Virus record (IMG/VR): IMGVR_UViG_3300042447_000158
Span: 1 to 32,728 of that record
Reading direction: 5' to 3' (one strand)
DNA length: 32,728 nucleotides
From: a virus
The notes under the pieces are model-generated. The model ran no database searches and was not told where the DNA came from. It saw nothing but the letters and a program-made list of their open reading frames with translations. Numbering within the stretch: the stretch's first letter is position 1; every line of letters begins with the position of its first letter. Both the position numbers and the translations under genes were made by a program. Below are positions 1-32,728 of the stretch, in pieces.

Positions 1-2053
1 TCATAAACTTCCATGTATCATTTCTTTCTCCCCATATCTTTACATTAGGTGGTAAGTCTTTCATTAATGGTTCCCAGTAGTCTTTGAAGTTACCAGCTTG
101 ATTACCTACAAAATGGAAATCCATATGAGGGTACTTCTTAGCTATCTCTATTCCCTCTGCTTGATTCTTGCCTGGGGTCCATAGTCCTATGTTTACAACA
201 CTGGTCTTGAATGGAGCAAACTCTAGTATATTCTTAGCTATTATTTTACCTACAGCATCTGGCCTTTTATCCTCTATAGGAAACTCAATCACCTTTGTAT
301 AACCTTGTAGATTGGTAAACTTGTTGAGGTGATATGGTGTACAGAATGCATATGCTTCTGACTGAAAGATCTTTTCTTCAGGCTTAAATGCTACATCATG
401 GAATGTCTCTACAATCTTGTATGATCTGTTTGTATCATACAACCTGGTAATCATTCCTCTGTCATATCTCTCAGCAGGCTCATCTAGATGAATGATGTCT
501 GGCTTCCAACTATCAATAATATCAAACAGTTCCATCTTGTTCTCATACAGTGTAGTGAAGTTAGATCCTACAATCTCTTTGATTGCATTACGCTGTACAA
601 CAAAGTCTAAGCTATGGCATTGATACTCAACTACATAGATGTCTGTGCAGTAGCTTATCTCTTGTATTCTCTTTAATAGGAACGCAGGCATACCACCTGT
701 AGATAGATGAGGAGCTAGGAACAACACTCTTTTATTACCTTTCAATCTATCAATCATCTTATACATTACATCTGGTCGTTTCTCTCCATGGTAAAAGAAC
801 AACTCATGCTTACTATCAGGTAGCTTAAACCATTCCCAATGTTCTTTACCAAACTCATATTTATCTATGTTCTCTAGTATATCCAAGCTAGCATTGGTAT
901 AGATGAGTGGTAATGACTGATCTATTTCATACTTCCAGCGTACAGCATTGGCTACAGTTTCTTCATGGAAGGGTGCGTATTTCTTAAAGTCTTTTAGTAT
1001 TGTAGGATGGGTACACATGTTAGCCCACTCCTTTAAGAACTTCAGACAGCTCACACTAGCTAGGAAGTATCCTGTTTGTATATACCTGCCTCTCTTTATA
1101 GCTAGAAGTTCACATATATATTTCTCAAGGTCTCCCTTTCCATTCAGAAACATCTGGTCATAGATACTAGATGTAAACAGGGGATATTCAGAGACAGGAT
1201 ATTTAAACACTAGATCTACAAAAGGTGTAGCAACACTGTCACTATCTACATACATTACAGTGTCAGCATACTTCAGACAGTCTATAACAATCAGTGGACG
1301 CTGTATGAGGATGTTATATATTCTATCATCTGTCCTGTTGATGTAGAACTGGTCTTTGGTGTTGTATTCTATTGGATCTATATTACAGTTCCATTTAATG
1401 GTTGTAGCTCTGGGTACCTTTTTGTCAGAGTTAAGCATGTAAACAAATACAGGATACTGACTAAATGTTGTAAGAGAATGTACACAGGCTGTCACAATAT
1501 CATAATAGGCTTCTGTGGCATAGAGTACAAATGCTTTGTCTACCACCTTCTTACTTACATAATACCCATAATGCTCATTTGCATAGAGCAAGTCTAGTGT
1601 AGGGTAACGCTCTGCCATCACTTCCTTTGTAAGGTCTGCCTGCAGGTGGGTTTCATATGTATTACCATACTGCTCACCATCTTGCTCCATCATATAGGGA
1701 ATAGCAACCAAACATTGCTTCCTAGCCATGGCAATATCATTGATAAGCTTTTGTCCTTCTTCAGCTGTTAAATGTTCTAACACATCACCTAGGATGATAA
1801 AATCATACTCAGACCAATCAAACTCACGTATATCATTGTTGTATATAATCCCATAATACTCCCATAGTTTATACTCACTAATGTAGGGTTCCCACACCTC
1901 AACAGCATCTATAGCTCTATACCCAATATCACTTAAAAGCTTACCATATGTACCTTGTCCAGGGCCTATATCCAATATTCTTGTACTAGCAGGAACATTA
2001 TTCTTGAACCATTCCTTGACTTCTTCCTTAAAATATGTATAACTGTTGGGCAT
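1..2053 (-). CDS. Methyltransferase + glycosyltransferase A + glycosyltransferase B fusion (C-terminus beyond left edge)
   Basis: The minus frame beginning ATG at 2053 is open to base 1 (684 codons, no stop; I checked each triplet), so the C-terminus lies outside the window. Residues about 20-150 are a class I SAM methyltransferase: ILDIGPGQG (about 22-30) is the SAM-binding loop, followed by LGDVLEHL (about 86-93). Residues about 165-430 look like a GT-A glycosyltransferase, with the metal-binding DxD in MYVDSDS (about 266-272). From about residue 440 a GT-B (GT4-like) enzyme begins with LFLAPHLSTGGMPAFL and continues with the donor-side segment NIGLWTPGKNQ (about 620). It probably builds and methylates a sugar on a virion or cell-surface acceptor. 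It is transcribed from its own promoter, divergent from the DUF6165-like gene. Domain assignment is by motif only; the acceptor is unknown. Confidence 0.8.
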   Translation of the reverse strand, partial: MPNSYTYFKEEVKEWFKNNVPASTRILDIGPGQGTYGKLLSDIGYRAIDAVEVWEPYISEYKLWEYYGIIYNNDIREFDWSEYDFIILGDVLEHLTAEEGQKLINDIAMARKQCLVAIPYMMEQDGEQYGNTYETHLQADLTKEVMAERYPTLDLLYANEHYGYYVSKKVVDKAFVLYATEAYYDIVTACVHSLTTFSQYPVFVYMLNSDKKVPRATTIKWNCNIDPIEYNTKDQFYINRTDDRIYNILIQRPLIVIDCLKYADTVMYVDSDSVATPFVDLVFKYPVSEYPLFTSSIYDQMFLNGKGDLEKYICELLAIKRGRYIQTGYFLASVSCLKFLKEWANMCTHPTILKDFKKYAPFHEETVANAVRWKYEIDQSLPLIYTNASLDILENIDKYEFGKEHWEWFKLPDSKHELFFYHGEKRPDVMYKMIDRLKGNKRVLFLAPHLSTGGMPAFLLKRIQEISYCTDIYVVEYQCHSLDFVVQRNAIKEIVGSNFTTLYENKMELFDIIDSWKPDIIHLDEPAERYDRGMITRLYDTNRSYKIVETFHDVAFKPEEKIFQSEAYAFCTPYHLNKFTNLQGYTKVIEFPIEDKRPDAVGKIIAKNILEFAPFKTSVVNIGLWTPGKNQAEGIEIAKKYPHMDFHFVGNQAGNFKDYWEPLMKDLPPNVKIWGERNDTWKFM

Positions 2054-2057
2054 ATTA

Positions 2058-2087
2058 ATTGTATTTACAACAAAATTAGTATATTTG
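2058..2087 (+). promoter_or_regulatory. Bacteroidota-type promoter for the DUF6165-like gene, overlapping the divergent one
   Basis: ATTG (2058-2061), an 18-bp spacer and TATATTTG (2080-2087) fit the -33/-7 pattern. It interleaves with the minus-strand promoter at 2071-2101, so polymerase could probably occupy only one of the two at a time. Confidence 0.55.
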
Positions 2088-2101
2088 CGTGGAATATCAA
2101 A
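2071..2101 (-). promoter_or_regulatory. Bacteroidota-type promoter for the fusion glycosyltransferase gene
   Basis: Read on the minus strand: TTTG (2101-2098), a 19-bp spacer, then TAATTTTG (2078-2071), matching -33 TTTG / -7 TAnnTTTG. The predicted start of transcription is about 2067, giving a leader of roughly 14 nt before the ATG at 2053. Confidence 0.6.
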
Positions 2102-2111
2102 CATTTTTAGT

Positions 2112-2480
2112 ATGCAAATAGAAGTTTCTATAGGAGAAGTGGTAGATAAATGGACAATATTATCTATCAAAGCTTTGAACATAAAGGACAAAGACAAATT
2201 GGTTAATGTTTTCAAGGAAAAAAACTACCTAAACACAGTGATAGATCCTGAGATATTACATGATCCTATGACTGATGAGCTTCTCAAGGTGAACAAAAAC
2301 CTGTGGGATGTAGAAGACAGGTTAAGAAACTGTGAGAGAGACAGGTTGTTTGATGAACACTTCATCCAGCTAGCCAGAAGTGTCTATAGATTGAATGACA
2401 AGCGAGCATATATTAAAAAAGAAATTAATATTAAGTATGGGTCTGACTTTGTAGAGGAGAAATCCTATCGTCCTTACTAA
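2112..2480 (+). CDS. DUF6165-like protein
   Basis: This 122-residue protein resembles the DUF6165 family: an N-terminal VSIGEVVDKWTILSIKA, a middle NKNLWDVEDRLRNCE, then FIQLARSVYRLNDKRAYIKK, and a terminal VEEKSY. It looks helical and soluble, with no signal peptide. As I recall, the family is of unknown function and is often found in sugar and LPS gene clusters, which fits its place next to the fusion glycosyltransferase. I chose the ATG at 2112 because it lies just after the promoter; a longer in-frame reading from about 2046 would begin upstream of the predicted transcription start and adds a low-complexity stretch. Confidence 0.75.
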   Translation: MQIEVSIGEVVDKWTILSIKALNIKDKDKLVNVFKEKNYLNTVIDPEILHDPMTDELLKVNKNLWDVEDRLRNCERDRLFDEHFIQLARSVYRLNDKRAYIKKEINIKYGSDFVEEKSYRPY

Positions 2481-2488
2481 AAAAAAGA

Positions 2489-2520
2489 TTTGGTCAATTC
2501 ATTTATTTTACATATCTTTG
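2489..2520 (+). promoter_or_regulatory. Bacteroidota-type promoter, near-leaderless
   Basis: TTTG (2489-2492), a 20-bp spacer and TATCTTTG (2513-2520) match both elements exactly. Transcription should start near 2524, only about 6 nt before the ATG at 2530. It probably drives the small membrane protein and, with read-through, the lysis-type cassette. Confidence 0.65.
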
Positions 2521-2529
2521 CCACTAATT

Positions 2530-2736
2530 ATGCCCTTGTTAAAGAGACATATTGCCAAAACTATAAGTTACAGGATCATTAGCACCTTAATAGGCTTCTT
2601 GCTTATGTGGTGGATCTCTGGTTCTATCAAAATGGGAGCTGCCTTTGGGGTGGCTGAGCTTATCTACAAACCCATACAATATTTCATCCATGAACGTATT
2701 TGGTACAAGTGGATTAAATATGGCCTAAAGAAATAA
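2530..2736 (+). CDS. Small DUF2061-like membrane protein
   Basis: A 68-residue protein with a basic N-terminus (KRHIAKTISYRIIST), one clear hydrophobic segment (LIGFLLMWWISG) and an amphipathic second half ending in HERIWYKWIKYGLKK. The pattern K-x-x-SYR-x-x-(S/A)T ... ELIYKPI-x-Y-x-HER-x-W is the one I associate with DUF2061 inner-membrane proteins, whose role is unknown. The ATG at 2530 is preferred over the upstream TTG at 2518, which overlaps the -7 promoter element. Confidence 0.65.
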   Translation: MPLLKRHIAKTISYRIISTLIGFLLMWWISGSIKMGAAFGVAELIYKPIQYFIHERIWYKWIKYGLKK

Positions 2737-2754
2737 CAATTTATTTATAACTAC

Positions 2755-2792
2755 ATAACATGCTATCTCCTAGATGGGGACAGGCATGTTAT
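2755..2792 (+). terminator. Extended hairpin followed by a T-rich tract
   Basis: ATAACATGC (2755-2763) pairs with GCATGTTAT (2784-2792). Inside, TCTCC pairs with GGGGA around a 5-nt loop TAGAT, and TTTATTTA follows. This looks like a factor-independent terminator after the membrane-protein gene. No promoter is visible before the next gene at 2806, so termination may be partial. Confidence 0.5.
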
Positions 2793-2805
2793 TTTATTTA
2801 CTGAA

Positions 2806-3108
2806 ATGAAGCAAGAAAACCCTGCAATCGTAGCGTTCAAGGTATGGATATTTCCAAGCCTAGTATCTCTCTTAGGCCTACTTATCTGGCATGATGTTAA
2901 TGAAGTGAAATCTGATGTAAAGGCCCTGATGGCCCAGTCTAACATAGACAAGACACGCATAGACAATCTAGAAAGGGTGGTCTATAAAACAGCTGCTTCC
3001 TTTCCTACTAGAATTCCTATTACACCAATAGTGTTTAAGAATGTAGCAATATTACCTAACAATAAATTTAACATAGAAAATGAAAAAGTTCTTTTCAGAT
3101 TTATTTAA
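2806..3108 (+). CDS. Single-TM protein, first gene of the lysis-type cassette
   Basis: 100 residues. A hydrophobic segment at about 10-28 (WIFPSLVSLLGLLIW) is followed by a likely coiled coil (about 30-60, DVNEVKSDVKALMAQ) and a proline-rich tail. This TM-plus-coiled-coil design recurs in the cassette at 4820 and 5212. The last 29 nt overlap the next gene. I do not recognise the family; membrane anchoring is the only property I can support. Confidence 0.6.
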   Translation: MKQENPAIVAFKVWIFPSLVSLLGLLIWHDVNEVKSDVKALMAQSNIDKTRIDNLERVVYKTAASFPTRIPITPIVFKNVAILPNNKFNIENEKVLFRFI

Positions 3109-3319
3109 TGACAGCAACTCAATTAATGAGAAAGCTGTAATTGGCTTTGCTTCTTTCATAATCATGGTGGTGTTTGCTTTGGCAGATATAATCACTGGCA
3201 CATTGCATAAAGAGTTGGTTGTCAATGAGTTCATATATGACTCATTCAAAATCTTGACTATAGCTTGTTTTGGAATTGCTTCTATAGACAAGTGGATAAA
3301 TAAAAAAGATGTTCAGTAA
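3080..3319 (+). CDS. Holin-like small membrane protein
   Basis: 79 residues with two predicted membrane helices: about 19-41 (AVIGFASFIIMVVFALADII) and about 52-70 (FKILTIACFGIASI). The N-terminus is charged (MKKFFSDLF) and the tail is basic (KWINKKDVQ). Size, topology and position three genes before a GH19 endolysin suggest a holin, but holins have no diagnostic motif. It overlaps both neighbours, consistent with translational coupling. Confidence 0.55.
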   Translation: MKKFFSDLFNDSNSINEKAVIGFASFIIMVVFALADIITGTLHKELVVNEFIYDSFKILTIACFGIASIDKWINKKDVQ

Positions 3320-3623
3320 TCCTAATTTATGGGTAATGATATTGGGCATATTAATGGGACTTACAGTCATTGTAGGTTCTGTTGTATTTGTCAATAAACT
3401 ATTTGTCAATAGCACAAAGGATGTATTGGTTAGGTTTGTAATAATGGTGTTTACTGCATTAGTTGCTTTATTTATAGTAGATAAAGTGATTGCATTTAAA
3501 ATCAAATTACTTCCTGATGAGATGAACAATCAGCTATTTGATTTAATAAAGACATTGGTTTTGATGATATTCTCTTACTACTTTGGTACAAAAACTAACT
3601 CAAACAATAAAGATAATGAATAA
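3309..3623 (+). CDS. Three-TM membrane protein, holin/antiholin candidate
   Basis: 104 residues with hydrophobic segments at about 7-28 (LWVMILGILMGLTVIVGSVV), 41-60 (FVIMVFTALVALFIVDKVIA) and 80-93 (LIKTLVLMIFSYYF), then a polar Asn/Lys-rich tail. Position between the two-TM gene and the anchored protein before the endolysin suggests a role in membrane permeabilisation. Which of the two neighbouring genes is holin and which is regulator cannot be told from sequence. Confidence 0.55.
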   Translation: MFSNPNLWVMILGILMGLTVIVGSVVFVNKLFVNSTKDVLVRFVIMVFTALVALFIVDKVIAFKIKLLPDEMNNQLFDLIKTLVLMIFSYYFGTKTNSNNKDNE

Positions 3624-4212
3624 ACTTCTAATAGTTGTTGTAATGGTTTTACTGTTTGCAGTGACTCTTCAACATAAAGGATGCACTGGATCTCAGATAA
3701 AAGCTGATACTGTAACGTTACACGATACAGCCTGGATACATCATGACTCATTGATTATCAAGAAGTTAAAGGTTAAAGAGATAATACATGACACACTACC
3801 TGCAGAATATATTGCAGACACAAACTACCCTAAGCTAAAAGCACAATATGATGCTTTAGTCTTTGCCCATTTGGCAAAGAAAGTCTATACTGACACTGTC
3901 AAGATAGATACCTTAGGCTATGTAGCTATAGCTGACACAGTACATAAAAACAACTTACAGAATAGATCTTATAATTATAACTATAAGATACCTACTATCC
4001 ATACAACCACTACTATTACTAAGCAGGCTCCTTCTAAGGGAGCTTTATTTATGGGTGGGGGTGTCACTGGTAATAAACAAATAGAACTTCAAACTATACA
4101 GGGGGGAGTGCTTTACAAGAGTAAGAGAGATAAGATATTTGGTTTACATATTGGATTAAACAACAATAGTCAAGTTATATATGGGTTGAGTAGCTATTGG
4201 AAAATTAAATAA
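3616..4212 (+). CDS. N-terminally anchored envelope protein, spanin-like candidate
   Basis: 198 residues from the ATG at 3616, which overlaps the previous stop. A hydrophobic segment at about 3-18 (KLLIVVVMVLLFAVTL) acts as signal anchor; the Cys that follows (HKGC) is not in a proper lipobox. The body is rich in Asp/Thr/His repeats of the type DTxxxHD, and the C-terminus (FMGGGVTG, GGVLYKSKRDKIFGLHIGLN, ending YWKIK) looks like amphipathic beta strands finishing in an aromatic residue. A periplasmic protein that could reach the outer membrane would suit a single-protein spanin. The stop is 2 nt from the endolysin ATG. Confidence 0.55.
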   Translation: MNKLLIVVVMVLLFAVTLQHKGCTGSQIKADTVTLHDTAWIHHDSLIIKKLKVKEIIHDTLPAEYIADTNYPKLKAQYDALVFAHLAKKVYTDTVKIDTLGYVAIADTVHKNNLQNRSYNYNYKIPTIHTTTTITKQAPSKGALFMGGGVTGNKQIELQTIQGGVLYKSKRDKIFGLHIGLNNNSQVIYGLSSYWKIK

Positions 4213-4214
4213 CT

Positions 4215-4820
4215 ATGAACATAGAAAAGTTAAAAGGAAATATTCCTGACACAGTGATTGCACAAATCCCTGGTGTAGTAGAGAAGTTTGAGATTAATAC
4301 TCCTTTACGTTTAGCTCATTTCCTAGCACAAACAGGACATGAATCAGGTGGATTCAAAGCTGTTACAGAAAACTTAAACTATGGTGCTGCTGGTTTACAG
4401 AGCATCTTTAAGAAGTATTTTACTGCTGAAAGTGCTGTTGAGTATGCACGCAAACCTGAAAAAATAGCAAATGTTGTATATGCAAATCGTATGGGAAATG
4501 GTAATCAAGCGTCTGGTGAGGGTTTTAAATACTGTGGAAGAGGATACATCCAGCTCACTGGTAAGGACAATTACGCAGCATTTGATAAAACTGTTGCTGA
4601 AGATATTCTAGCTAACCCTGAACTTGTAGCTACAAAGTATCCTTTATTGTCTGCAGCTTGGTTCTTCCATAAGAATGGATTACATAAGATTGCTGACGAG
4701 GGGGCTACAGATGCAGTGGTTACTAAGGTGACTAAGCGTGTTAATGGTGGAACAATTGGTCTACCAGATCGTATAAAACATTTCAACGAATACAATAACC
4801 TTTTAAATGGTAGTATATAA
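4215..4820 (+). CDS. GH19-type endolysin (chitinase-like lysozyme)
   Basis: 201 residues, the usual size of a single GH19 catalytic domain. HFLAQTGHESGGF carries the likely acid catalyst Glu43, and YCGRGYIQLTGKDNY is the conserved GH19 substrate-cleft motif. As I know the family, it cleaves the beta-1,4 bond between MurNAc and GlcNAc of peptidoglycan in phage lysis. There is no signal peptide, so it needs a holin; candidates lie directly upstream. The stop overlaps the next ATG (TAATG). Confidence 0.9.
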   Translation: MNIEKLKGNIPDTVIAQIPGVVEKFEINTPLRLAHFLAQTGHESGGFKAVTENLNYGAAGLQSIFKKYFTAESAVEYARKPEKIANVVYANRMGNGNQASGEGFKYCGRGYIQLTGKDNYAAFDKTVAEDILANPELVATKYPLLSAAWFFHKNGLHKIADEGATDAVVTKVTKRVNGGTIGLPDRIKHFNEYNNLLNGSI

Positions 4821-5212
4821 TGACACAAGAAGAAAGGAATGAAAAGATATCTGAGCAACTGGCAGCTGATAAAAGTAAGTCAGGGTTGGTAGAGAAGTTA
4901 GTTTTCACACTTTTACCTATTTGTGTATCAGCTATTGGATGGTTATTGACTCAAGTGAGTACCTTAAACAACCAGATAACTGTTTTAAATAATAAGATTG
5001 CAGTGGTAGTAACTACTGAAAATAAAGCTATTCCTCCACAGGGAACTACTATTGAGATGGAGGCTATTAGGGCAGCAGCAGCACAAAGCAGAGCTGATAT
5101 GAAGATGGAAATCATACAAAAAATGACTGATATTAAAGAATCTGCAGCAACTGAAAGAGCAGAGATCAAACAGCGTTTAGCTGTATTAGAATACAAAAAC
5201 AAATTAAGATAA
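4820..5212 (+). CDS. Single-TM, long coiled-coil protein
   Basis: 130 residues. A charged N-terminus (about 1-25) precedes a TM helix at about 26-44 (LVFTLLPICVSAIGWLLTQV) and a long helical, heptad-like region (LNNQITVLNNKIAVV, then repeated Met/Lys/Glu helix to the end). This matches inner-membrane spanin topology, and it follows the endolysin directly. The gene at 5212 has the same design, so the i-spanin cannot be assigned with certainty. Confidence 0.6.
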   Translation: MTQEERNEKISEQLAADKSKSGLVEKLVFTLLPICVSAIGWLLTQVSTLNNQITVLNNKIAVVVTTENKAIPPQGTTIEMEAIRAAAAQSRADMKMEIIQKMTDIKESAATERAEIKQRLAVLEYKNKLR

Positions 5213-5514
5213 TGGCAGCGAAAAAAGAAACAAACATATCAGCAAACCCTTTACCTATATCGTTTAAGGAGTTTGCTAAGAACCCAATAGTGGGCACCCT
5301 TTTTCTGGTGCTCATTGCTATTTCATATCTATACGTAGATGTTCGTACAACATTTAAAGAGCAGGCAACTTCTCAGAATGTACGTATTGAAAAGGTGGAA
5401 GGTAGATTAGATAAGGTACAGGAAGCATTAAGAGTTAGTGATAGCACTAAAGCTGTGACTACCACTCAGTTACAAACATTACAACAATTAGGGGCCATAA
5501 AAAAGTTACACTAA
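5212..5514 (+). CDS. Putative inner-membrane spanin (TM plus coiled coil)
   Basis: 100 residues. A cytoplasmic basic N-terminus (MAAKKETN) is followed by a TM helix at about 29-46 (VGTLFLVLIAISYLYVDV) and a coiled coil (VRIEKVEGRLDKVQEALRVS). It overlaps the lipoprotein gene by one base in TAATG style. An i-spanin-like gene coupled to a lipoprotein gene after the endolysin is the classic two-component spanin layout, so this is my first choice for i-spanin. There is no sequence family to confirm it. Confidence 0.6.
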   Translation: MAAKKETNISANPLPISFKEFAKNPIVGTLFLVLIAISYLYVDVRTTFKEQATSQNVRIEKVEGRLDKVQEALRVSDSTKAVTTTQLQTLQQLGAIKKLH

Positions 5515-5843
5515 TGAGAACATTAACATTTTTAATATTAATAAGTCTATATGGATGTCAATATACCACAGCTCAGCACATTGATGAAACAGTTAAAGAA
5601 GATAAAGAGTTTGAATCTCTACTTAGCAAAGTTTCAGAAAATAATAAAAATAGTGCAGCTGTACAAGAAGGTGCTACCAAAGCACAAACAAAAATAGTAA
5701 ACCAAGCAGTTAACCAAATTGTATCATTAAAGGCAGAGGTTAGCTCATTAAAATCTGAATTAATTAATGCTAAAAGTAAACTTGATAGCAATCTTGCTGA
5801 CACTGGTGTCAAATTTAACCTATTGCCAGTATCCAATCGTTAA
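5514..5843 (+). CDS. Lipoprotein with coiled coil, putative outer-membrane spanin
   Basis: 109 residues. The signal peptide (about 1-14, RTLTFLILISLYG) ends in a lipobox-like LYGC, making Cys15 the predicted lipidated residue. The rest is helical with a strong heptad region (VSLKAEVSSLKSELINAKSK). It would sit in the outer membrane facing the coiled coil of the neighbouring TM protein. The last 77 nt overlap the start of the next gene in another frame. Confidence 0.65.
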   Translation: MRTLTFLILISLYGCQYTTAQHIDETVKEDKEFESLLSKVSENNKNSAAVQEGATKAQTKIVNQAVNQIVSLKAEVSSLKSELINAKSKLDSNLADTGVKFNLLPVSNR

Positions 5844-6153
5844 GAAGATAGGAAATGATTCTGTAGTGATAATGACCTTAAAGCAGGCAACCACTATAAA
5901 TGATAATTTTCAATCTAATCAAAATACAATTGATTCGTTGAAGACATATGTTTATATAAAAGACAGCATTATAAATAAGAAAAAAACAACATATGATAGC
6001 TTGTATACAGTTACAAATCAGTATAGAGTGAGATATGATGAAAGGTTAAATATGCGTATTCCTGTTGCTAAAGATAATAGTGGATGGGAGTTTGCTCAAA
6101 AACTGGTATTAGTTGGTGTTATAGTATTACAATTCTTCACTATAAAAAGATAA
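5767..6153 (+). CDS. Signal-peptide protein with C-terminal TM, nested start
   Basis: 128 residues starting inside the lipoprotein gene. It has a type I signal peptide (about 1-20, LIAILLTLVSNLTYC), a central polar helical region containing DSLKTYVYIKDSI and YDSLYTVTNQY, and a C-terminal hydrophobic helix (LVLVGVIVLQFFTI) before a basic KR end. The central part looks like a coiled coil lying between two membrane-associated ends. It may be a further spanin-type or envelope protein. Unrecognised family. Confidence 0.55.
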   Translation: MLKVNLIAILLTLVSNLTYCQYPIVKKIGNDSVVIMTLKQATTINDNFQSNQNTIDSLKTYVYIKDSIINKKKTTYDSLYTVTNQYRVRYDERLNMRIPVAKDNSGWEFAQKLVLVGVIVLQFFTIKR

Positions 6154-6163
6154 AACAATCAAC

Positions 6164-6292
6164 ATGGCAAAAGCAAAAGGAGGAGTGACCTCTACAAAAC
6201 TTACATTTGGAAAACGCAAAGGTGGTAAAGCTGCTAAATCAAAAGGTCCAAAAGACAAACCAGTAAAGAAATATAAAGGTCAAGGTAAGTAG
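6164..6292 (+). CDS. Very basic 42-residue protein
   Basis: ATG at 6164 to TAG at 6292. Lys and Gly dominate, with no acidic residues except one Asp; GKRKGGKAAKSKGPKDK is typical. It resembles the lysine-rich genes at 10901-13333 but lies some 4.6 kb away from them. No fold is predictable; nucleic-acid binding is inferred from charge only. Confidence 0.6.
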   Translation: MAKAKGGVTSTKLTFGKRKGGKAAKSKGPKDKPVKKYKGQGK

Positions 6293-6384
6293 TATTACTA
6301 CCAATACGTAGATATTTCTAAACCTCTAACTAAAAAAGTTAAAACACTTATAACTAAATTTGTTATTGTAAATTATTGATACTC

Positions 6385-6415
6385 ATTGTTAATAGTAAAA
6401 AGTAACATATCTTTG
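6385..6415 (+). promoter_or_regulatory. Bacteroidota-type promoter for the fibre-type genes
   Basis: ATTG (6385-6388), a 19-bp spacer and TATCTTTG (6408-6415) precede the ATG at 6435. The local string ACATATCTTTG is also found at the promoter before 2530, suggesting that both belong to the same expression class. Confidence 0.6.
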
Positions 6416-6434
6416 AAATTAATTTCATTTAATC

Positions 6435-7025
6435 ATGGCAATACCTTCTAGACAGATAGGATGGGGCACTACAGACAACCTTCTGTGGGAAATAGCTAAG
6501 CAATTAGAGAAAACCACATGTCAACTTTGTAATGTAGGTATACCAGGTCCTCCAGGTGTAACAGGAGGTTACTTAGGGTCTTTCTATGACACCACAAATC
6601 AAACAGGTGTTTCAGGAAGTGTTCTTACAATGGGTCTTAGTAATTCAGATTCTTGGAACATTGGTGTATCAGTTGCTTCTGGTAATAGAATAGTTATAGC
6701 TAATCCTGGTGTGTATAACATAGCATTTAGTGCTCAGATGATAAAAAATAGTGGTAACACTGCCACACATGCTCACATATGGTTATCTCAAAATGGCACA
6801 GATGTGCCTACAAGTGCTTCACAAATAGGATTTCCTTCCAATTCTGTGTATGTAGTTGCTGCTTGGAATTTCTTTTTCAAAACAACAGTTGCAAATGAGT
6901 ATGTTCAACTTAAGTGGGAAATAAATAGTAATGTAGATAATGGATTAGTGATATCATCAGCGTTGGCTTCAGGAAATGTTCCTGCTATTCCTGGTCTAAT
7001 CGTAACAGTAAATCAAGTAGGATAA
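6435..7025 (+). CDS. Virion appendage protein: conserved N-module, short collagen-like stretch, C1q-like head
   Basis: 196 residues. The N-terminal module MAIPSRQIGWGTTDNLLWEI is repeated almost exactly in the next gene and is probably the virion-attachment part. A Cys-containing linker leads into three Gly-x-y triplets (GIPGPPGVT, about 35-43). The rest is a beta-sandwich pattern recalling C1q/TNF domains: NPGVYNIAFSAQM, HAHIWLSQNGTDVP, AAWNFFF and EYVQLKWEI. Collagen stalk plus C1q-like globe fits a trimeric receptor-binding or head-decoration protein. The fold is a pattern judgement, not a search result. Confidence 0.65.
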   Translation: MAIPSRQIGWGTTDNLLWEIAKQLEKTTCQLCNVGIPGPPGVTGGYLGSFYDTTNQTGVSGSVLTMGLSNSDSWNIGVSVASGNRIVIANPGVYNIAFSAQMIKNSGNTATHAHIWLSQNGTDVPTSASQIGFPSNSVYVVAAWNFFFKTTVANEYVQLKWEINSNVDNGLVISSALASGNVPAIPGLIVTVNQVG

Positions 7026-7042
7026 AATAAAATATTAATAAA

Positions 7043-7180
7043 ATGGCAATACCATCAAGACAAATAGGCTGGAGTACAACAGATAACTTGCTTTGGCAAA
7101 TATCCAAGCAATTGGATCAATTGATCAAAGTGACTGGTCAACTTACAACTACCACCACCACTACGACTGCTGCTCCTTAA
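7043..7180 (+). CDS. 45-residue protein: N-module plus poly-Thr tail
   Basis: ATG at 7043, stop at 7178-7180. The first 24 residues repeat the N-terminal module of the gene before (MAIPSRQIGWSTTDNLLWQI); then DQLIKVTGQL and eight consecutive Thr followed by AAP. It is either a true short virion protein that presents a Thr tail or the remnant of a fibre gene that lost its C-terminal globe. The Thr run links it to the two poly-Thr genes at 8822 and 9043. Confidence 0.7.
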   Translation: MAIPSRQIGWSTTDNLLWQISKQLDQLIKVTGQLTTTTTTTTAAP

Positions 7181-7186
7181 TAAAGA

Positions 7187-7231
7187 GAAAACCAACAAAC
7201 TACATATATGAAGGATCTTAAATTTATCTGT
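7187..7231 (+). repeat. Copy 1 of leader and start codons shared with the glycosyltransferase gene
   Basis: Contains AAACCAACAAACTACATAT, then ATG and codons for KDLKFIC. It aligns with 7781-7826, on the other side of the HNH endonuclease gene. Most codon differences are synonymous (CTT/TTG, AAA/AAG, TTT/TTC, TGT/TGC). Confidence 0.65.
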
Positions 7232-7798
7232 GAAGAATGGAGAAGCATCCCTGAATTTAGTGGGTATGACGTTAGTAGTTTGGGAAGAGTTAGAAGTACA
7301 GATAGATTTTCAGGTAAAAGAAGAGGGCTTGTTAAAGGGAAAGAACTAGTTCAAACACCTAACAAAAGGGGATATCCAGAAGTTAGATTGTTTAAAGACA
7401 GTAAGTCTACAGCAAAAGTAGTACACAGACTAGTTGCAAAAGCGTTTATACCAAATGATGAAAACAAATTACAAGTTAATCATATAGATGGTAATAAGCT
7501 AAATAACAAAACTAGCAATCTTGAATGGATGAATAACTCTGAAAATCAAAAACATGCTTATTCTTTAGGATTACAACCTAATAGAGCAGGTGAAGGAAAT
7601 GGTAGGTCAGTTCTTACAGATGAGAAAGTTACTACTATTAAAGAACTATATAACTCAGGAAAAACTGCAAAAGAAGTTTCTGAAATATTAGAAGTCAGTT
7701 TGTATACAGTTAGAGCAATAATAGCTGGAAAAACTTGGAAGTTTAATACAACTGATATACTAAAAAGAGATGAAAGACGTAAACCAACAACTAAATAA
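7208..7798 (+). CDS. HNH homing endonuclease (NUMOD4-HNH-HTH type)
   Basis: 196 residues. Residues 9-60 are NUMOD4-like (EEWRSIPEFSGYDVSSLGRV). About 72-110 is the HNH_3 nuclease (VHRLVAKAFIP, then NHIDGNKLNNKTSNLEW, with the catalytic His in VNHIDGNK). A C-terminal region of about 130-180 looks like a helix-turn-helix for DNA recognition (TAKEVSEILEVSLYTVRAI). The first eight residues (MKDLKFIC) are outside the family consensus and copy the start of the glycosyltransferase that follows, so this gene seems to have taken over its neighbour's start. As a family, such enzymes cut alleles that lack them and spread by repair. Confidence 0.88.
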   Translation: MKDLKFICEEWRSIPEFSGYDVSSLGRVRSTDRFSGKRRGLVKGKELVQTPNKRGYPEVRLFKDSKSTAKVVHRLVAKAFIPNDENKLQVNHIDGNKLNNKTSNLEWMNNSENQKHAYSLGLQPNRAGEGNGRSVLTDEKVTTIKELYNSGKTAKEVSEILEVSLYTVRAIIAGKTWKFNTTDILKRDERRKPTTK

Positions 7799-7826
7799 TA
7801 TGGGTAAGGATTTGAAGTTCGTATGC
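7781..7826 (+). repeat. Copy 2 of leader and start codons (glycosyltransferase 5' end)
   Basis: AAACCAACAACTAAATAAT, then ATG GGT and codons for KDLKFVC. It lies in the 3' end of the HNH gene and the 5' end of the glycosyltransferase, and is the diverged partner of 7187-7231. Confidence 0.65.
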
Positions 7827-8819
7827 TGTCAACCAGATGATATCTACTACACATGGCAGGTACATCTATGGTTGGAAAGTTTAAAGAAGCTTGGACACTC
7901 AGACAAAGCAATTGTTTTAGTGTACACACCTAGTTTCAGAGAATATAATGGTAAATGGGAGAAGATAATGGAGCTGTATCCAGAAGCAAAGTTTGCTTTC
8001 TACAAGGATACAGGAGATGTTAGTCAGTATTTAGGAGTGTATATTCCTATTCTACGTCCCTATTGCTTAATGAGATATTTCCAGGACAATCCTGATATGA
8101 TCACCAAAGCAGTGTTTTACTGTGATTGTGATGTAATCTTTACAGATAAATTTAACATTGATGAGTTTAAAGATGATGATATAAACTATCTATCTGACAC
8201 AAACAGTTATATCAATGCTTCATACTTTGATAGTAAGGTGAGAGATGTGCTTCCAGAGAAGCTTGAAGAATATAAGACTAGAGATGTTCTAGCTGAAATT
8301 ACAAGCTTGGTGGGCATCAATAGAGAAATAGCTGAAGCTAACAATGATCATTCAGGAGGAGCTCAGTATTTCTTAAAGAACATAGATTCTAACTTCTGGA
8401 AGAAGGTGATGAATGACTGTATATTAATACGTGTCTACCTTCAGAATATAAACAAACAGTTCTTTAAAGATGAGAACAAAGGGTTTCAAAGCTGGTGTGC
8501 AGATATGTGGGCTGTGCTATGGAACATTTGGCTTAGAGAACAAGAGACTAAGAACATTCCTGAATTAGAATTCTGTTGGTCTTCAGATCCAATTGAGAAA
8601 TTGGAGAGAACAACACTTCTACATAATGCAGGAATTACAGGACAACACAGTATGGGGTATCCTGCTTTCTATAAAGGAGCCTATCACACTGGTAAAGATC
8701 CTTTTAAAGATACACATTTGTATGTGGTGCACACTGATGAGAAATCTAAGAAGTATGCCAACCACTACTATGTGAAACAACTATTGGAAATTAAAAACAA
8801 ATATAATTTAAATTATTAA
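7800..8819 (+). CDS. GT-A glycosyltransferase, resembling peptidyl Ser/Hyp glycosyltransferases
   Basis: 339 residues from the ATG at 7800. An N-terminal YYTWQVHLWLESLKKLGH is followed by a metal-binding DCD (109-111, in AVFYCDCDVIFTDKF). The later part has GGAQYFLKNI and LLHNAGITG, and ends in a basic, aromatic tail. The N-terminal pattern recalls plant peptidyl-serine and hydroxyproline O-glycosyltransferases, an impression from memory. It is followed at once by two poly-Thr genes that could be its acceptors. The stop is 2 nt before the next ATG. Confidence 0.65.
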   Translation: MGKDLKFVCCQPDDIYYTWQVHLWLESLKKLGHSDKAIVLVYTPSFREYNGKWEKIMELYPEAKFAFYKDTGDVSQYLGVYIPILRPYCLMRYFQDNPDMITKAVFYCDCDVIFTDKFNIDEFKDDDINYLSDTNSYINASYFDSKVRDVLPEKLEEYKTRDVLAEITSLVGINREIAEANNDHSGGAQYFLKNIDSNFWKKVMNDCILIRVYLQNINKQFFKDENKGFQSWCADMWAVLWNIWLREQETKNIPELEFCWSSDPIEKLERTTLLHNAGITGQHSMGYPAFYKGAYHTGKDPFKDTHLYVVHTDEKSKKYANHYYVKQLLEIKNKYNLNY

Positions 8820-8821
8820 TT

Positions 8822-9031
8822 ATGGCCACAATCAACTCTCGCCCTCTCAAAGCATATGTACGTTTTGATGGTACTGGAAGAATCGTTCCAAGCAGCCTAA
8901 TCCTAAGAAGAAAGATGCCCAAGGTGGGTAAATGGGTAGAGATCCCAGCTTATGAATGTTGCAATCCAACCACTACAACTACTACTACAGCTACTCCAAC
9001 AACTACTACAACAACCACTGAACCTCGTTAA
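8822..9031 (+). CDS. Poly-Thr tailed beta protein, copy 1
   Basis: 69 residues. A beta-rich domain (LKAYVRFDGTGRIVPSSLIL ... GKWVEIPAYECCNP) is followed by a tail of 14 Thr interrupted by ATP, ending EPR. About 60% identical in the folded part to the next gene, so a tandem duplication. Paired Cys before the tail could form disulfides or cross-links. Probably a small virion decoration protein; function unknown. Confidence 0.7.
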   Translation: MATINSRPLKAYVRFDGTGRIVPSSLILRRKMPKVGKWVEIPAYECCNPTTTTTTTATPTTTTTTTEPR

Positions 9032-9042
9032 ATTAAATAAAC

Positions 9043-9279
9043 ATGGCAAATAATAATAAATTAAAAGCATATGTACGCTATGATGGTACAGGACGTGTGA
9101 TATCAGGTAGTTTAATCTTACAAAGCTTTAAACCACAAGTGGGTAATTGGGTGGAGATAGATGCAAATGAGTGTTGTAATCCTACAACTACTACAACATC
9201 TACTAGTAGCACAACTACTACTACTAGCACTTCTACTAGTACAACTACCACAACAACAACAACAACTAGTCCTGGATAA
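9043..9279 (+). CDS. Poly-Thr/Ser tailed beta protein, copy 2
   Basis: 78 residues. The same domain as the gene before (LKAYVRYDGTGRVISGSLIL ... WVEIDANECCNP), with a longer tail of Thr and Ser only (about 31 residues) ending PG. The tail is encoded by ACT/ACA/ACC and AGT/AGC/TCT codons, making a triplet microsatellite whose slippage would alter tail length without frameshift. Mucin-like tails suggest O-glycosylation. Confidence 0.7.
   Translation: MANNNKLKAYVRYDGTGRVISGSLILQSFKPQVGNWVEIDANECCNPTTTTTSTSSTTTTTSTSTSTTTTTTTTTSPG
9181..9270 (+). repeat. ACN-type triplet microsatellite inside the poly-Thr tail
   Basis: About 30 codons of ACT/ACA/ACC with interspersed AGT, AGC and TCT. Similar but shorter tracts lie at about 7150-7168 and 8971-9019. 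The synonymous codon mixture shows selection for Thr rather than a fresh simple-repeat expansion. Confidence 0.7.
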
Positions 9280-9293
9280 TAAAACCAAACAAC

Positions 9294-9698
9294 ATGGCAA
9301 AATCATTATTCCCTGATGAGATGATGAAATCAGGAGAACTAAACTTGGAAACAATAGCTGGGAAGCTTACGTATTTCCATGAGCAATTGCATCTATTGCA
9401 TTGGCAAACAAAGAGTTATGCAGAACACCAAGCTTTAGGAGGATTGTATGATTATGTACATGATTTCAAAGATGGTGTGATAGAAAAAATAATGGGTTAT
9501 TGTGGTAAACGTCCTGGAGTATATAAGATAGAAGCACTTAGTGCTGTAGATGCTACATCAGTTGTAACAGCTCTTATGGACTTTGCTAGTAACTTGAAAA
9601 AATATGGTGAAGTAAATAGCTATCATGATATTGCTAACTTAGCAGATGCATTGAGTGGCGAAGCAGCAAAAACTAAATATTTATTAACCTTGTCTTAA
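9294..9698 (+). CDS. Dps/ferritin-like protein (DUF5856-like)
   Basis: 134 residues, helical. LHLLHWQTKSYAEHQALGGL followed by YDYVHDFKDGVIEKIMGYCG gives the H...H...D...E spacing of a Dps/ferritin-like four-helix bundle. I recall phage homologues under DUF5856. Iron or metal binding is possible; its place among virion-type genes could also mean a structural use of the fold. The stop overlaps the next ATG. Confidence 0.65.
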   Translation: MAKSLFPDEMMKSGELNLETIAGKLTYFHEQLHLLHWQTKSYAEHQALGGLYDYVHDFKDGVIEKIMGYCGKRPGVYKIEALSAVDATSVVTALMDFASNLKKYGEVNSYHDIANLADALSGEAAKTKYLLTLS

Positions 9699-9985
9699 TG
9701 CAGATTAACAAGAAATTCTTTCCTGAGGTGATGCAAGATAACGAACTTGCTTATTTTGCTCACCTTGAAGGAATTATTGCATCAGTGGATGAGCTTTCTA
9801 CACTAGAAATAGTTAAAAATCCTCATTCTTATCATTTTAGATTGGCTGCATCTGTGCCCAAGTATAATAATATGCTGTTAGAAGAACTATTAAAATTCCA
9901 CAATCTATTTCATATCAAACTGGACCTAAGCAAGAGCATCAAAAGCTCTGCTACCATCACGTTTGAAATATCATTAGATAACTAA
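9698..9985 (+). CDS. Hypothetical protein with an end duplicated in the following endonuclease
   Basis: 95 residues, mixed alpha/beta, no membrane segment, unrecognised. The C-terminus TFEISLDN followed by stop resembles the last residues of the GIY-YIG gene that follows (KLEINLDSN), which may mark a displaced copy of this gene's 3' end. TAATG coupling to the GIY-YIG gene. Confidence 0.65.
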   Translation: MQINKKFFPEVMQDNELAYFAHLEGIIASVDELSTLEIVKNPHSYHFRLAASVPKYNNMLLEELLKFHNLFHIKLDLSKSIKSSATITFEISLDN

Positions 9986-10587
9986 TGCCTGTTATTTATA
10001 AAATATTATCTCCTTCTAATAAAGTCTACATAGGTCAAACTTGGAACTACAAAAAAAGAATGTCAGGGTATAAAAATATATCTTGTAAAAGACAGCCTAA
10101 ACTTTATAACTCTTTATTAAAATATAGTGTTGATAATCATTCATTTACAATAATTTATGAACTTCCTGAAGACATAAGTCAAGGTGTTCTTGATACATAT
10201 GAACAGTTATATATAGATCAATATAGAGACTGTGGTATACAACTAATGAATATTAGAGAAGCAGGAAGTCATGGAAAACACTCTCAAGAAAGTATTGAAA
10301 AGTTAAGAAAAGTAAACGTAGGAAGAAAATACTCTGATGAATTTAAAAAAAGAAGAAGTGAAATAATGAAAGGTAATACCCTAAGGTTAGGGTCATCTCA
10401 ATCAGAAGAAACTAAACTAAAGATGGGAAATTCTAGAAGAGGACAAGTTAGATCTGAAGAAACTAGACTCAAAATGAGAAATTCAGCCATTGGTAAAAAG
10501 AAGTCTCCAGAACATATTAGAAAAGTGGTGGAGGCAAAAAGAAGAAATAGAGAACTGAAACTTGAAATAAATTTGGATAGTAATTAA
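9985..10587 (+). CDS. GIY-YIG homing endonuclease with NUMOD3 repeats
   Basis: 200 residues. The N-terminal GIY-YIG nuclease appears as VIYKILSPSNKVYIGQTW with YIG at 15-17 and an Arg a helix later (KKRMSGY). About 95-180 carries NUMOD3-type DNA-binding repeats (HSQESIEKLRK, SEETKLKMGNS, SEETRLKMRNS, SPEHIRKVVEA). This is the phage T4 Seg-type architecture. The final nine residues are outside the family pattern and look captured from the gene before. Confidence 0.9.
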   Translation: MPVIYKILSPSNKVYIGQTWNYKKRMSGYKNISCKRQPKLYNSLLKYSVDNHSFTIIYELPEDISQGVLDTYEQLYIDQYRDCGIQLMNIREAGSHGKHSQESIEKLRKVNVGRKYSDEFKKRRSEIMKGNTLRLGSSQSEETKLKMGNSRRGQVRSEETRLKMRNSAIGKKKSPEHIRKVVEAKRRNRELKLEINLDSN

Positions 10588-10603
10588 ATTATACATAACT
10601 TTG
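10572..10603 (+). promoter_or_regulatory. Bacteroidota-type promoter for the basic-protein operon
   Basis: TTTG (10572-10575), a 20-bp spacer and TAACTTTG (10596-10603) match both elements. The -33 box is inside the last codons of the GIY-YIG gene. Transcription would start at about 10607, 19 nt before the ATG at 10626, and could cover everything to the terminator at 13443. Confidence 0.65.
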
Positions 10604-10625
10604 TAGTTAAACAAAAATTATAAAT

Positions 10626-10901
10626 ATGTCAGAAGAAATCAACCAAGTAGACGTGGCTAATGAAGCCCCAAGTTATGACCCTAGTAAGAAATATACATGG
10701 TCAACAGAACATAACTTTACCATCTCTGGAGGAGAGTTTGGTGTTATATTAAACGCTTTACGTGCTATTACAAATACACCAGAAGCACATGCCATCTTCT
10801 TAGCAGATAGAGCAACAGGTGCTATTGAGTCTGTTCTAGCTAGAGGTGTAGAAGCAGGTATTGTTAAAGAAGTTGAAGAAGCTCCTAAAGGTACATTATA
10901 A
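10626..10901 (+). CDS. Hypothetical acidic protein heading the basic-protein operon
   Basis: 91 residues, acidic at both ends (SEEINQVDVANEA; VKEVEEAPKG), with a helical centre (EFGVILNALRAITNTPEAHA). Its charge is opposite to the eight proteins that follow. Unrecognised family; a chaperone or partner role is only a guess. The stop overlaps the next ATG by one base. Confidence 0.65.
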   Translation: MSEEINQVDVANEAPSYDPSKKYTWSTEHNFTISGGEFGVILNALRAITNTPEAHAIFLADRATGAIESVLARGVEAGIVKEVEEAPKGTL

Positions 10902-11050
10902 TGGCAAAAGAAATGATTAAACGTGCTGATGGTTCTACATCTCAACGTGGATTGTGGGATAACATTCGTGCTGCTAAAGGATCTGGGAAGAAACCAACTC
11001 CAGCTATGCTGAAACAAGAAAAGAAAATAAAAGCTAAAACTAAAAAATAA
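10901..11050 (+). CDS. Lysine-rich 49-residue protein
   Basis: ATG at 10901 to TAA at 11050, overlapping both neighbours by one base. About a third of residues are Lys/Arg. The centre has RGLWDNIRAAKGSGKKPTPA, a pattern I have seen in small phage proteins of marine and gut origin, and the end is KKIKAKTKK. No fold or function can be assigned. Confidence 0.65.
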   Translation: MAKEMIKRADGSTSQRGLWDNIRAAKGSGKKPTPAMLKQEKKIKAKTKK

Positions 11051-11406
11051 TGGCAAAGGTAAAAAAAGCTGGCATGGGTAGCATGTCAGGATTGAAAGCT
11101 TCTGATAAGCGTGTAGGTCCTATTGATCCTCAAGGTGCTTGGACTAAGGTTCAAGAAAACACTTTAGCAGATGCTAGAATGACTCCTAAGTTAAAGAAAG
11201 ATAAAGAACTTGGTGCCACTAGTATGAAAAATGGTGGTAAAATGGGACGTTCTGAGAAGTCTTATGGTCTTGATAAGAAGACACCTGCTCATAAAGAAAT
11301 CAACCCTGCAGGTTTTAGAAAGGCTGCTTTAAAGCGTGAGTCTGAATTAATAGAAAAACGCAGTGGTGAGATGGCTCCTAAGTTAAAATCTTCTAAAAAG
11401 AAATAA
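11050..11406 (+). CDS. Lysine-rich disordered protein
   Basis: 118 residues, low complexity, Lys/Gly/Ser-rich, ending KSSKKK. The segment KKTPAHKEINPAGFRKAALK (about 76-95) is the only part that looks ordered. No Cys. Probably nucleic-acid binding from charge; possibly packaged with the genome. Confidence 0.65.
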   Translation: MAKVKKAGMGSMSGLKASDKRVGPIDPQGAWTKVQENTLADARMTPKLKKDKELGATSMKNGGKMGRSEKSYGLDKKTPAHKEINPAGFRKAALKRESELIEKRSGEMAPKLKSSKKK

Positions 11407-11407
11407 C

Positions 11408-11719
11408 ATGGCAACAATTAAGAAAGCACAAACTGGTGCTGGAGTTCCTAAAGGAATGGTTCGTGGTGAAATGACAGGCAAGCTTATTAAGAAGTCTGTT
11501 CAAGACAAACGAGATATTGACATGGCTGATGCTTTAGATAAACAAGCTGGTAAGGGCAAGTATGCTCCTAAACCTAAAGGTCTAATCTTTGACAAGAAGA
11601 GTTTTGATAAACTACCTTCTTTTGATAAGTACATAAAAAAGACTGAAGGTAAAAAATCTGCTCCTAAAGCTAAAGCTAAAGCTGGTGGATTAGTTAAGAA
11701 AGCAGCTAAAAAGAAATAA
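11408..11719 (+). CDS. Lysine-rich disordered protein
   Basis: 103 residues with Lys-Ala repeats of histone-H1-like appearance at the C-terminus (APKAKAKAGGLVKKAAKKK). Starts one base after the previous stop. The N-terminus KKAQTGAGVPKGMVRGE is similar in style to the gene at 12323 (KKYQGGGNV), suggesting shared descent. Function unknown. Confidence 0.6.
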   Translation: MATIKKAQTGAGVPKGMVRGEMTGKLIKKSVQDKRDIDMADALDKQAGKGKYAPKPKGLIFDKKSFDKLPSFDKYIKKTEGKKSAPKAKAKAGGLVKKAAKKK

Positions 11720-11721
11720 TC

Positions 11722-11880
11722 ATGGCTACTGCTAAGAAGGATACAAAGTGGATTCAGAAAGCTGTTAACCCAGCCCATAAAGGATATTGTACACCAATGA
11801 CCAAAGCTACATGTACTCCTAAGCGTAAAGCTTTAGCTAAGACATTTAAAGCAATGGGCAAAGCTCGTAAAGCTAAATAA
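11722..11880 (+). CDS. Small basic protein with conserved Cys/Pro motif
   Basis: 52 residues, ATG at 11722, TAA at 11880. It contains KGYCTPMTKATCTPKRKALA (about 20-39), then KTFKAMGKARK. The repeated C-T-P-x-(T/R)K pattern looks conserved rather than random. I recall similar K-G-x-x-T-P-x-T-K segments in small phage proteins, without a known role. Confidence 0.65.
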   Translation: MATAKKDTKWIQKAVNPAHKGYCTPMTKATCTPKRKALAKTFKAMGKARKAK

Positions 11881-11881
11881 C

Positions 11882-12301
11882 ATGGCTAGAATTCCTAAAA
11901 CAAAAGTTTATAACCCACAGAAGGCAGAAGCTTATGTAGGTAAAGGTGTTCTCAGAAATGGAGACACTCTTACAGCTATTAAAGGTGCTATAACACCTGT
12001 TCCTAATGGCCATCTTATAAAGAAAGATGGTACATCATTAAAGAATGGTGGTAAGACACCAGCTTGGCAACGTAAAGAAGGTAAGAATCCTGCAGGAGGA
12101 CTCAACGCAAAAGGTAGAGCCTCTTATAACAGAGCTAACCCAGGTAAACCAGGTCTTAAAGCTCCTCAACCTGAAGGAGGTTCTCGCAAGAAATCATTCT
12201 GTGCTAGAATGTCAGGGATGAAAAAGAAACTCACAAGTGCTAAGACAGCAAATGATCCTAATAGTAGAATCAATAAGTCTTTGCGTAAATGGAAATGCTA
12301 A
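11882..12301 (+). CDS. DUF6321-like basic protein
   Basis: 139 residues. The second half is a recognisable conserved block: WQRKEGKNPAGGLNAKGRAS, a Pro-rich KPGLKAPQPEGG, RKKSFCARMSGM, then SRINKSLRKWKC. I associate this with DUF6321, found in phages of several groups, function unknown. The first half is a separate beta-like region (GVLRNGDTLTAIKGAITP). It is the best-conserved member of the basic cluster. Confidence 0.75.
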   Translation: MARIPKTKVYNPQKAEAYVGKGVLRNGDTLTAIKGAITPVPNGHLIKKDGTSLKNGGKTPAWQRKEGKNPAGGLNAKGRASYNRANPGKPGLKAPQPEGGSRKKSFCARMSGMKKKLTSAKTANDPNSRINKSLRKWKC

Positions 12302-12322
12302 ATTTAAAATAAAATAATCAAA

Positions 12323-12955
12323 ATGGCAAAGATTAAAAAATACCAAGGTGGTGGAAATGTAGATCCTAGGGTGGCTGCGTTCTTAAAGAAAAGAGCTGCT
12401 TCAGATAGTACTAAGATGTACAACAGAGGTGAGATGTTAGAAACAATCAATGCAATCACTGCAGGTAAGATTAAACCTCGTGTAGATAAAGCTCCTGCTG
12501 TTGGTCAAGGCACTAAGAAGTATGGTGTAGTTAACAAAGGTGATACCACTTACATGAGTAAAGCAGAATTTGAAAAGAAATATGCACAAAAGAAAGCTGG
12601 TGGTAAAATTAAAAAGGCTAAATCTGGTGGTTCTTTCCCTGACTTAAACAAAGATGGTAAAATTACTAAGGCTGATATATTAAAAGGTCGTGGTGTTATT
12701 GCTAACCATGGTACTAAAATGAAAAAAGCTGGGCTTGGAATTAAAGTAAAACCAAAAAATCTTAATGAACGTCAAATAGGTAGAGTTGACAGAATTGAAA
12801 GTGGTGATCCTTTAAGAGCTAGAACAGTAGCTAATAGAATCAGCAATAGAAGAAATGCAAGAGGTGCTGAAACATCTGTAAAACCTATGGCAAAATCTAT
12901 GATGAGCAAAGGTGGAAAGATGAAGATGGGTGGTAAATGTAAAAATGGTTGTTAA
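12323..12955 (+). CDS. Basic protein with a single EF-hand-like calcium loop
   Basis: 210 residues. Near residue 105, FPDLNKDGKITKADILKGRG matches the 12-residue EF-hand/dockerin loop (D-x-N-x-D-G-x-I-x-x-x-D). The flanks are Lys/Gly-rich and disordered, and the C-terminus is a Gly/Lys/Cys tail (GGKMKMGGKCKNGC). One unpaired loop suggests dimerisation or weak calcium binding. Similar DGK-containing segments occur in other phage proteins as I recall. Confidence 0.7.
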   Translation: MAKIKKYQGGGNVDPRVAAFLKKRAASDSTKMYNRGEMLETINAITAGKIKPRVDKAPAVGQGTKKYGVVNKGDTTYMSKAEFEKKYAQKKAGGKIKKAKSGGSFPDLNKDGKITKADILKGRGVIANHGTKMKKAGLGIKVKPKNLNERQIGRVDRIESGDPLRARTVANRISNRRNARGAETSVKPMAKSMMSKGGKMKMGGKCKNGC

Positions 12956-12974
12956 TAATTAAAACTTAAATAAA

Positions 12975-13127
12975 ATGGCAAAGAAAACAGGTATGCTCAA
13001 AGCTCCTTCTGGAAAAGCTTCTTCTCAATTAGGATCTTACAAAGATGTAATTGGTAAGAACACCAAAGGTAAAGCTACAAAAGCTGTAGGTTTAGTAAAA
13101 GCTTCTAAAAGTAAAAAAGGTATTTAA
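12975..13127 (+). CDS. Lysine-rich 50-residue protein
   Basis: ATG at 12975, TAA at 13125-13127, overlapping the ATG of the next gene. Lys/Gly/Ser/Ala-rich with one slightly ordered stretch (SSQLGSYKDVIGKNTKGKAT). Function unknown; same family style as its neighbours. Confidence 0.65.
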   Translation: MAKKTGMLKAPSGKASSQLGSYKDVIGKNTKGKATKAVGLVKASKSKKGI

Positions 13128-13333
13128 TGAAATCAGCTAAGGTAACTACCAAAGCAGCAAAATCAGTAAAACCAATGACTGCAGGTAAAGCTAAAGGATC
13201 AGGTACACCAAGACCAGCTCCTAAGGTGGCTCCTCCTAAACCAGTCAATGGTAATTACATGAAAGAAGCTGATACACCTCTTAGATTAAAAAGTAAGAAT
13301 TGGCCTCTTAAACAAAAGAGGTTATCAAAATAA
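13127..13333 (+). CDS. Lys/Pro-rich protein, last of the basic cluster
   Basis: 68 residues, Lys-Ala-Pro-rich in the first half (TPRPAPKVAPPKP), then a more ordered end (NYMKEADTPLRLKSKNWPLK). Last gene before the convergent terminator. Unrecognised. Confidence 0.6.
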   Translation: MKSAKVTTKAAKSVKPMTAGKAKGSGTPRPAPKVAPPKPVNGNYMKEADTPLRLKSKNWPLKQKRLSK

Positions 13334-13442
13334 CTGTCTTCTCCTGCATCCCTCGCTCTGCACGCTCAGGTTGTGGTAACTCAGTCTAGAATGAGCCCCT
13401 TAAAGAAGAATTTCCCCCCTATAGTCTCAGTATTATAGGTCT
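13334..13442. other. Gene-free segment with unusual base composition before the convergent terminator
   Basis: Richer in C and G than its surroundings, with no open frame of note. It contains an imperfect stem (CCTATA 13418-13423 with TATAGG 13434-13439) and a C6 run. I see no tRNA features. It may be the structured 3' end of the late transcript or a small RNA; nothing stronger can be said. Confidence 0.35.
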
Positions 13443-13476
13443 AAAAAAGCCTCCCTTAAAAAAGGAGGCTTTTTTT
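13443..13476. terminator. Bidirectional factor-independent terminator at the convergence point
   Basis: AAAAAAGCCTCC (13443-13454), a loop of CTTAAAAAA, and GGAGGCTTTTTTT (13464-13476). A-run and T-run flank the stem on both sides, so it should stop both the plus-strand late operon and the minus-strand early operon. The TAA stop of the minus-strand glycosyltransferase (13475-13477) begins inside the T-run. Confidence 0.9.
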
Positions 13477-14011
13477 ATGATACTAATGAATTGTATACAG
13501 ATAGTATCTTGTTTATGTAATGTTTATTCTTTGCTTTTTTATAACAGTTCTCAGCAAATACACCATCAGCATCTCTCCTTGATAGAACAAATCTTTCTTG
13601 ATTCACTATAGATGTATGTACAATGAAGTTATGGCTATCTACATAGCTTAACTTAATTATGTTTCCATACAATCTATGTACACCACTGTTCCACAGTTGA
13701 TCAAATGATATAAAATCATTGTTTAAGTCTTTGATATTGTCCCACAACTCTGGATGCATAGTTGTATCATCATCGTTGAAATATATCCAACCCTCTGTTA
13801 CTAGATTAATTGCTAGGTTTCTTTGTGCATTTCCACACACGCTTTTTACATCCTTTATACAATAAGCTTCACATTCAGGAATATCAGTTGGAATAGTCTC
13901 TGAATCAAACACAACAATCCATCTGTAATTTTCTTTAGGTATGTTAATGCTTTCTGCAATTCTATGTAAAAAATGAGGTCTACTACAAGGAGTGATAATA
14001 TTTAAGAACAT
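13475..14011 (-). CDS. Small GT-A family glycosyltransferase
   Basis: 178 residues, short for a GT2 enzyme. The N-terminus NIITPCSRPHFLHRIAESI is the nucleotide-binding strand-helix, and WIYFNDDDTTMHPELW holds the metal-binding DDD. RNLAINLVTEG preceding it is typical of GT2-like folds. It overlaps the methyltransferase by 10 nt, so the three genes 13475-15397 form a unit for making a modified sugar. The acceptor is unknown. Confidence 0.75.
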   Translation of the reverse strand: MFLNIITPCSRPHFLHRIAESINIPKENYRWIVVFDSETIPTDIPECEAYCIKDVKSVCGNAQRNLAINLVTEGWIYFNDDDTTMHPELWDNIKDLNNDFISFDQLWNSGVHRLYGNIIKLSYVDSHNFIVHTSIVNQERFVLSRRDADGVFAENCYKKAKNKHYINKILSVYNSLVS

Positions 14012-14655
14012 GGTTTGTCATTTCTATGTAAAACTAAAAGCTTATCATTGTCCCAACCTGGAGAAAACTTTAACTCATGATTAGCCATAATAAATGTAGC
14101 AGATGAGAAGTATTCTTTAATGTGATCCATGGCTTCCATGTATCTGTTTTCATCTTCTCTAAGGAAGATATCTTCGATGATGATTATACCTCCTGGCTTA
14201 ACACATTTGTATGCTATGTTTAAAAATCTAATCTGATCTTCAAACACGTGTGTAGAATCTTCTATGATTATGTCAAAGAAGTTATTTTTGTTGAATACAT
14301 TGTTAAGAGATTGTTCACTGGTAACATCTATATGAGTGTATGTAGCATTGTTAAGATTATCACGTATTCCTTTTTGCAACTTATCATCATGATATTCATA
14401 ACCAAACAATGTTGCATTAGGGAAGTACTCTCTCCAACATAACATAGAATGATTATCTAATATACCCACCTCACCTATTGTAATCTCTTTGTAACGAAGA
14501 TTTGAAAACAATAAGTTATATATGGAAGTGTAAGCATGTCTATGTAAATGAGGATGGTTATGATAAGGACACTTGTCTGTAGGATACTTAACAGCAAGTT
14601 TACATAAGTCTGTATTAGAATGTGTAGAGTCAATACTTAGTCTATTTATTTGCAT
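14002..14655 (-). CDS. Class I SAM-dependent methyltransferase
   Basis: 217 residues. GEVGILDNHSMLCWREYFPN is the SAM-binding strand and loop; FGYEYHDDK gives the acidic residue for the ribose; DIIIEDSTHVFEDQ and CVKPGGIIIIEDIF are the later core strands. This resembles methyltransferases linked to sugar biosynthesis (CmcI/macrocin-like type). It sits between two glycosyltransferases and overlaps both, so it probably methylates the sugar they transfer. Confidence 0.75.
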   Translation of the reverse strand: MQINRLSIDSTHSNTDLCKLAVKYPTDKCPYHNHPHLHRHAYTSIYNLLFSNLRYKEITIGEVGILDNHSMLCWREYFPNATLFGYEYHDDKLQKGIRDNLNNATYTHIDVTSEQSLNNVFNKNNFFDIIIEDSTHVFEDQIRFLNIAYKCVKPGGIIIIEDIFLREDENRYMEAMDHIKEYFSSATFIMANHELKFSPGWDNDKLLVLHRNDKPCS

Positions 14656-15397
14656 TGATAAAATCTTTTAACATTTGTGAATAGTCTTTACTCCAATGAG
14701 GAACTAGTTTAACTTCTCCTGTAGGAACTTTTCCTTTGATTCTTTCTGATTCAATGTGAGCACTGTGTCTTTGTATAGCGTTAAGCTTTCCAGGATGGTC
14801 TGTACCCTCACCACTCATGTGATAACCTCTACCTCCCCACATATAAAACCAACTAGCTTCTTCCTTAGGAGGTTTAGCAAATAGTCTTCCTCCATATGCG
14901 TTTATTGCTTCAATGAATGTCATATCATATCCAGCATTTTCAAGAGGATGTCCTCCTATAGCTTTCCAAGCTGACTTTCTAAAAACAATACCAGAGTTAC
15001 CTATCCAACCAACTTGCTCAATACCTGTAATATGACATAACACTCCTGTTTCCCAGTGAATGATGTTCACCTTATCAGTCATGTATTTAGCTACATTCTT
15101 TAAATGGTGTGGTAGAGCTACATCATCATCATCCCATTGGCATATAATATCTCCTTGACAACGCTCTGTAGCATAGTTTTCTTTTGCTCCTATAGTATCA
15201 TATCCCTTAACTAGGTTAACTATCTTAACTTGAGGATGATCAAATACAAGAGTTTGTAAAGGATAGTCATTAACTATTATAAGCTCACACTTATCTGCAG
15301 GATAGTCCTGCTTGAGGAAAGATTCAATACTCTCCTCAAGCGTGGACACTCTACCATAAGTTATACATTTACATGATATAAATGGAAGTGAGTTCAT
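14642..15397 (-). CDS. Family 2 glycosyltransferase
   Basis: 251 residues. FISCKCITYGRVSTLEESIE is the N-terminal GT2 pattern, IICQWDDDDVALPHHL has the metal-binding DDDD, and SGIVFRKSAWKAIGGHP is the acceptor-side motif. GAKENYATERCQGDI precedes it, as in GT2 enzymes. First gene of the three-gene sugar unit; one base separates it from the GroES-like gene, so it is expressed with the replication operon. Confidence 0.85.
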   Translation of the reverse strand: MNSLPFISCKCITYGRVSTLEESIESFLKQDYPADKCELIIVNDYPLQTLVFDHPQVKIVNLVKGYDTIGAKENYATERCQGDIICQWDDDDVALPHHLKNVAKYMTDKVNIIHWETGVLCHITGIEQVGWIGNSGIVFRKSAWKAIGGHPLENAGYDMTFIEAINAYGGRLFAKPPKEEASWFYMWGGRGYHMSGEGTDHPGKLNAIQRHSAHIESERIKGKVPTGEVKLVPHWSKDYSQMLKDFINANK

Positions 15398-15398
15398 A

Positions 15399-15680
15399 TT
15401 ACCAAATCATTATAACATCAAATGGACTAACAAGAATTACTTCCTCATCATTTGATAGGTTAATTAATGGAGCTTTTGATAAAGAGCTTGGATCTACCAA
15501 GATGATATCTCCTGCTTTGATACTTGTTACCAAATCACCAACTGTGTGCACCTTTAACTTAGACATCTTCTTAAGCATCTCTTTTTGTAATGCTTCTTTA
15601 GTGTTCTCGTCTACAATTAACTTGCTGTCTTCATTTTGTTTTGGCATCTCTACATAGATGCGGTTGCCTAATAGCTTCAT
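15399..15680 (-). CDS. GroES-like co-chaperonin (gp31-like)
   Basis: 93 residues, the size of Cpn10. The pattern fits GroES: an N-terminal LLGNRIYVEMPK, a middle mobile-loop-like polar region, VGDLVTSIKAGDIILVDPSS, and a final EVILVSPFDVIMIW. Phages such as T4 encode a GroES substitute (gp31) that redirects host GroEL to fold capsid protein. No GroEL is seen here, so it would use the host's. Fold assigned by pattern only. Confidence 0.55.
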   Translation of the reverse strand: MKLLGNRIYVEMPKQNEDSKLIVDENTKEALQKEMLKKMSKLKVHTVGDLVTSIKAGDIILVDPSSLSKAPLINLSNDEEVILVSPFDVIMIW

Positions 15681-15681
15681 A

Positions 15682-15951
15682 TTAATTATTTGCTAGGTTA
15701 TTGAATCTTGTTATGTCTTCTCCTTCTAAATAGATTTCAGACTGGAATGTTTCTCTCACTCTCTTCACTTCTAATTTGTTTGTCTTGATATTTGGAGCTT
15801 GTACATCTCTAGAACGCTCATGTAAGTCGTCTAATAAGATTAATAATGTTCCATCTTCCATTTGTACTGAGCGTACTAGCTTGTTTAGGTTAAAACTTTC
15901 TGTGTAAGTTTTATCACCATCTTTTCTTGTGTAAAAGAATAAATTGCTCAT
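15682..15951 (-). CDS. Hypothetical protein
   Basis: 89 residues from the ATG at 15951; an in-frame TTG at 15963 would overlap the previous gene. Beta-rich start (NLFFYTRKDGDKTYTESFNL), a middle LLILLDDLHERSRDV and a charged end. No signal or membrane segment. Unrecognised; co-transcribed with the GroES-like gene. Confidence 0.65.
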   Translation of the reverse strand: MSNLFFYTRKDGDKTYTESFNLNKLVRSVQMEDGTLLILLDDLHERSRDVQAPNIKTNKLEVKRVRETFQSEIYLEGEDITRFNNLANN

Positions 15952-15952
15952 T

Positions 15953-16219
15953 TTAATTTTCAATTTTATCTGGGTTATTTAAATCTGTCATTCTTTGAAC
16001 TAATATGTTTTCATAATTTTGCATAGTAGTCAATTGATTATCTAGCAAACGTTTATGAAAGTAATTTACACTTTTAAAATCAGGACTCATTGTCATAAAA
16101 GTTTTTAACTTTTCAATCTTACCTGATAATTCAATTCTTTCAATGTGAAGTTTAGACTGTAAAGGTAAATCTACTTCTTGTTTTTCTTCTGGAACATTGT
16201 CCCATTCTGATGCGATCAT
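15953..16219 (-). CDS. Hypothetical helical protein
   Basis: 88 residues, helical and charged (LQSKLHIERIELSGKIEKLK; LLDNQLTTMQNYENILVQRM). ATGA overlap with the peptidase-like gene before it. Many small phage and Bacteroidota proteins have this type of paired helix; no function assigned. Confidence 0.6.
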   Translation of the reverse strand: MIASEWDNVPEEKQEVDLPLQSKLHIERIELSGKIEKLKTFMTMSPDFKSVNYFHKRLLDNQLTTMQNYENILVQRMTDLNNPDKIEN

Positions 16220-16683
16220 TTGATTATGTTTATTTGGTTATAAAATTGATTTGTTAAATACTGTAATTCATATGCAAATGCTTCTTCTGTTTCAGAATGA
16301 AGCTCCATACCTGCCCAATACATTTTGTATAATGTAGCATGGAAGAATTCATGAGCCACTACACCTTTGTCTTCTGCGTCAGACAACCATATAATAATAG
16401 GTCTTCCTTCCACAGGACCAAATGTAACACCTCTTGCATCAAAGTCTTTACCAGTTACAGTGGAGTCTAAGTTTTCACGTACATATTGTGCAGCATAAGC
16501 TGTATCCTCTGTAACTAAGACTACCATATCAAGATCAAATGTAGAGCCTTCTATAAAGACTATCTTAGACTGTGTGGTTATGTTAGGATTTTTATCTACT
16601 ATCATAATTACAAGTAATGCAGCAACTGCACCAACACCAACAAAGATTAAGAACATCTTAATGAGTTCTTTAAATAATTTCAT
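16216..16683 (-). CDS. Membrane-anchored zinc metallopeptidase-like protein
   Basis: 155 residues. An N-terminal TM helix (about 10-29, MFLIFVGVGAVAALLVIMIV) anchors a domain with the zinc motif HEFFH (111-115) and, 15-20 residues on, a Glu-rich helix (SETEEAFAYELQYL) that offers the third ligand, as in gluzincin-type peptidases. The active domain probably faces the periplasm. Substrate unknown. Overlaps both neighbours. Confidence 0.6.
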   Translation of the reverse strand: MKLFKELIKMFLIFVGVGAVAALLVIMIVDKNPNITTQSKIVFIEGSTFDLDMVVLVTEDTAYAAQYVRENLDSTVTGKDFDARGVTFGPVEGRPIIIWLSDAEDKGVVAHEFFHATLYKMYWAGMELHSETEEAFAYELQYLTNQFYNQINIIK

Positions 16684-17068
16684 ACTTCTGTTTTAATTGT
16701 TCACGTCTTTTATTTACTTCCTCATATTTGTACATATCACTTTCTACATTAGTATGTTCATCTAATGTCAAAAGTATGATATTTTCTTCATCTAAAGAAG
16801 CTTGAGGGTACTTTTCTTTGGGTAATATGTGATGAAAATATATATGTAAAGGTTCTCCCACTAATGGAAGTCCACTCACCTCAGATAGATGTAGTCTTTT
16901 CTTCCATATTTGTAAGAAAAAGTCTCTCATTTCTGATATCTTTCGAATTGCTGGTTCTTTTTTGACAGTTTTTGTCAAATTTTGTGTAGCAATTCGTTTT
17001 CTAGGCTTGTGCTTAAAACAGTATTCTCCCTCACAGTTTTTACCACATGTCTTACATTGTGTTTTCAT
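16670..17068 (-). CDS. HNH-type nuclease with N-terminal zinc knuckle
   Basis: 132 residues. CKTCGKNCEGEYCFKHK (about 5-21) is a zinc-binding cluster; then SEVSGLPLVGEPLHIYFHHI and LPKEKYPQASLDEENIILLT look like the HNH beta-beta-alpha unit with HH as the catalytic pair; TLDEHTNVESDMYKYEEV closes it. It recalls NinG/Rap-type recombination nucleases. Position just after dUTPase and RecA suggests a job in recombination rather than homing. Confidence 0.6.
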   Translation of the reverse strand: MKTQCKTCGKNCEGEYCFKHKPRKRIATQNLTKTVKKEPAIRKISEMRDFFLQIWKKRLHLSEVSGLPLVGEPLHIYFHHILPKEKYPQASLDEENIILLTLDEHTNVESDMYKYEEVNKRREQLKQKYEII

Positions 17069-17511
17069 TTGAGACCAGTTGAGCCAAAGCCTCCCTCACC
17101 TCTTTCTGATTGCTCCAATTCAGGAACAACATCAAAAGAGACAGGCAAGACTTCTTCAAAGTAAATCTGAGCCACTCTATCACCTACACCATATGGAAAG
17201 TCTTGATAGTCATCAGCAAACTCTTTTCCTGGTATTGCTGTAAAGATAGCCATCCACTCTCCTCTATAATCAGCATCTATAATACCAAAGGAGTTATTAA
17301 GAACCCAATTATACTTTGTTAAGTTACTGCGTGGAACAAGAATACCTTTATATCCCTTAGGTATTTCTGTCTTGAATCCAAGACCTACGTATCTTTTACT
17401 ATTTGCACCTGTTATGCTGTGAGCATATACATCATATGCAGCAGCGTGCTCGCTACCTTTGTAAGGCATGCGAGCATCTTCTGTTAGTTTTTGAAATTTA
17501 ATCTTCAACAT
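17065..17511 (-). CDS. dut: dUTP diphosphatase (trimeric dUTPase)
   Basis: 148 residues with all five dUTPase motifs in order: HAAAYDVYAHS (motif 1), VPRSNLTKY (motif 2), NNSFGIIDADYRGEW (motif 3, catalytic Asp), VGDRVAQIYFE (motif 4), and GEGGFGSTG (motif 5). It hydrolyses dUTP to dUMP and pyrophosphate, keeping uracil out of DNA and feeding dTMP synthesis. I chose the ATG at 17511 over an in-frame TTG at 17520. Overlaps recA by 14 nt. Confidence 0.93.
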   Translation of the reverse strand: MLKIKFQKLTEDARMPYKGSEHAAAYDVYAHSITGANSKRYVGLGFKTEIPKGYKGILVPRSNLTKYNWVLNNSFGIIDADYRGEWMAIFTAIPGKEFADDYQDFPYGVGDRVAQIYFEEVLPVSFDVVPELEQSERGEGGFGSTGLK

Positions 17512-18529
17512 GTTCTTCAACTTTTAATTCAACGTTATTAATCTTGTCTACAATGGTTTGTTTAATTTTATTATAAAACTCTTCATTGTCTACAAGCATT
17601 TGCTTAAATTCATCAAGATCATATTTAACATCTTCAAAGGTAAATGTCTTACCATATTTTCTTCCAAGCTCAAACTCATTAAGAAGGTCCATCATCTCCT
17701 TCACCTTATCAATACCAACACCATATACAATCTCAAATGTAGATAGTCTATAAGGAGGATTTGTTTTGTTCTTAGTAGCTTTCACCTTAGTCAAGTTACC
17801 ATATTGTACATCACCATCTTTCACAGCTGTCTTAGAGACTTCTATTCTTACATCACTGTAAAACTTCAATGCATGTCCACCCTGTGTTGTCTTTGGATCT
17901 CCAAACATCATACCAATCTTTTCTCTGTATTGGCTGATAACAATAACACATACATTATGTTGTGATAGGGCTGATTTTAATTTAGGATAGGCATTACTAT
18001 TCAACAATGCTTTCTTACCAATAGAAGAATCACCCACCTCACCATCAATCACCTTCTTAGGAATCAATGATGAATCTGAATCTATGATGACAAGGTCAAT
18101 CTCACCAGTGTTAATCATTTCCATAGCAATGTTAAAGCCCTCTTCACCACATGATGGCTGAGCAATTAACATCTCACTAGTATCAACACCAATAGCTTCA
18201 AAGTATTTCTTATCAACAGCATGTTCGCCATCAATATAAACCACTTTACCACCTTTCTTCTGGCATTCAGCTACAGCATGTCCACAGATTGTAGACTTAC
18301 CTGAACCTTCCCAACCCATAAGTTCGTAGAGTTTACCTTTTACAAAACCACCAACACCTAATGTTACGTAGTCAAAACCAATACTTCCTGTACTGATTAC
18401 ATCATAGTGACCATCTGATTTAGAATCTAGTGCCAAGACTGTGCCTGCACCATATTGTTTATTAAGCTTTTCTAAAGCTTCTTGGTATTTAGAGACACCA
18501 CTGTCTACTGTTTTTGCTGCTTTCGCCAT
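17498..18529 (-). CDS. recA: RecA/UvsX recombinase
   Basis: 343 residues, typical RecA length. The Walker A motif GWEGSGKST is at 72-80, Walker B is in DLVIIDSDSSLIPKK, and FGDPKTTQGGHALKFYSDVR is the L2/C-terminal RecA signature. It forms filaments on single-stranded DNA and drives strand exchange in repair and recombination-dependent replication. The ATG at 18529 is right after a TACTAAATTAACAATT leader; an upstream frame reading crosses the terminator and promoter and is not used. dUTPase follows in the same operon. Confidence 0.95.
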   Translation of the reverse strand: MAKAAKTVDSGVSKYQEALEKLNKQYGAGTVLALDSKSDGHYDVISTGSIGFDYVTLGVGGFVKGKLYELMGWEGSGKSTICGHAVAECQKKGGKVVYIDGEHAVDKKYFEAIGVDTSEMLIAQPSCGEEGFNIAMEMINTGEIDLVIIDSDSSLIPKKVIDGEVGDSSIGKKALLNSNAYPKLKSALSQHNVCVIVISQYREKIGMMFGDPKTTQGGHALKFYSDVRIEVSKTAVKDGDVQYGNLTKVKATKNKTNPPYRLSTFEIVYGVGIDKVKEMMDLLNEFELGRKYGKTFTFEDVKYDLDEFKQMLVDNEEFYNKIKQTIVDKINNVELKVEEHVED

Positions 18530-18547
18530 AATTGTTAATTTAGTATA

Positions 18548-18555
18548 CAAAATTA
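18548..18555 (-). promoter_or_regulatory. Possible -7 element of the recA promoter
   Basis: TAATTTTG on the minus strand matches TAnnTTTG, about 19 nt before the recA ATG. There is no TTTG at the right distance (only GTATGG near 18576), so the promoter is weak or needs an activator. The terminator just upstream makes a local promoter necessary. Confidence 0.35.
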
Positions 18556-18590
18556 ATGTTTTTCCCTGATATTTCCATACTTTTTCGCTA

Positions 18591-18626
18591 AAAAATAAAG
18601 CCCCTAATGTAGAAACACTAGGGGCT
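18591..18626 (-). terminator. Factor-independent terminator of the reductase operon
   Basis: AGCCCCTA (18599-18606) pairs with TAGGGGCT (18619-18626), with an inner TGT/ACA pair and loop AGAA. On the minus strand the stem is followed by TTTATTTTTT. It separates the ribonucleotide-reductase transcript from recA. Confidence 0.85.
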
Positions 18627-18659
18627 GGACACAATTAACGAAAAACAGAAATGCAAACT

Positions 18660-18677
18660 TATGCATAATTATGCATA
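18660..18677. promoter_or_regulatory. Perfect 18-bp palindrome, possible operator
   Basis: TATGCATAATTATGCATA reads the same on both strands. It lies between the stop of the DUF5522-like gene and the terminator, with more ATGC-like words on either side. It could be a protein-binding operator or an RNA hairpin at the 3' end of the reductase transcript. I cannot tell which. Confidence 0.4.
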
Positions 18678-18692
18678 CATACGCAAATTATT

Positions 18693-18872
18693 TTATCTTT
18701 TATTATCATCTGCTATCATTTGGTTACCTTTGATAACAGGTTTTTCATATGGACAGTGTCTGCAGTTGTTACCACAGCACTCTCCTTTTTCCTTGAGATA
18801 GCTCTCTGTAAAGATTACAAAACCATCTTCCAGATAGTAATCAATGTCTTTTATAAATTCTTTCTTTTCCAT
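18693..18872 (-). CDS. DUF5522-like Cys-rich small protein
   Basis: 59 residues from the ATG at 18872. DYYLEDGFVIFTESYLKEKG followed by ECCGNNCRHCPYEKP matches the DUF5522 pattern, a small Bacteroidota protein with a CC-x3-C-x2-CP cluster likely to bind metal or act in redox. It starts one base after the reductase stop, so it is coupled to it. A redox partner role for the reductase is my inference. Confidence 0.75.
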   Translation of the reverse strand: MEKKEFIKDIDYYLEDGFVIFTESYLKEKGECCGNNCRHCPYEKPVIKGNQMIADDNKR

Positions 18873-18873
18873 A

Positions 18874-20793
18874 TTATTGTATTTCACAAGCACCACCTCC
18901 ACAAGCTTGGATGGCACCAAAATCCACTGTATCATCAATTTCCATTACTTTAGTTAAATCAATTGTAGTTAATGAATTGATTCTTTTTTCATATTCATCT
19001 TTTGTAATGTCTTGAAAAGGTGCTTGGATATAACTTCCTCCATCATAGTTCAAAACTGACAAACCATTGTATACCTCTCTATTAATCCACATCCAACTTC
19101 CTACAGTTTCCCACTCATCTACTAATATTGGATCAGTAGTGTCATTAGCAAGATCAAAAGATCCACCATGATACATTCTACTTTTATCAATAGAAACAGT
19201 AGCACTTACGTTATGTGTGTTAGCTCCATTGATATGTCCTGCTTTGACCCATTCTGTAGAGAATCTTTTAACACGCTCTAGCGTATCAATTGCTGTCTCT
19301 GTACGTAGAATAGATCCTTCAGGGGCTTTAACAGGAATACGTACACAAACTGTATCCTTAGGACGTAACACATCATCTTCACATAGCTCAGGATGGTTAA
19401 TCTCTAAATACATAGCCATGTCTTCGCTCTTGTTAAATCTCATAGTTCTTAAGTAGTAAGGAGCATGCCATGCGTGGATACCAGATGCTGTTCCTAGGAC
19501 TAATGATGTTGTACCACTTGGTTTAATACATGTAATACGAGCTGCTTCGTTGGTACCAATCTTATCAGAAATCATACTGTTAACCACCTTAGCTGTATTG
19601 GCTGCTATTCCCAGGTCATATTTAAGGATTTCTCCTGAACCTATACCTGTCATACCAATGCCTAATAGAGCGTCTTTTTGGGTGGTCTTTTGCCAGATGG
19701 GACGTAAGTAGTGGAAGTCAAAGAATCCTGCTTGTAACGTACCAAAGAACGCTGCCACACTCACTCTGTTGTTAAGGTCTTCCTGATCTACTACATCAGA
19801 CACATTCACCTCACATAGGTTACAGAATTGAAAAGGTCTTAGACCAATTTCACAGCAAGGGTTAGTTCCCCAATCTAGGTCATTAGACCAATAGATACCT
19901 GGTTCACCACTTCCTGATGCTTCAATTCTTTTCCATAGGGCTTGGAACTCTTCTTCACTCACTTCACCTCTTTTAAGGACAGCTGAGTTATTACTTCTAC
20001 CACGTTGTTCATTAGTCTCCCACCAGTCACCATACTTACATGTAATCATTTCCTCGTCATCATGGCTAAACAAAGAGATCATAGCTGACCTTCTGATACC
20101 ACCTGCAAGTACACTGTTAGCAATATGACACATAATATCATGAGCTTCTAAAGGAGATAGCTTTTGACCATCTTCTTTACGTTCCATAACAGCATCAATA
20201 TGAGATAAGCATAACTTAAGTGGCTCAGGACCAGGAGCTTTACCTCCAGCTGTCACTAATCTAGCACCCTTGTGTCTAATAGCTCTGAAGTCAAACTTAG
20301 GCTTATAACCACCTTCAAAGTAGAACTTCATCAAAACTTTTACAGCATCAGCCCATCCCATAATAGAATCTTCAATCAGGTAGTTACGTTGCTTATATGT
20401 CTCTTGTTTCTTAATAGCTGGCAGTTGCTCTATGTGATGCTTTTGAACAGAAAAACCTACACCTGAACCTCCTAATAGGAGAAACATAGTCTCAGAGAAA
20501 CTATATAGACTGTCAACAGGTAGATAAGCACAGTTGTATCCTCTTGCATTGTTCACTTCCATTGCTGGACCAGCAAACTGAAGGGCCCTCATTGATGGTA
20601 AGACTTTCTTCTCTCTAATGAATACAGCACTTTCTACAATTGCTTGCTCTAATTTAGGATATTTCTTGATCATCATGCTTTGATACCTATCCACTATCTC
20701 ATCCCAAGTCTCTCTTCTTTTCTTTTCTGAGATGTACTTTGCATACTTGCTAAAAATTGTTATTTTGCTCAAGGCTTCTAATCCTAAATCCAT
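18874..20793 (-). CDS. nrdJ: Adenosylcobalamin-dependent (class II) ribonucleotide reductase
   Basis: 639 residues from the ATG at 20793. NARGYNCAYLPVDS carries the first reducing Cys; LLLGGSGVGFSVQ follows; NPCCEIGLRPFQFCNLCEVN holds the thiyl-radical Cys and the second reducing Cys; CIKPSGTTSLVLGTASGIH is the phosphate-binding segment; and the C-terminus ACGGGACEIQ supplies the shuttle Cys pair. It reduces ribonucleotides to deoxyribonucleotides using B12, without oxygen. The monomeric triphosphate-type enzyme is the best fit. A promoter lies 40-70 nt upstream. Confidence 0.92.
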   Translation of the reverse strand: MDLGLEALSKITIFSKYAKYISEKKRRETWDEIVDRYQSMMIKKYPKLEQAIVESAVFIREKKVLPSMRALQFAGPAMEVNNARGYNCAYLPVDSLYSFSETMFLLLGGSGVGFSVQKHHIEQLPAIKKQETYKQRNYLIEDSIMGWADAVKVLMKFYFEGGYKPKFDFRAIRHKGARLVTAGGKAPGPEPLKLCLSHIDAVMERKEDGQKLSPLEAHDIMCHIANSVLAGGIRRSAMISLFSHDDEEMITCKYGDWWETNEQRGRSNNSAVLKRGEVSEEEFQALWKRIEASGSGEPGIYWSNDLDWGTNPCCEIGLRPFQFCNLCEVNVSDVVDQEDLNNRVSVAAFFGTLQAGFFDFHYLRPIWQKTTQKDALLGIGMTGIGSGEILKYDLGIAANTAKVVNSMISDKIGTNEAARITCIKPSGTTSLVLGTASGIHAWHAPYYLRTMRFNKSEDMAMYLEINHPELCEDDVLRPKDTVCVRIPVKAPEGSILRTETAIDTLERVKRFSTEWVKAGHINGANTHNVSATVSIDKSRMYHGGSFDLANDTTDPILVDEWETVGSWMWINREVYNGLSVLNYDGGSYIQAPFQDITKDEYEKRINSLTTIDLTKVMEIDDTVDFGAIQACGGGACEIQ

Positions 20794-20831
20794 GTTTAAT
20801 TGTGTTTTTTTGGTTAAAAAATAAAGGGTTG

Positions 20832-20863
20832 CAAATGTACAACAGCTCTTCATATAAACCAAG
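20832..20863 (-). promoter_or_regulatory. Bacteroidota-type promoter for the reductase operon
   Basis: Minus strand: CTTG (20863-20860), a 20-bp spacer and TACATTTG (20839-20832). Expected transcription start is about 20828, 35 nt before the ATG at 20793. The -33 box matches three of four bases. Confidence 0.5.
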
Positions 20864-20877
20864 AGAATCAGAAAATT

Positions 20878-21129
20878 CTAACTAACTAAATTTCTTATTT
20901 TCATTCCTAATTCTGCATTGTTTGGATGGTCTCTAACTAATTTAGTTATTTCCTTATCCAAGCTTATTAATTTCTGTAAATAGAGCGTAGCATCCATTAA
21001 TTCCTCTTGTAAATGCTTGAGATAGTTATCCTTATTGTTAGTTTCTAGTGTGGTACCATATTTGGTAATTCCCACCTCACTACGTTGAGCATACTTCTCA
21101 ATTACTTCTAAGACTATTTGATCACTCAT
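20878..21129 (-). CDS. MazG-like nucleotide pyrophosphohydrolase-related protein
   Basis: 83 residues. GITKYGTTLETNNKDNYLKH followed by LQEELMDATLYLQKLISLDKE is the pattern I know from phage proteins annotated as MazG-like; EELMD provides the acidic metal-binding helix. It is only half the size of a full MazG domain, so it may act as a dimer or have lost activity. It fits with dUTPase and the reductase in nucleotide-pool control. Confidence 0.55.
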   Translation of the reverse strand: MSDQIVLEVIEKYAQRSEVGITKYGTTLETNNKDNYLKHLQEELMDATLYLQKLISLDKEITKLVRDHPNNAELGMKIRNLVS

Positions 21130-21512
21130 AATCTTTCATTTAATAGTTTAAATGCTTCCTCAATAGCTACCTTTTCAGCTTCTATTCTAGAATTATACTT
21201 AGTAGGTTCTGTGTGTATAAGATCACCTTCCACTACAGTGTATGTAAACATTGAAGGTTTATCAGAATACATTACTAATATTTCAACATTTAACTCATTA
21301 TTATCAAATACATCAAACAAAAATCTAGGGTTTGAATCTATAAATGCTGCAACATATTCATTATCAAAGCTTTGTTGTTTTATCATCTCTTTAAACTCTT
21401 CTGGAATTTCTTCAGAGGAGTTACTTACAGAGTCTATGAGTTTATTATTATAAAACTCTTTAATAACAGTTGCTGCTTTAGGATAGGTTTCTAATAGTTC
21501 AATTCCTTTCAT
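21126..21512 (-). CDS. Hypothetical protein
   Basis: 128 residues, acidic, mixed alpha/beta: helical N-terminal half (TYPKAATVIKEFYNNKLIDS) and a beta-rich segment (VEILVMYSDKPSMFTYTVVE) ending in a helix (AEKVAIEEAFKLLNERL). It resembles small replication-region proteins of unknown role. ATGA overlaps both neighbours. Confidence 0.65.
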   Translation of the reverse strand: MKGIELLETYPKAATVIKEFYNNKLIDSVSNSSEEIPEEFKEMIKQQSFDNEYVAAFIDSNPRFLFDVFDNNELNVEILVMYSDKPSMFTYTVVEGDLIHTEPTKYNSRIEAEKVAIEEAFKLLNERL

Positions 21513-21715
21513 ATTCTTCTTTTTAATTGTTTACTACTTTCAGCCCACCAGTCTCTTTCAAACTTCCATTCGTTAGGTTCTGGGTGGTGTTTCTTGTTTT
21601 CGTCCACTGATTCTGCTAAGAGAGCATTCTTTTCACTCTCCATGTCACAGAACTTAATTACATCATCTATACCATATTTACTGATTAGATGGGTTAGTAT
21701 ATCACTGTTATACAT
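21509..21715 (-). CDS. Hypothetical protein
   Basis: 68 residues, charged and soluble (HLISKYGIDDVIKFCDMESE; WKFERDWWAESSKQLKRRI). ATGA overlap with the next gene. Unrecognised. Confidence 0.6.
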   Translation of the reverse strand: MYNSDILTHLISKYGIDDVIKFCDMESEKNALLAESVDENKKHHPEPNEWKFERDWWAESSKQLKRRI

Positions 21716-22259
21716 TTTCTTTTAATTTATTAATGTCTAATATTTCAAATTCATCAAAGAAACCATGCCAAACTTCCATGTCTTCTTCAAGCTCCACACC
21801 TAGTTTATCTTCCCAAAACTGTCTCAAATCTTCTGTCTTGTTAAAGACTCTATACTGAAGAGATATCTCATCTCGTTTCAGTCCATTCTTTCTAATTTGA
21901 ATAGCTTTAGGGAAAATATCCTGGAATTTCTTGGAAGTTTGGGAATATTTACCTTGTTTTATCAGTTCTATGTCATCCTTTAGTCTAGGATTGATCTCAT
22001 AAACAACCACTACAAAACCATCTTCATAGTCATAATCATCTATGATGGACTTAGTTCTTTCATATTCCTCATCAAGGAAGTCTCTGAATCTATCTAAGTC
22101 CTTTGGTTTAAATAAGAGATATACAGCATTTTCATACTGTACATCTCTACTATTGTCTTTTATATATCCATTAAGAAATCCATTGTCTAACAACTTATCT
22201 CTACCTATGCTAAAAGTTGGAACAATGAATACGCTAGTGATTGTGTGTTTTCTCTCCAT
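21708..22259 (-). CDS. Hypothetical protein
   Basis: 183 residues. The N-terminal half is alternating beta/alpha (TITSVFIVPTFSIGR; AVYLLFKPKDLDRFRDFLDE; GFVVVVYEINPR), followed by a helical half with FPKAIQIRKNGLKRDEISLQ. The pattern suggests a compact soluble domain. No family recognised. TAATG coupling to the exonuclease-like gene. Confidence 0.65.
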   Translation of the reverse strand: MERKHTITSVFIVPTFSIGRDKLLDNGFLNGYIKDNSRDVQYENAVYLLFKPKDLDRFRDFLDEEYERTKSIIDDYDYEDGFVVVVYEINPRLKDDIELIKQGKYSQTSKKFQDIFPKAIQIRKNGLKRDEISLQYRVFNKTEDLRQFWEDKLGVELEEDMEVWHGFFDEFEILDINKLKENV

Positions 22260-23302
22260 TAATCTATGTTTACTACACCATTATTAATATAATTCTCTCT
22301 TGAGATGTTCCATTTGTCATTGGCTAGGGCCCATTGAAGGTCTTCAACAAGTTTTGCAACACCTGGATATTCTTTTCCTTTGTATTCAAAACCATTTGCA
22401 GCAGCTATCCAAGACTGCATAGTCATTGCATACACTAGTGGATTAGAATAGTTTGTACTGTCACAAACAATAAACTTAGGATAGAGGATTTTATAGTCTC
22501 CATAACCATGTTCACTAGCCCAGAACTGTGCAGCTTGATGATATAAATAACCTTGAATATAAGCTCTTCTATATAAATAATACTCACTATAGAAGTTTTC
22601 TACAGACCATGTACACTTAAGGTCATACACTTGTACTGTCTTTGCTTTATGATCTGCAATCATCTTATCTAACATAGACTTAAACTGATGACCAAGCACT
22701 TCATATCCTTCTATTTGTAACTGGTTGTATACAGAATACTGTGCATCAGATGTAGTGTTTACAATCTCTGCTGTGACAGGATTAGTTTTTAGTTCTAATA
22801 CTATCTTCTCAGCATTAGCAATCTCCTGTGTAGTTACCACTGTAAGATTTCTAGGTCTCACCTCTCTAATCTCTTTGTAATAAATCTCTGCATCAGATCC
22901 TATGAACTTACCAAGAACAGCATCAAGCTTTATCTTGAATCCAGAATCTGCATGAGCATCTCTACATAAGTCTTCAAAGTTTCTAGTTACTAAACCTTCA
23001 TCATTTGTAGCTTCCATAGTGTGTCTATATAACGCTTCTACAAACTCTAACATTAAGTTAGTTGGTGTAGTCATGCATGTAGATAGATAAAATCTCTCAT
23101 CAAATAAATGTGGTTCCATTAATAATGTTTCCACCATTCTACCCATTGTAGCAGCTTTGCTATCTTCATCCTCAACCACTTCATTAAGGATGTATTTCTT
23201 GTGATACTTCTTCCTGTCCATGGAGAAGTCCTTTAAACTAGAACTGCTGTCTAGATAAATTGCTCTATATAGAGCCTCTGTGTTAACTGGTCCACTAATC
23301 AT
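22259..23302 (-). CDS. PD-(D/E)XK exonuclease, RecE/exonuclease VIII-like
   Basis: 347 residues from the ATG at 23302; an in-frame GTG at 23338 is less likely. SSSSLKDFSMDRKKYHKKYI and AATMGRMVETLLMEPHLFDE are the N-terminal pattern of the DUF3799/RecE group; VQVYDLKCTWSVENFYSEYY contains the D-x-K active site; RRAYIQGYLYHQA is the conserved QxxxY-type helix. It would degrade DNA ends to give single strands for RecA. Assignment to the nuclease fold is fairly safe; activity is inferred. Confidence 0.65.
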   Translation of the reverse strand: MISGPVNTEALYRAIYLDSSSSLKDFSMDRKKYHKKYILNEVVEDEDSKAATMGRMVETLLMEPHLFDERFYLSTCMTTPTNLMLEFVEALYRHTMEATNDEGLVTRNFEDLCRDAHADSGFKIKLDAVLGKFIGSDAEIYYKEIREVRPRNLTVVTTQEIANAEKIVLELKTNPVTAEIVNTTSDAQYSVYNQLQIEGYEVLGHQFKSMLDKMIADHKAKTVQVYDLKCTWSVENFYSEYYLYRRAYIQGYLYHQAAQFWASEHGYGDYKILYPKFIVCDSTNYSNPLVYAMTMQSWIAAANGFEYKGKEYPGVAKLVEDLQWALANDKWNISRENYINNGVVNID

Positions 23303-23543
23303 GTCTGTTTTCTTTAAAGTCTTTAATAATTTGATCACTCATTTTTCTCACTTCCATTGGTACTTGTTTAAACCACCATCTCACTTCCATTTCATACTCA
23401 CGTCCTTGGTCATCAAGTCCTCTTGGATTGATAAGCCAGAACATGTATTCTTTGTTTTCATATGTAACAGAACCTTCATGCCATATTTCTGTGAATGAAG
23501 GTTTCCTGTTAATAGAAACTGTCACAACGTTTTCATTACTCAT
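23295..23543 (-). CDS. Hypothetical protein
   Basis: 82 residues, beta-rich with many Trp (ITEIWHEGSV-type start, YMFWLINPRG, MEVRWWFKQVP). Soluble, unrecognised. Overlaps both neighbours by 8 nt, in line with coupled translation. Confidence 0.65.
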   Translation of the reverse strand: MSNENVVTVSINRKPSFTEIWHEGSVTYENKEYMFWLINPRGLDDQGREYEMEVRWWFKQVPMEVRKMSDQIIKDFKENRHD

Positions 23544-23787
23544 TTCCTGTTAATTTAGTAGGTGCCCATAAATAAGATAGTAGATGATATGGCCTATCAC
23601 CATACTTTGGCTCAGCAATGTATTGTCTACCTTTACATTCTGTCTTGAGCTGTTCTGGTGTAAGTATCATCACCTTACCCTTGTACTCAACCTCATAGTT
23701 CTCTTTCTTGATAATGCATTCCTTAACACTATGATCTATTAAGTCAGCATACTTCTTGTCATGAAGCTTTAGAATTGTTCTTTTCAT
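23536..23787 (-). CDS. Hypothetical protein
   Basis: 83 residues from the ATG at 23787 (MKRTILKLHDKK). Beta-rich centre (YEVEYKGKVMILTPEQLKTE) and a C-terminus with YHLLSYLWAPT. Its first 29 nt overlap the end of the HNH gene. A longer in-frame reading to 23844 is possible but falls further inside the HNH gene. Unrecognised. Confidence 0.6.
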   Translation of the reverse strand: MKRTILKLHDKKYADLIDHSVKECIIKKENYEVEYKGKVMILTPEQLKTECKGRQYIAEPKYGDRPYHLLSYLWAPTKLTGNE

Positions 23788-24184
23788 GTTTATCTGCTTT
23801 TGTTTTCTTGTCATGACATTTCTCACATAAGACTTGTAAATCATTCACTTCACAAAAAAGTCTTTCTACAAATCCTGGTAGGTCTTTTGATGAGTTAAGA
23901 CTACCTGCAGGAATAATGTGGTCTACATTAATCTTCTTTTCAATAAACCAATTCTTACACACATTGCATTGATACTCATACTTTTGTCTCTTGTTTACAC
24001 CCTTGTATAGTCTGCGTGCTTGTAGCTTACATTCTGTAATGGGTTTCCAAAATCTAGACTTCTGTCTGAGGGCACTGCGTATAAAACTCCAGAATGCTGA
24101 CTCTGTCATAGTGCCAGCACATCTTGGTTTACTAACTATTTTCCTAGGTATCTTAGAGATTCTCTTTGTTGCGTTCTTTTTCAT
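23759..24184 (-). CDS. HNH endonuclease
   Basis: 141 residues from the ATG at 24184. A basic helical N-terminus is followed by CNVCKNWFIEKKINVDHIIP (first Cys pair and DH of the HNH unit), then LQVLCEKCHDKKTKAD with the second Cys pair and final His. This is the classical zinc-stabilised HNH nuclease. Whether it is a homing enzyme is unclear; it sits alone between rIIB and a small gene, with a hairpin before it. It has the same TTAATTTAACAATT-type leader as recA. Confidence 0.85.
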   Translation of the reverse strand: MKKNATKRISKIPRKIVSKPRCAGTMTESAFWSFIRSALRQKSRFWKPITECKLQARRLYKGVNKRQKYEYQCNVCKNWFIEKKINVDHIIPAGSLNSSKDLPGFVERLFCEVNDLQVLCEKCHDKKTKADKHEKNNSKAS

Positions 24185-24199
24185 AATTGTTAAATTAAT

Positions 24200-24221
24200 C
24201 CCAGGGAACTTAATCCCTGGG
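24200..24221. promoter_or_regulatory. Perfect 8-bp inverted repeat between rIIB and the HNH gene
   Basis: CCCAGGGA (24200-24207), loop ACTTAA, TCCCTGGG (24214-24221). It lies 9 nt after the rIIB stop and 15 nt before the HNH start. There is no T-run, so an RNA stability or processing hairpin, translation block or operator is more likely than a terminator. Confidence 0.5.
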
Positions 24222-24230
24222 ACTACAAAT

Positions 24231-25751
24231 TTAATCAATTTTTACAATTCTCTTTGATATTTCTTGCTTAATTTCATCAAGACTCTTAACAATTGTATAC
24301 ACCTCTACAGCAGATAACGCTGGTAAGTTAAAGTCATATTTCTTACGCTCAGCTGTGAATCCTTCTTTAGCTTTCTCAGCCAAGTTTTGCAATTCACGAA
24401 TCGCATAAGACTCATCCAACTCTAATGTATCAAAGTCTAGGTCATGTAAAATCTCTGTTGCTTCCTCACGTGGTACAGTCATAATTGGTAAATATTCATA
24501 GCATCTACCCTTAGACTCACCAATACCTACCACCTTCATTGGATTGATAAGTACAAGCACAGATGTGTCACCACATCCTACATAATGAATCTCATCGCTA
24601 GTGAAGTGTAAGCCTTCAGCACCACAATCGTCTGTATTCCAACGACATGCATTTGGGTCCATGCTCACTGGTCTACCAATTCTGATGTCAAATGTTCTTG
24701 TGTGAGCATCTGTAAATCTATTCTCTGCTCTATTAGGAAGATCAAGATATAGTTCTGTTAAGTTACCAATCAATTCACCATATTGCTCTTCACAATGTGC
24801 ATAAACTGTACCAGAACCACTACACTCTGGACACTCACAGCTATCATCACAATCATTCCACTCATCATCACAGTCATACTCATCATCAGAAGGAACAGTT
24901 CCTGAACCATCACAATATGTACATGGCTCTAGTTCTTCAAATATAGATTTGTGAACCATTACATATTCACCATGCTTCAAGAACACAGTGTAATCATCTG
25001 GCTTCTTCTTCCATACAGCCTTCACTTTATTATATGCATTGCTTACAAACTGTACTAGTTCTGTAGAACCATGCAATGTCACTACATTCCTCAAAGCTAC
25101 AAAGAAGCCCTGTTTAGTGATACCAAATGCATTCTTCTTCAAGAAGTTAAATAGCTTATCTGCCACTTCTGCTCTTGGATTTAGACAACACCACATAAAG
25201 AATCTTTGTAAAGCAAGAAACTCATCATTATCTGTACCAAAGTTTCTACCAGTCACTTCTAAGAACTCTTCTACCAACAATGGAGGAAGACTTCTATTAA
25301 TTCCCTTTAGATAAAGGGAACCATTTTTCATCTCAAACTGATCAAGCGTAACCAAGTATTCAGCACCTCTTTGGATAGCTTTAGCTTTCTCATATTCAGC
25401 TTCAGCTTTTCTTCTTTCAGATTGTATCTCTGGAGATCCAACAAGGTTCAATAAGCAAGCTTCTGTTGTACAAGTTTTAGCTTTGGCAAAATCATCTGCA
25501 TTGGCAGGAGACTTTGTAATAATATTGCCATCATTCAATACAATAGTCAATGTATCATTAACCATTTTAATGTTTAGATAGGGCTTGACTGCTGCTGTGG
25601 TTGTTGAATGCCACATATTGTAAGAAGAAGGAGCCTGAGCCCCCTCTTCTTGTTGTTTATCTAATTGATCAAACGCTTGTTCAATCTTGTTTTCTACTAC
25701 CTTTTCAATTGTGCGTTCTATAGCACTTTTAAACCACTTTAAACTTAACAT
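24231..25751 (-). CDS. rIIB-like protein with DnaJ-type zinc-finger insert
   Basis: 506 residues (T4 rIIB is about 312). The middle (IVLNDGNIITKSPANADDF; NFGTDNDEFLALQRFFMWCC) and the C-terminal block (CGAEGLHFTSDEIHYVGCGD followed by VLVLINPMKVVGIGESKG, about 370-410) fit rIIB-like phage proteins. Between them two CxxCxGxG units lie about 30 residues apart (CTYCDGSG at about 277, CPECSGSG at about 306), separated by an Asp/Cys-rich loop, as in the zinc domain of DnaJ. It follows the rIIA-like gene by 10 nt, the same order as in T4, where the pair affects lysis inhibition and exclusion. Confidence 0.75.
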   Translation of the reverse strand: MLSLKWFKSAIERTIEKVVENKIEQAFDQLDKQQEEGAQAPSSYNMWHSTTTAAVKPYLNIKMVNDTLTIVLNDGNIITKSPANADDFAKAKTCTTEACLLNLVGSPEIQSERRKAEAEYEKAKAIQRGAEYLVTLDQFEMKNGSLYLKGINRSLPPLLVEEFLEVTGRNFGTDNDEFLALQRFFMWCCLNPRAEVADKLFNFLKKNAFGITKQGFFVALRNVVTLHGSTELVQFVSNAYNKVKAVWKKKPDDYTVFLKHGEYVMVHKSIFEELEPCTYCDGSGTVPSDDEYDCDDEWNDCDDSCECPECSGSGTVYAHCEEQYGELIGNLTELYLDLPNRAENRFTDAHTRTFDIRIGRPVSMDPNACRWNTDDCGAEGLHFTSDEIHYVGCGDTSVLVLINPMKVVGIGESKGRCYEYLPIMTVPREEATEILHDLDFDTLELDESYAIRELQNLAEKAKEGFTAERKKYDFNLPALSAVEVYTIVKSLDEIKQEISKRIVKID

Positions 25752-25761
25752 GTTTTTGTTT

Positions 25762-28119
25762 TTAAATTGTTTCTAATTCATCAATTGTGTCTTCTGTCAA
25801 TATCTCCTCCAAGGGAGCATCTTCTGTTAATATGAGCTTGTAATGCTCTAAGTTCACTTTGTGTTTATAATACTTAAATAGATCAATGATAGCTTTTACA
25901 ATACCAGAATCTGTGTTAGATCTGGTGCTATAAGTTGTTTTATCTAGCAATGTATTTAAGAATGGTAGTTTGGTAAACACTTCACAAACTTGTTTATATG
26001 TTGTATATATAGGTTCATCATATAACCTATTCTCTGTAGCATGCAATATGATTGCTTTTATAGTTTCTTGATCTGCATAACTTCTATGGTTTTTTTCATC
26101 ATAGTTTTTCAGCTCTAGCAATTTACTTGCCAGATCAGTAGAGATATCTTCCACTACATGAATTCTTCTAAATGTAGAATCCTTTTTCTCAATAAGATCA
26201 CGTATTAAGAACTCTGTTGCTATCACCTTAAATGGTTTGTTCTTACCTTCCATAAATTTATCTAATGTTATCCAGTTATGTAAATCAGCTTTTTGTAAGT
26301 TATCATGGGTTGCTTGGGCTACTAGTACAAAATTCACTAGATGATTACCACGTGACCACAACGCATCCATCTTCTTCTTATCAGCTTCTTTAGCATAAAC
26401 ATGTAACTTGTTGACTTTATGAGCATCCTCTAGCTTAAATGTTGTAGGAACAAATTTACAATATTGATCAGATAGATTAATATCCATTGGTGTACCCACC
26501 TTACCAGAGAACTCACCTTTCATTCTAACCTTCTTAGGACCCTTTACAGCTGCAATAGAAACCTTCATTCTCTTAGCTTTCTGAGCATCTTTATATGATT
26601 GTGGAATCTCAATAGCGTCTGCATCTATAAAATCCTTGGCATATAGTCCCACTACATATTGAAACTCTGTAATAAGTTGTCTCCATTGAGACTTTGGATA
26701 GCTACTAAGCTCTAAAACAGAATCATAAAACTTGCCATAATCAACAGCTCCAGTTTTGCTTCTAAGCTTAAATGGTGCCTTCTTAACAAAATAGATGTGT
26801 TTATTACCTGGCAGAATAGTTCTTAGATAGTCTTGCTTACCCTTAGGAAGTTCATGACTATAAATGTATACACCACCAAAGTTATAACCTACTAAGTCTG
26901 ACATTCTTAAATGATCATAATAGTAGCTTTTCATATTCTGAAACTTACTATTAACAAATCTATACTTAAACTTATACTCAGCAAGCATGTATTCCTTACC
27001 TTTTACAGCAAGTCTTTCTAAGTTCAATAACTTTATATTATCTAACTTAGGCTGTGCTACAGGTATACGTGAATGTTGTACAAGTCTGTCTATCTCATAC
27101 TCTGGTTGATTAGGATCATTATACCAAGGTTTCATGTACTTATTGTTTCTACCATAGAATTCCATGATGGCTTTGATATCACTCTTTGTAGTGATGGCCT
27201 CGTTGAACTTCTCCATCCATACATCAGCCACTGTAGCTATCTTCTTAAGAATAGTTTCTTTGGCTTCCTTAGTATATCTAATAGCTTCTCTATTTGGTGT
27301 AGGGAATAATCCATCACTAAGACTGAATCTCAAAGCAAATTTCATTCCTATTCTCTCAATACCAAGCTTTTCCCAGTCAATAGGATAACTTACATTGTCT
27401 AGACAAAGATGCATGTCGTTGTTAGTGGCTAAGCTAGAATATTGGAAATGCTCACTTCTATATATTGTGAAATCATTAGGAACAGTGTAACTGCCTAATG
27501 GTTCTACATCAAAATAAACATCATCAAAATAAGCTAGTTGCTCTTTAATCTTATTGTGGAATGAATGTCTGTCATAATAGTTAACAGGAACAATCACTTT
27601 TACACCATTGTCTTCTGTAGTTGGTATTTCATATAGAAGGTCAATACTGTTTGTATCTTCTCCTTCGTACATCATATACTTACGTTCCATACCACCTTTT
27701 CTACATACAAAGTAGAAACTAGAACTATAAGCTAATGGAGCCTTGAAACCAAGACCCATCATGCCTAGCTCTGTGTTACTGTCTCTTTTGGTTGACTTAC
27801 CATACTTACTGATGATGTTGCGTACATCATCTGCATCTAAGCCAATACCAAAATCCTGAACAGAAAATTCATATGTATCTGCCTGTGTGTTTCTTTTAAA
27901 TGAAACAATAATAGGTTTGTCACTTCCAGCTCTTCTGTGACTATCTAGTGCATTGGATGCACATTCTCTGATAGTAGAGCCTATTGAATCTGAATAAAGA
28001 TTCTTACTTAACATCTGCATAAGGACCTGTGCAGAATCTAAGTCTAATGACATTTTTACAGTTTCCTGTGTTTCTCCTTCTTGGAGGATGTGGGCTTCTG
28101 TCTGTTTTTCTAAAATCAT
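25762..28119 (-). CDS. rIIA-like protein with GHKL (Hsp90-type) ATPase domain
   Basis: 785 residues (T4 rIIA is about 725). The Bergerat ATP-binding fold is plain: RECASNALDSHRRAG (E52, N56, D59), DFGIGLDADDV (89-99), and GMMGLGFKAPLAYS (119-132). The long C-terminal part is helical, charged and unrecognised. T4 rIIA has the same GHKL start. Adjacent to the rIIB-like gene. The role here is probably membrane- or replication-associated, but only the ATPase fold is certain. Confidence 0.8.
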   Translation of the reverse strand: MILEKQTEAHILQEGETQETVKMSLDLDSAQVLMQMLSKNLYSDSIGSTIRECASNALDSHRRAGSDKPIIVSFKRNTQADTYEFSVQDFGIGLDADDVRNIISKYGKSTKRDSNTELGMMGLGFKAPLAYSSSFYFVCRKGGMERKYMMYEGEDTNSIDLLYEIPTTEDNGVKVIVPVNYYDRHSFHNKIKEQLAYFDDVYFDVEPLGSYTVPNDFTIYRSEHFQYSSLATNNDMHLCLDNVSYPIDWEKLGIERIGMKFALRFSLSDGLFPTPNREAIRYTKEAKETILKKIATVADVWMEKFNEAITTKSDIKAIMEFYGRNNKYMKPWYNDPNQPEYEIDRLVQHSRIPVAQPKLDNIKLLNLERLAVKGKEYMLAEYKFKYRFVNSKFQNMKSYYYDHLRMSDLVGYNFGGVYIYSHELPKGKQDYLRTILPGNKHIYFVKKAPFKLRSKTGAVDYGKFYDSVLELSSYPKSQWRQLITEFQYVVGLYAKDFIDADAIEIPQSYKDAQKAKRMKVSIAAVKGPKKVRMKGEFSGKVGTPMDINLSDQYCKFVPTTFKLEDAHKVNKLHVYAKEADKKKMDALWSRGNHLVNFVLVAQATHDNLQKADLHNWITLDKFMEGKNKPFKVIATEFLIRDLIEKKDSTFRRIHVVEDISTDLASKLLELKNYDEKNHRSYADQETIKAIILHATENRLYDEPIYTTYKQVCEVFTKLPFLNTLLDKTTYSTRSNTDSGIVKAIIDLFKYYKHKVNLEHYKLILTEDAPLEEILTEDTIDELETI

Positions 28120-28123
28120 TGTG

Positions 28124-28486
28124 TTAGTATTTTACATCTATTTTGAATTCTTTAAGGACTTCTTTATCTTCTAGAAGTCTTTCTATTGTTTCTTGGTCTG
28201 TAATGTTTTCTCTGTTTAATTTCATTATTCTGTGTTCATCTGGTGTATTGACATAATTCTTACCCATTTGAGAAATGGTAAGTGGTCTCATTGGTTTATC
28301 ACCTTTCCATTGGCCTAGTTGTATTCCATGCCAATTCTTAGAAGATGAAGCAGAACCAGGCCATAAATACTGCACTGTACCTCCTTGTCCTCGTCCAAGA
28401 TAAATACCAATGCTTATGTAATTATTACAAGCCACAGCTATAATATCACCTCTAGTGATTTCTCCTCCATTTTTAACTTTGATCAT
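28124..28486 (-). CDS. Hypothetical protein, small beta-barrel-like
   Basis: 120 residues. The first part (KNGGEITRGDIIAVACNNYI; IGIYLGRGQGGTVQYLWPGS) suggests an SH3-like or beta-barrel start; the end is helical (TIERLLEDKEVLKEFKIDVK). Four bases separate it from rIIA. I recall similar proteins in related phages without a function. Confidence 0.6.
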   Translation of the reverse strand: MIKVKNGGEITRGDIIAVACNNYISIGIYLGRGQGGTVQYLWPGSASSSKNWHGIQLGQWKGDKPMRPLTISQMGKNYVNTPDEHRIMKLNRENITDQETIERLLEDKEVLKEFKIDVKY

Positions 28487-28488
28487 AA

Positions 28489-28788
28489 TTAAAAGGTTTT
28501 AATGATTTCTGATTTTCTAATTTCTATTTTGTCTGTTACAGACATACTAAGTGCTATAAATAACTCACGTGCTTCAGAGTATAGTAAGTTAATAGCTTTT
28601 CTATCAGGAAACTTAATGCTAAGACCATCTCCACTATCTGTGATTGTCAATGCATTTTCTCCTTTAGATGCCCACTCTGGATTATCTGAAAAGTTTAGAT
28701 TTATAAGACAAGCTCCCATCTCTAGATCATAATCATAATCTAAGGGCTCATTCTTTGAGTTTTCTACATAAACTTGTAATTTTTCCAT
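28489..28788 (-). CDS. Hypothetical acidic protein
   Basis: 99 residues, acidic and beta-rich (LQVYVENSKNEPLDYDYDLE; ALTITDSGDGLSIKFPD), ending in a helix (YSEARELFIALSMSV). Soluble; unrecognised. Confidence 0.6.
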   Translation of the reverse strand: MEKLQVYVENSKNEPLDYDYDLEMGACLINLNFSDNPEWASKGENALTITDSGDGLSIKFPDRKAINLLYSEARELFIALSMSVTDKIEIRKSEIIKTF

Positions 28789-28797
28789 ATTCTGTTT

Positions 28798-29538
28798 TTA
28801 AAATGGTGTGTCTAACATCCAATCTATCTCTAGGTTGTTGTTATCCTTTAATAATTTGTTAATCTTTGTAAATGTTCCTTCTGTGTCCCAATCAGTTTGC
28901 TTGTAAGAAGCACTGGCTGGATGACTTAATGTAAAATGAAATGTAAATGGTGCTACATACTTTTCATACTTAGCAGCATCTTTACCTAGAAACAATACAG
29001 GAGTCATAGTTGTACCTAAGACATCCTCAAAGAGATACTTTGTGAATGGTTCCCAAAGATCTATATGAGAGCCTGCTTTGTTTATTTCTGTTGTAAGAGC
29101 TGCATTGTACATTAGTATGCCTTGTTGTGCCAAGAATGACACATCAGCTGGCCTTTCACATGTTACACATAATCCATTATGTAATTCCTTTTCTATGCCA
29201 TCATAAAACTTCTGTAAGGATGGCTGTAATACACCTGTAGTGGAACAGCCCATCAATAGGCCATCTGCTACGCATTGTCCCTTCTTTATAGAGTGATATG
29301 GACACATACCTACCATGACTAGTTTTAAGTCATCATAGGAAGTCTCCTGAAAGCATCTGAATACGTTTTGAGAAAGAGGGGCAATTTGTCTGCCCCTCTT
29401 GCTCTCTACTTTTAGGAATTTATAGATATTGTCACATGCTTCACTTTCAATGAAAGGTTGCATAAACCTGTGCCAGGAAGGATGAAACTGATCTTTGAAC
29501 TTGTCCCAATTTAATCCTCCTTTTTTTTGTATTTCCAT
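28798..29538 (-). CDS. Uracil-DNA glycosylase family 1 homologue with altered catalytic motif
   Basis: 246 residues, close to the usual UDG length. Motif order is kept: LVMVGMCPYHSI (77-82; usual GQDPYH), QPSLQKFYDGIEKEL (PPSL loop), ILMYNAALTTEINKAGSH (Asn145, usual LLLN), VLFLGKDAAKY, and SHPASAS (His206, usual HPSPLS). The water-activating Asp is Cys79 here, and the Phe that stacks on uracil is not conserved (LLMGCS). Catalysis is probably lost or changed; binding to DNA or a processivity role, as for poxvirus D4, is possible. Confidence 0.82.
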   Translation of the reverse strand: MEIQKKGGLNWDKFKDQFHPSWHRFMQPFIESEACDNIYKFLKVESKRGRQIAPLSQNVFRCFQETSYDDLKLVMVGMCPYHSIKKGQCVADGLLMGCSTTGVLQPSLQKFYDGIEKELHNGLCVTCERPADVSFLAQQGILMYNAALTTEINKAGSHIDLWEPFTKYLFEDVLGTTMTPVLFLGKDAAKYEKYVAPFTFHFTLSHPASASYKQTDWDTEGTFTKINKLLKDNNNLEIDWMLDTPF

Positions 29539-29751
29539 TTAATTTACTTTTATATCTTTTAATTGTACATTTTCTCCTTGAGTATGTCTATAAACTGTAT
29601 CAAAGAATTCAGCTAGTAGCTTATAATCCTCAGGAATCATACTGCAATAGTTAAATGCATGTAGACCATTTATTTGACCTTCTACTACTTTATCAAACTT
29701 TGCCTCTGGATTATATTCAAACACTAAAGTTCCTCTAAAAATGTACTTCAT
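29539..29751 (-). CDS. Hypothetical protein
   Basis: 70 residues, alpha/beta (YIFRGTLVFEYNPEAKFDKV; IPEDYKLLAEFFDTVYRHTQ). Ends directly before the UDG-like gene with no gap, and starts 2 nt after the DUF932-like stop. Unrecognised. Confidence 0.6.
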   Translation of the reverse strand: MKYIFRGTLVFEYNPEAKFDKVVEGQINGLHAFNYCSMIPEDYKLLAEFFDTVYRHTQGENVQLKDIKVN

Positions 29752-29753
29752 AA

Positions 29754-30515
29754 TTAAAATATTGATAATTGTGTAAATGCTTTCTCTTCAGCTTCCCATG
29801 GAGCTGTTTGATCATATGCATATTCATTAAAGAATCTGTGTGCTTTGATATGACTCTCCATCCAGTTTGCAGGATGTGATTCTTTCATAGCAAATGTTGT
29901 GTAGTTGTACAACTCCCATACGCTATCCTTAGCACCATAATCATGTGTAGGAGCTTTTAACTCTCTACTGATAATGTTCAATTGTGTAGATGTAATGAAT
30001 TGTTCTTCTAACATCATTCTACCAATCAATTCAGCTTTTACACGCTTGGTGATTTCTATTTGCTTCATGTCTTCTCTTTGCTTTTGCATAAGAAAGAATG
30101 TATCTCCTGCAGACTTAATATAATCTTCAATTGCACTTGGTGTGAATGATTGTATCTCACCAACATGCTTCTTTTTGAATGTACCAAAGTCTCCTGATAC
30201 ACAACCATTTTGACAAATGAATATACGTGTACCAATAGCAAACTTTAATGTAAGTTGCTTGTTGTAGCTGTTTTGCCAACCTATCTGTAATTGCATCTCA
30301 CTGTCTGCAACATTACTAATGCTAAATCTACCATTAGCTATTTGACCATCCACTGCTGATGAATAGGTCTCTTTGTCTAATGTAAATCCTGCTTTCTCAA
30401 TACTGTTTAACGTAAGGTCAATCAATTGTGAATGACTCACTGGCTTATATGTACGTGTTTGTACAGGAACTGGTGCATTTATGATCAGTTCCTTTGTGGT
30501 GTTAAATGTGTCCAT
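29754..30515 (-). CDS. DUF932-like phage protein
   Basis: 253 residues. Matches in outline the DUF932 pattern: PVSHSQLIDLTLNSIEKAGF, GRFSISNVADSEMQLQIGWQ, then CQNGCVSGDFGTFKKKHVGE and a helical C-terminal half with VWELYNYTTFAMKES. The family is frequent in phages and plasmids, sometimes next to replication genes; its molecular role is unknown. Its ATG overlaps, in TAATG form, the stop of a remnant of a primase gene, showing an ancestral primase-DUF932 coupling. Confidence 0.7.
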   Translation of the reverse strand: MDTFNTTKELIINAPVPVQTRTYKPVSHSQLIDLTLNSIEKAGFTLDKETYSSAVDGQIANGRFSISNVADSEMQLQIGWQNSYNKQLTLKFAIGTRIFICQNGCVSGDFGTFKKKHVGEIQSFTPSAIEDYIKSAGDTFFLMQKQREDMKQIEITKRVKAELIGRMMLEEQFITSTQLNIISRELKAPTHDYGAKDSVWELYNYTTFAMKESHPANWMESHIKAHRFFNEYAYDQTAPWEAEEKAFTQLSIF

Positions 30516-30589
30516 TATAACAGGTTTTTTGTCTTTAAATAATTTTCTATTGCTTGTAATCCATGGACTTTGGCTAGATCAGCCCAAGT
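30515..30589 (-). pseudogene. Remnant of a second primase 3' end
   Basis: In the frame just behind the LAGLIDADG gene's end, 24 codons and a TAA encode TWADLAKVHGLQAIENYLKT then KNLL. The intact primase ends DWADLSRKYGLKIIEDILKE then KNIL: 13 of 24 identical, no gaps, stop at the same place. TGGGCTGA is identical in both, and the HEG's own TGA stop lies inside it. The remnant has no start of its own that would give a primase. It is best read as the displaced original primase end. Confidence 0.8.
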
Positions 30590-31367
30590 ATGCTTTATAC
30601 TTCTCATATTTTCTATTTAACTTAATGCAGTTATCGTCTTCATAGATATATCTACAAAACTTCAATACGTCATTTATTCTATGAATGTATATGTACCAAG
30701 AGTTTCCTCTTTTGTCTTGTTTTGTAAATACATCTATATCAAGTTGAGATTTTAAAAAATCACATAATCCTTTGCAAAAGTTTTCACTCCCAACAAAGTT
30801 TAACATTATTCTTTTTTGAGAGTTATAAATACACCCATCACCATCAAAATACCCTCTTATAAAATCTCTTATATAAGGCATTTCTGATGGGAACTTTAGC
30901 ACGAGTGATTTATTTTGAATAACTCCTAGTTTTTGAAGGTCATCAATAAGAATTTTAGAGTTTAGTTCTATTTTAGATTGAGCTTTACCAATGTAATTTG
31001 TTCCTGTAATTAGTTTTGATTTAGTATAATTCAAAGGTTTTTGACTATCTATATCTTTTTTAAACTCTTCTAAAATGTAGTCATCCTCTTTTGTAAGTTT
31101 AATTGCACAACTATTCTTCTTTGGAAAAACACATCCATCAGCATATATTAATCCTAGAAAGTATGCTTTGTTTGGAGTGTTTATTTCTTTGAAATAGTGT
31201 TCATTAAACTTATATTTCTGAGCACTAAGAACTATTCCATTTTTTCTTAAATGACTGCCAACTGTAGGATTTGATATCCCTAATTCTTCTGCTATCTGAT
31301 ATGTGTTTTTCTTCTCAACTACATATGCATGTATCATGTAGTCTATTTGTTCTTTTGTAGTTTTCAT
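30579..31367 (-). CDS. LAGLIDADG homing endonuclease with N-terminal HTH
   Basis: 262 residues. An N-terminal helix-turn-helix (TYQIAEELGISNPTVGSHLR, about 22-41) precedes the two LAGLIDADG helices: YFLGLIYADGCVF (71-78 core, catalytic Asp) and FIRGYFDGDGCIY (171-178 core). Both repeats in one chain make a monomeric enzyme. It lies between the primase and the remnant of another primase end, so its cut site is presumably the primase gene. It has its own strong promoter and is probably leaderless. Confidence 0.9.
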   Translation of the reverse strand: MKTTKEQIDYMIHAYVVEKKNTYQIAEELGISNPTVGSHLRKNGIVLSAQKYKFNEHYFKEINTPNKAYFLGLIYADGCVFPKKNSCAIKLTKEDDYILEEFKKDIDSQKPLNYTKSKLITGTNYIGKAQSKIELNSKILIDDLQKLGVIQNKSLVLKFPSEMPYIRDFIRGYFDGDGCIYNSQKRIMLNFVGSENFCKGLCDFLKSQLDIDVFTKQDKRGNSWYIYIHRINDVLKFCRYIYEDDNCIKLNRKYEKYKAYLG

Positions 31368-31371
31368 AATA

Positions 31372-31402
31372 CAAATATATGTAACTTGACTGATTTAGCA
31401 AA
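31372..31402 (-). promoter_or_regulatory. Bacteroidota-type promoter for the LAGLIDADG gene
   Basis: Minus strand: TTTG (31402-31399), a 19-bp spacer and TATATTTG (31379-31372), both elements perfect. The -7 element ends only 5 bases before the ATG at 31367, so the mRNA should have almost no leader. Confidence 0.65.
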
Positions 31403-31423
31403 ATAAACTATGTTAAATAATTG

Positions 31424-32428
31424 TTAAAGTATATTCTTTTCTTTAAGAATATCTTCTATGATTTTTAAACCATACTTGCGACTGAGGTCAGCCCAGTCTT
31501 TAATACCTTCTGCTAGATACTGACGTGGGACGTTAGTATAGTCAAAGTCAAACATCTTTGTAATTTGTACAGAATTCTGTACACCTACATCATCAGCATC
31601 AAAGCTTAGTATTTGCCTATCAGAGTTAGCTTTTAGATATTCTACATTCTCGTGTGAGAAACATCCAAGACCCTCATTCTGGACAGCACAGCTGCATGGG
31701 AATATCTTCTTCATCACCATATAGTCTTTCTTACTCTTGTTGATGAATGCTGTCTTACAGTCTTTTATATTCTCTTTACCATCCATTGCTGTGATAGGAA
31801 CATTATTAGGCATCCACTTATGCTTCTTATCAGCATATGGCCTATATATCTTCCAATACTGTCCTTCATAAAGGTAACCAAATCTAAGCTCGTCTTCTCC
31901 TAATGGGAACCTTTGCTTATTAAGATATAGTTCTTTGATAGAATACACATTGTTATCTCTGAGGTCCTGGAGATCCTGGTGATACTCTGCCCAATACTCA
32001 AGTTCTCTATTAGTGAACTTTCTAGTCTTGACCTGAATCAGGGAATATCTCTTCTCTATCTCAGGCTGTTTGTATTCAGATATAATCTTCTTGTACTCTC
32101 CTGTCATGACACCTGTAGAAAAACCTAGACCAAAGTCTCTGTCTATCATCTTCAAAGTATCACTGACGCTGGGAAGGCTATGAAGCTTCTGAACAAAATT
32201 AAAACAATCACCACGAAGACTAGTATCAGCATAGTCTATAAACATTAGATAGCCCATCTTGTTACCAATCATAAATGATGGATTGTTCTCATGCCTGAAT
32301 GGAGAATAGGTCACTCTGTTAATTTTCCAATCTTGATTAGGCATGTAATACCTAAATATATCATACTCTGATATCCTACTTAGAATAGCTTCTATAGACA
32401 TCTTTGTCTTTCTTTCTCCAGTAATCAT
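31424..32428 (-). CDS. DnaG-type primase, zinc-ligand and Toprim variants
   Basis: 334 residues from the ATG at 32428 (a second ATG at 32401, MSIEAIL, is also possible). The N-terminal domain follows the DnaG CHC2 pattern (YSPFRHENNPSFMIG; RGDCFNFVQK), but the zinc-binding Cys/His are changed. The Toprim domain has RQILSFDADDVGVQNS (D-x-D) and NKSKKDYMVMKKIF where most have a Glu motif. It makes RNA primers for replication. No helicase domain is present in the chain. Its last 24 codons may have been supplied by the neighbouring homing element. Confidence 0.75.
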   Translation of the reverse strand: MITGERKTKMSIEAILSRISEYDIFRYYMPNQDWKINRVTYSPFRHENNPSFMIGNKMGYLMFIDYADTSLRGDCFNFVQKLHSLPSVSDTLKMIDRDFGLGFSTGVMTGEYKKIISEYKQPEIEKRYSLIQVKTRKFTNRELEYWAEYHQDLQDLRDNNVYSIKELYLNKQRFPLGEDELRFGYLYEGQYWKIYRPYADKKHKWMPNNVPITAMDGKENIKDCKTAFINKSKKDYMVMKKIFPCSCAVQNEGLGCFSHENVEYLKANSDRQILSFDADDVGVQNSVQITKMFDFDYTNVPRQYLAEGIKDWADLSRKYGLKIIEDILKEKNIL

Positions 32429-32446
32429 AACTTAAGTTAATGAAAA

Positions 32447-32466
32447 GGCCCCACAATAGTGAGGCC
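32447..32466 (-). terminator. Terminator-like hairpin before the primase
   Basis: GGCCCCAC (32447-32454), loop AATA, GTGAGGCC (32459-32466), one C-A mismatch. On the minus strand TTTTCATT follows. It would end the transcript of the gene at 32489. I see no consensus promoter between it and the primase ATG, so part of the transcription may read through. Confidence 0.55.
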
Positions 32467-32488
32467 ATTTCTTATTTAGAGGGGTATA

Positions 32489-32728
32489 CTAAAAATCACT
32501 ATCATCTTCAGCAATCACCTTATCAGATGCTACCAAATTATCTTCAGAGCTATACTCTTTCAATTCTTTAAATGTAAAGAAATCTTTACAACCATACTCA
32601 CCCACTACGTTTAATACAAAACGCTCATGAGGTTTCAAGTCTTTAGAAGCCTTCTGACGTAATCCACTGATAGTACCAGCTGCATTATAATCTAACAATC
32701 TGAAAGCTTTGATGCTATATGGAGGTAA
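32489..32728 (-). CDS. Hypothetical protein, N-terminus beyond right edge
   Basis: The frame is open from the stop at 32489 to the window end (79 codons visible), so the start lies outside. Visible residues include PPYSIKAFRLLDYNAAG, KDLKPHERFVLNVVGEYGC, FFTFKELKEYSSEDN and an acidic end AEDDSDF. An acidic C-terminal tail is typical of single-strand DNA-binding proteins and other replication factors, but I cannot name it. Confidence 0.6.
   Translation of the reverse strand, partial: LPPYSIKAFRLLDYNAAGTISGLRQKASKDLKPHERFVLNVVGEYGCKDFFTFKELKEYSSEDNLVASDKVIAEDDSDF

Follow-up and report, generated by a model that had tools for sequence, protein, structure and literature searches.

A genuine rIIA/rIIB gene pair with a predicted Hsp90-like ATPase in rIIA and a variable acidic tip, often with a putative zinc knuckle, in rIIB

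The window analyzed in this study, 32,728 nucleotides of viral DNA (IMG/VR record IMGVR_UViG_3300042447_000158), contains a genuine rIIA and a genuine rIIB gene. In the reading that we favor, with a probability slightly above one half (about 0.55), the two form a counter-exclusion pair in which rIIA would be an Hsp90-like, ATP-driven switch and rIIB a partner with a variable acidic docking tip that often carries one zinc knuckle. For seventy years, the rII locus has served as a textbook example in genetics, and rIIA and rIIB of T4 are protectors from the exclusion exerted by RexAB of lambda. A counter-exclusion role of rII is described for diverse phages (PMC11879866, PMC9391042). The features of the pair are as follows.

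25762..28119, minus strand: rIIA homolog, 785 aa (phrog_612 RIIA, E 6.8e-58; T4 rIIA profile alignment, E 5.3e-18)
27049..28044, minus strand: predicted GHKL ATPase and transducer of rIIA, residues 26-357, with the fold of the Hsp90 N and early middle domains (AlphaFold2 model; VIA-align)
27940..27969, minus strand: N box RECASNALDS of rIIA, residues 51-60 (R51, E52, S55, N56, A57, and D59 invariant among 63 rIIAs)
27838..27855, minus strand: G1 box DFGIGL of rIIA, residues 89-94 (D89, F90, G91, G93, and L94 invariant among 63)
27745..27768, minus strand: G2 box LGMMGLGF of rIIA, residues 118-125 (G119, G122, and G124 invariant among 63)
27286..27294, minus strand: NRE of rIIA, residues 276-278, equivalent to the SRE arginine motif of the Hsp90 middle domain (R277 in 63 of 63 rows)
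24231..25751, minus strand: rIIB homolog, 506 aa (phrog_609 RIIB, E 5e-15; rIIB of phage cr116, E 2.7e-17; BFVD structural matches mostly rIIBs)
25083..25586, minus strand: N-terminal part of the rIIB core, residues 56-223 (alignment with the rIIBs of T4 and cr116)
24474..24728, minus strand: C-terminal part of the rIIB core, residues 342-426 (top-scoring phrog_609 RIIB stretch)
24720..25079, minus strand: module of ~120 residues, residues ~225-344, inserted in one loop of the rIIB core (KVVRSN/YFDCHS in T4; alignments)
24780..24950, minus strand: variable acidic hairpin tip with a putative zinc knuckle, residues 268-324 (net charge -17)
24900..24923, minus strand: first CxxCxGxG, CTYCDGSG, residues 277-284 (C277, C280, D281, and G284 invariant in 15 close relatives)
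24810..24833, minus strand: second CxxCxGxG, CPECSGSG, residues 307-314 (C307, C310, and G314 invariant in 15 close relatives)

Both open reading frames are as the first-pass annotation had given them, with 506 and 785 aa on the minus strand and 10 nt between them. Its claim that the T4 gene order is kept also holds, with rIIB directly after rIIA in the window, and in each of the 81 relatives that could be tested rIIA preceded rIIB, with both genes on one strand. The phrog_612 match spanned residues 1-742 of rIIA, and rIIB could be aligned over nearly its whole length with rIIB of the crAss phage cr116. The 194 aa by which rIIB exceeds rIIB of T4 (506 vs. 312) agree with the excess of about 190 residues noted before. 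A C-terminal block unrelated to rIIB, or a misannotated pair, was ruled out by the phrog profiles, the cr116 alignment and the BFVD structural matches, and the block comprising residues 342-426 was in fact the top-scoring part of the phrog_609 match. In RB43, rIIA and rIIB are naturally fused to a single open reading frame of 1049 aa, whose halves are homologous to rIIA and rIIB of T4 and physically linked; different from the pair of the window, it is one polypeptide and has no finger. Co-occurrence, gene order and the RB43 fusion support an intimate partnership of rIIA and rIIB, and the two proteins probably bind each other physically.

The Hsp90/GHKL ATPase site that had been proposed for rIIA was supported, and it can now be extended to a transducer domain and an invariant SRE-type arginine. 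The HATPase_c profile matched rIIA with 26.5 bits, just above its cutoff of 26.4. In VIA-align comparisons, the rIIA model matched human HSP90B (8eob_B) with a Z of 16.3 over 282 residues (rmsd 4.6) and topoisomerase VI-B with a Z of 14.9, a small gap; by sequence comparison, rIIA was closer to topoisomerase VI-B (E 2.4e-7) than to TRAP1/Hsp90 (E 0.002). The arginine of the SRE-like motif was kept by all 63 aligned rIIAs, and PSRE, LSRE, ASRE or PNRE was found in the rIIAs of T4, RB43, Lacusarx, PA5oct, Beuffert, and cr116. In T4 rIIA, the arginine of this motif is R278 and the N box reads RELITN from residue 46. The corresponding motif of HtpG is NVSRE at R336, to which R277 was matched by eye on the sequence alignment. 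Thus, similar to Hsp90s such as HtpG and TRAP1, rIIA is predicted to possess the N domain and the first part of the middle domain with the SRE-type arginine. Different from these Hsp90s, however, rIIA had no match to the Hsp90 profile PF00183 at E up to 1, and its Z value was close to that for topoisomerase VI-B. Among the structural matches listed for the model, none reached past residue ~359, into the region where the client-binding rest of the middle domain and the C-terminal dimerization domain of Hsp90 would be expected. The model supports an Hsp90/GHKL ATPase architecture with transducer and middle-domain arginine, and rIIA would be expected to hydrolyze ATP.

Similar to T4, the window has the same two genes in the same order, the GHKL motifs, the SRE-type motif and the rIIB core. 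The C-terminal half of its rIIA, however, does not align to rIIA of T4, and its rIIB lacks the N-terminal HTH of T4 rIIB and contains the ~120-residue loop module with the putative zinc knuckle. This module was absent from the rIIBs of T4, PA5oct, Lacusarx, and cr116, and one homolog (L107) has a short form of it without the finger. The knuckle is located at the tip of a hairpin within the module. Both of the CxxCxGxG units that had been noticed in rIIB were confirmed, at residues 277-284 and 307-314. Conservation among the 15 close relatives was 100% for each of the four Cys and for D281, G284, and G314, while the surrounding segment (residues 268-325) was only 52% identical and had many indels. 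Conservation of all Cys within such a hypervariable segment places the pair of motifs beyond chance, and a chance motif was therefore ruled out.

The motifs had also been likened to half of a DnaJ cysteine-rich domain, and a DnaJ-type knuckle fold was indeed predicted. The Cys block was modeled as four short strands in two hairpins with a pLDDT of about 86-95, but of 61 at residues 291-300. The best structural matches were BSD2 (residues 267-323, Z 4.0 over 46 residues) and DnaJA2 (Z 3.1), with a Z of 2.2 for residues 228-332 against the DnaJ cysteine-rich domain, low values for a small domain. In single-sequence searches, DnaJ_CXXCXGXG (PF00684) was not significant (13.1 bits vs. a gathering cutoff of 32.7; E 0.12), and 13 of the 15 relatives matched this family weakly. 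Anti-TRAP (PF15777) was also below threshold on rIIB of the window (17.6 bits vs. a gathering cutoff of 32). The models support a DnaJ-type fold of the Cys motifs, and the four invariant Cys suggest that the knuckle may bind zinc. Foldseek of the rIIB model against the PDB returned no match with E < 0.001, the rIIB profile found no match among PDB sequences, and the finger segment had one meaningless match (E 6) among annotated phages. An N-terminal amphipathic membrane helix in rIIB was rejected, as it was inconsistent across homologs. The SLxWFKS motif was absent from the other open reading frames of the window and from the flanks of the nine relatives checked.

The finger was present in 67 of 89 rIIB homologs and missing from 22 within its own lineage; it was also absent from the rIIBs of T4, cr116, Lacusarx, and PA5oct. 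On the tree, 9-11 gains or losses were counted, of which 6-7 were forced by supported branches, a number that recombination between phages could inflate. The median net charge of the tip was -14, compared with +3 for DnaJ, and ranged from -11 to -22 in finger-bearing members. The tip of the window has 18 acidic residues and one basic residue, and no stretch of the same length elsewhere in rIIB is as negative. In 16 of the 22 fingerless members the tip is still there, with a net charge of -10 to -16; in the other six it is trimmed to 6-12 residues. Being repeatedly gained or lost, the tip resembles a swappable docking piece and is no proof of an rII chaperone.

In the favored reading, the pair would be a bona fide rIIA/rIIB module for counter-exclusion, in a lineage of phages with a distant kinship to the crAss-like group. 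Its rIIA, built like the N and first middle domains of Hsp90, would be an ATP-driven conformational switch, with rIIB as its partner. A module of ~120 residues would have been gained in one loop of the rIIB core in this lineage, with a constant base and a tip that is the fast-evolving, strongly acidic end of a hairpin, held in about three quarters of the members by one zinc knuckle of the DnaJ/Anti-TRAP type. Rather than as a substrate-binding finger of a chaperone, the tip would serve as an interchangeable surface for docking, by which the rIIA-rIIB switch is directed to a basic partner, for instance an exclusion protein of the host or a prophage. By analogy with phages of E. coli, this lineage may suppress a Rex-like system.

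Acidic low-complexity loops can serve as neutral filler, and the tip might be a neutral or merely stabilizing decoration in which the knuckle just pins a freely drifting loop. The tip is the most variable and indel-richest portion of folded rIIB, and its near removal in six members would also fit. However, the full conservation of the four Cys in the close clade, the CxxC pairs kept in 67 of 89 members despite the surrounding drift and the strong negative charge of the 16 fingerless tips make such a neutral role unlikely.

Less probable still is that rII is a folding machine of the Hsp90/co-chaperone type, in which rIIA provides the ATPase and unfolded substrates are bound by the rIIB finger, as they are by the cysteine-rich domain of DnaJ. 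BSD2, the best solved match of the knuckle, is a DnaJ-type zinc-finger chaperone of Rubisco without a J domain, and the Hsp90-like fold and SRE-type arginine of rIIA also point this way. Nevertheless, the finger is missing from most known rIIBs, is repeatedly gained or lost, has two motifs instead of four and is acidic instead of neutral or basic, and no Hsp90 part was recognized past residue ~357 of rIIA among the structural matches listed. Moreover, the J domain (PF00226) was found neither in the window nor in 16 near-full-length relatives, with a search control that was positive in 12 of 14 genomes, and no Hsp70 gene was found in these 16 relatives. A full DnaJ-like protein (type I Hsp40) was rejected for lack of a J domain and for two CxxCxGxG motifs against the four motifs and two zinc sites of DnaJ; phage-encoded Hsp70/DnaJ partners were likewise not found in the 16 relatives. 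Thus, of the Hsp90-cochaperone-like machine suggested by the first-pass annotation, the Hsp90-like rIIA, the DnaJ-type knuckle and the partnership stand, but the step from an optional, two-motif, strongly acidic finger without J domain or Hsp70 to a chaperone does not, and the chaperone interpretation goes too far. A form with two motifs and one zinc is already known from Anti-TRAP, whose role is that of an antagonist rather than a chaperone (PMC4027176). The paired CxxCxGxG knuckle of the window is similar to those of Anti-TRAP, which has exactly these two motifs and one zinc (PMC4027176), and of DnaJ/BSD2, but it is an insert at the hairpin tip of a larger protein, is very acidic and scores below the Pfam cutoffs.

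Least likely of all, rIIB could be a DNA- or RNA-binding regulator, as proposed for T4 rIIB, with the zinc finger as its nucleic-acid-binding element: T4 rIIB has an N-terminal HTH (HTH_7, E 5.6e-5, just under the cutoff), Lacusarx rIIB a C-terminal one, a survey of jumbo phages lists rIIB as a specific transcription factor (PMC7824862) and the finger is weakly similar to Q-like antiterminator families, but rIIB of the window had no HTH match and a tip with 18 acidic residues and one basic residue is a poor surface for binding nucleic acids, though it could mimic them.

With regard to the phage lineage, the locus resembles that of cr116 (Crassvirales) in its neighborhood of primase, rIIA, rIIB, uracil-DNA glycosylase, and exonuclease. 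The rIIB of cr116 is the nearest one in the annotated phage collection; it differs in having 320 aa and no loop module. A crAss-like terminase was identified in all 16 relatives, with 22-28% identity. A BLAST search of the relatives did not find the capsid protein of cr116, so the kinship with crAss-like phages is supported by just the terminase and the order of genes. A search for the bacterial host via genome contigs gave no match.

For the rII system as a whole, the invariant Hsp90-like arginine and the transducer fold predict an ATP-driven closure of rIIA. The lineage also provides a natural experiment, in which rIIB has a tip with a zinc knuckle, an acidic tip free of zinc or almost no tip, and these variants would separate the core function of rIIB from its variable recognition part. 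Tentatively, and as a possibility that we hold well below the counter-exclusion pair itself, rII may be a minimal Hsp90-type clamp of phages, in which the exchangeable tips of rIIB, in this lineage an acidic zinc knuckle, would aim the motor of different phages at differing exclusion proteins of hosts or prophages that are remodeled or disarmed.

In the window, the two rII genes are on the same strand and only 10 nt apart:

25762-28119 (-), rIIA, 785 residues, matches to phrog_612 and HATPase_c
24231-25751 (-), rIIB, 506 residues, match to phrog_609 and profile alignment with cr116 rIIB

In profile searches, phrog_612 matched residues 1-742 of rIIA (E 6.8e-58) and phrog_609 matched rIIB (E 5e-15), which bears out the rIIA/rIIB pair proposed in the first-pass annotation; the HATPase_c score of rIIA was slightly over the Pfam cutoff. 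The rIIB of crAss phage cr116 (320 residues) aligned with a profile of the close relatives of window rIIB over residues 64 to 497 (E 2.7e-17). The rIIB relation thus extends into the C-terminal block, where the proposal had been thought open to refutation. The T4 gene order and the 10-nt gap were also confirmed, and the excess over T4 rIIB (312 residues), put at about 190 residues, was computed to be 194. Moreover, the two genes shared a strand, with rIIA upstream, in all 81 relatives with enough upstream sequence; their spacing was most commonly 10-12 nt and at most 355 nt. In RB43, a single ORF of 1049 residues comprises both proteins, its halves matching T4 rIIA and T4 rIIB.

Similar to the window, cr116 has a neighborhood of primase, rIIA, rIIB, uracil-DNA glycosylase and exonuclease. 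A cr116-like terminase was found in 16 of 16 near-full-length relatives tested (22-28% identity); the cr116 capsid protein was undetected in near-full-length relatives, and no relatives of window rIIB were found among bacterial-genome contigs. In the cr116 record (L023:2327-5533), an annotated intron-encoded endonuclease separates a short N-terminal part of rIIA from the remaining 565 aa, which suggests a crAss rIIA intron. Other ORFs of the window are:

23759-24238 (-), HNH endonuclease, TTG start, phrog_1985 (E 1.6e-23)
30579-31367 (-), LAGLIDADG-type protein with HTH, a second mobile endonuclease, upstream of rIIA, phrog_4645 (E 6.8e-52)
7208-7798 and 9985-10587, further HNH and homing endonucleases
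18874-20862 (-), ribonucleotide reductase, weak similarity to the B12-dependent (class II) insertion domain
7770-8819 (+), 349-aa ORF, strong match to phrog_4417, function unknown (E 4e-54)

There is an 8-nt overlap between the HNH ORF and the rIIB stop, and this ORF is possibly a homing endonuclease lodged behind rIIB.

The Hsp90/GHKL ATP site claimed for rIIA was upheld. Residues E52, N56, D59, D89, G91, G93, G119, G122 and G124 were invariant among 63 aligned rIIAs, and in the predicted structure (mean pLDDT 81; ATP lid, residues 107-123, poorly modeled) residues 26-357 matched the N domain and first part of the middle domain of Hsp90 (Z 16.3). Of the 50 structural matches listed, 49 were of the Hsp90 family and the remaining one was topoisomerase VI-B (Z 14.9). 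By sequence profile, topoisomerase VI-B (E 2.4e-7) was closer than TRAP1 (E 0.002). Each rIIA examined, however, contained exactly one [S/N]RE tripeptide, in a context shared by all, and R277 of the window NRE (residues 276-278) was Arg in 63 of 63 aligned sequences.

Context of the [S/N]RE motif in rIIAs and its HtpG counterpart
Window: DGLFPTPNREAI
T4: GSLDIAPSREAL
RB43: GSLDFMPSREEL
Lacusarx: GAIDFDLSRERL
PA5oct: GELDVSASREEL
cr116: GEISITPNRESI
Beuffert: GDVSFTPSREAL
HtpG, at R336: SDLPLNVSREIL

The Hsp90 arginine (R380 in yeast) contacts the ATP phosphates or stabilizes the closed state, in contrast to the transducer lysine of gyrase B, MutL and topoisomerase VI. Because this motif tips the balance, rIIA is judged to be nearer to Hsp90 than to topoisomerase VI-B. 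The GHKL domain and variable C-terminus of rIIA were published previously (PMC7824862); our literature search found no description of an SRE-type arginine in rIIA or of an Hsp90 link beyond GHKL.

Alignment showed window rIIB to be a T4-type core broken at one loop by about 120 residues (T4 KVVRSN-YFDCHS vs. window RNVVTLHG...NRFTDAHT). The base of this inserted module, which comprises a helix, a KVKAVWKKxPxxYxV hairpin and LYLDLPNRxEN, was conserved. Residues 268-325 were the least conserved of folded rIIB (52% identity among close relatives vs. 74-92% for other folded blocks), and yet their four Cys, G284 and G314 were invariant among close relatives. By pattern scoring, the full CxxCxGxG was kept in the first unit of 56 and the second unit of 60 of 66 finger-bearing homologs. 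The motif-to-motif length ranged from 16 to 40 residues (mode 28), a range that includes the 30 residues found for adjacent motifs of E. coli DnaJ. In the rIIB model (mean pLDDT 82), the finger formed four short strands in two hairpins, for which VIA-align returned BSD2 (6ekb, Z 4.0; 8ilb, Z 2.9) and DnaJA2 (7zhs, Z 3.1); residues 228-332 matched the DnaJ cysteine-rich domain (1exk, Z 2.2). Such low Z scores, expected for a domain of ~45 residues, support but do not prove a DnaJ-type fold. At the N-terminus of rIIB (25700-25751, -), where T4 rIIB has a helix-turn-helix, SLxWFKS was near-invariant; the region had no consistent amphipathic helix, and the motif was absent from other ORFs checked.

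The predicted finger thus resembles half of a DnaJ cysteine-rich domain in fold, as first proposed, but this likeness does not support the hint of chaperone function drawn from it: Anti-TRAP, an antagonist of an RNA-binding protein, also has two motifs, with one zinc held by its four Cys (PMC4027176). With four Cys invariant among close relatives, the rIIB finger would probably bind zinc as well. It is possible that rII is a chaperone, but the finger must then be accessory, since T4 rII works without it. Searches for J domains found none in the window, and neither a J-domain gene nor an Hsp70 gene was found in 16 near-full-length relatives.

Among 89 distinct rIIBs of the lineage (window plus IMG/VR relatives), paired CxxC was present in 67 and absent from 22. 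On a tree from which the tip columns had been excluded, presence and absence required 9-11 changes, 6-7 of them forced by supported branches, although recombination could inflate these numbers. In fingerless rIIBs, either an acidic loop replaces the finger (e.g., VEGEEWYDEDIEDYVTSEDEE) or the hairpin is trimmed to 6-12 residues (L107, L157, L162, L167, L174 and L176). The tip (residues 268-324 in window rIIB) had a net charge between -11 and -22 where it bears the finger and between -10 and -16 in the 16 members that have a tip without a finger, and it was the most negative stretch of its length in 65 of 67 finger-bearing rIIBs; the E. coli DnaJ cysteine-rich core, different from these, has a net charge of +3. 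Thus, an acidic projecting tip is kept more than the zinc knuckle. This speaks in favor of docking to a basic partner, and against both direct contact with nucleic acids and a substrate groove like that of DnaJ.

On E. coli expressing RexAB, but not otherwise, T4, N4, SUSP1, EdH4 and MM02 depend for full plating efficiency on their rIIA/rIIB, which are divergent (<40% identity) (PMC11879866), and T4 mutants with rII deleted fail to grow on lambda lysogens (PMC9391042). Based on homology, gene order, fold predictions, motif conservation and the optional, acidic tip, we propose that rIIA may be an ATP-driven switch of Hsp90 architecture that would hydrolyze ATP and form a complex with rIIB as its partner, and that the loop module of rIIB may serve as a variable recognition element.

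Follow-up and report, generated by a model that had tools for sequence, protein, structure and literature searches.

A homing endonuclease element has, very probably, inserted in the 3' end of a crAss-like phage primase gene and has carried with it a replacement 3' end that keeps the gene working. The stretch of DNA analysed (the window) is the whole of the uncultured virus record IMGVR_UViG_3300042447_000158, 32,728 bases on a single metagenome contig. Its gene content is crAss-like (primase, RIIA/RIIB, ribonucleotide reductase, RecA and uracil-DNA glycosylase), and the relatives of its primase among named phages are mainly crAss-like as well.

All features of interest lie on the minus strand, in the order primase, 56-bp spacer, LAGLIDADG endonuclease, orphan primase tail and DUF932 gene. 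The primase (31424..32428; PHROG 12622 DNA primase, E 1.2e-31) is a DnaG-like protein of 334 aa, and its gene has the full length of 1005 nt seen in relatives. It is a hybrid, with a resident body in which the last 23-24 codons have been replaced. The last resident bases are GGGC (31491..31494), predicted from the break points in the window and in a second phage, L084, to be the left copy of the cut-site centre. They are followed by the replacement 3' end, or rescue tail (31424..31490), which ends in ADLSRKYGLKIIEDILKEKNIL and a stop codon; the active C-terminus reads DWADLSRKYGLKIIEDILKEKNIL and ends with its stop at 31424. Next comes a Bacteroidota-type promoter of the endonuclease, TTTG-N19-TATATTTG (31372..31402), identified by a pattern with 5 matches in the window vs 0.82 expected. 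The other matches are at 2071-2101, 2489-2520, 5689-5718 and 10572-10603. The endonuclease gene (30579..31367) encodes 262 aa, with an N-terminal helix-turn-helix and two LAGLIDADG motifs (Asp77 and Asp177). Its TGA stop overlaps a second GGGC (30582..30585), with which the left-behind 3' part starts, and the displaced original primase 3' end as a whole, the remnant TWADLAKVHGLQAIENYLKTKNLL plus stop, is found at 30515..30589. The TAA of the remnant and the ATG of the DUF932 gene (29754..30515; Pfam DUF932, E 9.5e-7) have one base in common at 30515, as in relatives without the endonuclease. The initial annotation, made from these letters alone, had described the active and orphan tails as ungapped, of the same length and 13/24 identical, and had placed the remnant after the endonuclease with its TAA overlapping the DUF932 start; the sequence bears out both descriptions.

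The insert amounts to 909 bp (30582-31490, one GGGC included), lies in the primase gene at a GGGC that precedes the gene's end by 23 codons, and consists of the replacement tail with its stop codon, the promoter and the endonuclease gene, flanked by GGGC copies at 31494-31491 and 30585-30582. Its border within the primase is abrupt. Compared with the element-free L002 the primase body is 98% identical overall at the nucleotide level and 97.3% identical over the last ~450 bases before the tail, whereas the tail is 54% (0.540) identical. This drop from 97% to 54% at the junction is the one anticipated near 31498 by the initial annotation. The same pattern is observed for L084 relative to its sister L176 (body 0.973, tail 0.556), while among 29 endonuclease-free control pairs whose bodies are 0.95 or more identical the tail identity never fell below 0.83. 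The match between L084 and L176 extends to GATTGGGC and picks up again in the L084 remnant at GGGCTGATCT, with an overlap of four bases. L084 thus breaks at the same base as the window, and in both phages the insert lies between two GGGC copies. It had been argued earlier that a stretch shared by both tails fixes the junction to within a few bases: the sharp boundary stands, but the shared stretch is now reduced to GGGC, since L084 shares only these four bases. Removal of the insert (909 bp in the window, 1114 bp in L084) leaves an in-frame primase of exactly 1005 nt in both cases, and GGGC is present at the junction position in 123/138 endonuclease-free genes. LAGLIDADG enzymes leave 4-nt overhangs, and the four-base overlap would be the expected trace of such a cut centred on GGGC.

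The comparison of the window with L002 (29754-32728) also contains a probable recombination breakpoint that coincides with the insertion site: the primase and the bases upstream of it are 97-98% identical, while the remnant, DUF932 and the following genes are about 79-83% identical. Because the genes downstream drop as well, an additional recombination at the insertion point is likely in the window.

To see what the site looks like without the element, we took primases 61-97% identical to that of the window from IMG/VR and reduced them to 169 distinct genes. Like the window, all sequences compared come from metagenome contigs. The endonuclease directly follows the primase stop in 4 of these, window included, and the other 165 are endonuclease-free. 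A profile of related primase tails was then run on the 3 kb downstream of the relatives' primases. It matched the window remnant with E 9.4e-15 and the L084 remnant with E 5.1e-13, and it detected no second tail at the 165 endonuclease-free loci, where the best match had E 0.13. With two such matches and all others weak, the window remnant is not a chance similarity. The primase ends of endonuclease-free close relatives resemble the remnant, e.g., DWADLAKAHGLQAIETYLKSKNLL, and the tails of L007 and L010 are identical to it at 64/75 nt; the L084 remnant matches the tail of L219, from its own wider clade, at 67/75 nt. In L005, L006, L007 and L010 the primase gene leads, as TTATAATGG, directly into DUF932 through TAATG (TAATGG with the next base). 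The native primase 3' end of the window is therefore found downstream of the endonuclease, in a form that matches element-free relatives. Both of these features had been predicted by the initial annotation, which had named as counter-evidence close relatives ending in the window's active tail; that tail was not found among its close relatives or in its clade.

Because deletion of the insert restores an in-frame gene, the 909 bp could in principle be an intron or intein that is removed from the RNA or protein, with the remnant as the true 3' exon. We regard this as very unlikely: there are stop codons between primase and endonuclease, the hybrid primase already has its full length, the insert has only ~56 bp of non-coding sequence, and Rfam showed no intron, either in the region with hits allowed up to E 10 or, at the gathering threshold, anywhere in the window, in L082, in L084 or in L308. 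As specific candidates, a group I or II intron was rejected on the lack of an intron RNA core in Rfam, an intein because the endonuclease is a separate ORF with its own start and an intervening primase stop, and a split gene of the MobE kind, in which two ORFs are needed, because the primase is full length. The window is one uncultured contig, and one may also ask if it is a chimera of metagenome assembly; that is extremely unlikely given that the same gene order is found in four other contigs with different record numbers and that L084 contains an independent second remnant.

These four contigs hold the closest endonucleases in IMG/VR, with identities to that of the window of 73% (L082), 69% (L084), 68% (L083) and 58% (L337), the next being at about 40% or less. 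In each the endonuclease is located directly behind a complete primase, which together with the window makes five phage lineages. The spacers of L082, L083 and L084 contain TTTG-N19-TATATTTG or a near match, aligned with the promoter in the window. The remains of the old tail differ: two lineages (window and L084) have the full tail, one has five codons and one has a fused, respelled copy. In L082, AAAGGAATAACATAG (KGIT and a stop) right after the endonuclease stop is the primase end of the relative L115. The endonuclease of L337 ends in NMKEVEEHFKKKGLLI, a copy of its own primase's SMKEVEEHFKKKGLF, each followed by a stop; 13/15 residues match, 9 of those 13 via synonymous codons. No remnant is detectable in L083, where a glycosylase gene directly follows. 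In L084 the full old tail is kept behind a 60-aa ORF (4782-4964) that lies between endonuclease and remnant, and at the corresponding place in L337 there is an ORF of 58 aa; both may be passengers of the element. L337 also has a further tail-like stretch, LIEDYLKERKIL and a stop, before the next gene (4965-5050, E 0.007). This may be a still older remnant, i.e., a third primase tail, and suggests two successive invasions; close relatives of the L337 primase were not found. When 76 loci with endonucleases from the wider family were examined for duplicated 3' ends, only the window clearly exceeded the shuffles, the score of L084 being marginal because its own tail is divergent. A second, different LAGLIDADG endonuclease is seen in L082 at 2107-2982, before the primase start and with an overlap of ~40 bases, and L030, L088 and L115 have endonucleases similar to this second one ahead of their primases.

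Where do the replacement tails come from? The initial annotation had proposed a foreign primase 3' end. For L084 the case is strong: the best match to its active tail comes from a distant clade (84, against 59 for the best within its own), which points to the L083-L312 clade as donor. For the window a foreign origin is plausible, and a donor of its active tail was not found among the compared primase tails. One may object that an in-place duplication of the tail around the inserted endonuclease, followed by selection for changes that let the upstream copy escape cutting, could have produced the two tails with nothing foreign involved. In favour of this, the two tail copies of L337 differ by 9 synonymous codon changes while encoding nearly identical protein, and the active tail of L083 fits its own clade. 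However, in the window and L084 the bodies are 97% identical to those of sisters yet the tails are 54-56% identical, which is far too much change for that time without import, and duplication in place does not account for the resemblance of the L084 tail to a distant clade. We thus consider it unlikely, and prefer an element that supplies the 3' end. The active tails do not form one group, nor are they each other's closest relatives, so that either tail and endonuclease do not always travel as one tightly linked unit, or divergence of the tails has come later.

The anatomy, the empty sites and the recurrence are observed; the preferred mechanism, in which the cut, the copying and the resistance are inferred, would proceed as follows. 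In a mixed infection, a phage without the element would have its primase gene cut around GGGC by the endonuclease. The left end of the cut, with a primase body matching that of the donor, would then copy the tail, promoter and endonuclease from the donor, while the right end would be rejoined at GGGC on the basis of little homology or none. The target would in this way be split, with its left half before the new tail and its right half in the remnant; the resident tail itself does survive downstream, as an untranslated or orphan remnant. Neither copy would be a complete target, but only if the new tail is spelled differently in the right half, since otherwise the gene would be cut again. A different spelling is thus required, and the spelling does differ: to the right of GGGC the window tail differs from L002 at 14/22 bases and from its own remnant at 13/22, and the active tail of L084 differs from its remnant at 12/22. 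The bases of a nearly invariant Asp codon after GGGC are altered in L082, L083 and L084, while the window tail is altered further to the right of GGGC than this codon. From these differences the replacement tail would be expected to resist cutting. It is in frame with the resident gene, giving a 334-aa primase ORF whose tail break coincides with the insert, and since this hybrid is complete no splicing is needed.

The endonuclease itself is intact. It matches Pfam LAGLIDADG_3 (E 5.7e-12), Asp77 is invariant and Asp177 is more than 90% conserved among 35 endonuclease relatives, and the structure model (mean pLDDT 93.9) matches the folds of the double-motif enzymes I-Tsp061I, I-SceI and I-OnuI. 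Two motifs with a conserved acidic residue in a monomeric fold place it in the LAGLIDADG class. Estimates of pN (0.16-0.22) vs pS (0.63-0.79) indicate that the endonuclease is under purifying selection and kept functional, since non-synonymous change is far below synonymous change. Between the phages concerned, divergence is also lower in the endonuclease than in the primase body, L083 and L084 having 74% identity in the former and only 59% in the latter, which fits movement of the endonuclease between phage lineages. A search of one genome per bacterial or archaeal species gave no close match to the endonuclease (best 35-37%). For named phages, all relatives of the primase and all relatives of the endonuclease are below 60%, and the arrangement was not found in named isolates, where the flanks of matches were not read individually.

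Homing endonucleases usually spare the host gene by residing in introns, inteins or intergenic positions. The element described here would solve the problem by bringing along a respelled copy of the part it destroys, as engineered home-and-rescue drives do. Prophage e14 likewise supplies a new, differently spelled 3' end upon integration in E. coli icd and leaves the old one behind, but it uses a site-specific integrase, not an endonuclease, and the 909-bp insert contains no integrase. For mitochondria, Paquin in 1994 reportedly described the Allomyces atp6 hybrid gene with its mobile endonuclease ORF. The initial annotation had rightly pointed to this gene as the nearest precedent: together with four Glomus genes (atp6, atp9, cox2 and nad3), whose hybrid ends are transcribed, it has the same architecture, with an endonuclease near the 3' end of the gene, preceded by a foreign 3' end in frame, and the native 3' end, which matches close relatives, left downstream (PMC3630166). 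Unlike these, the case in the window concerns phage DNA and a replication gene, with only 23 codons replaced and a Bacteroidota-type promoter of its own, and it recurs in five phage lineages whose replacement tails differ. The insertions in Ophiostoma rps3 and Phlebia cox2 share the endonuclease insertion and the duplicated C-terminus displaced downstream, but are mitochondrial and partly within introns (PMC4019555). The free-standing homing endonucleases MobE or MobA of T-even and Aeromonas phages are also inserted in phage replication or nucleotide genes, where they split the gene into two needed pieces, whereas in the window the first piece is completed by the supplied tail (PMC2988022). 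The open-access literature yielded no phage precedent with a supplied 3' end, subscription papers being outside the scope, and so, as far as found, an architecture known from fungal mitochondria is new in phages.

Engineered home-and-rescue drives combine a nuclease acting on an essential gene with a recoded rescue piece; they are synthetic CRISPR constructs in insects, whereas the element in the window is natural and drive-like only by inference (PMC7968924). The likeness would be one of logic, not of descent. With that understood, we lean toward regarding the element as a natural home-and-rescue gene drive, i.e., one of a family of homing elements that specialise in an essential replication gene, carry recoded, cut-resistant 3' ends and spread between crAss-like lineages without intron or intein. 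The hybrid also shows how the C-terminus of an essential replication protein is reshaped by selfish elements. With five lineages, in two of which comparison with the empty site defines the boundary to a few bases, the case is directly testable: there is a predicted cut site, there are predicted resistant and sensitive sequences, and the old and new alleles are known. In addition, the element-free primases of L220 (2450-2525) and L026 (4927-5002) have DWALL tails like that of L084, without the nearly invariant Asp, and are possibly natural cut-resistant alleles.
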